This document shows positions 1 through 64,000 of a stretch of DNA of 64,000 nucleotides, piece by piece; position 1 is the first letter of the stretch; each line of letters starts with the position of its first letter. Under the pieces are notes generated by a model, which was not told the DNA's origin, did not search any database, and saw only the letters and a list, made by a program, of their open reading frames with translations. The DNA is taken from contig NZ_JAUCBM010000001.1 in assembly GCF_030362795.1 (NCBI RefSeq), positions 372,001 through 436,000 of the forward strand, given 5' to 3'. Source of the DNA: Pseudochrobactrum kiredjianiae. Lineage in GTDB: Bacteria > Pseudomonadota > Alphaproteobacteria > Rhizobiales > Rhizobiaceae. The translations under genes were made by a program, and so were the position numbers.

Positions 1-2444
1 ATGCCCATGCCAACGAGGTTGGAACGGTGAATACGCTCAAAAGACTGCGAGATCACAGCTTTAACACCGAGCAGGTTGGTGCCCTTGGCAGCCCAGTCAC
101 GGGACGAGCCGTTACCATATTCAATACCGGCAAACACAACCAACGGAACGCCCTCTGCCTTATACTGCATTGCTGCATCATAGATCGAGGTTTCTTCCTT
201 GCTTGGGTAGTGAATGGTGTAACCGCCTTCGCGGCCATTTTCACCCAGCATGTGGTTGCGGATACGGATGTTCGCAAAAGTACCGCGCATCATGACTTCG
301 TGGTTACCACGACGTGTACCGTACTGGTTAAAGTCTGCAACGGCGACGCCGTTATCGAGCAGATATTTACCGGCAGGGGATTGTGCCTTGATCGAACCGG
401 CTGGCGAAATGTGGTCAGTGGTGATCTTGTCACCGAACAGGCCGAGCACGCGTGCGCCCTTAATGTCGGAGATTTCACCGGCTGATTTGCCCATGCCTAC
501 GAAATATGGCGGGTTTTGCACATAGGTCGAGTTATCGTCCCATGCATAGGTCTGACCGGCTGGTACTTTCACAGCCTGCCAGTTTTCGTCGCCCTTGAAT
601 ACGTCGGCATATTTTTCCGAGAAGATCTTGCGCGTTACGTTCTTGGCAATGAATTCCTGAATTTCAGCCGATGAAGGCCAGATATCACGAAGGAATACTG
701 GATTGCCGTCTTTGTCTTCGCCAAGCGGTTCTGTGGTCAGATCCTTGGTGACTGTACCGGCCAGAGCGTGGGCAACAACCAGTGGCGGGGATGCCAGATA
801 GTTGGCCTGAACGTCAGGTGATACACGGCCTTCAAAGTTACGGTTACCGGAGAGAACAGCAGCGCCGATCAGACCTTTTTCATTGATGGTCTTGGAGATC
901 GGGGCAGGCAGCGGACCGGAGTTACCGATACAGGTAGTGCAGCCGAAGCCAACCAGATTGAAGCCCAGTGCGTCGAGATCTTTCTGCAGACCTGCATTTT
1001 CCAGATAGGCAGCAACAACCTGTGAGCCAGGTGCCAGCGAGGTTTTAACCCAAGGCTTGGTTTTCAGGCCTTTGGCAACAGCATTACGGGCAAGAAGACC
1101 GGCAGCAATCAGCACACTCGGGTTCGAGGTGTTGGTGCAGGAGGTGATCGCAGCAATCACAACATCGCCGTGGCCGAGATCGAAATCTTCGCCTTCAACA
1201 GCATAGCGTGCAGTCTGACCGGTTGTTTTCTTGTATTCTGCTTCCAAAGAGGTTGCAAAACCGGAGGCAATGCCTTCCAGAGCAATACGGCCTTCAGGAC
1301 GCTTAGGACCAGCCATCGATGGCACAACGTCAGCCATATCCAGCTCAAGAATGTCGGTGAAGAGAGGATCTGTGCTGTCAGCTTCACGCCACATGCCCTG
1401 CGCACGGGAATAGGCTTCAACCAGTGCAATGCGATGTTCATCGCGGCCGGTTGTGTGCATGTAGTTGAGGGTTTCTTTATCTACCGGGAAGAAACCACAG
1501 GTCGCGCCATATTCAGGGCCCATATTGGCAATGGTTGCACGGTCTGCCAGCGTCATATTATCGAGGCCCGGACCGAAGAACTCAACGAATTTACCGACAA
1601 CGCCTTTTTTACGCAGCATCTGGGTAACGGTGAGCACGAGGTCAGTCGCGGTGATGCCTTCTTTGACCTTACCGGTCAGTTTGAAGCCGATAACTTCCGG
1701 CAACAGCATGGAAACCGGCTGGCCAAGCATCGAAGCTTCCGCTTCAATACCACCAACACCCCAGCCAAGAACGCCAAGGCCGTTGACCATAGTGGTGTGG
1801 GAATCTGTACCAACGCAGGTGTCAGGATAAGCAACGGTCTCGCCGTTTTCTTCCTTAGTCCACACGGTCTGCGCCAGATATTCAAGGTTAACCTGATGGC
1901 AGATACCTGTGCCCGGAGGAACAACGCGGAAATTCTGGAATGCCTGCTGACCCCATTTCAGGAAACGGTAACGCTCGGCATTGCGCTGATATTCGAGATC
2001 AACGTTGTTTTTGAAAGCCTGCGGATTACCGAATTCGTCAACGATCACGGAGTGGTCGATTACGAGGTCAACCGGTACCAGCGGGTTGATCTGTTCAGCG
2101 TCGCCGCCGAGTGCCACCATGGCATCGCGCATCGCAGCAAGGTCAACAACGGCAGGAACGCCGGTAAAGTCCTGCATCAGCACGCGTGCAGGGCGATAGG
2201 CAATTTCCGCACCGGCAGAACCACGGTCAACCAGCCATTTGGCGATATTTTCGATATCCGCTTTCTTGACGCTGCGGTCATCTTCAAAGCGAAGAAGGTT
2301 TTCAAGCAGAACCTTCATGGAGAAAGGGAGTTTAGATACGCCTTCAAGACCGTTTTTTTCAGCTTCGGTCAGGCTGTAATAAACATAGTCTTTGCCGTCG
2401 ACGGTGAGCGTCTTGCGGCATTTGAAACTATCGATGTGAGACAC
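1..2444 (-). CDS. acnA: Aconitate hydratase A (3' end cut by window)
   Basis: This is a [4Fe-4S] aconitase of the citric acid cycle, interconverting citrate and isocitrate. The minus-strand frame is open from a GTG at 2444 to the window edge, giving about 814 codons. The AcnA family is near 895 residues, so roughly 80 C-terminal residues lie outside. The N-terminus reads [18 protein letters not shown] with GTG as Met. An AGGA sits 8 bases upstream (2453-2456), and the only nearby ATG (2460) is out of frame. Diagnostic stretches are [14 protein letters not shown] near 1740-1780 and [13 protein letters not shown] near 910-945, the latter holding two of the cluster-ligating cysteines. It is divergent from ccmA. 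The long plus-strand open frame over 1170-2642 is an antisense shadow. Confidence 0.97.
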
Positions 2445-2790
2445 GATGTTCGTCCTTCATGCTTACTGGCCGGAAAACCAGGACGAACGCCTCTGCTGCG
2501 TTTCAAGGACGCGCTTAGGTGCGGGTGCAGTCATTTCCGCTGTCCGTCCCGAGGCCTGTGCTTAACAAGGAATTTGTTTAACAAACATCAGGCTTTAGAG
2601 ATCGGCCAAAAATGGTTTCCACGCCGACCGCTGGCATGGTAGCTGCTATATAGTCAGTTTTTTAAAACTGTTCCAGACTCTTAATGTGTAAAATTATGCC
2701 ATTGCGGCGAAATGTTGCGGCTTGTTTTGTCGAGGTTCCTGATAGGGGAAACGTAATAATAATGCGCAAAACCATGCGATCGGAGGCCAT
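2445..2790. other. acnA-ccmA divergent intergenic region
   Basis: This is 346 bases between two divergent genes and must carry both promoters. The only structure I see is an A/T-rich inverted repeat around 2655-2671 (AGTTTT facing AAAACT). A GGAGG precedes ccmA. I find no gene, riboswitch or recognisable operator in it. Confidence 0.5.
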
Positions 2791-3450
2791 ATGCGGCTTG
2801 TTGCGGAAAATCTGAGCGGAGAACGGGGTGATAATCTCCTGTTCAACTCTCTGTGCGCAAGCCTGAAGGATGGTCAGGCTCTGATTATTACAGGGCCGAA
2901 TGGTGCAGGAAAATCAACATTGCTGCGAATCATCGCGGGGCTGTTGCCCGCCTCAGAAGGGGCGGTCTGGCTGGAGGCGGATGAGGCGCAGGAACCGGTC
3001 ATGGCGCATAGTCATTATTTGAGTACGCTGAATGCGATGAAACCGGCGCTGAGTGTTTATGAAAATCTGAAATTCTGGCAGGATTTTCATGGCAATCCGC
3101 TGCATGATATTGATGAAGCGCTGGAAATTGTCGGTCTCTATAATATCGACCATTTGCCCTATGGCTATCTCTCCACTGGGCAGAAGCGCCGTGTGACCAT
3201 TGCCACGCTGCTGTGTTCGCACCGGCCATTGTGGCTGCTGGACGAGCCGACCTCCGGTTTGGACACACATGCACAAGCGATGTTTGCCGGTGTGATGCGC
3301 GGGCATCTGGCTTCGGGCGGTATGATTGTTGCGGTCACGCATATTGCGCTTGGTTTAGAGCAAGCCGGTTCAGATGCCGTGCAATATTTGCAACTTGAGG
3401 ATTACCTGCCGAAAGATGATAGCAGTGAAACGCAGGGCTGGTTCTCATGA
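2791..3450 (+). CDS. ccmA: Haem exporter ATP-binding protein CcmA
   Basis: This is the ABC ATPase of the CcmABCD complex, which releases holo-CcmE during system I cytochrome c maturation at the inner membrane. It has 219 residues, the normal size. Walker A GPNGAGKST is near residue 36, the signature is LSTGQKRR, and Walker B plus catalytic Glu read LWLLDEPTSGLD. GGAGG lies 6 bases before the ATG. The stop overlaps the ccmB start in an ATGA junction, indicating coupled translation. The following ccmB, ccmC, ccmD and ccmG make the assignment firm. The cluster lacks ccmE, ccmF and ccmH, which in Rhizobiales normally sit elsewhere. Confidence 0.96.
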   Translation: MRLVAENLSGERGDNLLFNSLCASLKDGQALIITGPNGAGKSTLLRIIAGLLPASEGAVWLEADEAQEPVMAHSHYLSTLNAMKPALSVYENLKFWQDFHGNPLHDIDEALEIVGLYNIDHLPYGYLSTGQKRRVTIATLLCSHRPLWLLDEPTSGLDTHAQAMFAGVMRGHLASGGMIVAVTHIALGLEQAGSDAVQYLQLEDYLPKDDSSETQGWFS

Positions 3451-4112
3451 AAGCACTTTTCTGGCGAGACTTGCGTATTGCTATCCGTGCGGGTGGCGGT
3501 GCGTTAACCGGCATCTTGTTTTATCTGGCTGTTGCCGCCGTTGTGCCATTTGCTGTAGGGCCTGATCTTAAATTGCTGGCGCGGATTGGTCCCGCAATGC
3601 TTTGGCTTGGCGCACTCTTGGCGGTGCTGCTTGGTCTTGACCGCTTGTTTCAGGCGGATCGGGAAGACGGTTCACTGGATGTGATGATTATGGCGCGTGA
3701 GCGCCATTTCCTGACCCTAACCGTGATCGTGAAATGTCTGGCGCATTGGGTGGCAGCCGTCTTGCCGCTGGTGATTGCCGCGCCGTTTCTGGGGCTGATT
3801 ATGAATATGGAGCCGCTAGCCATTGCGGCGACAACACTGACATTGCTGATCGGCACGCCTGCGGTTATCTTTATCGGTGCGCTGGGCGCGGCTTTGGCCG
3901 TTTCCATGCCACGCGGCGGGTTACTTGTTTCGGTGATGATCCTGCCGCTGACAATTCCGGTGCTGATTTTCGGCGTGTCTGCATCCTATGGTGCGGTGAC
4001 AGATAATGCTGCTTTTCTCTCGCCATTACTGATGCTGACCGCGAATACGTTGATTGCAGCGATTATCGGACCATTGGCCGCAGGTTATGCATTGAAAATT
4101 TCAACAGATTAA
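3447..4112 (+). CDS. ccmB: Haem exporter permease CcmB
   Basis: This is an integral membrane subunit of the CcmABCD haem-handling complex. It has 221 residues with about six hydrophobic segments (near residues 20-45, 50-65, 95-120, 130-155, 160-180 and 195-218), as in the CcmB family. The N-terminal MKALFWRDLRIAIRAGGG is typical. It overlaps ccmA by 4 bases. After the stop there is a 134-base gap holding a palindromic repeat before ccmC, so ccmC may be expressed partly independently. Confidence 0.95.
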   Translation: MKALFWRDLRIAIRAGGGALTGILFYLAVAAVVPFAVGPDLKLLARIGPAMLWLGALLAVLLGLDRLFQADREDGSLDVMIMARERHFLTLTVIVKCLAHWVAAVLPLVIAAPFLGLIMNMEPLAIAATTLTLLIGTPAVIFIGALGAALAVSMPRGGLLVSVMILPLTIPVLIFGVSASYGAVTDNAAFLSPLLMLTANTLIAAIIGPLAAGYALKISTD

Positions 4113-4167
4113 ACCCATATTCTGCAAAGAGTACTGTCTCTTCCGAGATCACTCTAATGTTAAAGTG

Positions 4168-4211
4168 TTAGAGCGACCTTTGTGTGCCAAGATAGGCACA
4201 CGGCGCTCTAA
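4168..4211 (+). repeat. Intergenic palindromic element, family A (copy 1)
   Basis: TTAGAGCG at 4168-4175 faces CGCTCTAA at 4204-4211, with a nested TGTGCC/GGCACA stem. The same unit recurs at 41493, 47850 and 62965. It lies between ccmB and ccmC. The companion GCATAATT hairpin of the fuller copies is not evident here. Confidence 0.75.
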
Positions 4212-4246
4212 GGATAGCTTAAGTTTACAAATATATCCGGGTATCT

Positions 4247-5062
4247 ATGACTGAACGACCAACTGATAAAGCCACATCCAAAGTTGCGCCGCGGCGCTTT
4301 CAGGCGCTGCTTGATCTGGCTAACCCGACACGCTTTTTAAGCCTGAGTAGTGCAATCCTGCCATGGATGGTTGCACTGACGGTGCTGTTGTTGCTGACCG
4401 GTCTTTATATGGTGTGGTTTGCACCGGAAGATTATCAGCAGGGACTGACCGTTAAAATCATGTTCATTCATGTGCCTTTCGCATGGCTGTCGATGATGTG
4501 CTATTCGGTAATGGCCATTGCCGCGCTCGGCACGCTGGTCTGGCGCCATCCACTGGCTGATGTGTCGGCCAAAGCTGCGGCACCGCTCGGTGCCATGTTT
4601 ACCGCATTGGCGCTGGTCACAGGTTCGCTGTGGGGCAAGCCGATGTGGGGTACATGGTGGGTGTGGGACGCGCGCCTGACCTCGGTCTTTATTCTGTTTT
4701 TGATGTATCTCGGTATTATCGCTTTGACCCGCGCCATGGACGATCAGGCGAAATCGGCACGCGCTGCGGCGGTGCTGACACTGGTTGGCTTCATCAATAT
4801 TCCGATCATTAAATTCTCGGTTGACTGGTGGAATACGTTGCATCAGCCAGCTTCTGTGCTGCGGATGGAAGGGCCGGCAATGCCGCCAAGCATGCTTTAT
4901 CCGTTACTGGTAATGGCATTGGCGATGACCATGCTGTTTTTTACGCTGCATCTGATGGCGATGCGTAATGAGATTTTCAGCCGCCGTATTGCTGCGATGC
5001 GCAAAATTGCAGCACGTAATGCCGAGCGTGAAAATCGCAGACCTGCAGGAGAAGCAGTATGA
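4247..5062 (+). CDS. ccmC: Haem transporter / haem:CcmE ligation protein CcmC
   Basis: CcmC transfers haem to the chaperone CcmE in the periplasm. It has 271 residues and six hydrophobic segments. The Trp-rich haem-contact motif WGTWWVWDARLTS lies near residues 132-145. Flanking His residues are visible in MFIHVPFAW near residue 75 and in WWNTLHQPAS near residue 200. The N-terminus is about 20-30 residues longer than in compact homologues and the ribosome-binding site at 4247 is weak, so the true start could be internal. Its stop overlaps the ccmD start (ATGA). Confidence 0.95.
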   Translation: MTERPTDKATSKVAPRRFQALLDLANPTRFLSLSSAILPWMVALTVLLLLTGLYMVWFAPEDYQQGLTVKIMFIHVPFAWLSMMCYSVMAIAALGTLVWRHPLADVSAKAAAPLGAMFTALALVTGSLWGKPMWGTWWVWDARLTSVFILFLMYLGIIALTRAMDDQAKSARAAAVLTLVGFINIPIIKFSVDWWNTLHQPASVLRMEGPAMPPSMLYPLLVMALAMTMLFFTLHLMAMRNEIFSRRIAAMRKIAARNAERENRRPAGEAV

Positions 5063-5217
5063 GCCATCTTGATTATGTTTTAATTTCCTACGGCGTTTCA
5101 GCGGTTGTGATCCTGATGATCGTGGCATGGATTGCCATGACCCAGAGAAATTTGCGTGCAGAGCTTGTCCGACTTGAACAACAGGGCATCCGCCGCCGCT
5201 CAAACAAGGCAAAATAA
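5059..5217 (+). CDS. ccmD: Haem exporter small subunit CcmD
   Basis: This is a 52-residue membrane protein beginning MSHLDYVLISYGVSAVVI. It has one transmembrane helix (about residues 8-28) and a basic, charged tail (RNLRAELVRLEQQGIRRR), the classic CcmD pattern. CcmD helps release holo-CcmE from CcmABC. It overlaps ccmC by 4 bases and is followed after 2 bases by ccmG, so it is inside a tight operon. Confidence 0.92.
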   Translation: MSHLDYVLISYGVSAVVILMIVAWIAMTQRNLRAELVRLEQQGIRRRSNKAK

Positions 5218-5219
5218 CT

Positions 5220-5831
5220 ATGACAGATCCGGTTAAACACACGGACGACGGTGATGTGCAGCCAACGAAAAAGCGCGTTTTCGTGGCGCTGTTGCCATTG
5301 ATTATTTTTGCTGCTCTGGCCGGTATTTTTACATGGCAGTTGCTGAGCGGAAAAAACATGCAGGAAATTCCCTCCGCTTTGATCGGGCGGGATGCGCCGC
5401 AGACCGATCTGCCGCCGCTGGAGGGATTACGGCTGGCTGATGGTTCGCAGACACCTGGCCTGAAGGGTTCCGATCTGAAGGGGCAGGTGACACTGGTCAA
5501 TATCTGGGCATCATGGTGTGTGCCGTGTCGCGATGAGCATCCGCTGATCGTGAAACTGGGGCAGGATCCGCGCATTAAAGTTGTTGGCCTGAACTATAAA
5601 GACGCACCGGAAAATGCGCTGGAGTTTCTGAACAGTCTCGGCAATCCCTATGATGTTGTCGGCACGGATCGCTCAGGTCGTGCGGGTATTGAGTGGGGTG
5701 TTTACGGTGTGCCGGAAACCTTCATCGTCAACCGTGAAGGCAAGATCGTTTATAAATTTGTCGGCCCTTTGAGCACGGAAAGTCTGATTAAACAATTTAT
5801 GCCGGAAGTTGAAAAGGCTTTAGCACAGTAA
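5220..5831 (+). CDS. ccmG: Thiol:disulfide interchange protein CcmG/DsbE
   Basis: This is a membrane-anchored periplasmic thioredoxin that reduces apocytochrome c before haem attachment. It has 203 residues: a short cytoplasmic tail, one signal-anchor helix (about 20-40), then a thioredoxin fold with WASWCVPCR (CxxC near residues 99-102) and the cis-Pro segment GVYGVPETF. The DsbE-type GLNYKD stretch is present. It is the last gene of the ccm cluster and is followed by a strong terminator. Confidence 0.95.
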   Translation: MTDPVKHTDDGDVQPTKKRVFVALLPLIIFAALAGIFTWQLLSGKNMQEIPSALIGRDAPQTDLPPLEGLRLADGSQTPGLKGSDLKGQVTLVNIWASWCVPCRDEHPLIVKLGQDPRIKVVGLNYKDAPENALEFLNSLGNPYDVVGTDRSGRAGIEWGVYGVPETFIVNREGKIVYKFVGPLSTESLIKQFMPEVEKALAQ

Positions 5832-5854
5832 GATTGCGGCGAAAGAAAACAGAA

Positions 5855-5886
5855 GGGCTTCGCATTTCGCGAAGCCCTTTTTTTAT
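5855..5886 (+). terminator. Rho-independent terminator of the ccm operon
   Basis: A 9-bp perfect stem, GGGCTTCGC (5855-5863) with GCGAAGCCC (5869-5877), is followed by a run of seven T. It sits 23 bases after the ccmG stop. Confidence 0.93.
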
Positions 5887-6696
5887 TTAAAGACTATTGC
5901 CGGTTTTCACAGCACAGGTAGCTAAGAAAGTTGGCAGATAGGGATCAATCACAAAGCGCGGCGCAGGCTGATAATCCTCCTGAAAACCGGCAATGACAAA
6001 TCCGGCTTTGAGCTGCCCGCTGATCTGATCAGACAGGCTGTGCCCGAAGACAAAGGCTTCCTGATTTTGTTGTTTTGCCGCGAGCTGCTTGTCGTTCAGG
6101 TGATCCTGTTCTGCAAAAGGCATGCGATAAAGCGGGCGGATAATGCCTTGCTTGGCATCTTCCGGATTTCTGGCGCCGACGAAAACGACAGGATTGTAAA
6201 AGCTGGAGAGTAACCGTCCGCCGTGTTTTAACACCCTGTAGCATTCACGCCATACAGGCTGAATATCCGGTATATATAGGTTGGAGATCGGGTGAAAAAT
6301 GACGTCGAACGTCTCGTCATCAAAGCAGGATAGATCGCGCATATCACCCTGAATAGCGGTGAGTGACAGGTTCTCTCGCTTTGCAACCATGCGATCCTGA
6401 TCGAGTTGACCTTCAGAAAGATCGAAGACCGTAACCTTTGCACCCGCTGCGGCCAGAAGCGGTGCCTGCTGGCCGCCGGCTGATGCAAGGCAAAGGATTT
6501 TGCGATCACGCACATCGCCTAGCCATGAGGCCGGAATTGTACCGGGTGTGAGTTTAACCTCCCACTGACCGGCACGGGCTGTTGCAACCTGTTCAGAAGA
6601 GACTGGTTGTGACCATTCGCAATTGGCGCGGGCCTGCTTGTCCCATGCTTCACGGTTGTGATTGATGATATCCGAATGTGGTTTGGTAGTTTGCAT
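5887..6696 (-). CDS. Class I SAM-dependent methyltransferase
   Basis: A 269-residue soluble protein with a methyltransferase-type Rossmann fold. The glycine-rich AdoMet loop (ILCLASAGGQQAPLLAAAGA), motif II acidic VTVFDLSEGQL and motif IV FDVIFHPISN are visible. It begins MQTTKPHSDIINHNREAWDK; the INHNREAWDKQ opening is common in UbiE/Methyltransf_11-like proteins. The frame is open for 38 further codons upstream (to 6810), but AGAGG just before the ATG at 6696 supports this start. The substrate cannot be told from sequence. It converges on the ccm operon. Confidence 0.85.
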   Translation of the reverse strand: MQTTKPHSDIINHNREAWDKQARANCEWSQPVSSEQVATARAGQWEVKLTPGTIPASWLGDVRDRKILCLASAGGQQAPLLAAAGAKVTVFDLSEGQLDQDRMVAKRENLSLTAIQGDMRDLSCFDDETFDVIFHPISNLYIPDIQPVWRECYRVLKHGGRLLSSFYNPVVFVGARNPEDAKQGIIRPLYRMPFAEQDHLNDKQLAAKQQNQEAFVFGHSLSDQISGQLKAGFVIAGFQEDYQPAPRFVIDPYLPTFLATCAVKTGNSL

Positions 6697-7014
6697 GATG
6701 AACCTCTGGAATTTCCGTTGGTCACCGCAAGAAAGATCTGAAGGCGCGGAAGCCGTGTGCATATATTCTTGATATACGCGGGGCTTATACTGTCCATGTA
6801 ATGCCGTCATTCATCCTCCTCGCAGGCGAAGATAAGATAAATAAATTGAAACGGGCATTACTGGTTCACTACACGACACTCCTCTGTGTCTTTTGAAAAT
6901 AGAAGAAATATCTTTGTCGTCAATAAACAAGGTTGAGATGTGAGGGGGTAAAAGGCAATTACATATGATGCCGCTTAAATATAACGTACTGTAATTGTTT
7001 GATTGTATGAGGAC
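6697..7014. other. Intergenic region without recognisable feature
   Basis: These 318 A/T-rich bases lie between two minus-strand genes. They presumably hold the methyltransferase promoter. I see no gene, repeat or convincing hairpin; the 38-codon upstream extension of the methyltransferase frame is the only open stretch. Confidence 0.4.
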
Positions 7015-7566
7015 TCAGTTGAGATCGCTACGCAATTGTTCAAGCATTTTAGGTGGCATTCCTAAAGCATTATAATCACAATATTCGTCTATAAGTGCTT
7101 TTGCTTTCTGTTTTATCTGTGCCAGATCAATATTTCTGTCTTCGGGAATAACAAGTTCCATTCTCTCGGCGAGGTCACCTGCGGCGTTTATAGAAATGCG
7201 TCCAAGGTTGAAAGCAATTTGTTGCTGACGGTCAGAGGTGGTGATTGATGTCGGATTATACATAAATTCGGAAGGTATATCCAATGTGAGGTCTATTATT
7301 GTGATTTTATTGCTGTCGATTGCCTCAAAATATTGCTTGCCGAGTTCGTAGCCTTTCTGAGTGAAGCTTGAGGCCAAGATGCTTATGGCTGGTGATGGTT
7401 TCAATACGTTACCAGTATTGGTGAGTAGAATAGCGCATTGGAAATATTTTAATGCTTTGGCAGGCATTGCTAAATAATCTTGTTTACTGAGTTCTTCGCT
7501 GTGAATTGTTCCGTTTAATAGCAAAAATGTTGATAAAGCGACCAATAGTGTTGATTTGAAATTCAT
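7015..7566 (-). CDS. Secreted hypothetical protein
   Basis: I do not recognise the family. The product is 183 residues with a clear signal peptide (MNFKSTLLVALSTFLLLNGTIHS). The mature part holds two cysteines, one in YFQCAILL and one in DEYCDYNALG near the C-terminus, which could form a disulfide. The start at 7566 is preferred because it begins the signal peptide; the frame runs on to 7626 but that stretch contains the ilvD terminator. Base composition is visibly A/T-richer than its neighbours, which may mean it is laterally acquired or weakly expressed. No functional link to ilvD is implied. Confidence 0.7.
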   Translation of the reverse strand: MNFKSTLLVALSTFLLLNGTIHSEELSKQDYLAMPAKALKYFQCAILLTNTGNVLKPSPAISILASSFTQKGYELGKQYFEAIDSNKITIIDLTLDIPSEFMYNPTSITTSDRQQQIAFNLGRISINAAGDLAERMELVIPEDRNIDLAQIKQKAKALIDEYCDYNALGMPPKMLEQLRSDLN

Positions 7567-7594
7567 CGTTTCTGCTGCCGCTATATTGAAGGTT

Positions 7595-7624
7595 GTAAAA
7601 AAAAGAGGGTTCCGAAGAACCCTC
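7595..7624 (-). terminator. Terminator of ilvD
   Basis: On the minus strand, GAGGGTTC-TTCG-GAACCCTC is followed by eight T. This is an 8-bp stem with a UUCG tetraloop, 19 bases past the ilvD stop. Confidence 0.93.
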
Positions 7625-7642
7625 ATAAGTACGTTTTTAAAA

Positions 7643-9487
7643 TCACTCAGGTACGTGTCTCACGGCACCTTTGGCGGCGCTGGTGGCCATGGCAGCATAG
7701 GCACGCAGCGCTGTGGTGACTTTGCGTTTACGTACCTCTGTCGGTTTCCAAGCGGCGATGCCTTTGGCTTCCATCTCTGCGCTGCGCTTTACTAGCACAG
7801 CATCGTCAACAGCCAGATGGATTTTGCGGTTCGGAATATCGATCTCGATCAGATCGCCTTCTTCAACCAGACCGATCAGGCCGCCTTCAGCTGCTTCCGG
7901 CGAAACGTGACCAATGGAGAGACCGGAGGAGCCACCGGAAAAACGACCATCGGTGATCAGCGCGCAAGCCTTGCCCAGACCTTTGGACTTCAGATAGCTG
8001 GTCGGATAGAGCATTTCCTGCATGCCCGGACCACCGCGTGGGCCTTCATAGCGGATCAGAACAATATCGCCTTCTTTGATCTTGCCGTTGAGAATGCCGA
8101 GAACCGCACTGTCCTGACTTTCAAAAATACGGGCAGGGCCGGAGAAGGTCAGGATACTATCATCCACACCGGCAGTTTTAACGATACAACCGTCTTCGGC
8201 CAGATTGCCGTAAAGCACGGCCAAACCGCCGTCCTGTGAGAAGGCGTGTTCTTTTGTGCGAATAACACCGTTTTCACGGTCGCTGTCAGTGCTGTCAAAA
8301 TAACGGTTCTGACTGAATGCAACCTGTGTCGGAACGCCGCCCGGTGCAGCGCGGAAAAACTCATCTACGCTCGCATCCGAAGTGCGTTTGATATCCCACT
8401 TATCGAGTGCGTTTTTCAATGTGCCGGAATGAACCGAGCCAACATTGGTATGAAGCAGGCCTGCACGGTCAAGCTCGCCGAGGATACCCATAATACCACC
8501 GGCACGATGCACATCTTCCATATGCACATCAGCAATCGCCGGTGCGACCTTGCACAATACCGGCACTTTGCGCGACAGGCGGTCGATATCGGACATGGTG
8601 AAATCCATTTCCGCTTCATGTGCCGCCGCCAGCAAATGCAGCACGGTATTGGTGGAACCGCCCATGGCGATATCCAGTGTCATGGCATTTTCAAAGGCTT
8701 CAAAACTGGCAACTGCGCGTGGCAACACGCTTTCATCATTACCCTCGTAATAGCGCTTGCAGAGGTCAACAACCAGACGACCGGCTTCAAGGAACAGTTC
8801 TTTACGTGCGGCATGGGTTGCCAGTGTCGAGCCGTTGCCTGGCAAGGACAGACCAAGCGCTTCAGTCAGGCAGTTCATCGAGTTGGCGGTGAACATACCG
8901 GAGCAGGAGCCGCAGGTCGGGCAGGCGGAGCGCTCAATCGCGTCCACTTCTTCGTCGGTGTATTTGTCATCAGCGGCTGCGACCATGGCGTCAACCAGAT
9001 CGAGCTTCTTCTCTTTGTCACCCCAGACAACTTTACCGGCTTCCATCGGGCCACCGGAAACAAACACGACCGGAATATTGAGGCGCAGTGCGGCCATCAG
9101 CATACCCGGCGTGATCTTGTCGCAGTTGGAAATGCACACCATCGCATCAGCGCAATGGGCGTTGACCATATATTCGACCGAGTCGGCGATGATTTCGCGC
9201 GATGGCAGCGAATAGAGCATGCCATCGTGACCCATGGCGATACCGTCATCGACCGCAATGGTGTTGAACTCTTTGGCAACGCCGCCCGCTTTTTCGATCT
9301 CACGGGCAACCATCTGTCCGAGATCTTTCAGGTGTACGTGCCCCGGCACAAACTGGGTAAAGGAATTGACCACGGCGATAATCGGTTTGCCGAAATCACC
9401 GTCTTTCATGCCTGTGGCGCGCCAAAGGCCGCGCGCACCCGCCATATTGCGGCCGTGGGTGGAAGTTCTTGAGCGATAGGCTGGCAT
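7643..9487 (-). CDS. ilvD: Dihydroxy-acid dehydratase
   Basis: This Fe-S dehydratase catalyses the third step of valine/isoleucine synthesis (2,3-dihydroxy-isovalerate to 2-ketoisovalerate). It has 614 residues, the family size. It carries the IlvD/Edd signatures [13 protein letters not shown] (about residue 118) and [18 protein letters not shown] (about residues 188-205), plus the C-terminal [23 protein letters not shown]. The N-terminus [20 protein letters not shown] is standard. It appears monocistronic with its own terminator. Confidence 0.98.
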
Positions 9488-9647
9488 GATCTTATTCCCT
9501 TATGCATTACAGCGCTGCGAAACCCCTGTTTGCAGAAGTTGCAGAAATGCAGTGTTATCTTTTCAGATATGTCTTACAGTACCCGAGCGTACGGCGCAAA
9601 GTACAAATTGCCTCACATGCAAAAATTCTTCGTGTATGAGGTCTTAA

Positions 9648-9687
9648 AATAAAAAAGCATCGCCCGTTTTTGATACAGGCAATGCTT
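9648..9687 (-). terminator. Terminator of the Lrp-domain gene
   Basis: On the minus strand, AAGCATTGCC (9678-9687) pairs with GGCGATGCTT (9655-9664), followed by TTTTTTATTTT. Confidence 0.85.
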
Positions 9688-9721
9688 TGTCGTCGAGCAT
9701 ATTGGCGTTTGGCCGCTGAAC

Positions 9722-9958
9722 TCAGAATGCTTTGAAAGTCAGTGTCGTCAGCGAGCGGACAATATGCGGAATGTTCAGCACATTATCATTGATGAATTTG
9801 CCGATATCATCACCTTCCTGAATATAAATCTTTGCGAGAAGATCAAATTCACCGCTGGTGGAATAAAGCTCTGAAGCGATTTCACGCTCATACATTGCTT
9901 TGGCAACATCATAGGTTTTGCCGGGGCTGCACTGGATCTGCAGGAATACTGGTTTCAT
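9722..9958 (-). CDS. Stand-alone Lrp/AsnC ligand-binding (RAM) domain protein
   Basis: A 78-residue protein that is only the C-terminal RAM domain of Lrp/AsnC regulators. It opens MKPVFLQIQCSPGKTYDVAK and contains SGEFDLLAKIYI and PHIVRSLTTLTFKAF, with no helix-turn-helix. Such single-domain proteins are common in Rhizobiales and may bind amino acids or modulate full-length Lrp proteins; that role is inference. It has its own terminator. The position behind ilvD is suggestive for amino-acid metabolism but not proof. Confidence 0.85.
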   Translation of the reverse strand: MKPVFLQIQCSPGKTYDVAKAMYEREIASELYSTSGEFDLLAKIYIQEGDDIGKFINDNVLNIPHIVRSLTTLTFKAF

Positions 9959-10096
9959 CTCACATCTTTCCTGTAAGAGAACGGATCATATAAATTCATA
10001 ACAGGCAAATGAGATTGCCGTTTGACGGCACAATTAGCAGTCTAAAGCGCGTTGTGCAATTAAACGACCACATTAAATGCACTGATAGTGCGGCTT

Positions 10097-10136
10097 AAAA
10101 AAGCACAGGCAGCGTATCGGATGAAGCACTGCCTGC
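10097..10136 (-). terminator. Terminator of the MliC-like gene
   Basis: On the minus strand, GCAGGCAG (10129-10136) pairs with CTGCCTG within 10103-10112 (one bulge), then six T. It lies about 30 bases past the stop. Confidence 0.75.
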
Positions 10137-10166
10137 TCTTCCTGTTTTTTAGCCGAAATCCGGAAT

Positions 10167-10553
10167 TTACTCGGAAGCCTGTTCCTTGGCGACGCAATTT
10201 TGCAGAACTGTCATTTCCTTGGCGCTGTCATCGGCCTCAAGAAATGTCAGCGTGCCTTCATTACCTTTGGTGTGCCAGCGATAGCTGTCCTGCTCATCAA
10301 TCGCTACATAGAGTGCACCGGAACCGCTTGTTGAAATGCGCATTGGCACCAGCTTGCCTTCGGTCGAAAGGACAGCAGCGGAATCATCATTTTTCAGGCC
10401 GTTAATATAAACAACATCCAAGTCGACATTGCGCTGGCAAAGATAAGACACTTTGGTGAGTGGCTGTTCAGCATTATCCTGCGCATTGGCACTGCCCGCA
10501 AAAGCAGCGAATACAAAACCTGCGGCAAGGGTAGAGAGGGCTGTTTTCAACAT
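10167..10553 (-). CDS. MliC-family (C-type lysozyme inhibitor-like) periplasmic protein
   Basis: A 128-residue secreted protein with signal peptide MLKTALSTLAAGFVFAAFAGSANA. The mature part has KVSYLCQRNVDLDVVYING, ALYVAIDEQDSYRW and an NC pair near the end, the layout of the MliC/PliC domain (two Cys and a short beta-barrel). No lipobox is seen, so it is probably soluble in the periplasm. AAGGA lies 8 bases before the ATG at 10553; the longer open frame to 10985 is not needed. The family blocks vertebrate-type lysozyme; the actual target here is inferred. Confidence 0.8.
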   Translation of the reverse strand: MLKTALSTLAAGFVFAAFAGSANAQDNAEQPLTKVSYLCQRNVDLDVVYINGLKNDDSAAVLSTEGKLVPMRISTSGSGALYVAIDEQDSYRWHTKGNEGTLTFLEADDSAKEMTVLQNCVAKEQASE

Positions 10554-10751
10554 CAGTTTATCCTTTTGTTTATACCATATATAAGGGCATGATGCCTGCT
10601 GGAAATCAGACACTGGATTCTGCCGGAAAATGAAATGCGGGCAGGTATTTAGGTATGTCTCATAAAAAACATATCCGGCATAAATAAGATAGTTTACGGC
10701 ACGATGCTGAAAACCATAACGGACGTTCATAAAAGGATATGTCCCCGCGTG

Positions 10752-11177
10752 ATGAAAAACATTTCTATATTTCGTCATCAAATAAAGGCACCTGTTGGCC
10801 GGATCGGACTTCTTGCTGTGCTGGTTCTTTCCGGTTGTGCCGGTGTGAATTATGTTCAAGCCAAATATCAGGGGCTGCCATCCGTTGAGTTTGTTGGTAC
10901 CAGCGGCACCAATTACCGGATTGTCGATAATCAGGCCGAGAGTCGTTTGCTGATCGGTCCCGGTCTTGCAGGCTCTGCGACACAAAATTTTGTCAAAGGG
11001 TTTTCCAACGGTTCAGGGCTTGGTGTCACGCCGCCGGTTGTGTTCCGCGATGTGGCGGAAGAATATCTGAAATCGACCGGCAAACGCTGCGAAACCCGCG
11101 ATGTGACGCTGGTGGTCGATCCTTATTATGAGGTACGTTATAAATGTAGCCTGCGCAGTCCCCGCATGGCTTTTTAG
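10752..11177 (+). CDS. Small putative lipoprotein
   Basis: A 141-residue protein of unrecognised family. A basic N-terminus and hydrophobic stretch end in the lipobox LVLSGCAG, so an acylated Cys near residue 30 is likely. The mature part holds GTSGTNYRIVDNQAESRLLIGP and a C-terminal Cys pair (KRCETRD, YKCSLRSP) that may form a disulfide. A GTG directly before the ATG (10749) is an equally possible start with AAGGA upstream. It is divergent from the MliC-like gene, so both envelope proteins share a 198-base promoter region. Confidence 0.72.
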   Translation: MKNISIFRHQIKAPVGRIGLLAVLVLSGCAGVNYVQAKYQGLPSVEFVGTSGTNYRIVDNQAESRLLIGPGLAGSATQNFVKGFSNGSGLGVTPPVVFRDVAEEYLKSTGKRCETRDVTLVVDPYYEVRYKCSLRSPRMAF

Positions 11178-11350
11178 ACGAATATAAAACTGCCTGATCA
11201 TAGTTGTCTTTGGCAAAGGCGAATTTTTATTTTACAATAGCCGTGCATGAGGAAGATTATTTCCGTCAGGACGGTGTATTGAGGTTCTTGTAGCATCCTT
11301 ATCCGTTCCGGCTCTGTTAGTTTGTTGTTGAACATGAAACGGAGGCCATA

Positions 11351-12391
11351 ATGATACAGATGCGAAATAGCTTTTCCGCCTTTGCTGCGCTGGTTGTTGT
11401 ATCAGCGGTTTCCATATCCGTGCAGGGGTCAGTACAGGCACAGGCTGCCCAGACATTGCTGAATGTTTCCTACGATCCGACGCGGGAATTATACAAAGAT
11501 TATAATGATGCTTTCGCCAAACACTGGAAGGCTGAGACCGGTGAGGATGTCACGCTGCGTGCATCCCACGGCGGTTCCGGTGCGCAGGCACGCTCCGTTA
11601 TTGACGGCATTCCGGCAGATGTTGTGACGCTGGCACTGCAGAGCGACATTGATGCGATCGTTGCGAAGACCGGCAAAATCAATGCGGACTGGCGGCAGAA
11701 ATTTCCGAATAATTCCGCGCCCTATACATCTACGATTGTCTTCCTGACCCGCAAGGGCAATCCGAAAGGTATTCAGAATTGGGGCGATCTGATTAAAGAC
11801 GGGGTAGAGGTGATTACACCCAACCCGAAAACCTCCGGCGGTGCGCGCTGGAATTATCTGGCCGCATGGGGCTGGGCTTATAATGAATTTGGCGGCGATG
11901 AAGCCAAAGTCAAAAATTATATGACGGAACTGTTTGCCCATGTGCCGGTGCTGGATACCGGCGCACGCGGGGCAACCACCAGCTTTGTACAGCGCCAGTT
12001 GGGCGATGTGCTGCTGGCATGGGAAAACGAAGCCTATCTGTCGGTTGCGGAATTCGGACCGGATGCCTTTGATATTGTTGTGCCGCCACAATCCATTCTT
12101 GCAGAACCGCCGGTGGCTGTGGTGGACAAAAATGTGGATGCCAAAGGCACGCGTAAACTGGCCGAAGCCTACCTGACCTATCTTTATTCCGAAGAAGGAC
12201 AGAAGATCGCTGCCAAGCATTTTTATCGCCCGTCCAAGCCGGAACTAGTGCCTGAAGCCGATCGCAGCTGGCTGAAGGAGGTGAAACTTCTCACCATTGA
12301 TGACCCGCTCTTTGGCGGTTGGGCAAAAGCGCAGCCTGCCCATTTCGGCGATGGCGGTACATTCGATCAGATTTACAAACCGTCTAAGTAA
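11351..12391 (+). CDS. sbp: Sulfate/thiosulfate-binding periplasmic protein
   Basis: This is the solute-binding protein of the sulfate ABC importer. It has 346 residues with a signal peptide (about 1-32, cleaved near QAQA). Family stretches are LLNVSYDPTRELYKDYN, ASHGGSGAQARSVIDG, TPNPKTSGGARWNYLAAWG and FYRPSKPE. GGAGG lies 6 bases before the ATG. It leads the sbp-cysT-cysW-cysA operon. Whether it prefers sulfate or thiosulfate cannot be fixed by eye, so the symbol cysP is also defensible. Confidence 0.95.
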   Translation: MIQMRNSFSAFAALVVVSAVSISVQGSVQAQAAQTLLNVSYDPTRELYKDYNDAFAKHWKAETGEDVTLRASHGGSGAQARSVIDGIPADVVTLALQSDIDAIVAKTGKINADWRQKFPNNSAPYTSTIVFLTRKGNPKGIQNWGDLIKDGVEVITPNPKTSGGARWNYLAAWGWAYNEFGGDEAKVKNYMTELFAHVPVLDTGARGATTSFVQRQLGDVLLAWENEAYLSVAEFGPDAFDIVVPPQSILAEPPVAVVDKNVDAKGTRKLAEAYLTYLYSEEGQKIAAKHFYRPSKPELVPEADRSWLKEVKLLTIDDPLFGGWAKAQPAHFGDGGTFDQIYKPSK

Positions 12392-12414
12392 TCCTGTTTT
12401 TGATGGGAACACCA

Positions 12415-13332
12415 ATGACAAAACCATCCACGGTAAGTGGCAGTCAGCAAAGCAAGTCTCTGCCGGTCAAGCACCGGCAGAACAAGCCGTCGTTTTTTGC
12501 AGCATGGCGCAAGCCGAGCATTCTGCCGGGTTTCGGTCTGACGCTGGGTTTCAGCGTGGCCTATCTGTCGCTGCTGATCCTGATCCCGCTGATGGTGCTG
12601 ATGCTGCATGCGGTGGGGGTAGGACCTGCACGGTTCTGGCAGCTGGCGACTGATCCGCGACTGGTCAGCGCCTTACAGGTCAGCTTCTTCAGCGCGATTT
12701 TGGCGGCTGTGATCAATGTGGTCTTTGGCGGCATTGTTGCATGGGTGCTGGTGCGTTACCGTTTTCCCGGCAGGCGTCTGGTTGATGCTATGGTCGATTT
12801 GCCATTTGCATTGCCGACTGCCGTTGCCGGTATTGCGCTGACAGCGCTTTATGCGCCGAAAGGCTGGATTGGCGCGTGGCTGATGCCGCTGGATATCCGC
12901 ATTGCTTTCACACAAGCTGGTATTGTTGTGGCGCTGGTTTTTATTGGTCTGCCTTTTGTGGTGCGAACCATTCAGCCGGTGATTGAGGAAATCAGTCGTG
13001 AGCAGGAAGAAGCGGCAGCAACTCTGGGTGCCAGCCGCTTTCAGACGGTATTTCGTGTGCTGTTACCGGGCTTGCTACCGGCTATCCTGACCGGCTTTTC
13101 ACTGGCTTTCGCTCGTGCGGTCGGGGAATACGGCTCAGTGATTTTCATCGCCGGTAACCGGCCATATTCGACAGAAATCGCGCCATTGCTGATCTTCATC
13201 AAGTTGGAGGAGTTCGACTATTCCGCCGCTACAGTTCTGGCCACGGTAATGATGCTGATTTCCTTTGTGATGTTGCTGATTGTCAATCTCATCCAGACAC
13301 GAACACGCAGGAGATATGGCTATGGCAGCTAG
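12415..13332 (+). CDS. cysT: Sulfate ABC transporter permease CysT
   Basis: A 305-residue inner-membrane permease with a long basic N-terminus and about six to seven transmembrane helices. The EAA-type loop that contacts CysA is visible as EQEEAAATLGASRFQTVFRV. The ATG at 12415 with GGGAAC upstream is preferred over 12400. The last 11 bases overlap cysW. It pairs with CysW to form the sulfate channel. Confidence 0.95.
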   Translation: MTKPSTVSGSQQSKSLPVKHRQNKPSFFAAWRKPSILPGFGLTLGFSVAYLSLLILIPLMVLMLHAVGVGPARFWQLATDPRLVSALQVSFFSAILAAVINVVFGGIVAWVLVRYRFPGRRLVDAMVDLPFALPTAVAGIALTALYAPKGWIGAWLMPLDIRIAFTQAGIVVALVFIGLPFVVRTIQPVIEEISREQEEAAATLGASRFQTVFRVLLPGLLPAILTGFSLAFARAVGEYGSVIFIAGNRPYSTEIAPLLIFIKLEEFDYSAATVLATVMMLISFVMLLIVNLIQTRTRRRYGYGS

Positions 13333-14203
13333 TGCCGGTAAATTATTCTCCCGTCGTCTGAAAAGCGTGGATAGGGGACAGAGCCAGTCTGCGGTTACAG
13401 AGAGACCGGCTGTTCGCTGGTTTCTGACTGCAGTGGGCCTGTTATTCTTGGCTTTATTTATTGTGTTGCCGTTGATTGTGATTTTTACGCAGGCTTTTAG
13501 CAAAGGCACGGGCGCTTATTGGGATGCGTTGAACGATCCTGATGCGCTTTCGGCTATTCGTTTGACCCTGCTGGTGGCGGCGATTGCAGTACCGTTGAAT
13601 ATGGTATTCGGCATCGCCGCTTCATGGGCGATTGCCAAATTCGAATTTCGTGGCAAGATCTTTCTCATCACGCTGATTGACTTGCCGTTTTCGGTGTCGC
13701 CGGTGATTTCAGGGCTGGTTTTTGTGCTGCTATTTGGTGGCAACAGCCTGCTTGGGCCTTGGCTGCAATCTTATAATATCCAGATATTATTCGCAGTGCC
13801 GGGCATTGTACTGGCGACAGTTTTTGTGACATTTCCCTTTGTTGCGCGCGAATTGATCCCGCTGATGCAGGAGCAGGGCACCGGAGATGAAGAAGCGGCA
13901 TTGTCATTGGGCGCCAGCGGCTGGAAAACCTTTCTCTATGTGACATTGCCGAATATCCGCTGGGGGCTGCTCTATGGGGTGTTGCTGTGTAATGCGCGCG
14001 CTATGGGAGAATTCGGCGCAGTTGCCGTTGTTTCGGGTCGTATTCGTGGCCTGACCACGACAATGCCGCTGCATGTGGAGATGATGTATAGCGAGAATAT
14101 CGTGGCGGCTTTTGCCGTGGCATCGCTGCTGGCCGGACTGGCGCTGATTACACTTGTTTTGAAAACTGTACTGGAGATGCGCTTTGCGCATGACGGGGTC
14201 TGA
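13322..14203 (+). CDS. cysW: Sulfate ABC transporter permease CysW
   Basis: A 293-residue partner permease of CysT, with about six transmembrane helices and the EAA loop DEEAALSLGASGWKTFLYV. The CysW-typical GEFGAVAVVSGRIRG follows. The start at 13322 has GCAGGAG at a good distance; 13316 would be too close. The end is odd: the last codons (MRFAHDGV-stop) begin a 33-bp tandem repeat that continues past the stop codon (14177-14261), described separately. Confidence 0.94.
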   Translation: MAASAGKLFSRRLKSVDRGQSQSAVTERPAVRWFLTAVGLLFLALFIVLPLIVIFTQAFSKGTGAYWDALNDPDALSAIRLTLLVAAIAVPLNMVFGIAASWAIAKFEFRGKIFLITLIDLPFSVSPVISGLVFVLLFGGNSLLGPWLQSYNIQILFAVPGIVLATVFVTFPFVARELIPLMQEQGTGDEEAALSLGASGWKTFLYVTLPNIRWGLLYGVLLCNARAMGEFGAVAVVSGRIRGLTTTMPLHVEMMYSENIVAAFAVASLLAGLALITLVLKTVLEMRFAHDGV

Positions 14204-14261
14204 TTTGTAATGCGCTTTGCGTATTACAGGGCTTAATTTGCATTGCACTGGCATGAGGGTG
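14177..14261 (+). repeat. 33-bp tandem repeat spanning the cysW stop codon
   Basis: Copy 1 (14177-14209) holds the last eight cysW codons and the TGA. Copy 2 (14210-14242) starts with an identical ATGCGCTTTGCG and again runs into an in-frame stop (TAA). A weaker third copy (ATTGCACTGGCATGAGGG, 14243-14261) follows. Copies 1 and 2 match at 25 of the first 31 bases. It fills the cysW-cysA gap. Confidence 0.8.
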
Positions 14262-14277
14262 CCTGAAAGGATTGAGA

Positions 14278-15318
14278 ATGGAAGTACGCGTTGTTGAGGT
14301 GCGCAAGGAGTTTGAGCAGTTTCCGGCGCTGCACAACGTTTCGCTTGATATTCATTCAGGCGAGCTGATTGCTTTGCTCGGGCCATCCGGCTCGGGTAAG
14401 ACGACATTATTGCGTCTGATCGCAGGACTGGAAAGCCCGACAGAAGGTACAGTCTATTTTGGCGATGAGGATGCCTCGCATAAAACCGTGCAGGAACGCA
14501 ATGTCGGTTTTGTGTTTCAGCATTATGCTTTGTTTCGTCATATGACTTTGGCGCAGAATGTCGGTTTTGGGCTGAAAGTGCGTCCGCGTGCAACACGCCC
14601 GTCCAAAACGGATATTCATAATCGTGCCGTAGACTTGCTTAATCTGGTGCAATTGCAGGGATTGGAAAACCGTTATCCGGCACAGCTTTCCGGCGGTCAG
14701 CGTCAGCGTGTCGCTTTGGCGCGTGCTATGGCAATTGAACCGAATGTGTTGCTGCTGGACGAGCCTTTCGGGGCGCTGGATGCACAGGTGCGTAAAGAGT
14801 TGCGCAAATGGCTACGTGAAATTCATGACAGTACCGGTCATACCACTGTCTTTGTGACCCACGATCAGGATGAGGCGCTGGAGCTGGCTGACCGTGTGGT
14901 GGTGATGAGTCAGGGGCGTATCGAGCAGGTGGGAACGCCGGACGCAATTTATGACAATCCGAACTCGGCTTTTGTCTATGGGTTTATCGGGGAATCCAGC
15001 CGTTTGAATGTGCGTGTCGAGCAAGGCGCAGTGTGGCTGGCTGATCGTGCGCTGGGGTTGAAAACAGATCAGGCGGATGGCGATGCCGTTTTGTATTTCC
15101 GGCCACATGATGTGGAGCTGGTTGACGGATGCGGCGGTTGTATTGCCGGTGTGGTGACGGCCACGCGACGTGTCGGAGCCAAGCGCCGTGTTGAATTGGA
15201 AGTCGGCGGTAACCGTGAAATTATTGAGATTGAAATTCCCGCAGAAAATGAAGCGGTCACCGGAAGCCGTCTGGCTTTCAGGCCGAAATACTGGCGCGTC
15301 TTCGCAACTGAAAGCTGA
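14278..15318 (+). CDS. cysA: Sulfate ABC transporter ATP-binding protein CysA
   Basis: A 346-residue ATPase energising sulfate/thiosulfate import. Walker A is GPSGSGKTT, the Q-loop is VFQHYALF, the signature is [14 protein letters not shown] and Walker B is [11 protein letters not shown]; the H-loop FVTHDQDEA follows. A C-terminal regulatory/TOBE region begins near residue 235. The ATG at 14278 has AAGGA 7 bases upstream. A strong terminator ends the operon. Confidence 0.96.
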
Positions 15319-15346
15319 AAATTATTTCAGGAAATGATTCTGTCAG

Positions 15347-15391
15347 CACCGGATATCGGCTTTAACAGAAGGCCGATATCCGGTGTTTTTC
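15347..15391 (+). terminator. Terminator of the sbp-cysTWA operon
   Basis: A 14-bp perfect stem, CACCGGATATCGGC (15347-15360) with GCCGATATCCGGTG (15372-15385), is followed by TTTTTCTTT. Confidence 0.95.
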
Positions 15392-15772
15392 TTTATTACG
15401 GAGAAGGACTTTCAAAATAATTTAATCCGTTTAAAGTGCGGTCAGGCAACTTTTTTCACCCTCTGACATTATAACAAAGCGTGCTGCACCCGCTTTGCTC
15501 GGGCTCGCGCAATTCCGGAGTGCAAATTGCAGAGGGTAGTGCGTTGATTTTTATAACGTAAAGTTAAAATCAGCTATGATTTGTGCTTTGCGATTTCGCC
15601 AAATTCGATCATGGCATGGGCTGCGGACGTAATTTGGTCATAACTGTTTAACACCACCGATTATACGTGAAACTTCATAAATTCACGCGATCTGAAGCAT
15701 GTGTTTGCGGACTTGAAAAAATCTGATCGTCCGTAGCGGAACTTAAATCTTATAAAAGGCTGTAAAAGGCAT
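15392..15772. other. cgs upstream region with a possible three-way RNA junction
   Basis: This non-coding stretch precedes cgs. CCCTCTG (15459-15465) pairs with CAGAGGG (15530-15536). Inside are CAAAGCG/CGCTTTG (15475-15481, 15491-15497) and GCAATT/AATTGC (15509-15514, 15525-15530). Together these would make a closing helix with two side stems. The rest (15540-15772) is A/T-rich and presumably holds the cgs promoter. I see no open frame of note. Confidence 0.4.
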
Positions 15773-18700
15773 ATGCCGGCTTTGTCTTTCTCTCTTTCGT
15801 CGTTGTTTTCCCGCCCTGCTGCTGACCGTCTTTTGCCGGTTCTGCCTTTGCCAATCAGGGGGCATTATAAAACACCTGAAGAATTACAGCTGCTGGCGGT
15901 AGCGCTGGCTCGCAATGAAGCCGTGCGCCTGCCTGATTATGAAACTTTTGATTTTAACAAACGACTGGCAGAAAATGCCGGACTGATCCTGCATGCTTAT
16001 CGTTCGTCGGATGCGGCATCGCGCAATGGTGAGACGATTACACCGGCGGCACAGTGGCTGCTCGACAATTATTATGTTGTCGATAAAAGCATGCAGCAGG
16101 CGCGCCGCGACTTGCCGGACAAGTTTTTGCGCCAGCTGCCATTGGCGGCGAATATTCATCCGGATGTTGCCGGTTCAAAAAACGGTGCTGCTGAAGAGAA
16201 GTCAGAAAGCCTGCCGCGGGTTTTCGCGCTGGCCTGGCTCTATGTCGCGCATAGCGACAGCAATTTTTCACTGAAAAGTCTGAAAGCACTGGTTGACGGT
16301 TTCCAGAGTGTGGAGCCGCTGCGCATCGGTGAATTATGGGCACTGCCATCGGTGATCCGCTTCATGTTGGTGGAGAATGCCCGCCGTCTTGCGCTGCGTG
16401 TTGAGCGCGCCCGTGGTATGCGTAATTTCGCTAATCGCGTGGCTGATAAGATTGTTGTGACCTCTTCGCCGGAAGAACTGCAATCCATTCTGACAGAATA
16501 TAGTGAACCGGCACGGGACGGCACTTTTGCCACCCATCTGCTCTATCGTTTGCGCAGCTCTTCAACCGCGACTGGTCCGGCCATTGAATGGCTGGAGGCG
16601 CAGCTTGAAGCGAGCGGCTATGATGTGGAAGAAGTGATTGTTGAGGAACATGCCCGCCAGTCCACCGGCGGCATGACCATGGGCAATATTATCCGTTCGC
16701 TCAAAACCATTGATGATGTGGACTGGACCTCATGGGTTGAAACCGTCAGCATTATGGATGCGATCCTGCGCGAGAACAGTGATTTCGAAGACCTCGATTT
16801 CGCCTCGCGTAACAGCTACCGCGTGACCATTGAAAAGATCGCCCGCAATTCCCTGATGACGGAAATTGAGGTGACCAATACGGCACTGAAGCTTGCCCGT
16901 GAAAAATCCGTGCGTGAGCATAAAATCACCGAGCGTGAGCAGAGCGGTGCCATTGCCTATTATCTGAGTGGTAATGCCCGCACCGAACTGGAACAGGTTT
17001 GCGGTTATAAACCGCCTTTATCGACCCGTTTGCTGCGCTGGTATCGCGGCCTTGGGCTGCTGGGCATTGCCGTGCCGGTCTGGGCAATGACCGTCGGCCT
17101 GCTGGCGCTGATTTATATCTGCATGGGGCGCATTGGTTTTGACGAGAGCGAACAGTTGCTCTTTACCCTTCTCGCGCTTTTCCCGGCCTATGAAGCATCG
17201 CTTGGTCTGTTCAACTCGCTGGTGCCGTGGTTTGTGCAGCCGAACCGTCTGGTCGGCTATGAATATCGCGATGGCCTGCCTGCCGATGCGCGTACACTGG
17301 TGGCAGTTCCGACACTGATCAATTCACGCGACAGCGTGGACGAACATATCCGTAATCTCGAAGTGCATTATCTGACCAATCCGCGCGGTGAGGTCTATTT
17401 TGCAATTGTCAGTGACTGGACAGACAGCAATGTCGAAGTCACACCTGCCGATATGGAAGTGCTGGACTATGCCCGTGAGGAAGTGGCCCGGCTTAACGCG
17501 CATTATGCGGGTGAGGATTATGCAAGTAACGGGCAGGCGCGTTTCTTCTTTCTGCATCGCCGCCGCCTTTACAATCCGTCACAGGGCAGCTGGATGGGCT
17601 GGGAGCGCAAACGCGGTAAGCTGCATGAGCTGAACCTGTTGCTGCGCGGCGATCATGATACCAGCTTCTTCCCGTCGGATGTGCCGCTGCCGCGTGATAT
17701 CCGCTATGTGATGACACTGGATTCCGACACTCGTCTGACACCGCAATCAGTGACCAATCTGGTCGGTAAGCTGTCGCATCCGCTTAATCATCCGGTTTTT
17801 GATGAGAAAACCGGCCGCATTACCAGCGGTTACGGTATTTTACAGCCACGGGTTACTCCGTCGCTGACCACCGGCGATGATGCATCATTCCTGCAGCGCG
17901 TATTCTCCGCCAATCGCGGTATCGACCCATATGTGTTTGCTGTTTCTGATGTGTATCAGGATTTGCTGGGTGAAGGCACTTTCACCGGTAAAGGCCTCTA
18001 TGATGTTGATGCCTTTGAACGGGTGATGCAAGGCAAGATTGAGGAAAATACAGTCCTCAGTCACGATTTGCTCGAAGGCGGCTATGCCCGTTGTGCGCTC
18101 GCCAGCGATGTTGAGGTCGTGGAAGATTACCCGACGGGCTATAATGTTGATATTTCCCGTCATCACCGCTGGGCGCGTGGTGACTGGCAGTTGCTGCCAT
18201 TCCTGTTCTCAACCGGCAAAGGTGTCAGCAATGTCACCCGCTGGAAAATGGCCGATAATCTGCGCCGTTCGCTCAACCCGATTATGTGGGTGATTGCGTC
18301 TTTTGCCGGTTGGTGTTTGCTGCCGCTTGGCGTTGCCACCATCTGGCAGTTGTTCCTGATTTTGGCGATGTTCGTGCCGATGATTTTCGGCATCGTCACC
18401 AATCTTATTCCCGTGAATATGGACTATTCGCTGAAAGGCCATGCGCAGTCGGTGCTGACCGATGTGACGCTGGCTTTTGCGGATATGGCGCTGCGTCTGA
18501 GCTTTATTGCCCATAGCGCAACGCTGATGGGCGATGCGATTGTCCGTACTTTCTACCGTCTGTTTGTCTCGCGCCGCTATCTTCTGGCATGGCGTGCAGC
18601 CGCGCAGATGAAGTCTTCCGATACGCTGGATTTCTATGTGCGCCTGATGTGGCCGTCGCTGCTGATCGGCGCACTGGCGTTTCTGCTTCCGGTATTGTTT

Positions 18701-21700
18701 GGCAGCAAAGCGGTGCTGATTGCAGTGCCTTTTGCCGTGATCTGGATTGCCTCGCCGTGGATCGCATGGGCGGTCAGCCGCTCGGCCAAACCACAGGATA
18801 CGCTGGAAGTTCGTTCCAGCGATAAAGGTGATTTGCGCCGCTATGCCCGCCGCACATGGCGCTATTTTGAAGCCTTTACCAATGAGGAAGGCAACCATCT
18901 GCCGCCGGATAATTATCAGGAAGATCCGGTTGGTCTGGTGGCAATGCGTACCTCACCGACCAATATCGGTGTCTATTTCCTCTCCATTATTTCCGCCCGT
19001 GATTTCGGCTGGATCAGCTTTAACGATACGCTCACCCGTATCGGCCTGACGCTGGATACAATGGAGAAGATGGAGAAATTCCGCGGCCATCTCTATAACT
19101 GGTATGAGACTGATACGCTGAAACCATTGCAGCCGCTTTATGTGTCGGCGGTGGATAGCGGCAATCTGGCCGGTCATCTGGTTACATTGTCTTCAGCACT
19201 GGAGGAATGGGCGCAAGCACCTTCCGTCTATTTGCAAGGCGATTTTGAAGGTATTCTCGACGTCAACGACATTCTGGAAGAGGCAATTGCCGCTATTCCG
19301 GATGATCGTCGTATTCTGCGTCCATTGCGCCGCCGTTTGGAAGAGCGGATTGCCAATTTCCGCCGTGCTGTGCGGTCTTTCCGTGAAGAACCGGAAACAG
19401 CCTCTTTCCGCACCATCAATATCTCGCTCTTTGCCAAGGATATTGAAAAGCTGGCACTGGAGCTGGATGACGAGCTGGAAACCACCCAGTCGCAGGAAGC
19501 ACTGGAATGGGCGCGCGCGCTGGTTGAAACCTGTAAAGCACATACAGAAGATGCTATTGGCGAGCATAATGCAGAAGAGCTGCGTGCCCGTCTGCAAGAC
19601 CTTGGCCGTCGCTCGCGCCAAATGGCTTTTGACATGGAATTCGGTTTCCTTGAGCGCAAAGAACGCCGTTTGTTGTCGATCGGCTTCCGCGTTCAGGAAA
19701 ATGAACTGGATGAAAGCTGCTATGATCTGCTGGCTTCGGAAGCCCGTCTTGCCAGCCTGTTTGCCATTGCCAAGGGCGATGTACCGGTAGAACATTGGTT
19801 CAAACTTGGCCGTCTGCTGGTGCCGGTCGGCTGGAAGGGCGCTTTGCTGTCCTGGTCCGGCTCGATGTTTGAATATCTGATGCCGCCATTGGTGATGAAT
19901 GAACCGCTTGGCTCGCTTCTGGACCAGACCAATAAGCTGGTTGTGCAGCGCCAGATCGAATATGCAACCTCGCGTGGTCTGCCTTGGGGTATTTCGGAAG
20001 CGGCCTACCATGCCCGTGATCCACAGATGAATTATCAATATTCCAATTTCGGCGTGCCGAAACTGGGGCTGCAACGCGGTCTGTCGCGCAATGCAGTGAT
20101 TGCGCCTTATGCCAGCCTTTTGGCTTCGCAATATCGTCCGGCTGATGCGGTTGCCAATTTGAAGGTCTTGCAGAAGCTTGGCGCTCTGGGACGTTACGGC
20201 TTCCACGATTCCGTGGATTTCACTCCGTCGCGTGTGCGTGAAGGTGAAAAATGCGCGGTGGTGAAAAACTATTATGCGCATCACCACGGCATGTCGATTA
20301 TCGCGGTTAATAACGTGATTTTTGACGGTCGTATGCGTAGCCGTTTCCACTCCGATCCGGTGATTGAGGCGGCAGAACTGTTGTTGCAGGAAAAAGCACC
20401 GCGTGAAATTCCGATGGTTTATGCCAAGACGGAAAATCCGATGCGTGTGGATAGCGGTGCCTTTGATGAAGCGCCGATGCGCATTATCGAAGAGCCGTTG
20501 AAAGCCCCTCGCAGTGTGCATCTGATGTCCAATGGTCAGTATTCGCTGATGCTGACCGCTGCCGGTAATGGCTACAGCCGCTGGCATGATTTGGCGATTA
20601 CCCGTTTCCAGCCTGATGCGTCTGAAGGCATGCAGGGCAGCTTCCTGTTCCTGCGCGATATAGAAAGCGGACGCTGGTGGTCGGCAACCGGTGAACCAAC
20701 CCGTCATCTGGAAACCGAAACCAAGACGGTTTTCACGGAAGACAAGGCCGAGTTCTACAAGACTTCCGGTGACATCAAAACCGTAGTGGAAACCATTGTT
20801 ACCACCGATGCTGATGGTGAAGGACGCCGGATTGATATTATCAATACCAGTTCGCGCGACCGTGTGATTGAGGTCACGTCCTATGCGGAACTGGTGCTGA
20901 ATAACCCGGATACGGATGATGCGCATCCGGCTTTTGCCAAGATGTTTGTAGAAACGGAAATCGCACCGGACGGCACCACAATTTATGCTAAACGGCGCAA
21001 ACGTGCACCGTCAGATACGGAAGTGCATGTGGCGCATTTCGTCACCGATTTGTCGGGTGCCGTGCGTGAGACTGAAGCCGAAACCGACCGTCGTGTCTTT
21101 ATCGGTCGTGGTCGCACCTTGCGTAATCCGGCAGCATTTGATCCGGACATGAAGTTTACCGGCAGTCAGGGCACGGTGCTAGATCCGGTTGCCTCATTGC
21201 GTACCCGTGTTCGTGTTCCGGCACATAAAAAAGTGTCGCTGGTATTCTGGACATTGGCGGGCGGTTCGCGCTCTTATCTGGAAGAAAAAGCGGCATTGCT
21301 GCGTTATCCTGAAGCCTTTGCCCGTGAATATACTTTGTCATGGACACGTAGCCAAGTGCGTCTGCATCATGTCGGTATCAAACCGGCTGAGGCAACCGAT
21401 TATCAGAAAACCGCTGCCTATCTGATCTATCCGGATCGCGCTTTGCGCCAGCCGTCAGAAGTGATTGCTGCGGGACTTGGTGCACAGTCTGATCTTTGGC
21501 CATTGTCGATTTCCGGCGATGATCCGATTTTTGTGCTGCGGATTGACAATGAGGCCGATCTTGAAGTGCTTCGCGGTGTGCTGAAGGCACAGGAATATTG
21601 GCGCGAAAAAGGTCTCATGGTTGATGTGGTTGTAGTCAATGAACGGGCATTCTCCTATGCGCAGGATACCCAGCGCGCAGTAGAATGGCTGAGCGAAAGC

Positions 21701-24421
21701 TTCCGTGTCCGCTCGCAGCATCAGGGGCAAAAACCACATCTTTTCACGGTGCGTCGCGATCAGATGAGCGAGGAATCCTATAATACGCTGCTGGCCGCTG
21801 CACGGATTGTGATGCATGCGCAGAACGGTTCTCTGGCAGAGCAGCTCAAGCGTATTCAGGAGCTTTCGGTTGATCTGGCAAGCCGCAAGGAAACCAAGCT
21901 GGAAAGCACGGATCCGCGGCTGAGCCGTCGTCGCACTACGGAGGCTGATGGCGAGCAGGTTGTCAAACTTCCGGGTGTTGCACCACACCAACTCACAACA
22001 GACAAGCAGATTTCCGGTGACGGGCTGGAATTCTGGAATAGCTATGGCGGTTTTGATACGGACGGCAATTATGTTGTGCGTCTCAACGGGGACCGCACAA
22101 CGCCGCATCCGTGGATCAATGTGATTGCCAATGCGGAGTTCGGCTTCCATGTTTCAGCGGAAGGTTCCGCTTTCACATGGAGCGGTAACAGCCGTGATTA
22201 TCAGCTGACCCCATGGTCGAATGATCCGGTTTCCAATCTGCCGGGTGAAGCGCTCTATATTGCGGATCGTGACAGCGGCAAGGTTTTCGCACCGACGGCC
22301 AATGTTATCCGTGATGCGGAAGTAACCTATGAAGCGCAACACGGTCAGGGTTTCAGCACGTTCACGTCCCAACATGGCGATGTGTTCTGCGAACTGACAA
22401 TGGCGGTTGATCCGGACAAACCGGTGCGTCTGACACGTCTGCGTCTTGTCAATCGTGGCCAGTCTATGAAGCGTCTGCGGCTGTATAATTATGCGGAATG
22501 GGTACTGGGCAATGTTCGTGCTAAAAATGCTGCTTATATTGTGCCGCGTTTTGATACGGGCCTGGGCGCGCTCTTTGCCCGCAATCCGTATCATACCGAC
22601 AAGGCAGGACAGGTCGCTTTCTTGACAGCCAATATTCTGCCTGTATCAGTCACTTCTGATCGACAAGAATTTATCGGTGCCACCGGTTCCGTGACAGAAC
22701 CTGATTGTGTGATGCAGGGCAAATCTCTGTCAGGCACGGTCGAAGCCGGACGCGATCCTTGCGCGGCTCTGAGCTATGATCTGGAACTGAGTGCAGGGCA
22801 GACCAAAGAGATTCTTTTCATTCTTGGTAACGCCAAAGATGAAGAGGCGGCACAGGGACTGATGACCTATAGTCGTGGTCTGGATATGGACGATCTTTTG
22901 GCACGGACTTCTCAGCAGTGGCAGGATTTTACCGCGCCATTGCAGGTGAAAACGCCGGATCGCTCTTTCGATCTGATGGTCAATCGCTGGCTACCTTATC
23001 AGAGCATGGCTTCGCGTATTCTGGCGCGTGCGGCGTTCTATCAGGCTAGTGGTGCCTATGGTTTCCGCGATCAGTTACAGGATACACTGTCATTGCTGAT
23101 GCTTGATCCGCTTTTGGCGCGCAAGCAGTTGCTCAATGTTGCCGGTCGTCAGTTTGCAGAAGGTGATGTGCAGCATTGGTGGCTGCCGGTGACGGGTGCC
23201 GATACTGGAGCTGGTGTGCGCACTCTGATCTCCGATGACGTGGTTTGGCTGTCCTATGCGGCAACGCTCTATACGCAGGTGACCGGTGATTTGGCGGTAC
23301 TTGATGTGGAGATTGCCTATCTGCAGGGCCGTGCGCTGCAAGAGGGCGAACATGATGCTTTCTATCAGCCCGAGGTCTCTGACAAAACCGATACGGTCTA
23401 TGAGCATTGCGTGAAGGGGCTGGAACTGGCCATGCAGCGCACCGGACAGCACGGTCTGCCGCTGATCCTTGGCGGCGACTGGAACGATGGTATGAACCTT
23501 GTCGGCGTTGAAGGCAAAGGCGAGAGCGTCTGGCTTGGCTGGTTCCTGAGCTATACCTTACAGCAGTTTATTCCGCTGAGCGTAGCGCGTGGTGATACGA
23601 GCCGTGCGGAAGCCATGCAGCAGCATCTGGATGCATTAAACAAGGCATTGGAAGAGCATGGCTGGGATGGTGAATGGTATCGGCGTGGTTATTTCGACGA
23701 TGGCGCACCGCTTGGATCGCATTTGAGTGACGAATGTCAGATTGATGCCATTGCCCAGAGCTGGGCTGTATTGTCCGGCGTTGCTGATCCGAAGCGCGCA
23801 ACCCAAGCTATGGCTTCCCTTGAAAAACATCTGCTGGATGAAGAGGGCGGCTTGCTGCGTCTGTTCACGCCGCCGTTTGATAAGACCGAACATGAGCCAG
23901 GTTATATTAAAGGCTATCCGCGCGGTGTGCGTGAGAATGGCGGACAATATACGCATGGTGCTACATGGGCGATCATGGCTCTGACCAAACTTGGTCGTGG
24001 TGATGAAGCTTACAAGCTGTTCTCGCTGATTAATCCGGTGCATCACGGTGAAAATCCTGAGACTTATCGTGTTGAGCCTTATGTGATTGCGGCGGATATT
24101 TACTCCGTTGAGCCGCGTCGCGGTCAGGGCGGCTGGACATGGTATACCGGTTCTGCTGGCTGGTTCTATCGTGTGGCGACAGAAGGTATTCTGGGCTTGA
24201 GCAAGCACGGCAATGCGCTGTTCCTCAATCCGGTATTGCCATCTGACTGGGATGGTTTCGAGCTGGATTATCGCCACGGTGAGGCACTGTATAAAATCAT
24301 CGTGCGCAATAAGGCTGGTCGTGACAGTTTGAAAGTGGATGGCAAAGCAGTGAGAAAACGCGATGCCGGTATTGCTCTGGCAACGCAGGGGCAGCACGAA
24401 ATTGTGCTGGAACTGAAATAA
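15773..24421 (+). CDS. cgs: Cyclic beta-1,2-glucan synthase
   Basis: This giant inner-membrane enzyme (2882 residues; NdvB/ChvB/Cgs of Rhizobiales are 2800-2870) starts, elongates, trims and cyclises beta-1,2-glucan from UDP-glucose for the periplasm. A cytosolic glycosyltransferase domain (about residues 480-860) has the DxD site LDSDTRL (D650, D652) and the (Q/R)xxRW-type motif in RHHRWARGDW (R799-W800). Hydrophobic clusters lie near 430-490, 830-900 and 940-1000. Two carbohydrate-binding or phosphorylase-like repeats follow, and the C-terminal GH94 phosphorylase domain carries GGDWNDGMN (D2569, D2572), which sets glucan length. It is monocistronic, followed by a RIME-like repeat and a terminator. 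In Brucella this glucan is needed for virulence; in plant symbionts for nodule invasion. Confidence 0.98.
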   Translation: MPALSFSLSSLFSRPAADRLLPVLPLPIRGHYKTPEELQLLAVALARNEAVRLPDYETFDFNKRLAENAGLILHAYRSSDAASRNGETITPAAQWLLDNYYVVDKSMQQARRDLPDKFLRQLPLAANIHPDVAGSKNGAAEEKSESLPRVFALAWLYVAHSDSNFSLKSLKALVDGFQSVEPLRIGELWALPSVIRFMLVENARRLALRVERARGMRNFANRVADKIVVTSSPEELQSILTEYSEPARDGTFATHLLYRLRSSSTATGPAIEWLEAQLEASGYDVEEVIVEEHARQSTGGMTMGNIIRSLKTIDDVDWTSWVETVSIMDAILRENSDFEDLDFASRNSYRVTIEKIARNSLMTEIEVTNTALKLAREKSVREHKITEREQSGAIAYYLSGNARTELEQVCGYKPPLSTRLLRWYRGLGLLGIAVPVWAMTVGLLALIYICMGRIGFDESEQLLFTLLALFPAYEASLGLFNSLVPWFVQPNRLVGYEYRDGLPADARTLVAVPTLINSRDSVDEHIRNLEVHYLTNPRGEVYFAIVSDWTDSNVEVTPADMEVLDYAREEVARLNAHYAGEDYASNGQARFFFLHRRRLYNPSQGSWMGWERKRGKLHELNLLLRGDHDTSFFPSDVPLPRDIRYVMTLDSDTRLTPQSVTNLVGKLSHPLNHPVFDEKTGRITSGYGILQPRVTPSLTTGDDASFLQRVFSANRGIDPYVFAVSDVYQDLLGEGTFTGKGLYDVDAFERVMQGKIEENTVLSHDLLEGGYARCALASDVEVVEDYPTGYNVDISRHHRWARGDWQLLPFLFSTGKGVSNVTRWKMADNLRRSLNPIMWVIASFAGWCLLPLGVATIWQLFLILAMFVPMIFGIVTNLIPVNMDYSLKGHAQSVLTDVTLAFADMALRLSFIAHSATLMGDAIVRTFYRLFVSRRYLLAWRAAAQMKSSDTLDFYVRLMWPSLLIGALAFLLPVLFGSKAVLIAVPFAVIWIASPWIAWAVSRSAKPQDTLEVRSSDKGDLRRYARRTWRYFEAFTNEEGNHLPPDNYQEDPVGLVAMRTSPTNIGVYFLSIISARDFGWISFNDTLTRIGLTLDTMEKMEKFRGHLYNWYETDTLKPLQPLYVSAVDSGNLAGHLVTLSSALEEWAQAPSVYLQGDFEGILDVNDILEEAIAAIPDDRRILRPLRRRLEERIANFRRAVRSFREEPETASFRTINISLFAKDIEKLALELDDELETTQSQEALEWARALVETCKAHTEDAIGEHNAEELRARLQDLGRRSRQMAFDMEFGFLERKERRLLSIGFRVQENELDESCYDLLASEARLASLFAIAKGDVPVEHWFKLGRLLVPVGWKGALLSWSGSMFEYLMPPLVMNEPLGSLLDQTNKLVVQRQIEYATSRGLPWGISEAAYHARDPQMNYQYSNFGVPKLGLQRGLSRNAVIAPYASLLASQYRPADAVANLKVLQKLGALGRYGFHDSVDFTPSRVREGEKCAVVKNYYAHHHGMSIIAVNNVIFDGRMRSRFHSDPVIEAAELLLQEKAPREIPMVYAKTENPMRVDSGAFDEAPMRIIEEPLKAPRSVHLMSNGQYSLMLTAAGNGYSRWHDLAITRFQPDASEGMQGSFLFLRDIESGRWWSATGEPTRHLETETKTVFTEDKAEFYKTSGDIKTVVETIVTTDADGEGRRIDIINTSSRDRVIEVTSYAELVLNNPDTDDAHPAFAKMFVETEIAPDGTTIYAKRRKRAPSDTEVHVAHFVTDLSGAVRETEAETDRRVFIGRGRTLRNPAAFDPDMKFTGSQGTVLDPVASLRTRVRVPAHKKVSLVFWTLAGGSRSYLEEKAALLRYPEAFAREYTLSWTRSQVRLHHVGIKPAEATDYQKTAAYLIYPDRALRQPSEVIAAGLGAQSDLWPLSISGDDPIFVLRIDNEADLEVLRGVLKAQEYWREKGLMVDVVVVNERAFSYAQDTQRAVEWLSESFRVRSQHQGQKPHLFTVRRDQMSEESYNTLLAAARIVMHAQNGSLAEQLKRIQELSVDLASRKETKLESTDPRLSRRRTTEADGEQVVKLPGVAPHQLTTDKQISGDGLEFWNSYGGFDTDGNYVVRLNGDRTTPHPWINVIANAEFGFHVSAEGSAFTWSGNSRDYQLTPWSNDPVSNLPGEALYIADRDSGKVFAPTANVIRDAEVTYEAQHGQGFSTFTSQHGDVFCELTMAVDPDKPVRLTRLRLVNRGQSMKRLRLYNYAEWVLGNVRAKNAAYIVPRFDTGLGALFARNPYHTDKAGQVAFLTANILPVSVTSDRQEFIGATGSVTEPDCVMQGKSLSGTVEAGRDPCAALSYDLELSAGQTKEILFILGNAKDEEAAQGLMTYSRGLDMDDLLARTSQQWQDFTAPLQVKTPDRSFDLMVNRWLPYQSMASRILARAAFYQASGAYGFRDQLQDTLSLLMLDPLLARKQLLNVAGRQFAEGDVQHWWLPVTGADTGAGVRTLISDDVVWLSYAATLYTQVTGDLAVLDVEIAYLQGRALQEGEHDAFYQPEVSDKTDTVYEHCVKGLELAMQRTGQHGLPLILGGDWNDGMNLVGVEGKGESVWLGWFLSYTLQQFIPLSVARGDTSRAEAMQQHLDALNKALEEHGWDGEWYRRGYFDDGAPLGSHLSDECQIDAIAQSWAVLSGVADPKRATQAMASLEKHLLDEEGGLLRLFTPPFDKTEHEPGYIKGYPRGVRENGGQYTHGATWAIMALTKLGRGDEAYKLFSLINPVHHGENPETYRVEPYVIAADIYSVEPRRGQGGWTWYTGSAGWFYRVATEGILGLSKHGNALFLNPVLPSDWDGFELDYRHGEALYKIIVRNKAGRDSLKVDGKAVRKRDAGIALATQGQHEIVLELK

Positions 24422-24433
24422 GTCAAAGCAGAT

Positions 24434-24541
24434 AAAGCATGTCGCAGCTAAATGCATTCATTTGAGCTACCGCGAACATGCGACAATTAAAAGAAACTAG
24501 AGCGAGCGCAGTGGGTACGATTAAACGCAACACGCTCTAGA
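24434..24541. repeat. RIME-like two-palindrome mosaic element (copy 1)
   Basis: This is 108 bases in two palindromic modules. The first runs from AAAGCATGTCGCAGCT to AGCTaccGCGAACATGCG. The second is CTAGAGCG (24498-24505) facing CGCTCTAG (24533-24540). A matching element lies at 55382-55487. Length and two-hairpin architecture agree with the RIME elements known from Rhizobiales intergenic regions. Confidence 0.85.
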
Positions 24542-24550
24542 ACTTTAAAT

Positions 24551-24585
24551 AAAGGGCGGTGAGTAATCATCGCCCTTTATTTTTG
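24551..24585 (+). terminator. Terminator after cgs
   Basis: AAAGGGCGGTGA pairs with ATCGCCCTTT (24551-24579) and is followed by ATTTTTG. It lies beyond the repeat element. Confidence 0.88.
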
Positions 24586-24668
24586 TTGAATTCTGCTTAT
24601 GGTCTGTCCAACAAGAATGATGCTCAGGATGAGAATAAATCTCATCGGATCAGATAAGGACATCTGGC

Positions 24669-25973
24669 ATGACCAGAACAGATATTGCGCAGCGCGTTTA
24701 TAACCATGCCTGGAAGCTGGATCCGATTGTCCGCAGTCTGCTGGATACGGATTTCTATAAGCTGCTGATGCTGCAAATGATCTGGGGGCTTTATCCGCAG
24801 GTGGATGCCACTTTCTCGCTGATCAACCGTTCCAAAACCGTGCGGCTGGCGGATGAAATTGATGAAGGCGAGCTGCGTGCGCAGCTTGATCATGCCCGCT
24901 CCCTGCGTATGACCAAAAAAGAAATGATCTGGCTGGCCGGTAATAATTTCTATGGCCGCAAACAGATTTTCACGCCGGAATTCCTGCAATGGCTCAGCAC
25001 ATTCCAACTGCCGGAATATGAGCTGACACGCCGTGACGGGCAGTATGAACTGCATTTTCACGGGCCATGGACGCATACCACAATGTGGGAAATTCCCGCA
25101 CTGGCGATTATCAATGAGCTGCGTTCCCGTGCGGCGATGAAATCACTCGGCCCCTTCGCACTGGATGTGCTTTATGCCCGCGCTAAGGCTAAAATGTGGG
25201 GCAAGGTTGATCGCCTGCGTCAATTGCCTGATTTGAAAATCTCTGATTTCGGCACCCGTCGCCGCCATTCTTTCCTTTGGCAGCGCTGGTGCGTGGAGGC
25301 GCTGAAAGAAGGTATCGGCGATGCCTTTACCGGTACCAGCAATGTGTTGCTGGCAATGGATACCGATCTGGAAGCGCTCGGCACCAATGCCCATGAATTG
25401 CCGATGGTTCTGGCTGCCATGGCCGATACGGATGAAGAGCTGCGCTCAGCACCTTATCGCGTGTTGCAGGACTGGAACCGCTATTATGGCGGTAATCTGC
25501 TGATCGTGTTGCCGGATGCTTTCGGCACCACTGCTTTCTTGCGCGATGCGCCGGATTGGGTTGCTGACTGGACAGGTTTCCGTCCAGACAGTTCGCCGCC
25601 GATTGAGGGTGGGGAGCGGATTATCGAATGGTGGAAGGCCAAAGGCAAAGACCCGCGTGAGAAGCTGCTGATTTTCTCCGATGCGCTGGATGTTGATACA
25701 ATCGAGGAAACCTATCGCCATTTTGAAGGCCGTGTGCGGATGAGCTTCGGTTGGGGCACCAATCTGACCAATGATTTCAGTGGGTGTGCGCCGCAGCATG
25801 TGTCCGGTCTGGATGCAATTTCGCTGGTTTGCAAGGTGATTGACGCCAATGGTCGTCCGGCGGTGAAATTGTCTGACAATCCGTCAAAAGCAACCGGTGA
25901 TCCGGAAGCTGTGAAACGCTATATTGCGTTTTTCGGTGGCGAAGATCGCGTTGCCAAAGAAGTGCGGGTGTAA
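24669..25973 (+). CDS. pncB: Nicotinate phosphoribosyltransferase
   Basis: PncB joins nicotinate to PRPP to make nicotinate mononucleotide in NAD salvage. It has 434 residues, as usual for the proteobacterial enzyme. The N-terminus holds [17 protein letters not shown]. Mid-protein [15 protein letters not shown] carries the conserved Arg cluster and the His region whose phosphorylation drives catalysis. [11 protein letters not shown] near residue 360 and [12 protein letters not shown] near 400 complete the PRPP site. It is a single gene with a terminator shared with the converging kinase gene. Confidence 0.97.
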
Positions 25974-25980
25974 AATACAA

Positions 25981-26010
25981 AAGGCGGCTGTTTAATAAAG
26001 CCGCCTTTTT
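25981..26010. terminator. Bidirectional terminator between pncB and the sugar kinase gene
   Basis: AAGGCGGC (25981-25988) pairs with GCCGCCTT (26000-26007). A T-run follows on the plus strand and a shorter T-rich tail on the minus, serving two converging genes. Confidence 0.88.
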
Positions 26011-26014
26011 CATA

Positions 26015-26941
26015 TCAAGTTATCTCATAATCCCATGGGGGATTGGCACCGGTACGCGACACGGTGATCGCAGCGGCTTTCATACCAAAAGCAACAGCTT
26101 CGATAAGTTGTCCTTGCGAGATTGCTACAAGTGCCTGTTTGTTTAGCAGTCCTTGTTGCTCAAGGCTGACCAGCACACCGGCATTGACTGTATCACCGGC
26201 ACCAACTGTATCGGACACGGTGACTTTCTCACCTTGAATACTGACCTTGCCACAGGCGGCATAGGCATCAGCCCCTTCTGCCCCCTTGGTGATGATGAGG
26301 ATTTTATTGCCGTTGGTTTCCAGCCAGCTGCGGGCAATGGCATCCTGATCTGAACCTTCCTCAAACCACAGCAGATCTTCATCCGACACTTTGACAATAT
26401 CGGCCAGCGCGATCATGCGCTTGATCCGCGCCATATGCGCGGCTTTGTCGGGAATAAAGTTCGGCCGGATATTCGGGTCAATCATTGTCACACGATGCGG
26501 GGTTTCCCGCCGCAGCAGCGCTTCATAGGTACTGCCGCAAGGCTCCGGAATGAGGCTGATGCCGCCGAACATCAGGGCGCGGACATCATCACTCAGTTCC
26601 GGCAGTTGAGCTTCACCGAGCAAACGACCGGCGGTATTCTCGTCATAAAAATTATAGCTCGCCTGACCATTGTTCAGTCGCACAAAAGCAAGTGTCGTCG
26701 GCTGATCTGAGATTGCGCAAAATCGCGTATCAACACGGGATTGCTCCAGCGTGTCACGCAGAATTTGGCCAAGAAAATCTGACGACAGGCCGGAGAAAAA
26801 TCCGGCCTTGGCGCCCAATCTGCCAATGGCGATAGCTGTGTTAAACACTGAGCCACCGGCATGAGGCACAAACCCTGTCTCGCCGCCGCATGTTTCACGC
26901 GGCAGCATATCAATCAGCGCTTCTCCGCAGCAGAGGATCAT
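26015..26941 (-). CDS. PfkB-family carbohydrate kinase (probable fructokinase)
   Basis: A 308-residue ribokinase-fold sugar kinase. It starts MILCCGEALIDMLPRE, has the N-terminal signature HAGGSVFNTAIAIGRLGA and the C-terminal catalytic signature DTVGAGDTVNAGVL with the base Asp. AAGGATACGAGT before the ATG at 26941 supports that start; the frame extends to 26986 and would overlap the upstream SDR gene. The order SDR then kinase suggests a polyol or sugar route (oxidise to fructose, then phosphorylate), which is inference; the substrate is not provable from sequence. Confidence 0.88.
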   Translation of the reverse strand: MILCCGEALIDMLPRETCGGETGFVPHAGGSVFNTAIAIGRLGAKAGFFSGLSSDFLGQILRDTLEQSRVDTRFCAISDQPTTLAFVRLNNGQASYNFYDENTAGRLLGEAQLPELSDDVRALMFGGISLIPEPCGSTYEALLRRETPHRVTMIDPNIRPNFIPDKAAHMARIKRMIALADIVKVSDEDLLWFEEGSDQDAIARSWLETNGNKILIITKGAEGADAYAACGKVSIQGEKVTVSDTVGAGDTVNAGVLVSLEQQGLLNKQALVAISQGQLIEAVAFGMKAAAITVSRTGANPPWDYEIT

Positions 26942-26966
26942 ACTCGTATCCTTCACCATGCCCGTC

Positions 26967-27713
26967 TTAGACGTGTTGACCGCCATTAATATGGATTTCG
27001 GAACCGGTCACATAGGACGAGGCATCCGTGCACAGATAATAGATGGTCTCTGCCACTTCCGAAGTCTGTCCGAGACGACGCAGCGGCAATTGTTCCACCA
27101 GCTTTTCAGTGCCCGGAGATAGGATGGATGTTTCAATTTCACCTGGCGCAATCGCGTTGACACGGATACCATGCGGGCCGAAGTCGGATGCCATTTCGCG
27201 GGTGAGACCTGCAAGTGCTGCTTTTGAAGTGGCATAGGCTGTGCCGGCAAAAGGATGCACGCGGCTACCGGCAATGGAGGTGACATTGACCACTGAGCCT
27301 TGGGCGGCTTCCAGCTCTTTGAACAATCCGCGTGCCAGCATGATCGGCGCAAAGAAGTTCACTTGGAATACATCGCGCCATGTGGCCATTTGCGTTTCAA
27401 TGGAGTTCAGGCGGCTTCCGCCTGCGCCTTTTGGTGAGATGCCGGCATTGTTGACCAATGCATTCAGCTGGCCGCCATGATCTTCGAGGCGACGGCGGAT
27501 TTCTGAAATTGCACGACCGATATCTTCCGGATCAGCCAGATCGACCTTGATATGATCTTCCGGACCTGCAGGCCAAGGACAATTATCAGAAAAGTCCTGC
27601 CGTGAGCAGGTGATGACACGCCAACCTGCGCGCGAAAAGCGCTTCACAGTCGCATGGCCGATGCCGCGGCTTGCGCCGGTCAGTACGATGGTTTTTTTAG
27701 GCATATCAGTCAT
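26967..27713 (-). CDS. Short-chain dehydrogenase/reductase
   Basis: A 248-residue classical SDR. It has the NAD(P) loop TGASRGIGHATVKRF near residue 13, the NNAG motif (LVNNAGISPKG), a catalytic Ser around VTSIAGSRVHP, and YATSKAALAG with the Tyr-Lys pair. The sequence ends in an INGGQHV-type tail. Its stop lies 25 bases before the kinase start, so the two form an operon. The substrate is unknown; a sugar alcohol would fit the neighbour. Confidence 0.9.
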   Translation of the reverse strand: MTDMPKKTIVLTGASRGIGHATVKRFSRAGWRVITCSRQDFSDNCPWPAGPEDHIKVDLADPEDIGRAISEIRRRLEDHGGQLNALVNNAGISPKGAGGSRLNSIETQMATWRDVFQVNFFAPIMLARGLFKELEAAQGSVVNVTSIAGSRVHPFAGTAYATSKAALAGLTREMASDFGPHGIRVNAIAPGEIETSILSPGTEKLVEQLPLRRLGQTSEVAETIYYLCTDASSYVTGSEIHINGGQHV

Positions 27714-27803
27714 TTTAATCGAGCCTTTTGCACAAATTTTAAGTGGACACTATCACTATAGATTTTAGAATTTGCAAGGCGTGTTTAAATTTGTCACTGA
27801 ATC

Positions 27804-27817
27804 ATTATGCGCATAAT
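27804..27817. promoter_or_regulatory. Perfect 14-bp palindrome, candidate operator
   Basis: ATTATGCGCATAAT lies in the 139-base region between the divergent SDR-kinase and glpK transcripts, 35 bases before the glpK start. A dimeric repressor site is plausible; the regulator is not identified and no regulator gene is adjacent. Confidence 0.4.
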
Positions 27818-27852
27818 TTGAAAAATATAAATTTTGAGAATCGGAGATATTT

Positions 27853-29346
27853 ATGTCGAAACTAATTTTGGCGATTGATCAGGGCACCACTTCCAGCAGA
27901 GCCATCTGTTTCGATGAAAAACATAAAATTGCCGGTCTCGGACAGCAGGAATTTGCGCAGCATTATCCAAAATCCGGCTGGGTTGAACATGATCCCGAGG
28001 AAATCTGGCAGAGTGTTGTCAGCACCTGCAAGCTGGCTGTCGAAAATGCCAAGGCCAGAATGGCCGATGTTGCGGCGATCGGGATTACCAATCAGCGTGA
28101 AACCGTGGTGGTGTGGGACAAAGCAAGCGGTAAACCGGTCTATAATGCGATTGTCTGGCAGGATCGCCGCACACAAAAAGAATGCCTGAAGCTCAAGAAA
28201 AAAGGTCTGGAGCCGCGCATTCGCCGCAAGACAGGACTGTTGCTTGATCCGTATTTTTCTGCGACCAAACTGGCATGGATTTTAAACAAGGTTTCCGGTG
28301 CCCGCAAAAAAGCTGAAAAAGGCGAGTTGCTGTTTGGCACAATTGATAGTTTTCTGATCTGGCGTTTGACCGGCGGACAGGTTCACGCGACCGATGCCAC
28401 CAACGCCTCCCGCACACTGCTGTTTAATATTGCAGAAAATGACTGGGATGATGAACTGCTGAAACTGTTCAATATTCCCCGTGCGATGTTGCCGGAAGTG
28501 AAAGACTGCGCCGATGATTACGGCGTGACGGAAGCAGGTATTTTCGGTGCCGAAATTCCAATTCTCGGCGTAGCCGGTGATCAGCATGCCGCGATAATCG
28601 GGCAGGCTTGTTTTGAAAAAGGCATGTTGAAAGCAACATTTGGTACCGGTTGTTTTGCTTTGCTGAATACCGGTAAGGACAAGGTGCTGTCGCGCAATCG
28701 TTTGCTGACGACCATTGCCTATCGCCTCAACGGCGAGGTGACTTATGCGCTTGAAGGCTCAATTTTTGTTGCCGGTGCTGCGGTGCAATGGCTGCGTGAC
28801 GGGTTGAAAATTATCAAAACGGCTGCTGAAACCGGTGAACTGGCATTGCAGGCAGATGAGACGCAGGATGTCTATCTGGTGCCTGCTTTTGTTGGTTTGG
28901 GCGCCCCCCATTGGGATGCGGAAGCTCGTGGCGCGATCTATGGTCTGACGCGCAATTCAGGCCCTGCTGAAATTTCCAAGGCTGCACTGGAATCCGTTGC
29001 CTATCAGGCGCATGATCTGCTTGAGGCGATGCACAAGGATTGGAAAGCCGATACGGATCATATTGTGCTACGAGTTGATGGCGGCATGGTTGCTTCTGAC
29101 TGGACGATGCAGAATCTGTCGGACATTCTCAACGCACCGGTGGATCGCCCAGCCATTCTGGAAACCACAGCCCTTGGTGCCGCATGGCTTGCGGGTATGA
29201 AGGCTGGTCTGTGGGGTAATATGGAGGAATTTGCCAAGGACTGGCAGCAGCAGCAGCGCTTTGAACCGGCCATGGAACCGGCATTACGCAAGCGTAAGAT
29301 CAATGGCTGGCATAAGTCGGTGCGTAGCACATTACGAGCCAAGTAA
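27853..29346 (+). CDS. glpK: Glycerol kinase
   Basis: A FGGY-family kinase making glycerol 3-phosphate. It has 497 residues, the family size. The ATP-binding start reads [29 protein letters not shown] and [10 protein letters not shown] line the glycerol site. [13 protein letters not shown] near residue 240 carries the catalytic Asp, and the FGGY-type C-terminal [15 protein letters not shown] is present. GGAG precedes the ATG. There is no glpF or glpD beside it. The next gene starts immediately after the stop. Confidence 0.97.
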
Positions 29347-29814
29347 ATGGAAATACGCTCTGCAAGACAGGATGATGCCGCTGAAATTTGTAGTGTTTTA
29401 CGACGCTCTATCACGGAACTATGCATTGCGGATCATCATAACGATCCGCAGATTTTAGACCCGTGGCTAGCCAATAAAACGTCCGATAATCTGCGGGCAT
29501 GGATAGTGCGCGATGGACAGACCTATCGGGTTGCTGTGATTGAAGGGCAGATTGCCGGTATTGGTGCAGTCTCGGCCACAGAGGGCGTTTTGCTCAATTA
29601 TGTCTCGCCGGATTTTCAATATCGCGGTGTGAGCAAGGCTTTGATGGTGACTCTGGAAAATTGGCTAAAAGAGCAAGGGCAGAGCGTGAGCTGCCTGACC
29701 AGTACAGCGACCGCCAGAAAATTTTATGGAAAAATCGGCTATTTGCCGGACGGGAAACCGCAAATGGGAAGGTCGGGTAGCCCGACCTTCCCGATGCGCA
29801 AGCAGTTGGGATAA
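29347..29814 (+). CDS. GNAT-family N-acetyltransferase
   Basis: A 155-residue Gcn5-related acetyltransferase. It opens MEIRSARQDDAAEICSVLRRS. The acetyl-CoA loop is reduced to QYRGVSKALMVTLENWL (normal form Q/RxxGxG/A), preceded by the beta-4 strand LLNYVSPDF. Its ATG abuts the glpK TAA with no spacer, so it is probably translated by coupling. The target is unknown. A perfect 12-bp inverted repeat lies inside its last codons. Confidence 0.85.
   Translation: MEIRSARQDDAAEICSVLRRSITELCIADHHNDPQILDPWLANKTSDNLRAWIVRDGQTYRVAVIEGQIAGIGAVSATEGVLLNYVSPDFQYRGVSKALMVTLENWLKEQGQSVSCLTSTATARKFYGKIGYLPDGKPQMGRSGSPTFPMRKQLG
29766..29792. repeat. Perfect 12-bp inverted repeat inside the GNAT gene
   Basis: GGGAAGGTCGGG (29766-29777), loop TAG, CCCGACCTTCCC (29781-29792). 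It encodes part of the protein C-terminus. No T-run follows on either strand, so it is not a typical terminator. Confidence 0.8.
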
Positions 29815-29817
29815 ACT

Positions 29818-32226
29818 TTATTCCCCGTTGCCCATAATCACATCCAGCAGCGTGGTGTTTTTGCGCACTGGCTGTCCGCCGACATCACCTTGCGGGCGCG
29901 GACCACCATAGGCGGGATCACCGGCAACAGGTGGCGGCGCATTATTGTCCTGCACCGGATAACCGGAATTATCAGGCAGCGGTGCCGGATAACCGCTATT
30001 GCCTTGAACCGGCACCGGATTTTCCTGTACGGAAACCGGCGGCTGAACAGGCTGGCCATTATTCTGCGATGGCAGTCTGGCGCTGTCGGGCTGCTGCGGT
30101 GTGCCCGGAGCCGGAGGCCAGTAAGTGTCATCATTTTCCGGCAAAGCAGGATAGCTGCTATTGTCCAGCGCTGGCGGCTGCTGGCCGATGCTGGCGGACG
30201 CATCCGGCAATTCGTCGCTGCCACCCGGTAGAACATTCTGAATCTCGTAAGTACTTGGCAGATCAGCCACCGGTACGCCTTTATGAGCGGCAGTCATGAA
30301 GGTTTTCCATGCCATTGCCGGCAAGCCGCCACCGGTGATTTTTTTGGTCGGCTTGCCGTCATCATTACCGAACCAGACGCCGGTGGTCAGATTGGCAGTA
30401 TAGCCGATAAACCATGCATCGCGGGAGCTTTGGCTGGTGCCGGTTTTACCCGCTGCTGGCCAGTTGCCGAATTTGGCGCGTTTGGCCGTACCGTCTTCAA
30501 CTGTGCGGCGCAGCATCGCATTCATCATACCCAGCACCTGCTCGGTAATGATGCGTTGTTGTTGTTCTGCCGGATAGTCATAGATCACTTTGTCATCACC
30601 ATCGGTGATTTTGGTAATCATATGCACTGGCGCGCGATAGCCGCCATTGGCAAACGGCACAAAAGCATCGGTCAGTTCCATCAGGGTGACTTCCGAAGTG
30701 CCGAGCGCCAGTGAGGCATTGGCAGTGAGCGTTGACTGGATACCAAAACGGTGCGCAGTATCGACGACCGCCTGCGGGCCGACTTCCATCACCAGCTGTG
30801 CGGCAATCGAGTTGAGCGAGTGCGACAAGGCAGTCGCCAATGTCACTTCACCGAAATATTTGCCGTTATAATTGCTCGGCGTCCATTTGCCGATCCGCAC
30901 CGGTGCATCATTCCGTACGGAGTCCGGTGTGCGCCCTTGTTCAAGAGCGGTCAGATAGACGAAAGGTTTGAAGGTTGAGCCGGGCTGACGGCGCGCCTCC
31001 GTTGCACGGTCAAACTGGCTGTTGGCATAGTCATAGCCGCCGATCATTGCGCGCACCGCACCGGTACCGTCAATCGACACCAAAGCGCCCTGACTGACAT
31101 CCATCTTCTTGCCATTTTGCGCGATCAGATCGCGAATGGCTTCTTCCCCGACCTTCTGCAAATCCAGATCGACAGTGGTGTGGATGGTTACATCGCTTTT
31201 GGTTTCGCCAATCAGTTTTGGCAATTCAGACACGACGGCATCGGCCACGTAATTTTCTGAACCGGACCAATAGGTGGCAGCACGGGTTGGCGGCTCACTC
31301 TCGGCGATAGCCTGTTCTTTCAACCCGATCATGCCCTGATCGCGCATAGCTGCTAGCACCAGTTTGGCACGGTCATTCGCGGCTTTCGGGTCACGGGCGG
31401 GGGAGAGACGTGACGGCGCTTTCAGCAGACCGGCAAGTGTGGCCGCTTCGGTGAGGTTCACATCCTTGGCGGATTTCTCAAAATAACGCCGTGAGGCAGC
31501 ATCAACGCCATAGGCGCCGGAGCCGAGATAAACGCGGTTGAGATACATCTCAAGAATTTGGTCTTTGGTGTAAGTATGCTCCAGCCACAAAGCGAGCATG
31601 ACTTCCTGCACCTTACGCTCCAATGTTCTGTCCGGTGACAGGAACAGGTTCTTGGCAAGCTGCTGCGTAATGGTAGAGCCGCCCTGTGTGGCGCGCCCTT
31701 TGGAAATATTGGTGAAAATCGCACGCCCGAGACCAATCGGATCAACCCCATAATGGGAATAGAAACGGCGATCTTCAATGGCAATCACAGCCTGCGGAAT
31801 AAAGGGCGACATTTCGCGCAAGCCAACTTCTTCGCCGCCGGTAGTGCCGCGATTGGCAATCAGCTTGCCGTTCACATCAAGAATTTTCACATTCGGCGGG
31901 CGATCCGGAATCGCCCAGTCACTGGTGGGCGGCATTTTAGCCGCAATATAAACAACCACACCGGCAAGGGCGATACCGCCCCAGAGCATCAGCACCAGCG
32001 ACCAATAAAACAGGCGGCGCAGCCAGCGGAATGAACCCGTTGCGGGTTGTTTGGATTTTTTTGATTTGCGCGAAGATCGTTCAGAGCGCGGCGCACGTTT
32101 TTTCGACGTGCCGCCATTCACACGATCGCTCTCATCCATACGTATTTCATCTTTATTGGTAGCAGGTGTCTCTGGCTTTCCGAATGACGGTTCTATGCGC
32201 CGGTCTTTTGAGTCTCTGGAAGCCAT
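29818..32226 (-). CDS. Class A penicillin-binding protein (PBP1A family)
   Basis: A bifunctional peptidoglycan glycosyltransferase/transpeptidase of 802 residues. Layout: a basic cytoplasmic tail rich in Lys/Arg/Ser (1-65), one transmembrane helix (about 68-95), a GT51 domain with the catalytic Glu in AIEDRRFYSHYGVDP (about 150) and GGSTITQQLAKNLFL, then the transpeptidase domain with PGSTFKPF (active Ser near 417), SHSLNS and AAGKTGTSQ. The last ~130 residues are a Pro/Gln/Asn/Tyr-rich tail with repeated NSGYP units. It converges on the GNAT gene with a 3-base gap. Confidence 0.94.
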   Translation of the reverse strand: MASRDSKDRRIEPSFGKPETPATNKDEIRMDESDRVNGGTSKKRAPRSERSSRKSKKSKQPATGSFRWLRRLFYWSLVLMLWGGIALAGVVVYIAAKMPPTSDWAIPDRPPNVKILDVNGKLIANRGTTGGEEVGLREMSPFIPQAVIAIEDRRFYSHYGVDPIGLGRAIFTNISKGRATQGGSTITQQLAKNLFLSPDRTLERKVQEVMLALWLEHTYTKDQILEMYLNRVYLGSGAYGVDAASRRYFEKSAKDVNLTEAATLAGLLKAPSRLSPARDPKAANDRAKLVLAAMRDQGMIGLKEQAIAESEPPTRAATYWSGSENYVADAVVSELPKLIGETKSDVTIHTTVDLDLQKVGEEAIRDLIAQNGKKMDVSQGALVSIDGTGAVRAMIGGYDYANSQFDRATEARRQPGSTFKPFVYLTALEQGRTPDSVRNDAPVRIGKWTPSNYNGKYFGEVTLATALSHSLNSIAAQLVMEVGPQAVVDTAHRFGIQSTLTANASLALGTSEVTLMELTDAFVPFANGGYRAPVHMITKITDGDDKVIYDYPAEQQQRIITEQVLGMMNAMLRRTVEDGTAKRAKFGNWPAAGKTGTSQSSRDAWFIGYTANLTTGVWFGNDDGKPTKKITGGGLPAMAWKTFMTAAHKGVPVADLPSTYEIQNVLPGGSDELPDASASIGQQPPALDNSSYPALPENDDTYWPPAPGTPQQPDSARLPSQNNGQPVQPPVSVQENPVPVQGNSGYPAPLPDNSGYPVQDNNAPPPVAGDPAYGGPRPQGDVGGQPVRKNTTLLDVIMGNGE

Positions 32227-32501
32227 ATGCGTTGGTGTACCTGCTTAAAAAAGGGAGGGAGTGCATTCTGAAAATGTGCCATAAATTTCATACGGAATGC
32301 TCTGCTGTGCTTTGCATCGTAATTGAGGCAGTTTAAAGAGCAGTAAAGTTTTGCTAACAGTATAATGGTGTTAACAAGGTTTTGAGATTTCGCTTTGTAT
32401 TCAGGAATGTACTTAAATGCAGCTGACGCATGAAAATACATTCATATTTCACGATATTTCATTGTAGAAAACAGGCTGAACGGTTTCAGATAGGTATATG
32501 C

Positions 32502-33608
32502 GTGACACAACGGATTGACTGGGTCGATATCGCCAAGGGTATATGCATCATTTTTGTGGTGATGATGCATTCAACATTGGGCGTGGAAGAAGCTGCCGGT
32601 CAGACCGGCTGGATGCATTATGTCGTGGCTTTTGCCAAACCGTTCCGCATGCCTGATTTTTTCCTGATTTCCGGCCTGTTCCTGAGTGCGGTGATTGACC
32701 GGCCATGGGTGCGCTATCTTGATCGTAAAGTCGTGCATTTCCTGTATTTTTATGTGCTGTGGCTGACGATCCAGTTTGTCTTTAAGGCGCCGGGGATCAT
32801 GGCTGAGGGCGGTGTTTCCGGTGTCATTACGGCCTATCTGATGGCCTTTATCGAGCCGTTTGGCACATTATGGTTTATCTATCTGCTGCCGTTTTTCTTT
32901 CTGGCAACCCGTTTCATGCGTGAGGTGCCGCGCTCGCTGGTTCTCACGATGCTGGCTATTCTGGAAATCCTGCCGATCCATACCGGATGGATTATGATCG
33001 ACGAGTTCTGCTCGCGTTTTGTCTATTTCTATGCAGGCTATGCGCTGGCACCGCAGATTTTCCGGCTGGCTGATTGGGTTGCACGTCATTGGCTGGCTGC
33101 GGTCGCCGGCCTTCTGATCTGGGCATTTGTGGAATATCAGATGGTGTTCACACCCGTGCCGCACTTCGGGCAATCATTGCTCAGCGGGCAGGCATGGATG
33201 GCAGGCGGTTTGGGCGGCTATAGCGAATTGCCGCTGGTCTCGCTGTTTCTCGGGTTTCTCGGCGCTTTGGCAATTATCAGTATGTCATCGTTGCTCGCTA
33301 ATTTAAGCCAGAGCAATATTGTGCATCGGGTATTGAGCTATCTTGGCGCGCATTCGATTGTTGTCTATCTGGCATTCTTCCTGCCAATGGCTGCCACCCG
33401 CACAGTGCTACTCAAGACAGGCATTATCACCGATGTTGGCACCATCTCGCTACTGACAATGCTGATGGGTATTATCTTGCCGGTCATCCTCTACATGCTG
33501 ATTGAGAAAACCGGTTACGGACGCTTTCTGTTTACACGGCCGCAATGGACTATGACCGAGCAGTTTCAGGAAAAGTGGAAGCCGGTTTTCCGTTCGAAAC
33601 TGCGTTGA
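32502..33608 (+). CDS. Acyltransferase family 3 membrane protein
   Basis: A polytopic O-acyltransferase-like protein of about 368 residues. The N-terminal RIDWVDIAKGICIIFVVMMHS contains the family's conserved R..D..KG....V..H pattern, with the His in the first helix. MPDFFLISGLFLS and around ten hydrophobic segments follow. The frame is open from 32430, but a GTG at 32502 places the family motif at the N-terminus; the ribosome-binding site is weak, so the start is uncertain. Such proteins acetylate or succinylate surface sugars, possibly periplasmic glucans; the acceptor here is unknown. Confidence 0.85.
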   Translation: MTQRIDWVDIAKGICIIFVVMMHSTLGVEEAAGQTGWMHYVVAFAKPFRMPDFFLISGLFLSAVIDRPWVRYLDRKVVHFLYFYVLWLTIQFVFKAPGIMAEGGVSGVITAYLMAFIEPFGTLWFIYLLPFFFLATRFMREVPRSLVLTMLAILEILPIHTGWIMIDEFCSRFVYFYAGYALAPQIFRLADWVARHWLAAVAGLLIWAFVEYQMVFTPVPHFGQSLLSGQAWMAGGLGGYSELPLVSLFLGFLGALAIISMSSLLANLSQSNIVHRVLSYLGAHSIVVYLAFFLPMAATRTVLLKTGIITDVGTISLLTMLMGIILPVILYMLIEKTGYGRFLFTRPQWTMTEQFQEKWKPVFRSKLR

Positions 33609-33653
33609 ATATGATCGCAGTGGTACAGTTCCGGCACGGGCATAAGGCATATA

Positions 33654-33690
33654 ATAAAAAAGCCCGCTTTTAAGCGGGCTTTAAGTTTTT
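33654..33690. terminator. Bidirectional terminator
   Basis: AGCCCGCTT (33661-33669) pairs with AAGCGGGCT (33672-33680). An A-rich left and T-rich right flank let it serve the acyltransferase gene (plus) and the converging RNase D gene (minus), whose stop lies at 33689-33691. Confidence 0.9.
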
Positions 33691-34309
33691 AAGCGTGGGC
33701 GAAGATGTCTTGTTCATCCCAGCCCATCAGATCGAGCTCTGCACGACTTGGCAGGAATTTGAAGCAGGCTTCAGCCTGTTTCTCACGACCATCGCGCTCT
33801 AAGCGATATTCCAGAACCTTTTTCAGACGATGCAGATAGAGAACATCGGACGCAGCATATTCAAGCTGCGCCTGAGACAGGTTTTCCGCAGCCCAGTCGG
33901 ATGATTGCTGCTGTTTGGAAATTGAAACGTCCAGCAATTCCGAGCAAATTTCTTTCAGACCATGGCGATCTGTATAGGTACGGGTGAGTTTCGAGGCGAT
34001 CTTGGTGCAGAAAACCGGCTGCGGCATCACGCCAAATGTATGCGCCAGCACAGCCAGATCGAAACGGCCAAAATGGAAGATTTTGGTGATCGAACGGTCT
34101 TTCAGCAGTTTGACCAGATTAGGGGCTTTTTTCAGCCCTTTCTCGATCTGGATAATATCCGCGGTGCCGTCACCCGGTGAGATCTGCACGACGCACAGGC
34201 GGTCACGCAGAGGATTGAGACCCAGCGTTTCCGTATCGATGGCGACGGAATCAACCTGATAATTCTCAAGATCAGGCAGATCGTTTTTGTGAACGCGGAT
34301 AGATGTCAT
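33689..34309 (-). CDS. Ribonuclease D-like 3'-5' exonuclease (exonuclease domain only)
   Basis: A 206-residue DEDD-family exonuclease. The metal-binding acidic residues appear in VAIDTETLGLNP, FHFGRFDLAVL and YAASDVLYLHRL (DEDDy type with Tyr). E. coli RNase D has about 375 residues with HRDC domains; this protein stops after the nuclease domain, a compact form usual in Rhizobiales. It probably trims structured RNA 3' ends. It is transcribed after, and in the same direction as, the M20 peptidase gene with an 83-base gap. Confidence 0.9.
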   Translation of the reverse strand: MTSIRVHKNDLPDLENYQVDSVAIDTETLGLNPLRDRLCVVQISPGDGTADIIQIEKGLKKAPNLVKLLKDRSITKIFHFGRFDLAVLAHTFGVMPQPVFCTKIASKLTRTYTDRHGLKEICSELLDVSISKQQQSSDWAAENLSQAQLEYAASDVLYLHRLKKVLEYRLERDGREKQAEACFKFLPSRAELDLMGWDEQDIFAHA

Positions 34310-34323
34310 TGAAAGTTCCGTAT

Positions 34324-34425
34324 CTTATTTATTTGAAAGTGCAGCCGAAATTCTGGCCTCACCTTGCGGCAAGAGTTGCAAGAATGCGAGCCTCACTTGG
34401 CGGCAAGAGCCGCCAAAATTCTAGC
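34324..34425 (-). repeat. Three 34-bp tandem repeats spanning the stop codon of the M20 gene
   Basis: Read on the minus strand, copy 1 (34425-34392) holds the last ten codons and the TGA. Copy 2 (34391-34358) and copy 3 (34357-34324) follow without spacer. Their own frames encode ARILAALAAK-stop, ARILATLAAR-stop and ARISAALSNK-stop. Copies 1 and 2 agree at 26 of 34 bases. The 34-base period puts each copy in a different reading frame. Confidence 0.85.
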
Positions 34426-35784
34426 CCATGAGCGCTGGCCTTTATGGAAAGAGGACAGCTCGTATTTTTCATTCGGGGAATGGATGCGGTCATCTTCAAG
34501 GCCGAAGCCGACCAGCAGGGAATCCATACCGAGGAATTTGTCGAAGTCACCGACGATTGGAATTGAGCCGCCCATGGCAATCAGTACCGCAGGGTTTGGC
34601 CATTCGTCCGACAGCGCCTGTTTGGCCTGTGTGACCAGTGGTGAGTCATACGAAAGCTGGATGGCCGGTGAACCACCATGCGGATGGAATTCCACGCGGC
34701 AATCAGCAGGCAGGCGGGCTTCAACGAATTTGCGGAAATTCGCACGGATTTTATCCGGATCCTGCTTATGTACGAGGCGGAAAGAAACTTTGGCGGATGC
34801 TTCAGCAGCGATCACGGTCTTGAAACCTTCGCCGGTATAACCACCGATCATGCCGTTGACTTCGGCAGTCGGGCGCGCCCATGTCTGCTCCAGAACACTG
34901 CGACCCTGCTCACCCGATGGCACGGAGAGACCGATAGGGCCGAGGAAGTTTTCAGGGGTACGGCCAAGGCCTTCCCATGATTTCAAAATCTGGCTAGGCG
35001 TTTCTTCCACACCTTCATAAAAATCTTCCACAGTTACGCGGCCGGTTTCATCATGCAGGTCGGCGAGAATTTTCGACAGTACATGCAGCGGGTTTGCAGC
35101 CGCACCACCGAAGAAACCGGAATGCAGGTCGCGGTCGGCGGCTTTAATGGTGATCTGCTCACCCACCAGACCACGCAGAGCAACACAGATCGCTGGTGTA
35201 TCACGGTTCCACATCGAGGTGTCACAAACCAGAGCAACGTCTGCTTTGAGTTCTTCTTTGTGGCTGTCGAGGAATGGCTTCAGCGATGGAGAGCCGGATT
35301 CTTCTTCGCCTTCAAAAAGAATAGTGACTTTAACCGGCAATTGGCCATGCACGGCTTTATAAGCACGGACAGCTTCAACAAATGTCATCAGCTGACCTTT
35401 GTCGTCGGACGTGCCGCGACCGGTCAGGATTTTGCGACCCGGTTCAATTTCTTTAGCGGCAGGGTCAAACGGGTCGTTTTCCCAGAGGTTCAGCGGATCA
35501 ACCGGCTGCACATCATAATGGCCGTAGAACAGGACATGGGGTGCGTCGGCTGTTGCGCCTTCATGATGGGCAACAACCATCGGGTGGCCTGGTGTATCGC
35601 GCACACTGGCATCAAAACCAATGCTTTTCAGATCTTCCACCAGCCACTCTGCGGCCTGACGGCAATCGGCCTTGAAAGCCGGATCCGTTGAAATGGATTT
35701 AATACGCAGAAGATCAAACAGATGATCGACACTCTTGTCGAGGTTCTGGTCGAGATGTTTCAATACAGGTTCAAGTGCTGACAT
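34393..35784 (-). CDS. M20-family metallopeptidase (dipeptidase)
   Basis: A 463-residue zinc peptidase of the M20/ArgE-DapE-carnosinase group. Metal ligands and base are visible: LFYGHYDVQP (His, Asp), GRGTSDDKGQ (bridging Asp), ILFEGEEESGS (catalytic Glu pair) and VCDTS; GMDSLLVGFGLEDDRIHSPNE gives the C-terminal His. GAGGG before the ATG at 35784 supports the start; upstream codons to 35907 are spurious. It probably hydrolyses dipeptides in the cytosol. Its 3' end carries an unusual tandem repeat. Confidence 0.92.
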   Translation of the reverse strand: MSALEPVLKHLDQNLDKSVDHLFDLLRIKSISTDPAFKADCRQAAEWLVEDLKSIGFDASVRDTPGHPMVVAHHEGATADAPHVLFYGHYDVQPVDPLNLWENDPFDPAAKEIEPGRKILTGRGTSDDKGQLMTFVEAVRAYKAVHGQLPVKVTILFEGEEESGSPSLKPFLDSHKEELKADVALVCDTSMWNRDTPAICVALRGLVGEQITIKAADRDLHSGFFGGAAANPLHVLSKILADLHDETGRVTVEDFYEGVEETPSQILKSWEGLGRTPENFLGPIGLSVPSGEQGRSVLEQTWARPTAEVNGMIGGYTGEGFKTVIAAEASAKVSFRLVHKQDPDKIRANFRKFVEARLPADCRVEFHPHGGSPAIQLSYDSPLVTQAKQALSDEWPNPAVLIAMGGSIPIVGDFDKFLGMDSLLVGFGLEDDRIHSPNEKYELSSFHKGQRSWARILAALAAK

Positions 35785-35970
35785 GTTGCCCTCATGATAA
35801 AACAAGCTTCGACTCGCAAAGCATGAATGAGTTCTAAGAATTCTGTTTGGTTTTAGCGTATATAGAAGGAGACTGTACAGGGAAGATGTTGCGTATTTGC
35901 GAGACAAAGGCCGAAGCCGGTTTCACTGCGGATAATGCTTTAAAACAAAAGACAAAGCTTATTTAAATCC

Positions 35971-36109
35971 GGAAAAACGAAAGCCGTTACGGTGAGGGGA
36001 ACCGTAACGGCTTATAATAATTGGTGGCAGCCAGAGGGGGGGGAGGCTACCACCCCGGTTTTCCGGCGGGGGACGTGCCGAAAAACGGAAACCGACAATG
36101 TTGTCGATG
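35971..36109 (-). ncRNA. Candidate structured small RNA with C-rich loop
   Basis: This lies in the 501-base gap between the M20 gene and polA. On the minus strand it shows a palindrome CGACAA/TTGTCG (36093-36106), then CCGG-AAAA-CCGG (36055-36066), then GGTGGTAGCC-loop-GGCTGCCACC (36023-36054) with loop TCCCCCCCCTCT. It ends in an 11-bp perfect stem GCCGTTACGGT/ACCGTAACGGC (35983-36011) followed by TTTCGTTTTT. The one non-Watson-Crick pair in the C-loop stem is U-G on the minus strand but C-A on the plus, which favours a minus-strand RNA. It could be a trans-acting RNA or a leader of the M20 gene 186 bases downstream. The 5' end is a guess, and no promoter was identified. The rest of the gap holds nothing I recognise. 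Confidence 0.5.
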
Positions 36110-36285
36110 CTGCTAATGTGGCTAGGAATAGTGGCAATACAAGGGCTGAAACGCGGCGGTGCATTCACAAAAAAGTTATTGCTTATAGAGCTTTCAATTA
36201 CGCAAAAGAAAAACTGAAAGATAAATGAGTGGCATTCGCCGCCCCATGATTTCTTTTTTCGAGCTTATGCTTTACATCTTTTCGC

Positions 36286-39228
36286 ATGAAAAAAGGTGAT
36301 CATCTCTTCCTCGTCGACGGCTCCGGCTATATTTTCCGCGCTTATCACGCTTTGCCGCCGCTTACCCGCAAATCAGACGGTTTGCCGGTCGGTGCGGTGT
36401 CCGGTTTCTGCAATATGCTGTGGAAGCTCCTGAAAGATGCGCGCAATACGGATGTTGGTGTTGTGCCGACCCATTTTGCGGTGATTTTTGACTATTCGTC
36501 GAAGACGTTTCGCAAGGAACTTTATCCGGAATATAAAGCCAACCGTACAGCGCCACCGGAAGATCTGATCCCGCAATTCGGCCTGATCCGTCAGGCAACC
36601 CACGCCTTCAACCTGCCTTGCATTGAGAAGGAAGGCTATGAAGCGGATGATATTATCGCCACCTATGCCCGCCTTGCGGAAGAGGCCGGTGCGACTGTTA
36701 CCATCGTCTCATCAGACAAAGACCTGATGCAGCTCGTGACAGAGCAAGTATCAATGTATGACGGGATGAAGGATAAGCAGATTTCAATCCCTGAAGTGAT
36801 TGAAAAATGGGGCGTGCCGCCGGAGAAAATGATTGATCTGCAATCGCTGACCGGCGATTCAACCGATAACGTGCCGGGTATTCCGGGTATCGGACCGAAA
36901 ACGGCAGCGCAATTGCTGGAAGAATTCGGCGATCTGGACACCCTGCTAGAGCGTGCTTCTGAGATCAAACAGAATAAACGCCGTGAGAATATTATGGCTT
37001 TCGCGGATCAGACCCGCATTGCCCGTCAGCTTGTTACATTGAAGACAGATGTGCCGCTGGAAGTCGATCTTGATGGTTTGCACCTGGAGCCACAAAACGG
37101 CCCTAAGCTGATCGGTTTCCTCAAAGCAATGGAAATGACTTCGCTGACCCGTCGCGTGGCTGAAGCAACGGATACGGTTGCTGCCGAGATTGAACCAATA
37201 TCCGTTGAAACAGAATGGGGTGCGCAAGCGCGTGGCCCTGATCTTGATCGCGGTGCAAATGCAGCCGGTACTGCCGCACCGGAAAAAACATCTGTGGCCG
37301 AGACTTCTGAAAACAGTGATGCATTGATGCGCCCTCAGGCGCTGGTCGAAGTGCGCAAAGCGCAAGGTGCATCCGCAACGATTGATCGCTCTGCCTATAT
37401 TGGCATTACTGATATTGCTGTGTTGAAGAGCTGGGTCGAGCAGGCAATTGAGCAGGGCTTTGTGGCTTTTGACACGGAAACCACTTCGCTTGATCCGATG
37501 CAGGCGGAACTGGTCGGTTTTTCGCTGGCACTGGCACCGGGTAAAGCCTGTTATGTACCGCTGACACATAAGTCCGGTCAGGGTGATTTGCTGGGCGGCG
37601 GGTTGATCGAAGGACAAATTCCGCTGAATGCAGCACTTGCAGAGTTGAAACGCCTGCTGGAAGATCCGTCTGTTCTCATCATCGCGCAGAACATGAAATA
37701 TGACTGGTTGATTATGCACCGCCTCGGCATCGATGTTGCGCGTTTTGACGACACGATGTTGCTGTCCTATGCGCTGGATGCCGGCACCGGTACACATGGT
37801 ATGGATGCACTGGCAGAGCGCTGGCTCGGGCATGCAACAATTCCCTATAAGGAAGTCGCAGGTAGTGGAAAATCTGCTGTAACCTTCGATATGGTGCCGG
37901 TTGAGCGCGCCATTGCCTATGGTGCGGAAGATGCCGATGTCACATTGCGTTTGTGGCAGGTACTGAAGCCACGCCTTGCGGCTGATGGTATGGCTTCGGT
38001 TTATGAGCGGATGGAGCGTCCGCTTGTGACCGTGCTGGCGTTGATGGAAGAGCGCGGCATCAGTGTTGACCGCCAAATTCTCTCCCGCCTGTCCGGTGAA
38101 TTGGCGCAATCTGCTGCGGCCATTGAAGATGAAATTTATACGCTGGCCGGTGAGAAGATGAATATCGCCTCACCGAAACAGCTCGGCGATATTTTGTTTG
38201 GCAAGCTTGGCCTTCCGGGTGGTTCAAAAACCAAGACCGGACAATGGTCGACCTCGGCGCAGGTGCTGGAAGATCTCGCAGCAGAAGGCCATGAGCTGCC
38301 GCGTAAAATTGTTGACTGGCGCCAGCTCACCAAGCTCAAATCGACTTATACCGATGCCCTGCCCGGCTATATTCACCCTGAAACCAAGCGGGTGCATACA
38401 TCCTATTCCATGGCGGTGACGACCACAGGACGCCTGTCTTCGTCAGAACCGAACCTGCAGAATATTCCGGTGCGCAATGCGGAGGGCCGCAAAATCCGCA
38501 CGGCCTTTATCGCGCCGCAGGGCAAAAAGCTGGTTTCTGCCGATTACAGCCAGATTGAATTGCGTGTTTTGGCGCATGTGGCGGATATTGCACAGCTTAA
38601 AACAGCTTTTGATGACGGTATCGACATTCATGCGATGACCGCATCTGAAATGTTCGGCGTGCCGGTTGAGGGTATGCCGTCTGAAGTGCGCCGCCGTGCC
38701 AAGGCGATCAACTTCGGCATTATCTATGGTATTTCTGCCTTTGGTCTGGCCAATCAGCTGTCTATTCCGCGTGAAGAGGCTGGCTCTTATATCCGTACCT
38801 ATTTTGAGCGCTTCCCCGGTATCAAGGATTATATGGAGGCGACGAAGGCCACTGCGCGTGAAAACGGTTATGTTGAAACGATTTTTGGTCGCCGCATTCA
38901 TTATCCGGATATCAAGGCCAGCAATGCACAGGTGCGCGCTTTTAACGAGCGTGCTGCGATCAACGCGCCTATTCAGGGCTCGGCAGCAGATATTATCCGC
39001 CGTGCGATGATCCGCATGGAACCGGCACTGGTTGCTGCAAAGCTGGATGCAAAAATGCTATTGCAGGTGCATGATGAACTGATCTTTGAAGTCGAAGACC
39101 AGCAAGTTGATCGCACAATCGATATTGTGCGGGAAATCATGGTCAATGCGGCAATGCCGGCTGTTTCGATGACTGTGCCGTTGCAGGTTGATGCACGTGC
39201 GGCGCAAAACTGGGATGAAGCGCATTGA
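36286..39228 (+). CDS. polA: DNA polymerase I
   Basis: A 980-residue repair and Okazaki-fragment polymerase. Domains: 5'-3' flap nuclease (1-300, LFLVDGSGYIFRAYHALPPL, SSDKDLMQLV, SLTGDSTDNVPGIPGIGPKTA), a linker, a 3'-5' proofreading domain with intact DxE motif FDTETTSLDP (D396, E398), and the polymerase domain with motif A SADYSQIELRVLAHV (D753), O-helix RRRAKAINFGIIYGISAFG and motif C LQVHDELIFE (H929-D930-E931). The exonuclease residues look intact, so proofreading is expected. It stands alone, with a weak ribosome-binding site. Confidence 0.98.
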   Translation: MKKGDHLFLVDGSGYIFRAYHALPPLTRKSDGLPVGAVSGFCNMLWKLLKDARNTDVGVVPTHFAVIFDYSSKTFRKELYPEYKANRTAPPEDLIPQFGLIRQATHAFNLPCIEKEGYEADDIIATYARLAEEAGATVTIVSSDKDLMQLVTEQVSMYDGMKDKQISIPEVIEKWGVPPEKMIDLQSLTGDSTDNVPGIPGIGPKTAAQLLEEFGDLDTLLERASEIKQNKRRENIMAFADQTRIARQLVTLKTDVPLEVDLDGLHLEPQNGPKLIGFLKAMEMTSLTRRVAEATDTVAAEIEPISVETEWGAQARGPDLDRGANAAGTAAPEKTSVAETSENSDALMRPQALVEVRKAQGASATIDRSAYIGITDIAVLKSWVEQAIEQGFVAFDTETTSLDPMQAELVGFSLALAPGKACYVPLTHKSGQGDLLGGGLIEGQIPLNAALAELKRLLEDPSVLIIAQNMKYDWLIMHRLGIDVARFDDTMLLSYALDAGTGTHGMDALAERWLGHATIPYKEVAGSGKSAVTFDMVPVERAIAYGAEDADVTLRLWQVLKPRLAADGMASVYERMERPLVTVLALMEERGISVDRQILSRLSGELAQSAAAIEDEIYTLAGEKMNIASPKQLGDILFGKLGLPGGSKTKTGQWSTSAQVLEDLAAEGHELPRKIVDWRQLTKLKSTYTDALPGYIHPETKRVHTSYSMAVTTTGRLSSSEPNLQNIPVRNAEGRKIRTAFIAPQGKKLVSADYSQIELRVLAHVADIAQLKTAFDDGIDIHAMTASEMFGVPVEGMPSEVRRRAKAINFGIIYGISAFGLANQLSIPREEAGSYIRTYFERFPGIKDYMEATKATARENGYVETIFGRRIHYPDIKASNAQVRAFNERAAINAPIQGSAADIIRRAMIRMEPALVAAKLDAKMLLQVHDELIFEVEDQQVDRTIDIVREIMVNAAMPAVSMTVPLQVDARAAQNWDEAH

Positions 39229-39263
39229 TCTTATGCAGTTAATGCATTAAGAGGCACCAGAAC

Positions 39264-39365
39264 ATGTTGCAGAACTCCGGTTTTGCAACATTAGCGCCTT
39301 AAAACGCGGATAACAGGTCAACTGCATATAATTGATTGAAACAATCAGCTGTTGCAGATTGACCT
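39264..39365 (+). other. Stem-loop pair in the polA-helicase intergenic leader
   Basis: The 348-base gap before the RNA helicase gene has two strong stems. One is ATGTTGCA (39264-39271) with TGCAACAT (39284-39291). The other is AGGTCAACTGCA (39315-39326) with TGCAGATTGACCT (39353-39365, one bulged A), enclosing TGATTG-AAA-CAATCA (39333-39347). Neither is followed by a T-run. The remaining 210 bases to the helicase start show no gene. Confidence 0.55.
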
Positions 39366-39576
39366 TCTTGTCATTCGCCTTTAGTTAGCGCAGCATCATC
39401 ACTAATTGTTGTTTGCTTATTTACGTTACCGGTCACGGATGTGTGAAAGCATGACTATACGGATATTCTCCGTTTAATCATGAATGAAGCCAGGGATGGG
39501 ACATTTGCTCTGATTGTCAGGGTAAAGATTGTCGGGGCCAGTTGATGCGTGGGTGAGCCATTGCTGAAAGTCATTC

Positions 39577-41448
39577 ATGACCTTGCCTTCTACTATTGCA
39601 CCAGCTCTTGCCGGTGCGCTCACAGCCCGTGGCTATGAGGAACTCACCTCCGTTCAGGAAGCTATGCTGACGCCTGATAATGACGGTCGCGATCTGCTGG
39701 TTTCCGCTCAGACCGGCTCCGGTAAAACTGTTGCCTTTGGTATTGCCATGGCGCCTGACCTGCTCGAAAAGGGCGATCGTCTGGAAGCCCCGCGCGCACC
39801 ACTGGCTCTGATTATTGCGCCGACACGCGAACTGGCTTTGCAGGTTGCCCGTGAGCTGGAATGGCTCTACGCGCCAACCGGTGCCCGCATCACCACTTGT
39901 GTTGGTGGTATGGATATTCGTACCGAACGCCGCAATCTGGAGCGCGGTGCACATATTATCGTCGGTACACCTGGTCGTCTGCGCGATCATATCACCCGTC
40001 GTGCGCTGAATATGTCTGATCTGCGTGCCGTTGTGCTTGATGAAGCTGATGAGATGCTTGATCTCGGCTTCCGCGAAGATCTGGAATTCATTCTCGGTGA
40101 AGCACCGGAAGATCGCCGCACGCTGATGTTCTCGGCAACCGTTTCCAAGTCGATTGCTTTGCTTGCCAAGCGTTTCCAGAAAGATGCACTGCGTATTACC
40201 GCTACAGCATCCCATGAAAAACACGCTGACATTACCTATCAGGCAATGGTTGTGCCGCCGCATGAGCGCGAAAACGCGATCATCAACACGCTGCTGTATT
40301 ATGATAATGTCAATACCATCATCTTTGCATCAACCCGTGAAGGCGTAAAACATCTGGCAAGCCGTCTGAGCAATCGCGGTTTCTCGGTTGTAGCACTCTC
40401 CGGTGAATTGTCACAGGCTGAACGTACCAATGCGCTGCAATCCATGCGCGATGGCCGTGCCCGTGTTTGCGTAGCGACAGACGTTGCTGCACGCGGTATT
40501 GATCTGCCAAATCTTGATCTGGTTATTCATGCCGATCTGCCGAATAATGGTGAAACACTGCTGCACCGCTCCGGCCGTACCGGTCGTGCCGGTCGTAAGG
40601 GCACCTGTATTCTGGTGGTTCCGTTCTCCCGCCGTCGTTCGGCTGAGCGTCTTCTGCAAATGGCACGTCTTGATGCCAAGAGCATTTCTGCGCCAACGAT
40701 TGCTGATGTTCAGGCAAAAACCCGCGCGACTATTCTCGAAGATGCCCGTTTGAGCGAAGAAATTCCTGAGGATATTCAGGAAATGATGCGCGAATTGCAG
40801 GCACGTTATACACCTGAACAGATCGCCAGTGCTTATCTGCGCCGTGAAATCGAAAACCGTCCGGCACCGGAAGACGTGTCAGAAGGTCCGGTACGCGCAC
40901 TCGGTGCACCGGCTCGCGAGCGCGGTGAACGTGGCGAACGCTCAGAGCGCGGCCCGCGTGAAGACCGTTCATCGTTCAACGGCGGTGCGTGGTTTACCCT
41001 GTCGGCTGGTCGCAAACATCGTGCAGATCCGAAATGGATTTTGCCGCTGATCTGTAAAGCCGGTCAGATTTCTAAGGGCGATGTCGGTGCAATCCGCATT
41101 CTCGAAGACGAAACCCGTTTTGAAATCAACAGCGAGAAAGCCAAAGAGTATTTCTCAATCGTTGAAGAACGTGGCACCGGCGAAAAAGGTCTGGTGATCC
41201 GTACGTCTTCTGCACCGCAGCAGGAAAGCCGTGGTCCTCGTTCAGATCGTCCGCGTTCTGACAGAGCGCCATCTGATCGTGATGGCGAGCGTCGTTTTGA
41301 AAAACGTGGTGGCGACGATAAAGCAGGTTGGGGTGCGCCTAAGGGCAAGCCACGCTTTAAGGGCGGCGAAGGCAAGCCTTTTGGCGATAAGCCGAAAGGC
41401 CCGCGTAAACCACGTGAAGGTGGTGACCGCAAGTTCTCTCGCTCATAA
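39577..41448 (+). CDS. DEAD-box RNA helicase with DbpA-type RNA-binding domain
   Basis: A 623-residue ATP-dependent RNA helicase (DeaD/CsdA-DbpA group) for ribosome assembly or cold adaptation. Helicase motifs: AQTGSGKT (about 43-50), PTRELALQ, GTPGRL, DEADEML, FSATV, ARGIDLPNLDLVIH and HRSGRTGRAGR. A DbpA RNA-recognition domain (about 468-545, GAWFTLSAGRKHRADPKW) follows, and then an Arg/Gly/Lys/Ser-rich tail typical of non-specific RNA binding. The long structured upstream region suggests post-transcriptional control. Confidence 0.93.
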   Translation: MTLPSTIAPALAGALTARGYEELTSVQEAMLTPDNDGRDLLVSAQTGSGKTVAFGIAMAPDLLEKGDRLEAPRAPLALIIAPTRELALQVARELEWLYAPTGARITTCVGGMDIRTERRNLERGAHIIVGTPGRLRDHITRRALNMSDLRAVVLDEADEMLDLGFREDLEFILGEAPEDRRTLMFSATVSKSIALLAKRFQKDALRITATASHEKHADITYQAMVVPPHERENAIINTLLYYDNVNTIIFASTREGVKHLASRLSNRGFSVVALSGELSQAERTNALQSMRDGRARVCVATDVAARGIDLPNLDLVIHADLPNNGETLLHRSGRTGRAGRKGTCILVVPFSRRRSAERLLQMARLDAKSISAPTIADVQAKTRATILEDARLSEEIPEDIQEMMRELQARYTPEQIASAYLRREIENRPAPEDVSEGPVRALGAPARERGERGERSERGPREDRSSFNGGAWFTLSAGRKHRADPKWILPLICKAGQISKGDVGAIRILEDETRFEINSEKAKEYFSIVEERGTGEKGLVIRTSSAPQQESRGPRSDRPRSDRAPSDRDGERRFEKRGGDDKAGWGAPKGKPRFKGGEGKPFGDKPKGPRKPREGGDRKFSRS

Positions 41449-41459
41449 TCTGAGTTTGA

Positions 41460-41487
41460 AAAACCCGCTCTCTGAGCGGGTTTTTTG
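41460..41487 (+). terminator. Terminator of the RNA helicase gene
   Basis: AAACCCGCTC pairs with GAGCGGGTTT and is followed by TTTTG (41461-41485). It lies 12 bases past the stop. Confidence 0.93.
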
Positions 41488-41492
41488 TTTTA

Positions 41493-41587
41493 TTAGAGCG
41501 GCTTTTGGGCGCATAAATACCGCTCTAACACTCTATTTTTGCAGCATAATTTCTTCAATTGGTTCAAGTCTGAGGAATTATGCTGTA
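41493..41587 (-). repeat. Intergenic palindromic element, family A (copy 2, two modules)
   Basis: TTAGAGCG (41493-41500) faces CGCTCTAA (41521-41528). The second module is CAGCATAATT (41542-41551) facing AATTATGCTG (41576-41585). Module order is inverted relative to the copy at 47789-47893. Confidence 0.75.
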
Positions 41588-41682
41588 GTATAGACCTTGC
41601 TGTTTAATAATGGTTGGGCTAAACCTCTGATATATTAGATTGCCTTTCTGGCAAGATGTATACGCAGGGAGGATGCCGTATC

Positions 41683-42693
41683 ATGACCGCAACAATCACA
41701 ATCACTCTGGATGAAGCTTATAATCTCGCGGAAAAGACCTTTATCAAGCTTGGTCTGTCCGAAGACCATGCACAGGCCAATGCGCGTTTGTTGCAAAGCT
41801 GCCAGCGGGATGAATGTGATTCACACGGGCTTTATCGTGTGCTGAGTTGTGCGCAGACCATTAAAACCGGTGCTGTTGTATTGGACGCGGAGCCGGAAGT
41901 GGAAGACCGTGCCGGTGGTATTGTCGCGGTAGATGCCAAAGGCGGCTATTCTTTGCTGGCGTTGGAAAAAGGTCTGCCGATGCTGGTGGAAAAAACCCGC
42001 AAGCTGGGCATTGCCGCCATGGCGATTAATAATTGCGTACATTTCTCAGCGCTTTGGCCGGAAGTGGAGATGCTGGCGGAGCATGGTTTGGTTTCGCTGA
42101 CGATGGTGCCGAGCCATTCATGGGTTGCGCCTGCCGGTGGTAAGACCGGTGTCTTTGGTACCAATCCGATTGCTTTTGGCTGGCCGCGTGCGGGCAAATA
42201 TCCGTTTGTTTTCGACTTCGCCACCAGTGCTGCGGCGCGAGGCGAGATTGAATTGCATCGTCGTGCAGGCAAGCCAATACCGGAAGGCTGGGCGGTTGAT
42301 AAAGACGGTGCGCCGACAACCGATGCACAAACGGCACTGGAAGGTGCGATGCTGACTTTCGGCGGCTATAAAGGGTCGGCGCTTTCCGCAATGGTGGAAC
42401 TACTGGCAGGGCCGTTGATCGGCGATATGCTGAGTTTGGAATCTCAGGCCTGGGATAATGGGCGTGGTGCGACGCCGAAACACGGAGAAATCGTGATTGC
42501 GCTTAATCCGGAGAGTTTCCTCGGTGCGGCTATGGCTGACCATATGGGGCGGGCGGAAAAAATGTTCTCGGCGATTACGGATCAGGGTGCACGTTTGCCG
42601 TCGCAGCGCCGATATGAAGCCCGCGAGCGTAGCCTTGCCAATGGCACAGTGACTATTCCGCAGAAGCTTTATGACGATATTCGTGCTTTGTAA
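41683..42693 (+). CDS. Ldh-family malate/L-lactate dehydrogenase-type oxidoreductase
   Basis: A 336-residue NAD(P)-dependent oxidoreductase of the LDH2/MDH2 fold, which also includes delta-1-piperideine-2-carboxylate reductases and ureidoglycolate dehydrogenases. Family stretches: RDECDSHGLYRV (catalytic His region), NNCVHFSALWPEVE, GTNPIAFGWPRAG and FGGYKGSALSAMVELLAGPLIGD. GGAGG before the ATG at 41683 supports the start. The exact substrate is not decidable from the sequence. It is monocistronic between a repeat element and the cobalamin riboswitch. Confidence 0.88.
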   Translation: MTATITITLDEAYNLAEKTFIKLGLSEDHAQANARLLQSCQRDECDSHGLYRVLSCAQTIKTGAVVLDAEPEVEDRAGGIVAVDAKGGYSLLALEKGLPMLVEKTRKLGIAAMAINNCVHFSALWPEVEMLAEHGLVSLTMVPSHSWVAPAGGKTGVFGTNPIAFGWPRAGKYPFVFDFATSAAARGEIELHRRAGKPIPEGWAVDKDGAPTTDAQTALEGAMLTFGGYKGSALSAMVELLAGPLIGDMLSLESQAWDNGRGATPKHGEIVIALNPESFLGAAMADHMGRAEKMFSAITDQGARLPSQRRYEARERSLANGTVTIPQKLYDDIRAL

Positions 42694-42802
42694 GCGTGTT
42701 TTTCTGAAACTGCGGCACATCTATCACGCCATGCATGAAAAATGCATGGCGTATTTGTATAAGAATTGACCGTTCAGCGGTGCATTGTTATCGCTTGATA
42801 CG

Positions 42803-42965
42803 GAAAAGGTTTTGCTCATAGCAGCAAATGAAAAGGGAACACGGTGCTAATCCGTGACTGCCCCCGCAACTGTATCCGGTGAGCGGCCTCCGGTAAGCCA
42901 CTGCTTGAAAAGGCGGGAAGGCGGAGTGCCCGTGTTGACCCGTAAGTCAGGAGACCTGCCTTTTC
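42803..42965 (+). ncRNA. Cobalamin (B12) riboswitch
   Basis: The AdoCbl-class aptamer is readable: AAAAGGGAACACGGTG, AATCCGTGACTGCCCCCGCA, the GCCACTG core near 42897 and the B12 box AGTCAGGAGACCTGCC (42945-42960). It lies 183 bases before the btuB start, in the 455-base gap after the dehydrogenase gene. The expression platform is unclear; a GCCTG (43065) / CAGGC (43135) pairing near the btuB ribosome-binding site could mask initiation. It should repress uptake when B12 is plentiful. Confidence 0.96.
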
Positions 42966-43148
42966 TTGTCACCAGCCGGTACACGAGGGGTGTGCAGGCG
43001 CGGACGTCCGTGACGGTGACATTGTAAAAATGTTGCCGCATGTGGATAAGTGACTGTTTATTCAGCCTGTCTCAAATGCGGTTTGTATTCTTCAGGGCAA
43101 TGCCTGTGCCGGAATGGTGGTGCATTGTCTGAAATCAGGCGGGACAGC

Positions 43149-45098
43149 ATGACACATAATTTGTTGCAGCATAAAAAATCAGCATTGATCCTTGGCACTG
43201 CTTTGACAGTGTTGAGCTTTGGTAGTGCACTGGCGCAAGAGAAAAAGCAGGAAACTGTTCAGCTCAAAGAGATTATTGTGACTGCCGGACGCACACCGAT
43301 TGAAGAAGGCAAAACCGGCCGTGCGGTGACTGTTATTACCGGTAAGCAGCTTGAGCAAAATCAGGTGCGCTATGTGGCTGATGCCCTGCGCATGGTGCCG
43401 GGTTTTGCGGTGTCACGCTCAGGCTCTAAAGGTGGCATGACCAATATCCGTGTGCGCGGTGCGGAATCCAATCATCTGTTGGTGATGGTTGATGGCGTTG
43501 AAATGAATGCAGCATCCGGCGACGCCTTTGATTTCGGTGCTTTGCAGGCAGCAGATATTGAGCGGATTGAAATTCTGCGCGGCCCTCAGAGCGCTTTCTG
43601 GGGTTCTAATGCACTGGCCGGTGTGGTGAATATCATCACCAAGGGCGGCAAACGCGATGGTTTCAAAATCAGTGGTACAACAGAAGGCGGCAGCCAGAAT
43701 TCATGGCTTGGCGGTGTGTTGTTACAGGGTGGCGCTGAAAATTACGACATGGCTCTTGGTGCATCTTATCGCCGTACCAAAGGTTTCAATATTTCCAATG
43801 TTGGTGATGAAAAAGACGGAGATGAGAACCTGACATTGAACGGTAAGGTCAATGTTGATCTTACCGATACAGCGAAGCTGGATGCGACTTTGCGTTATGT
43901 GAAGAACCGCACTGACCTTGATAATATGACATCTCTTAAGCCGCTGGATTCTCTTGGTCTGGAAGGTAAGACGAATGAGTTGCTCGGCAGTGTTGGTCTG
44001 ACATGGACTGCCCTGGATGATGCGCTGACACAAAAGCTGCGCTTTAGCGGCAGTGATCGTAAATACGAATATATCGCACCGGATTATCCGGCGGAAAATA
44101 AAGGCAGCCGTTATAAGGCTTCCTATCAGGCGACCTATGCTTTTGATACGCCATCATTTGCTGATGCTCATCACAAGATCACCGGTGGTATCGAGTGGCA
44201 GCAGGAGCGGTTCCGTCAGGTTCCTGTAACTTTTCCTGTTTACGATGAGACACAATTCGAGAAGCATAAGCGTTCGATGTATTCGTTTATCGGAGAATAT
44301 AACGGTGAGTTTGCCGATCAGTTTTATGTCAATCTCGGCCTGCGTCATGATGTGAATAAAGATTTTGATGACGCGACGACTTTCTCATTGAGTGGTGCAT
44401 GGGCTATTCCTGATACGAACGCCCGTTTGCATAGTTCTGTTGGTACCGGTGTGACCAATCCGACTTTTTATGAGCAATTTGGTTTTATCCCGAGCAGTTT
44501 TGTTGGCAACTCGTCTTTGAAACCTGAAAAAAGTCTCGGTTGGGATATCGGTCTGGAATATGCATTCTTTGACGGTCTCGTTGTAACAGACGTTACCTAT
44601 TTTAATCAGGATTTGCGTGATGAAATTGTTTCGATCTATAATCCTGACTTTACATCAACTGTGAAAAATCTTGATGGAAAAAGCCGCCGCCACGGTGTGG
44701 AACTGGCTGCAACGCTGAATCTGTTCCACGGTTTCACAGCAGGCGGTAGCTATACCTATACGTCTTCGAAAGGTGCGGACGATCTTGATGCTGTTCGCCG
44801 CCCACGCCATTCCGGTTCTGTAAATATGGCTTATACCTTCTATGAGGATCGTGCACGCCTGTTCGGGGAAGCAATCTTCAATGGAAAAATGGAGGATGTT
44901 GCATTTATCAGCGGCGCGTCTTCCCGTGTTAATCTCGGCAGTTACACCGTCGTCAATATTGGCGGCAGCTATAAATTTACCGATAAGCTGGAAGGTTTTG
45001 CTCGCATCGAAAACCTGTTCGACAAGAAATATCAGGAAGTTTACGGCTATAACACACCGGGTCGCGGTGCGTTTGCCGGTTTGAAAGCTTCTTTCTGA
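43149..45098 (+). CDS. btuB: TonB-dependent vitamin B12 outer-membrane receptor
   Basis: A 649-residue outer-membrane receptor importing cobalamins. The signal peptide is MTHNLLQHKKSALILGTALT to SALAQ, then the TonB-box region LKEIIVTAGR, plug domain (VRVRGAESNHLLVMVDGVEM, RGPQSAFWGSNALAGVVNIIT) and a 22-strand-type barrel ending in Phe (GLKASF). GGGA before the ATG at 43149 supports this start. The same frame runs back to a GTG at 43050, but that stretch is leader RNA. The riboswitch upstream and ABC genes downstream make B12 the likely substrate. Confidence 0.95.
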   Translation: MTHNLLQHKKSALILGTALTVLSFGSALAQEKKQETVQLKEIIVTAGRTPIEEGKTGRAVTVITGKQLEQNQVRYVADALRMVPGFAVSRSGSKGGMTNIRVRGAESNHLLVMVDGVEMNAASGDAFDFGALQAADIERIEILRGPQSAFWGSNALAGVVNIITKGGKRDGFKISGTTEGGSQNSWLGGVLLQGGAENYDMALGASYRRTKGFNISNVGDEKDGDENLTLNGKVNVDLTDTAKLDATLRYVKNRTDLDNMTSLKPLDSLGLEGKTNELLGSVGLTWTALDDALTQKLRFSGSDRKYEYIAPDYPAENKGSRYKASYQATYAFDTPSFADAHHKITGGIEWQQERFRQVPVTFPVYDETQFEKHKRSMYSFIGEYNGEFADQFYVNLGLRHDVNKDFDDATTFSLSGAWAIPDTNARLHSSVGTGVTNPTFYEQFGFIPSSFVGNSSLKPEKSLGWDIGLEYAFFDGLVVTDVTYFNQDLRDEIVSIYNPDFTSTVKNLDGKSRRHGVELAATLNLFHGFTAGGSYTYTSSKGADDLDAVRRPRHSGSVNMAYTFYEDRARLFGEAIFNGKMEDVAFISGASSRVNLGSYTVVNIGGSYKFTDKLEGFARIENLFDKKYQEVYGYNTPGRGAFAGLKASF

Positions 45099-45100
45099 GC

Positions 45101-45970
45101 ATGATGCGTTCAAGCGCTCTTCGCAACTTTATCAAAAGGCAGGCCGTACTCGCGGCCTGCCTTTTGTGTTTCTGCGCAGGGATAAGCCAAGCGCAGGCAG
45201 TGCCCAAACGCGTGGTGTCTTTGAACCTTTGTACGGATATTCTGGCACTTTCACTGGCTGAGCCGTCTCAGCTGGTTTCTGTCAGTCACATTGCAGCGGA
45301 TGCCGTTTCCTCTCCGGTTGCGGAAGCTGCCAAAACCTATCATTTGAACCGTTCAGGGCTTGAAGAGATATTATCGCTGAAACCTGATCTGGTGCTGGCG
45401 TCGGTTTATACTGCTCCGCATATCCTTGCTGCTTTAGAACGAGCGGGGATAGCGGTTGAGCGTTTCGGCTATGCACAGAGTTTTGCGGATATCGCTCAGC
45501 AGATTGCGCAAATGGGGCAGGCTCTGGGGCAGCAAGACAAAGCTGAGGCGCAGATTACCGAGATCAACCGGACAATCGGCGTTGTGAAGAAAACGGCGCA
45601 GCCGGTAACCGCGCTTCTTTATGAGCCGAATGGCTATACATCCGGTGCGGGGACATTGGCGGATGAGATCATGAAACAGCTTGGTATCAGCAATCTGGCA
45701 GCAGGAGATAGCAGGTTGGCTGCAGGGCGTGTGACACTGGAAGACTTGATTCGGCTGAAGCCGGATATGATTATCGAGCCTGAATTTTATGAGAAACCGG
45801 CATTGGCCTATCAGAATTATCGTCATCCGGTTATGCAGGCGCTGGTCAGTGAACAAGGGCGTAAAACCCAGCATATTGCTGTCCCGGGGCGCTATTGGTC
45901 TTGCGGTTCAATCTACACACTGCAAGCAGTGAAAATTTTGCAGCGTGCCCGACAGATAAACGGAGAGTGA
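45101..45970 (+). CDS. btuF: Cobalamin ABC transporter substrate-binding protein (BtuF-like)
   Basis: A 289-residue periplasmic binding protein of the TroA/BtuF-FepB fold. A signal peptide (about 1-32) precedes PKRVVSLNLCTDILALSLAEP, the usual opening of corrinoid- and haem-type binding proteins; LEEILSLKPDLVLAS follows. It starts two bases after the btuB stop; a second ATG at 45104 is equally possible. B12 specificity is inferred from the riboswitch and btuB. Confidence 0.88.
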   Translation: MMRSSALRNFIKRQAVLAACLLCFCAGISQAQAVPKRVVSLNLCTDILALSLAEPSQLVSVSHIAADAVSSPVAEAAKTYHLNRSGLEEILSLKPDLVLASVYTAPHILAALERAGIAVERFGYAQSFADIAQQIAQMGQALGQQDKAEAQITEINRTIGVVKKTAQPVTALLYEPNGYTSGAGTLADEIMKQLGISNLAAGDSRLAAGRVTLEDLIRLKPDMIIEPEFYEKPALAYQNYRHPVMQALVSEQGRKTQHIAVPGRYWSCGSIYTLQAVKILQRARQINGE

Positions 45971-46977
45971 TGATGGACCAGAACCGGCGCTATTATGGTC
46001 TGTTGCTTGCGCTTGGCGTGATACTGATCGCCCTGTTTGCTGTCTCATTACTGACCGGCTCGAATTCTATCAGTCTTATGCAAGGACTATCGGCGCTGAT
46101 TGGTATTGGCGACGGTGATACAGTGCTGATTATGCAGCAATTGCGTCTTCCCCGTGCCTTGCTGGGTTTAATGATCGGGCTGACACTGGGCTTGTCCGGT
46201 GCGGCTTTGCAGGGCTATTTGCGCAATCCATTGGCTGAACCCGGATTGCTCGGTGTCAGTTCATCCGCATCGCTTGGTGCAGTTCTGGCGCTATATAGCG
46301 GCCTGTCTTTGATGTTTCCTTTGAGCCTCCCGCTGATGGCTTTGGGTTTTGCTTTTGTCGCCGTCATTTTGGTGCAGTTTCTGGCAGGCCGCAGCGGCTC
46401 TACGATCACGGTCATTCTCGCCGGTGTGGCTGTCTCGGCTTTTTCCGGTGCGCTGACATCGCTGGCGCTGAGCCTTGCTCCCAATCCTTTTGCGCTGATG
46501 GAAATCGTTTTCTGGATGCTTGGCTCTTTGAATGACCGCTCTATGATGCATGTATGGCTGGTTTTGCCGTTTATGGCGCTCGGCTGGGTCATGTTGCTAT
46601 TTTCCGGCCGTTCATTGGATGCATTGACATTGGGGCAGGAGACAGCAGCGAGCATGGGTGTTGATTTGCGCAAAGTACAGTTTCTTGTCGTGGCAGGAAC
46701 GGCGGTCAGTGTTGGTGCTGCAACGGCTGTGGCCGGTAGCATCGGCTTTATCGGGCTGGTGGTACCGCATATTTTGCGCCCATTAATCGGTTCGCGGCCA
46801 TCACATTTGTTACCGGCTTCGGCTCTGGGTGGTGCGGTAATGTTGCTGGCAGCGGATATTTTTGTACGGCTTATTCTGCCGGAAAAAGATCTGAAACTCG
46901 GCGTGCTCACAGCACTGATCGGTGCGCCGTTCTTCCTGCATCTGGTTTGGAAATTGCGTAAAGGAGCAGAAATTTGA
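45970..46977 (+). CDS. btuC: Cobalamin ABC transporter permease (FecCD/BtuC family)
   Basis: A 335-residue permease with about ten transmembrane helices. Family landmarks: LRLPRALLGLMIGLTLGLSG, GYLRNPLAEPGLLGVSSSAS, FWMLGSLNDRS and GSIGFIGLVVPHILRPLIGS. The ATG at 45970 overlaps the btuF stop by one base (TGATGATG); 45973 is an alternative. Upstream codons to 45895 overlap btuF and are not used. It forms the inner-membrane channel with the next gene's ATPase. Confidence 0.92.
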   Translation: MMDQNRRYYGLLLALGVILIALFAVSLLTGSNSISLMQGLSALIGIGDGDTVLIMQQLRLPRALLGLMIGLTLGLSGAALQGYLRNPLAEPGLLGVSSSASLGAVLALYSGLSLMFPLSLPLMALGFAFVAVILVQFLAGRSGSTITVILAGVAVSAFSGALTSLALSLAPNPFALMEIVFWMLGSLNDRSMMHVWLVLPFMALGWVMLLFSGRSLDALTLGQETAASMGVDLRKVQFLVVAGTAVSVGAATAVAGSIGFIGLVVPHILRPLIGSRPSHLLPASALGGAVMLLAADIFVRLILPEKDLKLGVLTALIGAPFFLHLVWKLRKGAEI

Positions 46978-47747
46978 GCCTGTTACGCGTAGAAAATCTC
47001 TCAGTTGCCCGCCAGAAACGCATGGTTGTGGACGGCATTTTTTTTGATGTCGGAGAAGGTGAGTTTGTCGGATTGATCGGCCCGAATGGTGCAGGAAAGT
47101 CAACATTATTGCGCGCTATTCTCGCGCAGCTGCCTTATCAGGGATCTGTGATTTTGAACGGGCAGGAGAGTGCGCAGCTTAAAAACGCTAAACGTGCGCA
47201 GATGCTGTCTTATATTGCGCAGGATCGTGAGATCAGTTGGAATATGCGCGTTGAAGCCGTCGTGCAGTTGGGAAGGCTTGCCCGATTGTCACATTTTTCC
47301 GGATTGAGTTTGCAGGATCAGCAATTGGTGGAAAGTGCCATCAATGCGCTGGAAATCGGGCATCTGCGCGATAAACCGGCACGGGAGTTGTCCGGCGGTG
47401 AGCAGGCGCGGGTTTTGATTGCCCGTGCGCTTGCACAGGATACGCCGCTGATGCTGGCTGACGAGCCGGTCGCCGGACTTGATCCGTCACATCAGCTTGG
47501 CCTGATGCAGATTTTCCGTGATCTTGCAGCTGGTGGTCGCAGTATTATCTGTACTTTGCATGATTTGGGATTGGCAGCGCGCTGGTGTACGCGATTGCTA
47601 TTGATGAAAAACGGACGCTTGGTTGCTGATGGAACACCAGCAGAGATTTTGAGCGATGATGTGATCCGCGATCTTTATGGTGTGGATGTTTATCGCGCAG
47701 AAACTACCGACGGGCTGATTATCCAGCCGGTTAATATCGTGAAATAA
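46974..47747 (+). CDS. btuD: Cobalamin ABC transporter ATP-binding protein (BtuD/FecE family)
   Basis: A 257-residue ATPase with Walker A GPNGAGKST, signature LSGGEQARVLIARA, Walker B PLMLADEPVAGLD and H-loop LHDLGLAA. The start is TTG at 46974, overlapping the permease stop (TTGA), with GGAG 7 bases upstream. It is the last gene of the btuBFCD-type operon and is followed by a terminator. Haem or siderophore ATPases share this fold; context favours B12. Confidence 0.92.
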   Translation: MSLLRVENLSVARQKRMVVDGIFFDVGEGEFVGLIGPNGAGKSTLLRAILAQLPYQGSVILNGQESAQLKNAKRAQMLSYIAQDREISWNMRVEAVVQLGRLARLSHFSGLSLQDQQLVESAINALEIGHLRDKPARELSGGEQARVLIARALAQDTPLMLADEPVAGLDPSHQLGLMQIFRDLAAGGRSIICTLHDLGLAARWCTRLLLMKNGRLVADGTPAEILSDDVIRDLYGVDVYRAETTDGLIIQPVNIVK

Positions 47748-47749
47748 AA

Positions 47750-47781
47750 AAAGCCGCTTCAACTTTGAAGCGGCTTTTAAA
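47750..47781. terminator. Terminator of the B12-uptake operon
   Basis: AAAAGCCGCTTCAA pairs with TTGAAGCGGCTTTT, with A-rich left and T-rich right flanks. It can act for btuD and, beyond a repeat element, for the converging gyrB. Confidence 0.92.
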
Positions 47782-47788
47782 TGCACCT

Positions 47789-47893
47789 ACAGCATAATTC
47801 CTTAAATTTGAATCAGTTTAAGGTAAAATTACGCTGTAAATATAAAGTGTTAGAGCGACTTTTGTGCGCCCAAGAGGGCGCACGGCGCTCTAA
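47789..47893 (+). repeat. Intergenic palindromic element, family A (copy 3, full two-module form)
   Basis: Module 1 is ACAGCATAATTCCTTAAA to AAATTACGCTGT (47789-47837). Module 2 is TTAGAGCG (47850-47857) facing CGCTCTAA (47886-47893) with a nested TGCGCC/GGCGCA stem. It is 105 bases long and ends 7 bases from the gyrB stop. Confidence 0.85.
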
Positions 47894-47900
47894 TTGGCGA

Positions 47901-50384
<2,484 letters not shown>

Positions 50385-50651
50385 TTAGCGTTGCCGTCAG
50401 GCATATGCCTTCCGGTAAAGATTTGGGCTGATGACAGATTCTGCACGCGGTATAGCCGAAAAGTGCTGAAACGAATCAGGCTGAAATAGTAAGTTTAATA
50501 TAGTCGCTGAGCGCTGATTTACCAAATTTTACCGCCGGAAATCGGCATAATTACCAGCTTTTATGCAATAATCCGCACCCATGGCAAAAGACGGCGTAAG
50601 AGCCTGTCTGCCATGGGAGCGGATCGCTTCATTCGCCGCTGTTAACGCTTA

Positions 50652-52346
50652 TCAGACCGTTACAAACTGCCCCATCATGCCGACATCTTCATGTTCCAAT
50701 ACATGGCAATGGAACATGAACGGATGCGAGCGCTTGCCCTCTGCTTTGAAATGCACCAGCAGTTCGGCTTCTCCGTCAACCAGCACAGTGTCTTTCCAGC
50801 CTTTTTGATAATCCGGTGCTGCCTGACCGTTCTTGGAAAGTACGCGGAAATTCGCACCGTGAATATGGAAAGGATGCCCCATTTCAACGGCCTTCAGTTT
50901 CCAGATTTCCATGGAGCCGAGTTTGGCCTCCACATCCACGCGGCTCATGTCGAAAGGCTTGTCAGCAATCGACATGGTAATGCCGGAGGTGGCGGCTGTC
51001 AGGGATGGCCCCATCTGGTCAGCGGTGCGTGCTGAATGCTCTCCATGATCCATCTCTCCGGACATCATTTCCTGCATTTTAGATGGTTGCGGCATTTGCA
51101 TCTGCCCCATCTGGCTGTGATCCATTTTGCTATGGTCCATTTGCCCCATAGGGGAACTTTCACCGCCCATCATTTTTTTGCGCATCATGGCCATATTGCC
51201 AGCCATGTTTTCATCAAAAATGAAAGAACGGGTTTTGACAGATTTGGCCGGGTCAGCAGCAGCCGGTTCTTCCAATGCGGAAACAAGTTTCATCACATCG
51301 GCTTTCAGACCATCACTCACCTCAAAACGCATCAGATGTTCAAGGCTTTGTGCATCACTCAGTTTCGGTGTTCTGCCGGAGCCGTCATCAGGCAGGCTGG
51401 TAAAGTCCGCCGCCATACCATTGGAAAAATCGACCAGCACTTCGTAACGTTCACCCGGTGCAATGGTCAGAATATTGACAGCTACTGGTTTGGCGAGGAA
51501 GCCGCCATCCGAGGCAATCGCGTGCATCATCCGGCCATCGCTGAAATGGAAGTGATAATTGCGTGAATTGGAAGCATTGAGCAGACGCAGACGCACAATG
51601 CTCTGTGGCACGGTTGCGATTGGTGCAATCGCACCGTTTACAGTCAGATATTGGCCACGGAAACCATGCATCAGATCCATAAAGTCCGGCGCATAAACAT
51701 TGTCACCGTCAATCACGCGACGATCCTGAAAAGCGAGGAACAGATCGTCGGAACCGAATGTTTCCGGCAATCCGCGCTCACGGTCGCCGCCATCACTGAC
51801 ATGCAGCAGACCGGCTGCCCCCATATGCGCCTGACGGGCAGTGTCCATATGTGTATGCGGGTGGAACCAGTTGAACGATGCCGGTTGATTGATGTCAAAT
51901 TCCGGCTGCCATGTTGCGTCAGCATTAATCACATTATGCGGGCCGCCATCCATATCAGACGGGATCATCAGCCCGTGCCAATGCAGGGTTGTAACATCAT
52001 CCATGGCATTTTCAACGGCAAAGCGCACATGCGATTTATTCTGCAGGCGTACAACCGGCCCGAAATAATTGCCGTTAATACCGGCGGATGCAGCGCTGCT
52101 GCCTGCCTGAAAACTATGACGGCCTTTAGCGATTTTTAGCTTGATCAAGCCGCTATTATCCGGCTGCAAAAGAGCGGGATGGGGCAGTTTCACCCCTGTG
52201 GCCGACTTGGCTGCGGCAGGTGCCATATTGTGCATGTCATGCGCACCTTGTGCACTGGCGCGATTGAGGTGCAAAGCTGGCAGCGCAACAGCAGACAAGC
52301 CGCCGAGGCCGAACATTAAAGCGTGACGACGATTGATGATTTTCAT
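50652..52346 (-). CDS. Tat-exported multicopper oxidase (CueO/CopA-like)
   Basis: A 564-residue periplasmic cuprous oxidase. The N-terminus INRRHALMFGLGGLSAVALP is a twin-arginine signal. Copper sites: HWHGLMIPSDMDGGPH, NWFHPHTHMDTARQ, GHPFHIHGANFRV and the C-terminal HCHVLEHEDVGMM (T1/T2/T3 ligands, with Met as axial T1 ligand). An insertion rich in Met, His, Gln (about residues 380-440, MGQMDHSKMDHSQMGQMQM) resembles the Met-rich lid of CueO that delivers Cu(I). It probably detoxifies copper by oxidising Cu(I) to Cu(II). It lies 72 bases behind a small His-rich secreted protein. Confidence 0.93.
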   Translation of the reverse strand: MKIINRRHALMFGLGGLSAVALPALHLNRASAQGAHDMHNMAPAAAKSATGVKLPHPALLQPDNSGLIKLKIAKGRHSFQAGSSAASAGINGNYFGPVVRLQNKSHVRFAVENAMDDVTTLHWHGLMIPSDMDGGPHNVINADATWQPEFDINQPASFNWFHPHTHMDTARQAHMGAAGLLHVSDGGDRERGLPETFGSDDLFLAFQDRRVIDGDNVYAPDFMDLMHGFRGQYLTVNGAIAPIATVPQSIVRLRLLNASNSRNYHFHFSDGRMMHAIASDGGFLAKPVAVNILTIAPGERYEVLVDFSNGMAADFTSLPDDGSGRTPKLSDAQSLEHLMRFEVSDGLKADVMKLVSALEEPAAADPAKSVKTRSFIFDENMAGNMAMMRKKMMGGESSPMGQMDHSKMDHSQMGQMQMPQPSKMQEMMSGEMDHGEHSARTADQMGPSLTAATSGITMSIADKPFDMSRVDVEAKLGSMEIWKLKAVEMGHPFHIHGANFRVLSKNGQAAPDYQKGWKDTVLVDGEAELLVHFKAEGKRSHPFMFHCHVLEHEDVGMMGQFVTV

Positions 52347-52418
52347 CGGAATACTCCGTTTATGTCAGAAAATAGCTGTCCTTCGCACGAATGATTTGTG
52401 CGTCAGGAAATGTGATTT

Positions 52419-52892
52419 TCAGGCAAAAACAGAGATCGGAGGGCGATCGGAAAGGGCAGGCGGCAGACCATGCAGAGCCTGCATATAGGGCACTGTCAGA
52501 ACGCGCGGTATAAGATCGAGCTGTGTCATCACAGGCGGCACCGGAACAGGCACAACACAACCGCTGACCGAACAGGCCATACCTTTTTTGCTGTGATGCT
52601 GGTCAGAGGGCATATCCTGATGGGATTGCCCGTGTTCCGTGGTTTTATGTGCTGATGAATGAGCGGCAATCGTATCGTTTATCGGGGTAACCGGAAACGT
52701 ATAGGCTTGAGCAGACATCTGGAAAGCGCAGAACTGTAACATCATAAATGCAAGCAAAAACAGCATGAGCCGGTAAGGCAGCCTGATGATGTTGATTGCG
52801 GATGACACAGGTGGCAGCTTTCGTTTTCTCTTGAATTTCAATAGATATAGGCAGGTGGGGCAGCATTGACCAGTGCTGCCTTTAAACGTCAT
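52419..52892 (-). CDS. Small His-rich membrane/secreted protein next to the copper oxidase
   Basis: Up to 157 residues, family not recognised. A hydrophobic segment (LMLFLLAFMMLQFCAFQMSA, about 42-61) looks like a signal peptide or anchor. It is followed by a His/Gln/Met-rich stretch (about 75-103: HSSAHKTTEHGQSHQDM, DQHHSKKGMACS) suited to bind copper. The C-terminus (RVLTVPYMQALHGLPPALSD...) resembles short proteins often found beside copper genes. The start is uncertain; an inner ATG at 52766 would begin the signal peptide directly. It probably forms an operon with the oxidase. Confidence 0.65.
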   Translation of the reverse strand: MTFKGSTGQCCPTCLYLLKFKRKRKLPPVSSAINIIRLPYRLMLFLLAFMMLQFCAFQMSAQAYTFPVTPINDTIAAHSSAHKTTEHGQSHQDMPSDQHHSKKGMACSVSGCVVPVPVPPVMTQLDLIPRVLTVPYMQALHGLPPALSDRPPISVFA

Positions 52893-53042
52893 GACAGATA
52901 ATTACGGCGAAATTTAACAAGTCGCTGTTTTGCCTTATTGTCTTTCCTATATTTGTTTGGATAAACGCTGTTTCCGGTGCTATTTGGGGGCGCAGGACTG
53001 ATACCAGAACAGCATGATGAAGCATTTTTTAAGGATGGCATC

Positions 53043-54470
53043 ATGACTGAATTGACAAGAAATTCATTTTCCAATGGCGGTGCAAATCCGGCAGGGCAAC
53101 CATTTGTGCCGCCTGCGCCAATCCCCCGCAAAAGTCCGGTCGGACGGCTGGAGCTGATGCGGATTGCCTATCGCAATCCTTTAGAGCTCTGGGGCGAACC
53201 ATCCTATAATGAGCCGTGGGTTGAGGTAAACTGGATCGGGATGCGCACGATTATTGCCAATGATCCTAAACTGATCCGTCATGTTCTGGTCGAAAATCCG
53301 CAAAACTATCCGATGGGGACTGTCCGGCAGCGTGTGCTGCGACCGATCTTGCGTGATGGTTTGCTGACGGCTGAAGGCACAACATGGCGGCGTTCGCGCA
53401 AAGCAATAGCGCCGGTTTTCACGCCGCGCCATATTCATGGTTTTGCCGATGCTATGCTGAAAAGTGTGCAGGAATTTACCACGCGCTATCAGATTGCCGG
53501 AACGGTAACGGATGTGTCACGGGATATGACCCTGCTGACCTATGATATTCTGGCGGAGACCTTGTTTTCCGGTGAGATTGCAGGTGATCCGAAGGAGTTT
53601 GCCCGTCAGACTGATCGCTTGTTTGAAACGATGGGACGGGTCGATCCGTTTGATCTGCTTGGCGCTCCGGACTGGCTGCCACGATTTACGCAGTTGCGTG
53701 GTCGTCGTTCCCTCGGCTTTTTTCGCTCGATTGTTGCGCAGACTATTCAGCTGCGTAAAGACCGGATGGATCGCGGCGAGAGAGTGCCGAATGATTTTCT
53801 GACATTGCTGCTGCAGGCAGAAACCTCACCGGACAAGCCCGATGGTCTGTCGCGGGATGAGATTGAGGATAATCTGATTACTTTTATCGGTGCAGGACAT
53901 GAAACAACTGCCCGTGCTCTCGGCTGGACACTCTATCTGCTGGCGCAAGCACCATCGGAACGCGCGATTGTTGAAGCGGAAATTGATGCGTTTATGGCAG
54001 GTGAGGGTAAGGATTTACCGCCGCATCAATGGCTGGAAAAACTACCGCTAACCCGCGCTGCTTTTGAGGAAGCGATGCGGCTTTATCCGCCTGCACCGTC
54101 TATTAATCGTGAGGCGCTTGCGGATGACAAGTTCGGTGATCTCAAAATTCGGGCGGGTACTGCGGTTATTGTGATGCCTTGGACAATCCACCGGCACCAG
54201 AAATATTGGGACAATCCGGAAGCTTTTATTCCGGCGCGGTTCCATCCGCAAAACCGCGATAAAATCGACCGCTTTCAGTATCTGCCTTTTGGTGCGGGGT
54301 CGCGTGTTTGTATCGGCGGCAGTTTTGCCATGCAGGAGGCGGTGATTGCTCTGGGGGTTCTGTTGTCAAAGCATCGTTTTGATATGGTGGGCGATGCAAA
54401 ACCGTGGCCGGTACAGAAACTGACCACTCAGCCTAAAAACGGCCTGCTGATGAAGGTGACGCCGCGCTGA
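53043..54470 (+). CDS. Cytochrome P450
   Basis: A 475-residue soluble P450 monooxygenase. I-helix oxygen-binding motif FIGAGHETTARALGW (about residue 285), ExxR in FEEAMRLYPPAP, and the haem-ligand loop FGAGSRVCIGGSFAMQE (Cys near 423). AAGGA 7 bases before the ATG at 53043 supports the start. It has no membrane anchor and no ferredoxin or reductase nearby. The overall pattern resembles CYP102-haem-domain/CYP4-like bacterial P450s, often fatty-acid hydroxylases; the substrate is not known. Confidence 0.94.
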   Translation: MTELTRNSFSNGGANPAGQPFVPPAPIPRKSPVGRLELMRIAYRNPLELWGEPSYNEPWVEVNWIGMRTIIANDPKLIRHVLVENPQNYPMGTVRQRVLRPILRDGLLTAEGTTWRRSRKAIAPVFTPRHIHGFADAMLKSVQEFTTRYQIAGTVTDVSRDMTLLTYDILAETLFSGEIAGDPKEFARQTDRLFETMGRVDPFDLLGAPDWLPRFTQLRGRRSLGFFRSIVAQTIQLRKDRMDRGERVPNDFLTLLLQAETSPDKPDGLSRDEIEDNLITFIGAGHETTARALGWTLYLLAQAPSERAIVEAEIDAFMAGEGKDLPPHQWLEKLPLTRAAFEEAMRLYPPAPSINREALADDKFGDLKIRAGTAVIVMPWTIHRHQKYWDNPEAFIPARFHPQNRDKIDRFQYLPFGAGSRVCIGGSFAMQEAVIALGVLLSKHRFDMVGDAKPWPVQKLTTQPKNGLLMKVTPR

Positions 54471-54483
54471 GTTTCAGCGCGGC
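54461..54483. repeat. 10-bp inverted repeat across the P450 stop codon
   Basis: GCCGCGCTGA (54461-54470), loop GTT, TCAGCGCGGC (54474-54483). The left arm ends in the stop codon. No adjacent T-run, so terminator function is doubtful on sequence alone. Confidence 0.6.
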
Positions 54484-54539
54484 ACATGACACATATTCCG
54501 TTTTTGACGCGCCATTTGCAGCCCGTCAAAGCTGAAATA

Positions 54540-55370
54540 TCACAGACGGGCGGCGTGCCAGCGCAAGTGCTCATCCATAAAGGTTGAGATGAAATAATAG
54601 GAATGGTCATAGCCATCCTGCATATTCAGCGTCAGCGGAATACCGGCTTTGGCGCAGGCTTCCTGCAACAGCCACGGGCGCAGACCATCATCGAGAAAAC
54701 CGTCCGAAGTCCCCTGATCAACCAGTAGGCTTTCAATCCGGTGGCCGTCTTCAATCAGCGCGGTTGTATCATAAGCGCGCCATACGCTCTGATCGTTTCC
54801 GAGATATTTTTCAAAGGCAGGCTTCGACCATCCGGCTGTGGAGGGCTGGGCAATCGGTGCAAAGGCCGAAACAGATTTGAAGCGTTCAGGGTTTTTCAGA
54901 GCGATGGTGATCGCGCCATGGCCGCCCATGGAGTGACCGGTGATCGCCTGATGGGACATATCCAGCGGAAATTTCTGAGCGACCAGCTCGGTCAGTTCTT
55001 CCGTGATATAGCTGTACATATTATAGTTTTTAGCAAAAGGCGCTTCTGTAGCATCGAGATAGAAACCGGCACCTTTACCAAACTGCCAGTTATCCGGTTC
55101 GTCCGGCACATCATCACCGCGCGGGCTGGTATCAGGGCAGAGAATAGCAATGCCAAGCTCGGCAGCAAGGCGGCGATATTCGCCTTTATCCATCACATTT
55201 TGGTGGGTGCAGGTCAGGCCGGAGAGATACCACAAAACTGGCACCGGCCCCTGTTCGGCCTGTGGCGGCAGAAACAACGCAAAGGTCATATCGCATTGGC
55301 AAGCTTCGCTTTTATGACGATAGACGCCTTGCGTGCCACCAAATGCTTTGGCTTTTGAAATGGTTTCCAT
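54540..55370 (-). CDS. fghA: S-formylglutathione hydrolase
   Basis: A 276-residue esterase D-type serine hydrolase that releases formate and glutathione after AdhC oxidises S-hydroxymethylglutathione. It has the family opening ISKAKAFGGTQGVYRHKS, VLWYLSGLTCTHQN (oxyanion region), the nucleophile elbow TGHSMGGHGAITIAL, an Asp in LLVDQGTSDGFLDD and a C-terminal His in DGYDHSYYF. AGGAG precedes the ATG. It is the last gene of the frmR-adhC operon but is separated from DUF1345 by a RIME-like element. Confidence 0.96.
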   Translation of the reverse strand: METISKAKAFGGTQGVYRHKSEACQCDMTFALFLPPQAEQGPVPVLWYLSGLTCTHQNVMDKGEYRRLAAELGIAILCPDTSPRGDDVPDEPDNWQFGKGAGFYLDATEAPFAKNYNMYSYITEELTELVAQKFPLDMSHQAITGHSMGGHGAITIALKNPERFKSVSAFAPIAQPSTAGWSKPAFEKYLGNDQSVWRAYDTTALIEDGHRIESLLVDQGTSDGFLDDGLRPWLLQEACAKAGIPLTLNMQDGYDHSYYFISTFMDEHLRWHAARL

Positions 55371-55381
55371 ATGGGGCTCCT

Positions 55382-55487
55382 AAAGCATGTCGCAGCTCAA
55401 TGAATTCATTGAGCGTCCGCGAACATGCGGTAAATAAAAGAAGTTAGCGCGAGCACTATAAGCACAATTAAACGTGACACGCGCTAG
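55382..55487. repeat. RIME-like two-palindrome mosaic element (copy 2)
   Basis: 106 bases, aligned along its length with 24434-24541. Module 1 has AAAGCATGTCGCA and GCGAACATGCG around a perfect 20-bp palindrome (55395-55414, GCTCAATGAATTCATTGAGC). Module 2 is TTAGCGCG to CGCGCTAG. It occupies the space between the DUF1345 gene and fghA inside a probable operon. Confidence 0.85.
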
Positions 55488-55492
55488 AGGTT

Positions 55493-56134
55493 TCAGCCCA
55501 GCTCCATCGCGACATTAACCGCTGCCGCAACCAGAACCGTGTTGAAAAAGAAAGAGATAATGCAATGCGGCAGCGTCAGCGCCCGCATTTGTCTGGTGGT
55601 GACTGCTGTGTCACCGGTACCGGCAGACATGCCGATCATATAAGCACAATAGACAAAGTCCCAGCCGGCCGGATCGGGGGTGTTGGGAATTTCCATGCCC
55701 CGCTTATACGGGTCTTCATGGGCGCCGCCTTTGCGCTGCCAGTAAACATGGGCGTAATGCAAAGCGGCCATCATATGCATGGTTGCCCAGCCCAATGGCA
55801 CAGACAGCAAAGTAGTGAGGAGCGAGAGAATATCCGGCTCCGGTTTGCGGTTCACTAGAATGAACATGGAGACAACCGCAACAATCACAATGGCCAGCGT
55901 CAGGCCGAAGATCACCGGTGCGGGTGCATCTGTATAATCTTTCTTTCTGCGCAGACGCTCCGGCGTGAGATAGGGTAAGCGCGTTAAGGCAGCGATCAGA
56001 AAGGTCAGGAAAAAGCAGTTCGCGCCGATAACCGGCGCGAGCGGTTTGTCAAAAGGATATGACAGTGAAAAACCTGCAACACCAAGGATTGCTGCCAGAT
56101 AAAAAGGCATATGGCGCAGCTGAAGTATTTTCAT
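55493..56134 (-). CDS. DUF1345 membrane protein
   Basis: A 213-residue inner-membrane protein with about five hydrophobic helices (10-28, 33-50, 75-95, 105-125, 190-210). It matches the DUF1345 pattern: GWATMHMMAALHYAHVYW followed by a short loop and GWDFVYCAYMIGMSAGTGDTAVTT, reminiscent of an ion-channel selectivity region. Function is unknown. It starts one base after the stop of the GNAT gene, so it is co-transcribed with the formaldehyde genes. Confidence 0.85.
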   Translation of the reverse strand: MKILQLRHMPFYLAAILGVAGFSLSYPFDKPLAPVIGANCFFLTFLIAALTRLPYLTPERLRRKKDYTDAPAPVIFGLTLAIVIVAVVSMFILVNRKPEPDILSLLTTLLSVPLGWATMHMMAALHYAHVYWQRKGGAHEDPYKRGMEIPNTPDPAGWDFVYCAYMIGMSAGTGDTAVTTRQMRALTLPHCIISFFFNTVLVAAAVNVAMELG

Positions 56135-56135
56135 G

Positions 56136-56597
56136 TCAGATTACCGTTTTCGGAGCGAGACGCATATCAATATGCGGAATATTGTCTTCCAGATATTCTT
56201 CTGAAATAGCAACAAAACCGAACGAGCCGTAGAATTTCTGCAAATGGCTTTGCCCGCCCAGCTCAATCGGTTGGCCGGGAAAACGCGCTTGCGCAAAATC
56301 CACGGCTTCCTGCATCAGGCGCTGGCCGAGTTTATAGCCCCGATAATTTGGCGCTACAACAACACGACCGATTTTCACCGGTGCGGCTTTTTCCGGTGGC
56401 AGAACCCGCAAGCATGCTGCGAGTTCCTCACCATCAAGAATGCGCAAGTGAAAGGCGCCGATATCCTTGCCGTCTATCTCCGCAAAGGCACAATTCTGCT
56501 CGACAATAAACACGTCCATACGCAGCTTCAGCATTGCATATAAGGCGCGAGGCGTCAGATCATCGATCTCGTGCCATAGGGAAATAAACTGTGGCAT
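56136..56597 (-). CDS. ElaA-type GNAT acetyltransferase
   Basis: A 153-residue acetyltransferase of the ElaA group: LTPRALYAMLKLRMDVFIVEQNC at the N-terminus, and the acetyl-CoA loop VVAPNYRGYKLGQRLMQEAV. Its ATG overlaps the adhC stop by one base (TGATG), so translation is coupled. The substrate is unknown; the tight coupling to glutathione-dependent formaldehyde dehydrogenase hints at thiol or aldehyde stress, which is inference. Confidence 0.88.
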   Translation of the reverse strand: MPQFISLWHEIDDLTPRALYAMLKLRMDVFIVEQNCAFAEIDGKDIGAFHLRILDGEELAACLRVLPPEKAAPVKIGRVVVAPNYRGYKLGQRLMQEAVDFAQARFPGQPIELGGQSHLQKFYGSFGFVAISEEYLEDNIPHIDMRLAPKTVI

Positions 56598-57709
56598 CAG
56601 AATGTGATCACCGAACGGATCGACTTGCCTTCATGCATCAGATCAAACGCGGTGTTGATCTCGTCAAGCGGCATTTTATGGGTGATCAGATCATCAATAT
56701 TGATCTTGCCGTCCATGTACCAGTCAACGATTTTCGGCACATCGGTGCGGCCGCGTGCGCCACCGAATGCTGTGCCTTTCCAGACGCGGCCGGTAACCAG
56801 CTGGAACGGGCGGGTGGCGATTTCCTTACCAGCTTCGGCAACGCCGATGATGATGCTTTCACCCCAGCCGCGATGGGTGCACTCCAGTGCCTGACGCATG
56901 ACATCGGTATTACCGGTGGCGTCAAAGGAATAATCAGCACCGCCGTCAGTCAGATCCTGAATAGCCTGCACCACTTTGTCATTACCGACTTCCAGTGGGT
57001 TGATAAAGTCGGTCATGCCGAATTTTTTCGCCATTTCCACTTTGCCCGGATTGATATCAACGCCGATGATCTTATCGGCACCAACCATACGCGCGCCCTG
57101 AATAACATTGAGGCCGATACCGCCGAGGCCGAAGACCACCACATTGGAACCCGGGCGTACTTTTGCAGTGTAAATCACCGCGCCGATACCGGTGGTGACA
57201 CCGCAGCCGATATAGCAAATCTTGTCGAAAGGAGCGTCTTCACGCACTTTGGCCAGCGCGATTTCCGGCAGAACGGTAAAGTTCGAGAAGGTCGAGCAGC
57301 CCATATAATGGAAGATTTCACCACTATCACAAGAGAAGCGCGAGGTGCGGTCCGGCATCAGCCCCTGACCCTGCGTCGCGCGGATCGAGGTGCAGAGATT
57401 GGAGCGCTGTGACAGGCAGGTTTTGCATGAACGGCATTCCGGTGTATAAAGCGGAATCACGTGGTCACCCGGACGCAGCGTGGTGACGCCGGCGCCGACT
57501 TCACGCACGATACCTGCGCCTTCATGGCCGAGAATGGCCGGAAACTTGCCCTCAGAATCAAGGCCGGACAGCGTATAGGCATCGGTATGGCAAACGCCGG
57601 TTGCCATGATTTCCACCAGCACTTCACCTGGCTTCGGGCCACCGATTTCGATTGTTTCAATAGTGAGGGGCTTATTGGCCTCCCAGGCAACAGCTGCGCG
57701 CGATTTCAT
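56597..57709 (-). CDS. adhC: S-(hydroxymethyl)glutathione dehydrogenase (class III alcohol dehydrogenase)
   Basis: A 370-residue zinc- and NAD-dependent enzyme oxidising S-hydroxymethylglutathione, the formaldehyde adduct. Catalytic-zinc residues are in MATGVCHTDAYTLSG and LGHEGAGIVREVG; the structural zinc loop is CRSCKTCLSQRSNLC; the NAD fold is VVVFGLGGIGLNVIQGA. The class III marker CDSGEIFHYMGCSTFSNF is present. AGAGGA precedes the ATG. It lies 29 bases after frmR. Also called frmA. Confidence 0.98.
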   Translation of the reverse strand: MKSRAAVAWEANKPLTIETIEIGGPKPGEVLVEIMATGVCHTDAYTLSGLDSEGKFPAILGHEGAGIVREVGAGVTTLRPGDHVIPLYTPECRSCKTCLSQRSNLCTSIRATQGQGLMPDRTSRFSCDSGEIFHYMGCSTFSNFTVLPEIALAKVREDAPFDKICYIGCGVTTGIGAVIYTAKVRPGSNVVVFGLGGIGLNVIQGARMVGADKIIGVDINPGKVEMAKKFGMTDFINPLEVGNDKVVQAIQDLTDGGADYSFDATGNTDVMRQALECTHRGWGESIIIGVAEAGKEIATRPFQLVTGRVWKGTAFGGARGRTDVPKIVDWYMDGKINIDDLITHKMPLDEINTAFDLMHEGKSIRSVITF

Positions 57710-57738
57710 GGCTTTGTTCCTCTTTAAATCAGTGTCTT

Positions 57739-58020
57739 TTATTTCAGATAAGAGCGGATAATCCGCATAAGCTGGTCGATTTCTGTATCCATCTCAGTCG
57801 GAGTCAGAGCTGCTTGCGGTTGCTGGAAGGTCTCTTTTAAATGGCTTTCCAACACCTCAGCCATCAGGCCGGTAGCGGCGCCGCGCATGGCGGCAAGCTG
57901 CTGTAAAAGCGCGCCGCATTCTGTGCCTTCCTCAACCGCACGCTCAAGCGCCTCCGCCTGTCCTTTAATACGGCGCAGGCGTGTCATGACGCGTTTCTTG
58001 GCTTCCGGTGAGTGGGGCAT
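57739..58020 (-). CDS. frmR: FrmR-type formaldehyde-responsive repressor
   Basis: A 93-residue all-helical CsoR/RcnR/FrmR-family regulator starting MPHSPEAKKRVMTRLRRIKG. Pro2, Cys35 and His60 sit at the positions that sense formaldehyde in FrmR (the aldehyde bridges the N-terminal Pro and Cys35). Position 64 is Thr, not the His of the nickel/cobalt sensor RcnR, so formaldehyde sensing is preferred. GGCGGA lies before the ATG at 58020; upstream codons to 58152 cover the promoter. It leads and should repress its own operon. Confidence 0.93.
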   Translation of the reverse strand: MPHSPEAKKRVMTRLRRIKGQAEALERAVEEGTECGALLQQLAAMRGAATGLMAEVLESHLKETFQQPQAALTPTEMDTEIDQLMRIIRSYLK

Positions 58021-58047
58021 AGTTTTCCGCCGTTTGAATTTATGATG

Positions 58048-58076
58048 AAAATATATACTATGGGGGAGTATGTCAA
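58048..58076 (-). promoter_or_regulatory. frmR promoter with embedded FrmR operator
   Basis: On the minus strand, -35 TTGACA (58071-58076), a 17-base spacer and -10-like TATTTT (58048-58053). The spacer contains ATACTCCCCCATAGTAT (58055-58071), an ATACT/AGTAT inverted repeat around a C-run, the arrangement known for FrmR/RcnR operators. Repressor bound here would block RNA polymerase. Confidence 0.85.
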
Positions 58077-58164
58077 TTGATGTGCAGTCTCTGTTCCTCA
58101 AGAATAGTAAAGCACATTGCGGCTGTTTATAATTCGCTGTAATCAGAATCATTTATCAGGTGCG

Positions 58165-60648
58165 TTGTCTTTGCCTCAGCAGTCCGTTTCATCCCTTCCG
58201 CTTTTGCCTGTCCGTGAGGCACTGCCGCAACTGGATCATGCCTTGCAGGCTGGTGGCTCTGCCGTTCTGGTTGCGCCGCCCGGTGCGGGTAAGACGACTT
58301 TGGTGCCGTTGCATCTGTTGCAGGCAGACTGGCGCAATGCTGGACGGATTATTGTACTGGAGCCGCGCAGACTGGCGGCACGGGCTGCGGCCACACAAAT
58401 GGCGCGTTTGCTGGGCGAAGAGGTTGGCAAGACGGTCGGCTACCGGATGCGTCTCGACAGCCGCTATAATGCGCAGACGCAAATTCTGGTGGTGACGGAA
58501 GGCGTGTTTGCACGCATGATCCTTGATGATCCGGAATTGTCCGGTATCAGTGCGGTGCTGTTTGACGAATTTCATGAGCGCAGACTGGATGCCGATTTTG
58601 GTCTGGCATTGGCACTGGATGTGCAGGGAGCCTTGCGTCCCGATCTCAAAATTCTGGTGATGTCAGCAACGCTTGACGGTGCGCGGGTGGCGGAACTGCT
58701 CGATAATGCGCCGGTGGTGGAGAGTGAAGGCCGCAGTTTTCCGGTGGAAATCCGCTATCAGGAACGCAAAACCGATGAACGGATTGAAGATGCAATGGCG
58801 CGGACAATCCGCGCGGTTCTGGCGGATGAGCAGGGCAGTTTGCTATGTTTTCTGCCCGGTCAGGGCGAGATTGAGCGCACAGTCCGTGCCCTTGAAGGGC
58901 GTGTGGGCGAGCATGTGCTGCTTTGCCCGTTATATGGTGCTATGGACGGGCGCGATCAGGATCAGGCGATTAAACCGGCACCGGAAGGCAAACGCAAAGT
59001 TGTACTGGCAACCTCGATTGCCGAAACTTCGATCACCATTGACGGTGTGCGGGTGGTGATCGATAGCGGGTTGTCACGTCAGCCGCGTTTTGAACCAGCA
59101 ACTGGTCTGACGCGGCTGGAAACCGTGCGTGCATCACAGGCGGCGATTACCCAGCGGGCAGGACGTGCGGGGCGAACCCAATCCGGCATTGCGATCCGGC
59201 TCTGGCATGAGGGGCAGACGTCCTCTCTGCCGCGCTTTACCACGCCGGAAATTCTGGAGGCTGATCTGTCATCGCTGTTGCTCGATTGTGCGGCATGGGG
59301 CGTGCAGAATGTCAGTGATTTGCGTTTGCTGGATCAGCCCTCAGCGGCTAGTCTGAAAGAAGCGGCGACCTTGCTGAAACGGCTTGGCGCATTGGATGAT
59401 GACGGACGGTTGACGGTTTCCGGTGAGCAGATCAGGAAGCTCGCTTTGCCTGTACGACTTGCGCATATGGTGGCAGAGGCAGTCAAACGCGGTGAGGCTT
59501 TGCAGGCGGCCGAGCTTGCTGTGCTGATGACCGAAAGGGGGCTTGGCGGCAACGAGGTTGATCTCGATGCACGGCTTTCCCGCTTCCGCCGTGATCGCGG
59601 CGACCGTGCGCAAAAGGCGCGTGGCCTGGCGCGCTCACTGATTAAAGATTTACCGGCTGCAAATGCGCAAAGCAAAGAAGATGCCCATGCCGGTCGCTTG
59701 CTGCTGGATGCCTATCCGGATCGCGTGGCCAAAGCGCGAGGAAATGGCGGGCAGTTTATTCTGGCGAATGGGCGTGGTGGTGAGTTGGATGCCAGCCAGC
59801 ATCTCTCCCGAGCATCGTGGCTGGTGGTGGCTGATCTGACCGGACGGGCAGGGGCGCAGCGTATTCTCTCTGCCGCTGAGGTGAGTGAAGAGGATATCCG
59901 CAAAAGTCTGGCGAGCCAGATCGAAGGCGGACAGCAGGTGATTTACGACCCTGAACGCAAAGCCTTGCGTGCCCGCGAGGCAGTGCGGTTGGGAGCAATA
60001 ACCCTGACGGAGAAAAATCTGGCGGCACCATCTGGAGAGGCTGCCGATCTGGGCGTTGTTCAAGCTGTTCGCCAATATGGTTTGGATATTCTGCCTTGGG
60101 ACAAATCTTCCTTAACGCTGCGCCGCCGTCTTGGCTGGCTTTATCGCGGACTTGGTGAGCCATGGCCGTCGATGGATGATGAATATCTGCTGGCGACACT
60201 GGAAGACTGGTTGTTGCCATTCCTGACCGGTGAGGCGCGGCTCGATAAAATCAGTCAGTCCGCTTTGATGAATGGTCTGCGCTCCCTCGTGCCGTTTGAT
60301 CTGCAACGGCAGATTGATACACTGGCACCAACGCATTTTACGGTGCCGACCGGCTCCAATATCGCGATTAATTATGAAGGCGATGAGCCGGTAATCGCCG
60401 TGCGGGTGCAGGAATTGTTCGGTTTGACAACACATCCTTCCATTGCCCGCGATACGGTGCCGCTGTTGCTGGAATTATTATCTCCGGCACACCGGCCAAT
60501 CCAGATCACCCGCGACTTGCCAAATTTCTGGAAAGGCTCATGGGCAGATGTGCGTACCGATATGCGCGGCCGTTATCCCCGCCATGTCTGGCCGGAAAAT
60601 CCCGCAGAGGCTGATCCCACTCGACGTGCCAAACCACGCGGGACTTGA
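58165..60648 (+). CDS. hrpB: ATP-dependent helicase HrpB
   Basis: A DEAH/RHA-type helicase of about 827 residues (family about 820-850). Motifs: APPGAGKTTLVPL (Walker A), EPRRLAARAAA, VLFDEFHERRLDADFGLAL (DEFH box), VMSATLDG, LATSIAETSITIDGVRVVID and QRAGRAGRTQSG. The HrpB-specific C-terminal region follows to WPENPAEADPTRRAKPR. No ATG is well placed; TTG at 58165 (MSLPQQSVSSLPLLPV) or 58171 are the best starts, and the open frame reaches 58117. The cellular role is poorly defined. Confidence 0.93.
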   Translation: MSLPQQSVSSLPLLPVREALPQLDHALQAGGSAVLVAPPGAGKTTLVPLHLLQADWRNAGRIIVLEPRRLAARAAATQMARLLGEEVGKTVGYRMRLDSRYNAQTQILVVTEGVFARMILDDPELSGISAVLFDEFHERRLDADFGLALALDVQGALRPDLKILVMSATLDGARVAELLDNAPVVESEGRSFPVEIRYQERKTDERIEDAMARTIRAVLADEQGSLLCFLPGQGEIERTVRALEGRVGEHVLLCPLYGAMDGRDQDQAIKPAPEGKRKVVLATSIAETSITIDGVRVVIDSGLSRQPRFEPATGLTRLETVRASQAAITQRAGRAGRTQSGIAIRLWHEGQTSSLPRFTTPEILEADLSSLLLDCAAWGVQNVSDLRLLDQPSAASLKEAATLLKRLGALDDDGRLTVSGEQIRKLALPVRLAHMVAEAVKRGEALQAAELAVLMTERGLGGNEVDLDARLSRFRRDRGDRAQKARGLARSLIKDLPAANAQSKEDAHAGRLLLDAYPDRVAKARGNGGQFILANGRGGELDASQHLSRASWLVVADLTGRAGAQRILSAAEVSEEDIRKSLASQIEGGQQVIYDPERKALRAREAVRLGAITLTEKNLAAPSGEAADLGVVQAVRQYGLDILPWDKSSLTLRRRLGWLYRGLGEPWPSMDDEYLLATLEDWLLPFLTGEARLDKISQSALMNGLRSLVPFDLQRQIDTLAPTHFTVPTGSNIAINYEGDEPVIAVRVQELFGLTTHPSIARDTVPLLLELLSPAHRPIQITRDLPNFWKGSWADVRTDMRGRYPRHVWPENPAEADPTRRAKPRGT

Positions 60649-60673
60649 ATATTTCGGCTCTGGTGGTCTGTAA

Positions 60674-60746
60674 ATGGCACTCTTCTTCGCTTACCTAGGC
60701 TCACGTACTGGCAGTACGCTCCGCTCCGGTTCTCGTAGAGTACCAT
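60674..60746. repeat. Imperfect 73-base inverted repeat between hrpB and actS
   Basis: Ends ATGGCACTC (60674-60682) and GAGTACCAT (60738-60746) pair with one G-U. The centre is the palindrome GTACTG-G-CAGTAC (60705-60717), with partly pairing arms between. It is not followed by a T-run. It could be an extragenic palindromic or miniature element; only one copy is in the window. Confidence 0.5.
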
Positions 60747-60887
60747 TTTCGACTCACCGTAACCAAAATATGGCGGGAGCGTTCGGGGAGAATTAGCCTG
60801 CGGCAGGATGGCGCAGATTAACTTGCGTGTGCGCGGATTTTGCCGCATAAGGCATTGTGTACGAGACATTTTACGGGGAAAGACTGA

Positions 60888-62192
60888 ATGGCAAATGGCG
60901 ATCTGATTAACCGGGCCTCGTCGCTTTCCCGTCGTTTACGTCTGACAACATTGGTACGTGTGCGCTGGTTTGCCATTACCGGTCAGACTGCCGCCGTATT
61001 GTTTGTTTCTCTCTCTCTGCATTTTGTTTTCCCGCTCGGGATCAGCTTTGCACTGATCGCCGTGTCGGCATGGCTGAACCTGTTTCTGTCCTTCCGCTAT
61101 CAGCTCAATCATCGTCTGGATTTGCGCACTGTTCTGTTGGTGCTGGCCTTTGATATTCTGCAACTCACCGGCTTGCTATATCTGACCGGCGGCCTGCAAA
61201 ATCCGTTTGCTGTTTTGCTGGTCGTGCCGGTGATTATTGCGGCAACAGCACTCTCAGTGCGCAGTATTCTGCTGCTTGGCCTGATGGCTATTGGTTGTGC
61301 CAGTGTTCTTGTGGTGTGGCATCTGCCGCTGCCTTGGTATAGCGGCGTGGCACTGGAATTGCCGCTGATGTTTGTCATCGGCGTCTGGTGTGCCATTGCA
61401 TCCACGCTGATTTTCAGCGGCGTCTATGTCTATCGTATTGCCGAAGAAGCGCGCCTTTTAGGCGATGCTCTGAGCGCGACTGAACTGGTGTTGCAACGTG
61501 AGCAGCATCTATCGGCGCTTGATGGTCTTGCCGCTGCCGCTGCCCATGAATTGGGAACACCATTAGCAACCATCACATTGGTGGTGAAGGAAATGCAGCG
61601 CGCTTTGAAAAATGATGATCGTTATGCAGAGGATATCCAGCTGCTGTCTTCACAGGCACAGCGTTGCCGTGAGATTTTGCGACGTCTCACCAGTCTGTCT
61701 TCGGAGGGCGAAGAGCATATGTCGAAGCTGGCATTGTCTTCGCTGATTGAAGAGGTGATTGCACCGCATCGTAATTTCGGCATCCAGATTGATGTTGAGA
61801 AAAAGCCCGATCCAAAATCGACTGTTACAGAGCCGGTGGTGCGACGTAATCCCGGTGTGATTTATGGTCTTGGCAATCTTATCGAAAATGCGGTGGATTT
61901 TGCCAAGACCGAAACACAGGTGATCTGGGGCTGGGACGATCAGTCGGTGCGTATTACGATCCGCGATGACGGGAAAGGTTTCTCGACGGATATGCTCGAC
62001 CGGATCGGCGAACCTTACATGTCGCGTCGTAATGATGAGCGCAATGGCGGTGGTCTGGGGCTTGGTCTGTTTATTGCCAAGACATTGCTGGAGCGTTCCG
62101 GTGCATATATCTCCTTTGCCAACCGGCCGGAGCCTGGACAGAGCGGCGCAGAGATCACAATTGTCTGGGCGCGTCAGGCACTGACGGCTTAA
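60888..62192 (+). CDS. actS: Redox sensor histidine kinase ActS/RegB
   Basis: A 434-residue membrane kinase with about six transmembrane helices in the first 185 residues. The quinone-sensing heptad GGLQNPF lies at residues 101-107. The dimerisation H-box AAAHELGTPLATI has phosphorylated His220, and the redox-box Cys260 is in QRCREILRRL. ATPase boxes are NLIENAVDFAK (N), DDGKGFS (G1) and GGGLGLGLFIAKTLLE (G2). It pairs with actR downstream to control respiratory and acid/redox genes. Confidence 0.95.
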   Translation: MANGDLINRASSLSRRLRLTTLVRVRWFAITGQTAAVLFVSLSLHFVFPLGISFALIAVSAWLNLFLSFRYQLNHRLDLRTVLLVLAFDILQLTGLLYLTGGLQNPFAVLLVVPVIIAATALSVRSILLLGLMAIGCASVLVVWHLPLPWYSGVALELPLMFVIGVWCAIASTLIFSGVYVYRIAEEARLLGDALSATELVLQREQHLSALDGLAAAAAHELGTPLATITLVVKEMQRALKNDDRYAEDIQLLSSQAQRCREILRRLTSLSSEGEEHMSKLALSSLIEEVIAPHRNFGIQIDVEKKPDPKSTVTEPVVRRNPGVIYGLGNLIENAVDFAKTETQVIWGWDDQSVRITIRDDGKGFSTDMLDRIGEPYMSRRNDERNGGGLGLGLFIAKTLLERSGAYISFANRPEPGQSGAEITIVWARQALTA

Positions 62193-62361
62193 ATATGATT
62201 CTTTCATTCCGTCAATGTGGAGAAATTTGGTTTTTTGAATAAAATATTTGTGAAATGCTATCAATTTCGGCATTTTACATTAATAGTTACATTGCATATT
62301 TGACTTTTTGACGCAGGCGCAGCAAGAAGTAAAAAGACAAAAGACGAGTAAGGAATACCTG

Positions 62362-62925
62362 ATGGATGATATGAGTCAGGATGATCACCTTGCCATCGGC
62401 AGTGATCCTTCGCTTCTTCTGGTTGATGATGATAAACCGTTTCTGCAGCGGCTCGCACGAGCTATGGAAAGTCGCGGCTTTACAGTGACAACAGCAGACT
62501 CCGTTGAGGAGGGCATTGCTGCTGTGAAACTGGCTGCACCGGCCTATGCCGTTGTGGACATGCGTCTTGGTGACGGCAATGGTTTGGACATTATTGAGGC
62601 TATTCGCACCAAGCGCGAAGATACCCGCGCAATTGTGCTGACCGGCTACGGCAATATTGCCACTGCGGTCAATGCGGTCAAAATCGGTGCTATTGATTAT
62701 CTCTCCAAGCCTGCGGATGCGGATGAAGTTTTTGCAGCGCTCACACGCCGTGACGGTGAGAAGATTGCACCGCCGGAAAATCCGATGTCAGCAGATCGGG
62801 TGCGCTGGGAGCATATTCAGCGTGTTTATGAAATGTGCGAGCGCAATGTTTCTGAAACCGCACGCCGTTTGAATATGCATCGCCGCACATTGCAGCGTAT
62901 TCTTGCCAAACGCGCTCCGCGTTAA
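62362..62925 (+). CDS. actR: Redox response regulator ActR/RegA
   Basis: A 187-residue response regulator. The receiver domain has the acidic pocket VDDDK, phospho-acceptor Asp66 in VVDMRLGDGNG, Thr/Lys in VLTGYG and YLSKPADA. A Pro-containing linker leads to a Fis-type helix-turn-helix (NVSETARRLNMHRRTLQRIL), nearly invariant in RegA/PrrA/ActR. AAGGA before the ATG at 62362 supports this start rather than the TTG at 62308. It lies 169 bases after actS. Confidence 0.96.
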   Translation: MDDMSQDDHLAIGSDPSLLLVDDDKPFLQRLARAMESRGFTVTTADSVEEGIAAVKLAAPAYAVVDMRLGDGNGLDIIEAIRTKREDTRAIVLTGYGNIATAVNAVKIGAIDYLSKPADADEVFAALTRRDGEKIAPPENPMSADRVRWEHIQRVYEMCERNVSETARRLNMHRRTLQRILAKRAPR

Positions 62926-62964
62926 GGTTTTATGATATGTGCCGGCTGATCAGGTCAGTCGGCA

Positions 62965-63007
62965 TTAGAGCGCCGTGTGCCGGATCGGCACACAAAGGAC
63001 GCTCTAA
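62965..63007 (-). repeat. Intergenic palindromic element, family A (copy 4)
   Basis: TTAGAGCG (62965-62972) faces CGCTCTAA (63000-63007) with nested GTGTGCC/GGCACAC. It is the reverse complement of the ccmB-ccmC copy. The following ACTTTAAAAATTATGC looks like a remnant of the second module. Confidence 0.78.
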
Positions 63008-63024
63008 CACTTTAAAAATTATGC

Positions 63025-63510
63025 TTACGTGCGTGGCATCGCCACGCCTGCCATTTCCGCGAGTGTCAGCCGGTTAGCACCAATCCTTGCCAGTTGTAAT
63101 GTCAGAGCCTTGCGTGTGGCTGGTGCAAGTTTGTGTTCTGGCGCATCACGCAGAATTTCCCCGCCATATCCGTCTGAGAGAATAAAACCGCAATCTTCAG
63201 GGAAAATGTCGCGCGGGACTTGTTCGTGAGTGGCAAAAAACAACCGGTCGCAATAATTGCGGTAATCCGGCCATTTCTGATCGGCCTTCCAGTCCTCGAC
63301 CGATGATTTGATTTCTATAATCCAGATTTCGCCTTTGCGGGTCAGACCAATCAGGTCAGCCCGTCTGCCGGAACGCAAAGAAACTTCCGGCAAAACGTGA
63401 ATATTCAGATCAAGACACAGGCGCTGTACACCACGGCGAACCAGCAAAGCTAATTCTGACTGACGACCGTCTATGAGCGGATGTTGCTGAAAAGGTGAGA
63501 TAATCGGCAT
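63025..63510 (-). CDS. mmcB: MmcB-family DNA repair protein
   Basis: A 161-residue protein matching the alphaproteobacterial MmcB family: LALLVRRGVQRLCLDLNIHVLPEVSL, RRADLIGLTRKGEIWIIEIKSS (an E-D-ExK nuclease-like core) and DYRNYCDRLFFAT. The family is linked to the DNA-damage response in Caulobacter and has a PD-(D/E)xK-type fold; nuclease activity here is inferred. The start at 63510 (MPIISPFQQHPLIDGRQSEL) gives the usual N-terminus; the frame extends to 63564. Confidence 0.87.
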   Translation of the reverse strand: MPIISPFQQHPLIDGRQSELALLVRRGVQRLCLDLNIHVLPEVSLRSGRRADLIGLTRKGEIWIIEIKSSVEDWKADQKWPDYRNYCDRLFFATHEQVPRDIFPEDCGFILSDGYGGEILRDAPEHKLAPATRKALTLQLARIGANRLTLAEMAGVAMPRT

Positions 63511-63675
63511 ATTTGTCTGTTGTTTCCGGATATTGCTTTTGCAGGCAATATAATTGACTGTCACTTTTGATGGGGACTTATAAAAAAGATAATCATGGTT
63601 AATCTTTGGTTAATCATCAGTAATTACTCTCCTGACAACAATCATCACTGCAAAAACGATTTTCTGAGGGGAAAA

Positions 63676-64000
63676 ATGGTGTTCAGAAATGCTCTCTCTG
63701 CTGCCGGTTTTATTCTGACACTGGGTTTGGTCGGTTGCTCGACCACGGCACCTTTTCAGACCAGCACAGCATCCTATTCCAGCGTGACTGATGCAAGCTA
63801 TGTGCTGCCAACTGTTCCTGTTCAGAAAATCGCACCGGAATATCGCCGCCAGCTGGTTAAATACGATACCAAAGAAGCGCCGGGCACGATCATTGTCGAT
63901 ACGCAGAACAAATTTTTGTACCTTGTGGAGCCGGACGGCAAAGCAATGCGTTATGGTATCGGTGTCGGTCGTGAAGGCTTTCAGTGGAAGGGTAGTGCCA
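63676..64000 (+). CDS. L,D-transpeptidase lipoprotein (5' part, cut by window)
   Basis: The first 108 codons are visible. The N-terminus MVFRNALSAAGFILTLGLVGCSTT is a lipoprotein signal with Cys21 as the acylation site. A linker and the start of a YkuD (L,D-transpeptidase) domain follow: GTIIVDTQNKFLYLVEPDG, MRYGIGVGREGFQWKG. GAGGGG precedes the ATG. The catalytic HG..SHGC region lies beyond the window. Such enzymes make 3-3 crosslinks or anchor outer-membrane proteins to peptidoglycan. Confidence 0.9.
   Translation, partial: MVFRNALSAAGFILTLGLVGCSTTAPFQTSTASYSSVTDASYVLPTVPVQKIAPEYRRQLVKYDTKEAPGTIIVDTQNKFLYLVEPDGKAMRYGIGVGREGFQWKGSA

Follow-up and report, generated by a model that had tools for sequence, protein, structure and literature searches.

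The 3' end of an M20-family peptidase gene of Pseudochrobactrum kiredjianiae occurs three times in tandem within the window, by which we mean the whole 64,000-nucleotide stretch of DNA analysed here, and this raises the question of whether the additional copies serve the protein as spare C-termini or are remnants left behind the gene. All three copies are 34 nt long and lie head to tail and in register with a 34-base period, and 83 bases separate the M20 stop from the RNase D-like gene downstream (Table 1). The original prediction of three 34-bp copies of the M20 3' end, every one closed by a stop in the frame of that copy, proved right in its coordinates and translations, and copies 1 and 2 differ at eight bases, six of them synonymous and two non-synonymous, as it had counted. 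The M20 ORF as listed starts at 35907, a likelier ATG start lying near 35784.

Table 1. Features at the 3' end of the M20 peptidase gene (positions in the window)
Feature	Position	Strand	Description
M20-family peptidase gene	34393..35907	-	ORF; Pfam Peptidase_M20 (3.7e-34) and M20_dimer (4.1e-19)
Copy 1	34392..34425	-	Translated C-terminus ARILAALAAK; stop TGA at 34393-34395
Hairpin within copy 1	34397..34416	-	TTGGCGGC, loop TCTT, GCCGCCAA; 8 bp stem
Copy 2	34358..34391	-	ARILATLAAR; stop in frame +1; presumably untranslated; 26/34 bases identical to copy 1
Copy 3	34324..34357	-	ARISAALSNK; stop TAA; 23/34 bases identical to copy 1 and only 17/34 to copy 2; adjoins the flank that in relatives follows the single end
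RNase D-like 3'-5' exonuclease gene (downstream)	33689..34309	-	ORF; Pfam DNA_pol_A_exo1 (1.6e-40)

At log10 P <= -8 (periods 20-60) the 64 kb window holds 2 places, one of them the pair formed by copies 1 and 2; no place reached this level in any of three Markov controls. Tandem Repeats Finder at a score of 40 did not report the M20-end array. Copy 3 is weak as a repeat unit by itself; taken as a whole unit, its best match was the single-copy end of genome G002 (29/34, with 25/34 for copy 1 and 20/34 for copy 2), and with those of G005 and G006 it shared 23/34 bases, no more than copies 1 and 2 do (22-24).

Comparison of seven Pseudochrobactrum genomes, which runs between species as each is represented by one genome, revealed three copies in four of them (the window genome G000, G001, G003 and G004) and one copy in the other three (G002, G005 and G006). 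Copy 1 encoded ARILAALAAK in 4/4 of the three-copy genomes, and in G001, G003 and G004 copy 2 had no stop and the array fell 1 nt short of that in the window. The distance from the Trp codon to the start of the RNase D-like gene was 49 or 115-116 bp across the genus. The single-copy M20 proteins end in AALSQK or AALSKK and resemble the last copy in some three-copy genomes; by eye, copy 3 of G001 matched the single end of G005 except at 3 of 34 bases and that of G006 except at 2. The C-terminus of the M20 protein thus varies with copy number, be it by gain or by loss. A record titled Bacillus subtilis SK6B4 (JAHREI010000001.1, L034) was Pseudochrobactrum-like at the M20 locus, with 98% protein identity.

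The variation extends to the Brucella/Ochrobactrum genus, where 34 of the 35 genomes searched were matched (G062 gave no match) and carried one copy (13/34), two (19/34) or three (2/34). The distance from the Trp codon to the start of the RNase D-like gene was 42-47, 76-80 or 110 bp, i.e., in steps of about 34 bp, except in the genome with an inserted gene (G068, L166), the only one in which a gene, which we take to be methyltransferase-like, lies between M20 and RNase D. On a 47-row tree built without the repeat, a quick tree in which 13/44 inner branches are weak and the rows L166 and L107 were entered by hand as single-copy, the distribution of copy numbers requires at least 16 changes. The M20 end has the properties of a variable-number tandem repeat, as its units are in register and vary by whole units among relatives. 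No extra M20-end copy was seen by eye in more distant relatives (Phyllobacterium, Mesorhizobium, Rhizobium and others; L056-L113). In G048 (L123), a 69% complete genome, the last M20 codons are one base shorter and the frame is shifted, possibly by a sequencing error.

The repeats had initially been read as an error-buffering or frameshift device in which selection maintains copy 2 as a spare C-terminus reached by a +1 shift. In the window genome the +1 frame is indeed open from copy 1 through to the copy 2 stop, but this part of the claim does not extend beyond it (1/7 Pseudochrobactrum genomes); in the remaining six, the +1 frame runs into RNase D in five and meets an immediate stop in one. 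Programmed +1 frameshifting is recognised by an alternative frame and stop conserved among relatives, and here these were found in 1/7 genomes. The copy 2 stop is missing in the three other three-copy Pseudochrobactrum genomes and in 8/17 Brucella-genus pairs, which speaks against selection for a spare C-terminus, and 3/7 Pseudochrobactrum genomes manage without any extra copy, which speaks against the device as such. We regard it as hardly credible that copy 2 is a reserve C-terminus which ribosomes reach by a +1 frameshift. A start-stop mini-ORF that would pass ribosomes on to RNase D was also considered for the Brucella-type copy 2 (ATG GCG GCT ... TAA) and rejected as not conserved, since ACG or ATA replaces its ATG in L137, L139 and L127 and the stop is lost in 8/17 pairs.

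To place the M20 array among gene ends in general, direct repeats were surveyed in G000 (864 kb) and in G004, G005, G047 and G021 (400 kb of each), with genes represented by ORFs of at least 100 codons, taken longest first, and not by annotated genes. In the sampled DNA of the three Pseudochrobactrum genomes, good direct repeats crossed the stop at 15/1,328 ORF ends, and repeats of the same type were found at 6/6,640 positions inside genes, 2/1,328 starts and 15/1,399 intergenic tiles, the last representing about nine separate places (five in G000, four in G004 and none in G005). A mismatched-pair null gave about 0.2 stop-spanning repeats in all. The original prediction had made its case depend on repeats being commoner at stops than elsewhere; they are far commoner there than in gene interiors (p = 4e-8) but no commoner than in intergenic DNA (p = 1), which by its own measure tells against the device. 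A rate at stops equal to the intergenic one and far above that of coding DNA fits tolerance, as the gene stays intact when sequence spanning its stop is duplicated, and duplicated lengths not divisible by three are equally allowed; the periods modulo 3 were distributed 5/6/6 among 17 pairs. In an earlier scan with looser settings (60 against 150 bases) the contrast was weaker at low scores, with internal positions exceeding stops at scores 11 and 12; in 50 kb of E. coli with 45 ORF ends that scan gave no match at scores of at least 11. The load of stop-spanning repeats differs between lineages, two outside genomes having none at 655 ends (p = 0.004). Within the window, a second stop-spanning repeat with a 33-base period lies on the forward strand where a transport permease gene ends (14177-14242, Pfam BPD_transp_1), with an in-frame stop in both copies and the hairpin ATGCGC-TTT-GCGCAT in its unit.

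Other repeated ends, for which the names ETF-QO, Sua5, Fur, AroC and FolD are those we presume from the gene sequences, carried possible traces of exchange between species. In the ETF-QO-like gene, the silent copy of G004 equals the current end of G003 over 50 identical bases including downstream sequence, and the silent copies of the Sua5-like gene in G003 and G006 equal the current end of G000 over 35 identical bases. Identity between the last stretch of the ETF-QO-like gene of G004 and that of G001, G002, G005 and G006 climbs from 78-88% to 98-99%. No jump in sliding identity marked an imported tract in the M20 gene, and none was seen at the Fur-like end.

The differences between copies bear on their history. 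Across 18 pairs of M20 copies 1 and 2 (17 from the Brucella genus and that of the window), third codon positions hold 81/105 differences, and L140, L141 and L142 (indels) and L135 (a near-duplicate of L134) were dropped from these codon counts. A copy 2 simulated as free from birth accumulated about 45% of its differences at third positions; for 11 pairs selected by hand the observed 48/63 exceeded both the mean (27.7) and the maximum (39) of 400 runs, in a model where all rates are equal and transitions are not favoured. Of the differences between copies 1 and 2 in the nine bases that lie beyond the hairpin, 25/29 are at third positions, so the hairpin does not explain the silent pattern. The suggestion of a translated past for copy 2 therefore gains support, the excess of third-position differences going beyond that of a copy free from birth. 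The trend was weaker over repeated ends genome-wide, at 31/48 differences (p = 0.03), with the cognate stop retained in 15/17 pairs, a set that leaves out two gapped pairs and in which L212 is probably a chance match; at the permease end 3/3 differences are non-synonymous, against the silent pattern. The mostly silent differences suggest that the copies had often diverged as coding alleles before they were joined, or that they passed through the coding position in turn.

Hairpins are a further property of these ends. Perfect stem-loops with stems of at least 6 bp occurred at 6/15 repeated ends as against 63/1,303 other ends (p = 6e-5), and hairpins recur with both arms changed at the ends of the aroC-like gene and of an unnamed gene. 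Such enrichment and two-arm changes would be expected if the units were retained for hairpins formed in the transcript from M20 to RNase D, protecting or punctuating the mRNA or separating translation units. However, extra copies are lacking in 3/7 Pseudochrobactrum and 13/34 Brucella-genus genomes, the M20 hairpin sequence is absent from the single-copy Pseudochrobactrum ends, and strong stop-spanning stem-loops are similarly frequent in genomes without the repeats, which makes retention for an RNA role quite improbable. For the same frequencies, stop-spanning hairpins were discarded as a genus-specific trait: stems of at least 9 bp cross the stop at 7/696, 3/319 and 1/313 ends in Pseudochrobactrum and at 4/341 and 3/314 in outside genomes. 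A dispersed mobile palindrome of the REP or RIME type was likewise discarded, as the M20 unit is confined to a single place in its own genome (one perfect match and one with three mismatches). In G005 a 20-bp perfect inverted repeat crosses the stop of an ORF (L269 6897-7299, minus strand).

We consider it likely that the array consists of relics of duplicated or displaced gene ends which are kept by neutrality and do not form a device. The M20 array would then be a set of short direct repeats across the stop in which copy 1 alone provides the C-terminus, copies 2 and 3 being silent and presumably untranslated earlier ends. A hairpin-bearing gene end may have been duplicated, probably once and before the Brucella-like and Pseudochrobactrum lineages split, as both share a unit of about 34 bp; later gains and losses of whole units, which are observed, may have proceeded by slippage or by recombination with alleles of related strains. 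Hairpins provoke slippage and template switching, and this may apply to these gene ends as well. Such arrays would persist at gene ends because copy 1 retains the frame and the stop at any unit length, so that selection is blind to the array, in line with the survey. The copies may often have been diverged coding alleles already when they were joined, or may have moved in and out of the coding position. Against this reading, a unit of the same length in both genera is equally compatible with functional spacing, and the sharp enrichment in Pseudochrobactrum is left unexplained by it; the permease pair without silent differences, the lack of an identity jump in M20 and the distance of copy 3 from the G005 and G006 ends also count against it.

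As to how the copies arose, pure slippage, in which the gene end is tandemly duplicated and the downstream copy decays freely with no need for recombination between alleles, agrees with the head-to-tail units, the hairpins within the unit, recent exact copies at other genes and a slightly higher identity of copies within genomes (24.1/30) than between genomes (23.1/30), a value reached by 38 of 20,000 permutations. The excess of third-position differences over the simulation of just such a decay argues against it, and taken as the whole explanation it seems rather doubtful to us. In C-terminal displacement, an incoming allele recombines by homology within the gene and joins illegitimately near its end, so that the last codons of the resident are left downstream and former ends become layered. 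The M20 locus has the corresponding arrangement of an intact gene followed by former C-termini that are presumably silent; the mostly silent differences, the matches of silent copies to the current ends of sister species in the ETF-QO-like and Sua5-like genes and the rise in identity near the end of the ETF-QO-like gene of G004 fit as well, and the geometry agrees with published models (PMC5361080, PMC2935791). Yet the M20 breakpoints are nearly identical in every genome, which is unexpected from independent illegitimate events, the M20 and Fur-like ends show no identity jump, and a silent copy would match a sister end just as well after an array had contracted; we thus hold displacement to be possible and keep it with reserve. 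The broader view that Pseudochrobactrum genes hold layered fossil 3' ends, where incoming alleles displace the last codons, contraction revives silent ends and the C-termini of housekeeping proteins are exchanged behind the stop, is put forward tentatively, as it may well prove wrong.

Ordinary short tandem repeats of bacteria consist of head-to-tail units and shift in copy number by whole units. The M20 array shares both properties, but its units are diverged (at most 26/34 identical), straddle a stop and differ mostly at silent sites. In Rhs genes, former C-termini are shunted downstream, where they are silent and form arrays, according to Jackson et al. 2009 (PMC2935791); as at the M20 end, they lie behind an intact gene, and the order of copies differs between strains. 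The Rhs tips are long, mutually unrelated and laterally acquired, unlike the units here, which are about 25-36 nt of the end of a housekeeping gene (some periods being 54-82) and homologous to the current end. Sequential displacement is also described for type VI effector genes (Kirchberger et al. 2017, PMC5361080), and the mechanism proposed for it is homology-facilitated illegitimate recombination, a process treated in PMC3240628; homology anchors one end while the other is illegitimate, and the resident 3' parts stay downstream, as they would here. The effectors are, however, whole genes under diversifying selection, whereas at the M20 locus a few codons of a conserved enzyme are concerned, with no known advantage. 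Our literature searches brought up no description of tandem repeats that span the stops of ordinary bacterial genes, which does not prove that none exists. If displacement is true, the few dozen bases past a stop would record former gene ends and recombination, and conserved proteins would have a simple neutral route to new terminal residues. On the plain reading, too, repeats would accumulate at gene ends since the first copy shields the gene at any unit length, and codon-like sequence past a stop need not signal translation.

Some further ends are of note for their structure. In G003 the end of the aroC-like gene (L276) has up to five repeats at 31-base intervals, and its copy number differs in relatives (L272-L275, L277). 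An independent three-copy case is the Fur-like gene of G056 in the Brucella genus (L318), in which three near-identical hairpin-bearing units extend across the stop; seven other ends compared alongside it showed no repeat by eye. We rejected the possibility of a preserved Brucella-type end in the silent copy of the Fur-like gene, as the ends of the Brucella genus (VDIIVRLRRKxx) bear that copy no greater likeness. Behind the ETF-QO-like gene of G000 (L292, query bases 401-451) lies a dispersed element of about 50 bp; the query gave 16 to 41 matches per Pseudochrobactrum genome and, among the matches listed, most fell in bases 401-451.
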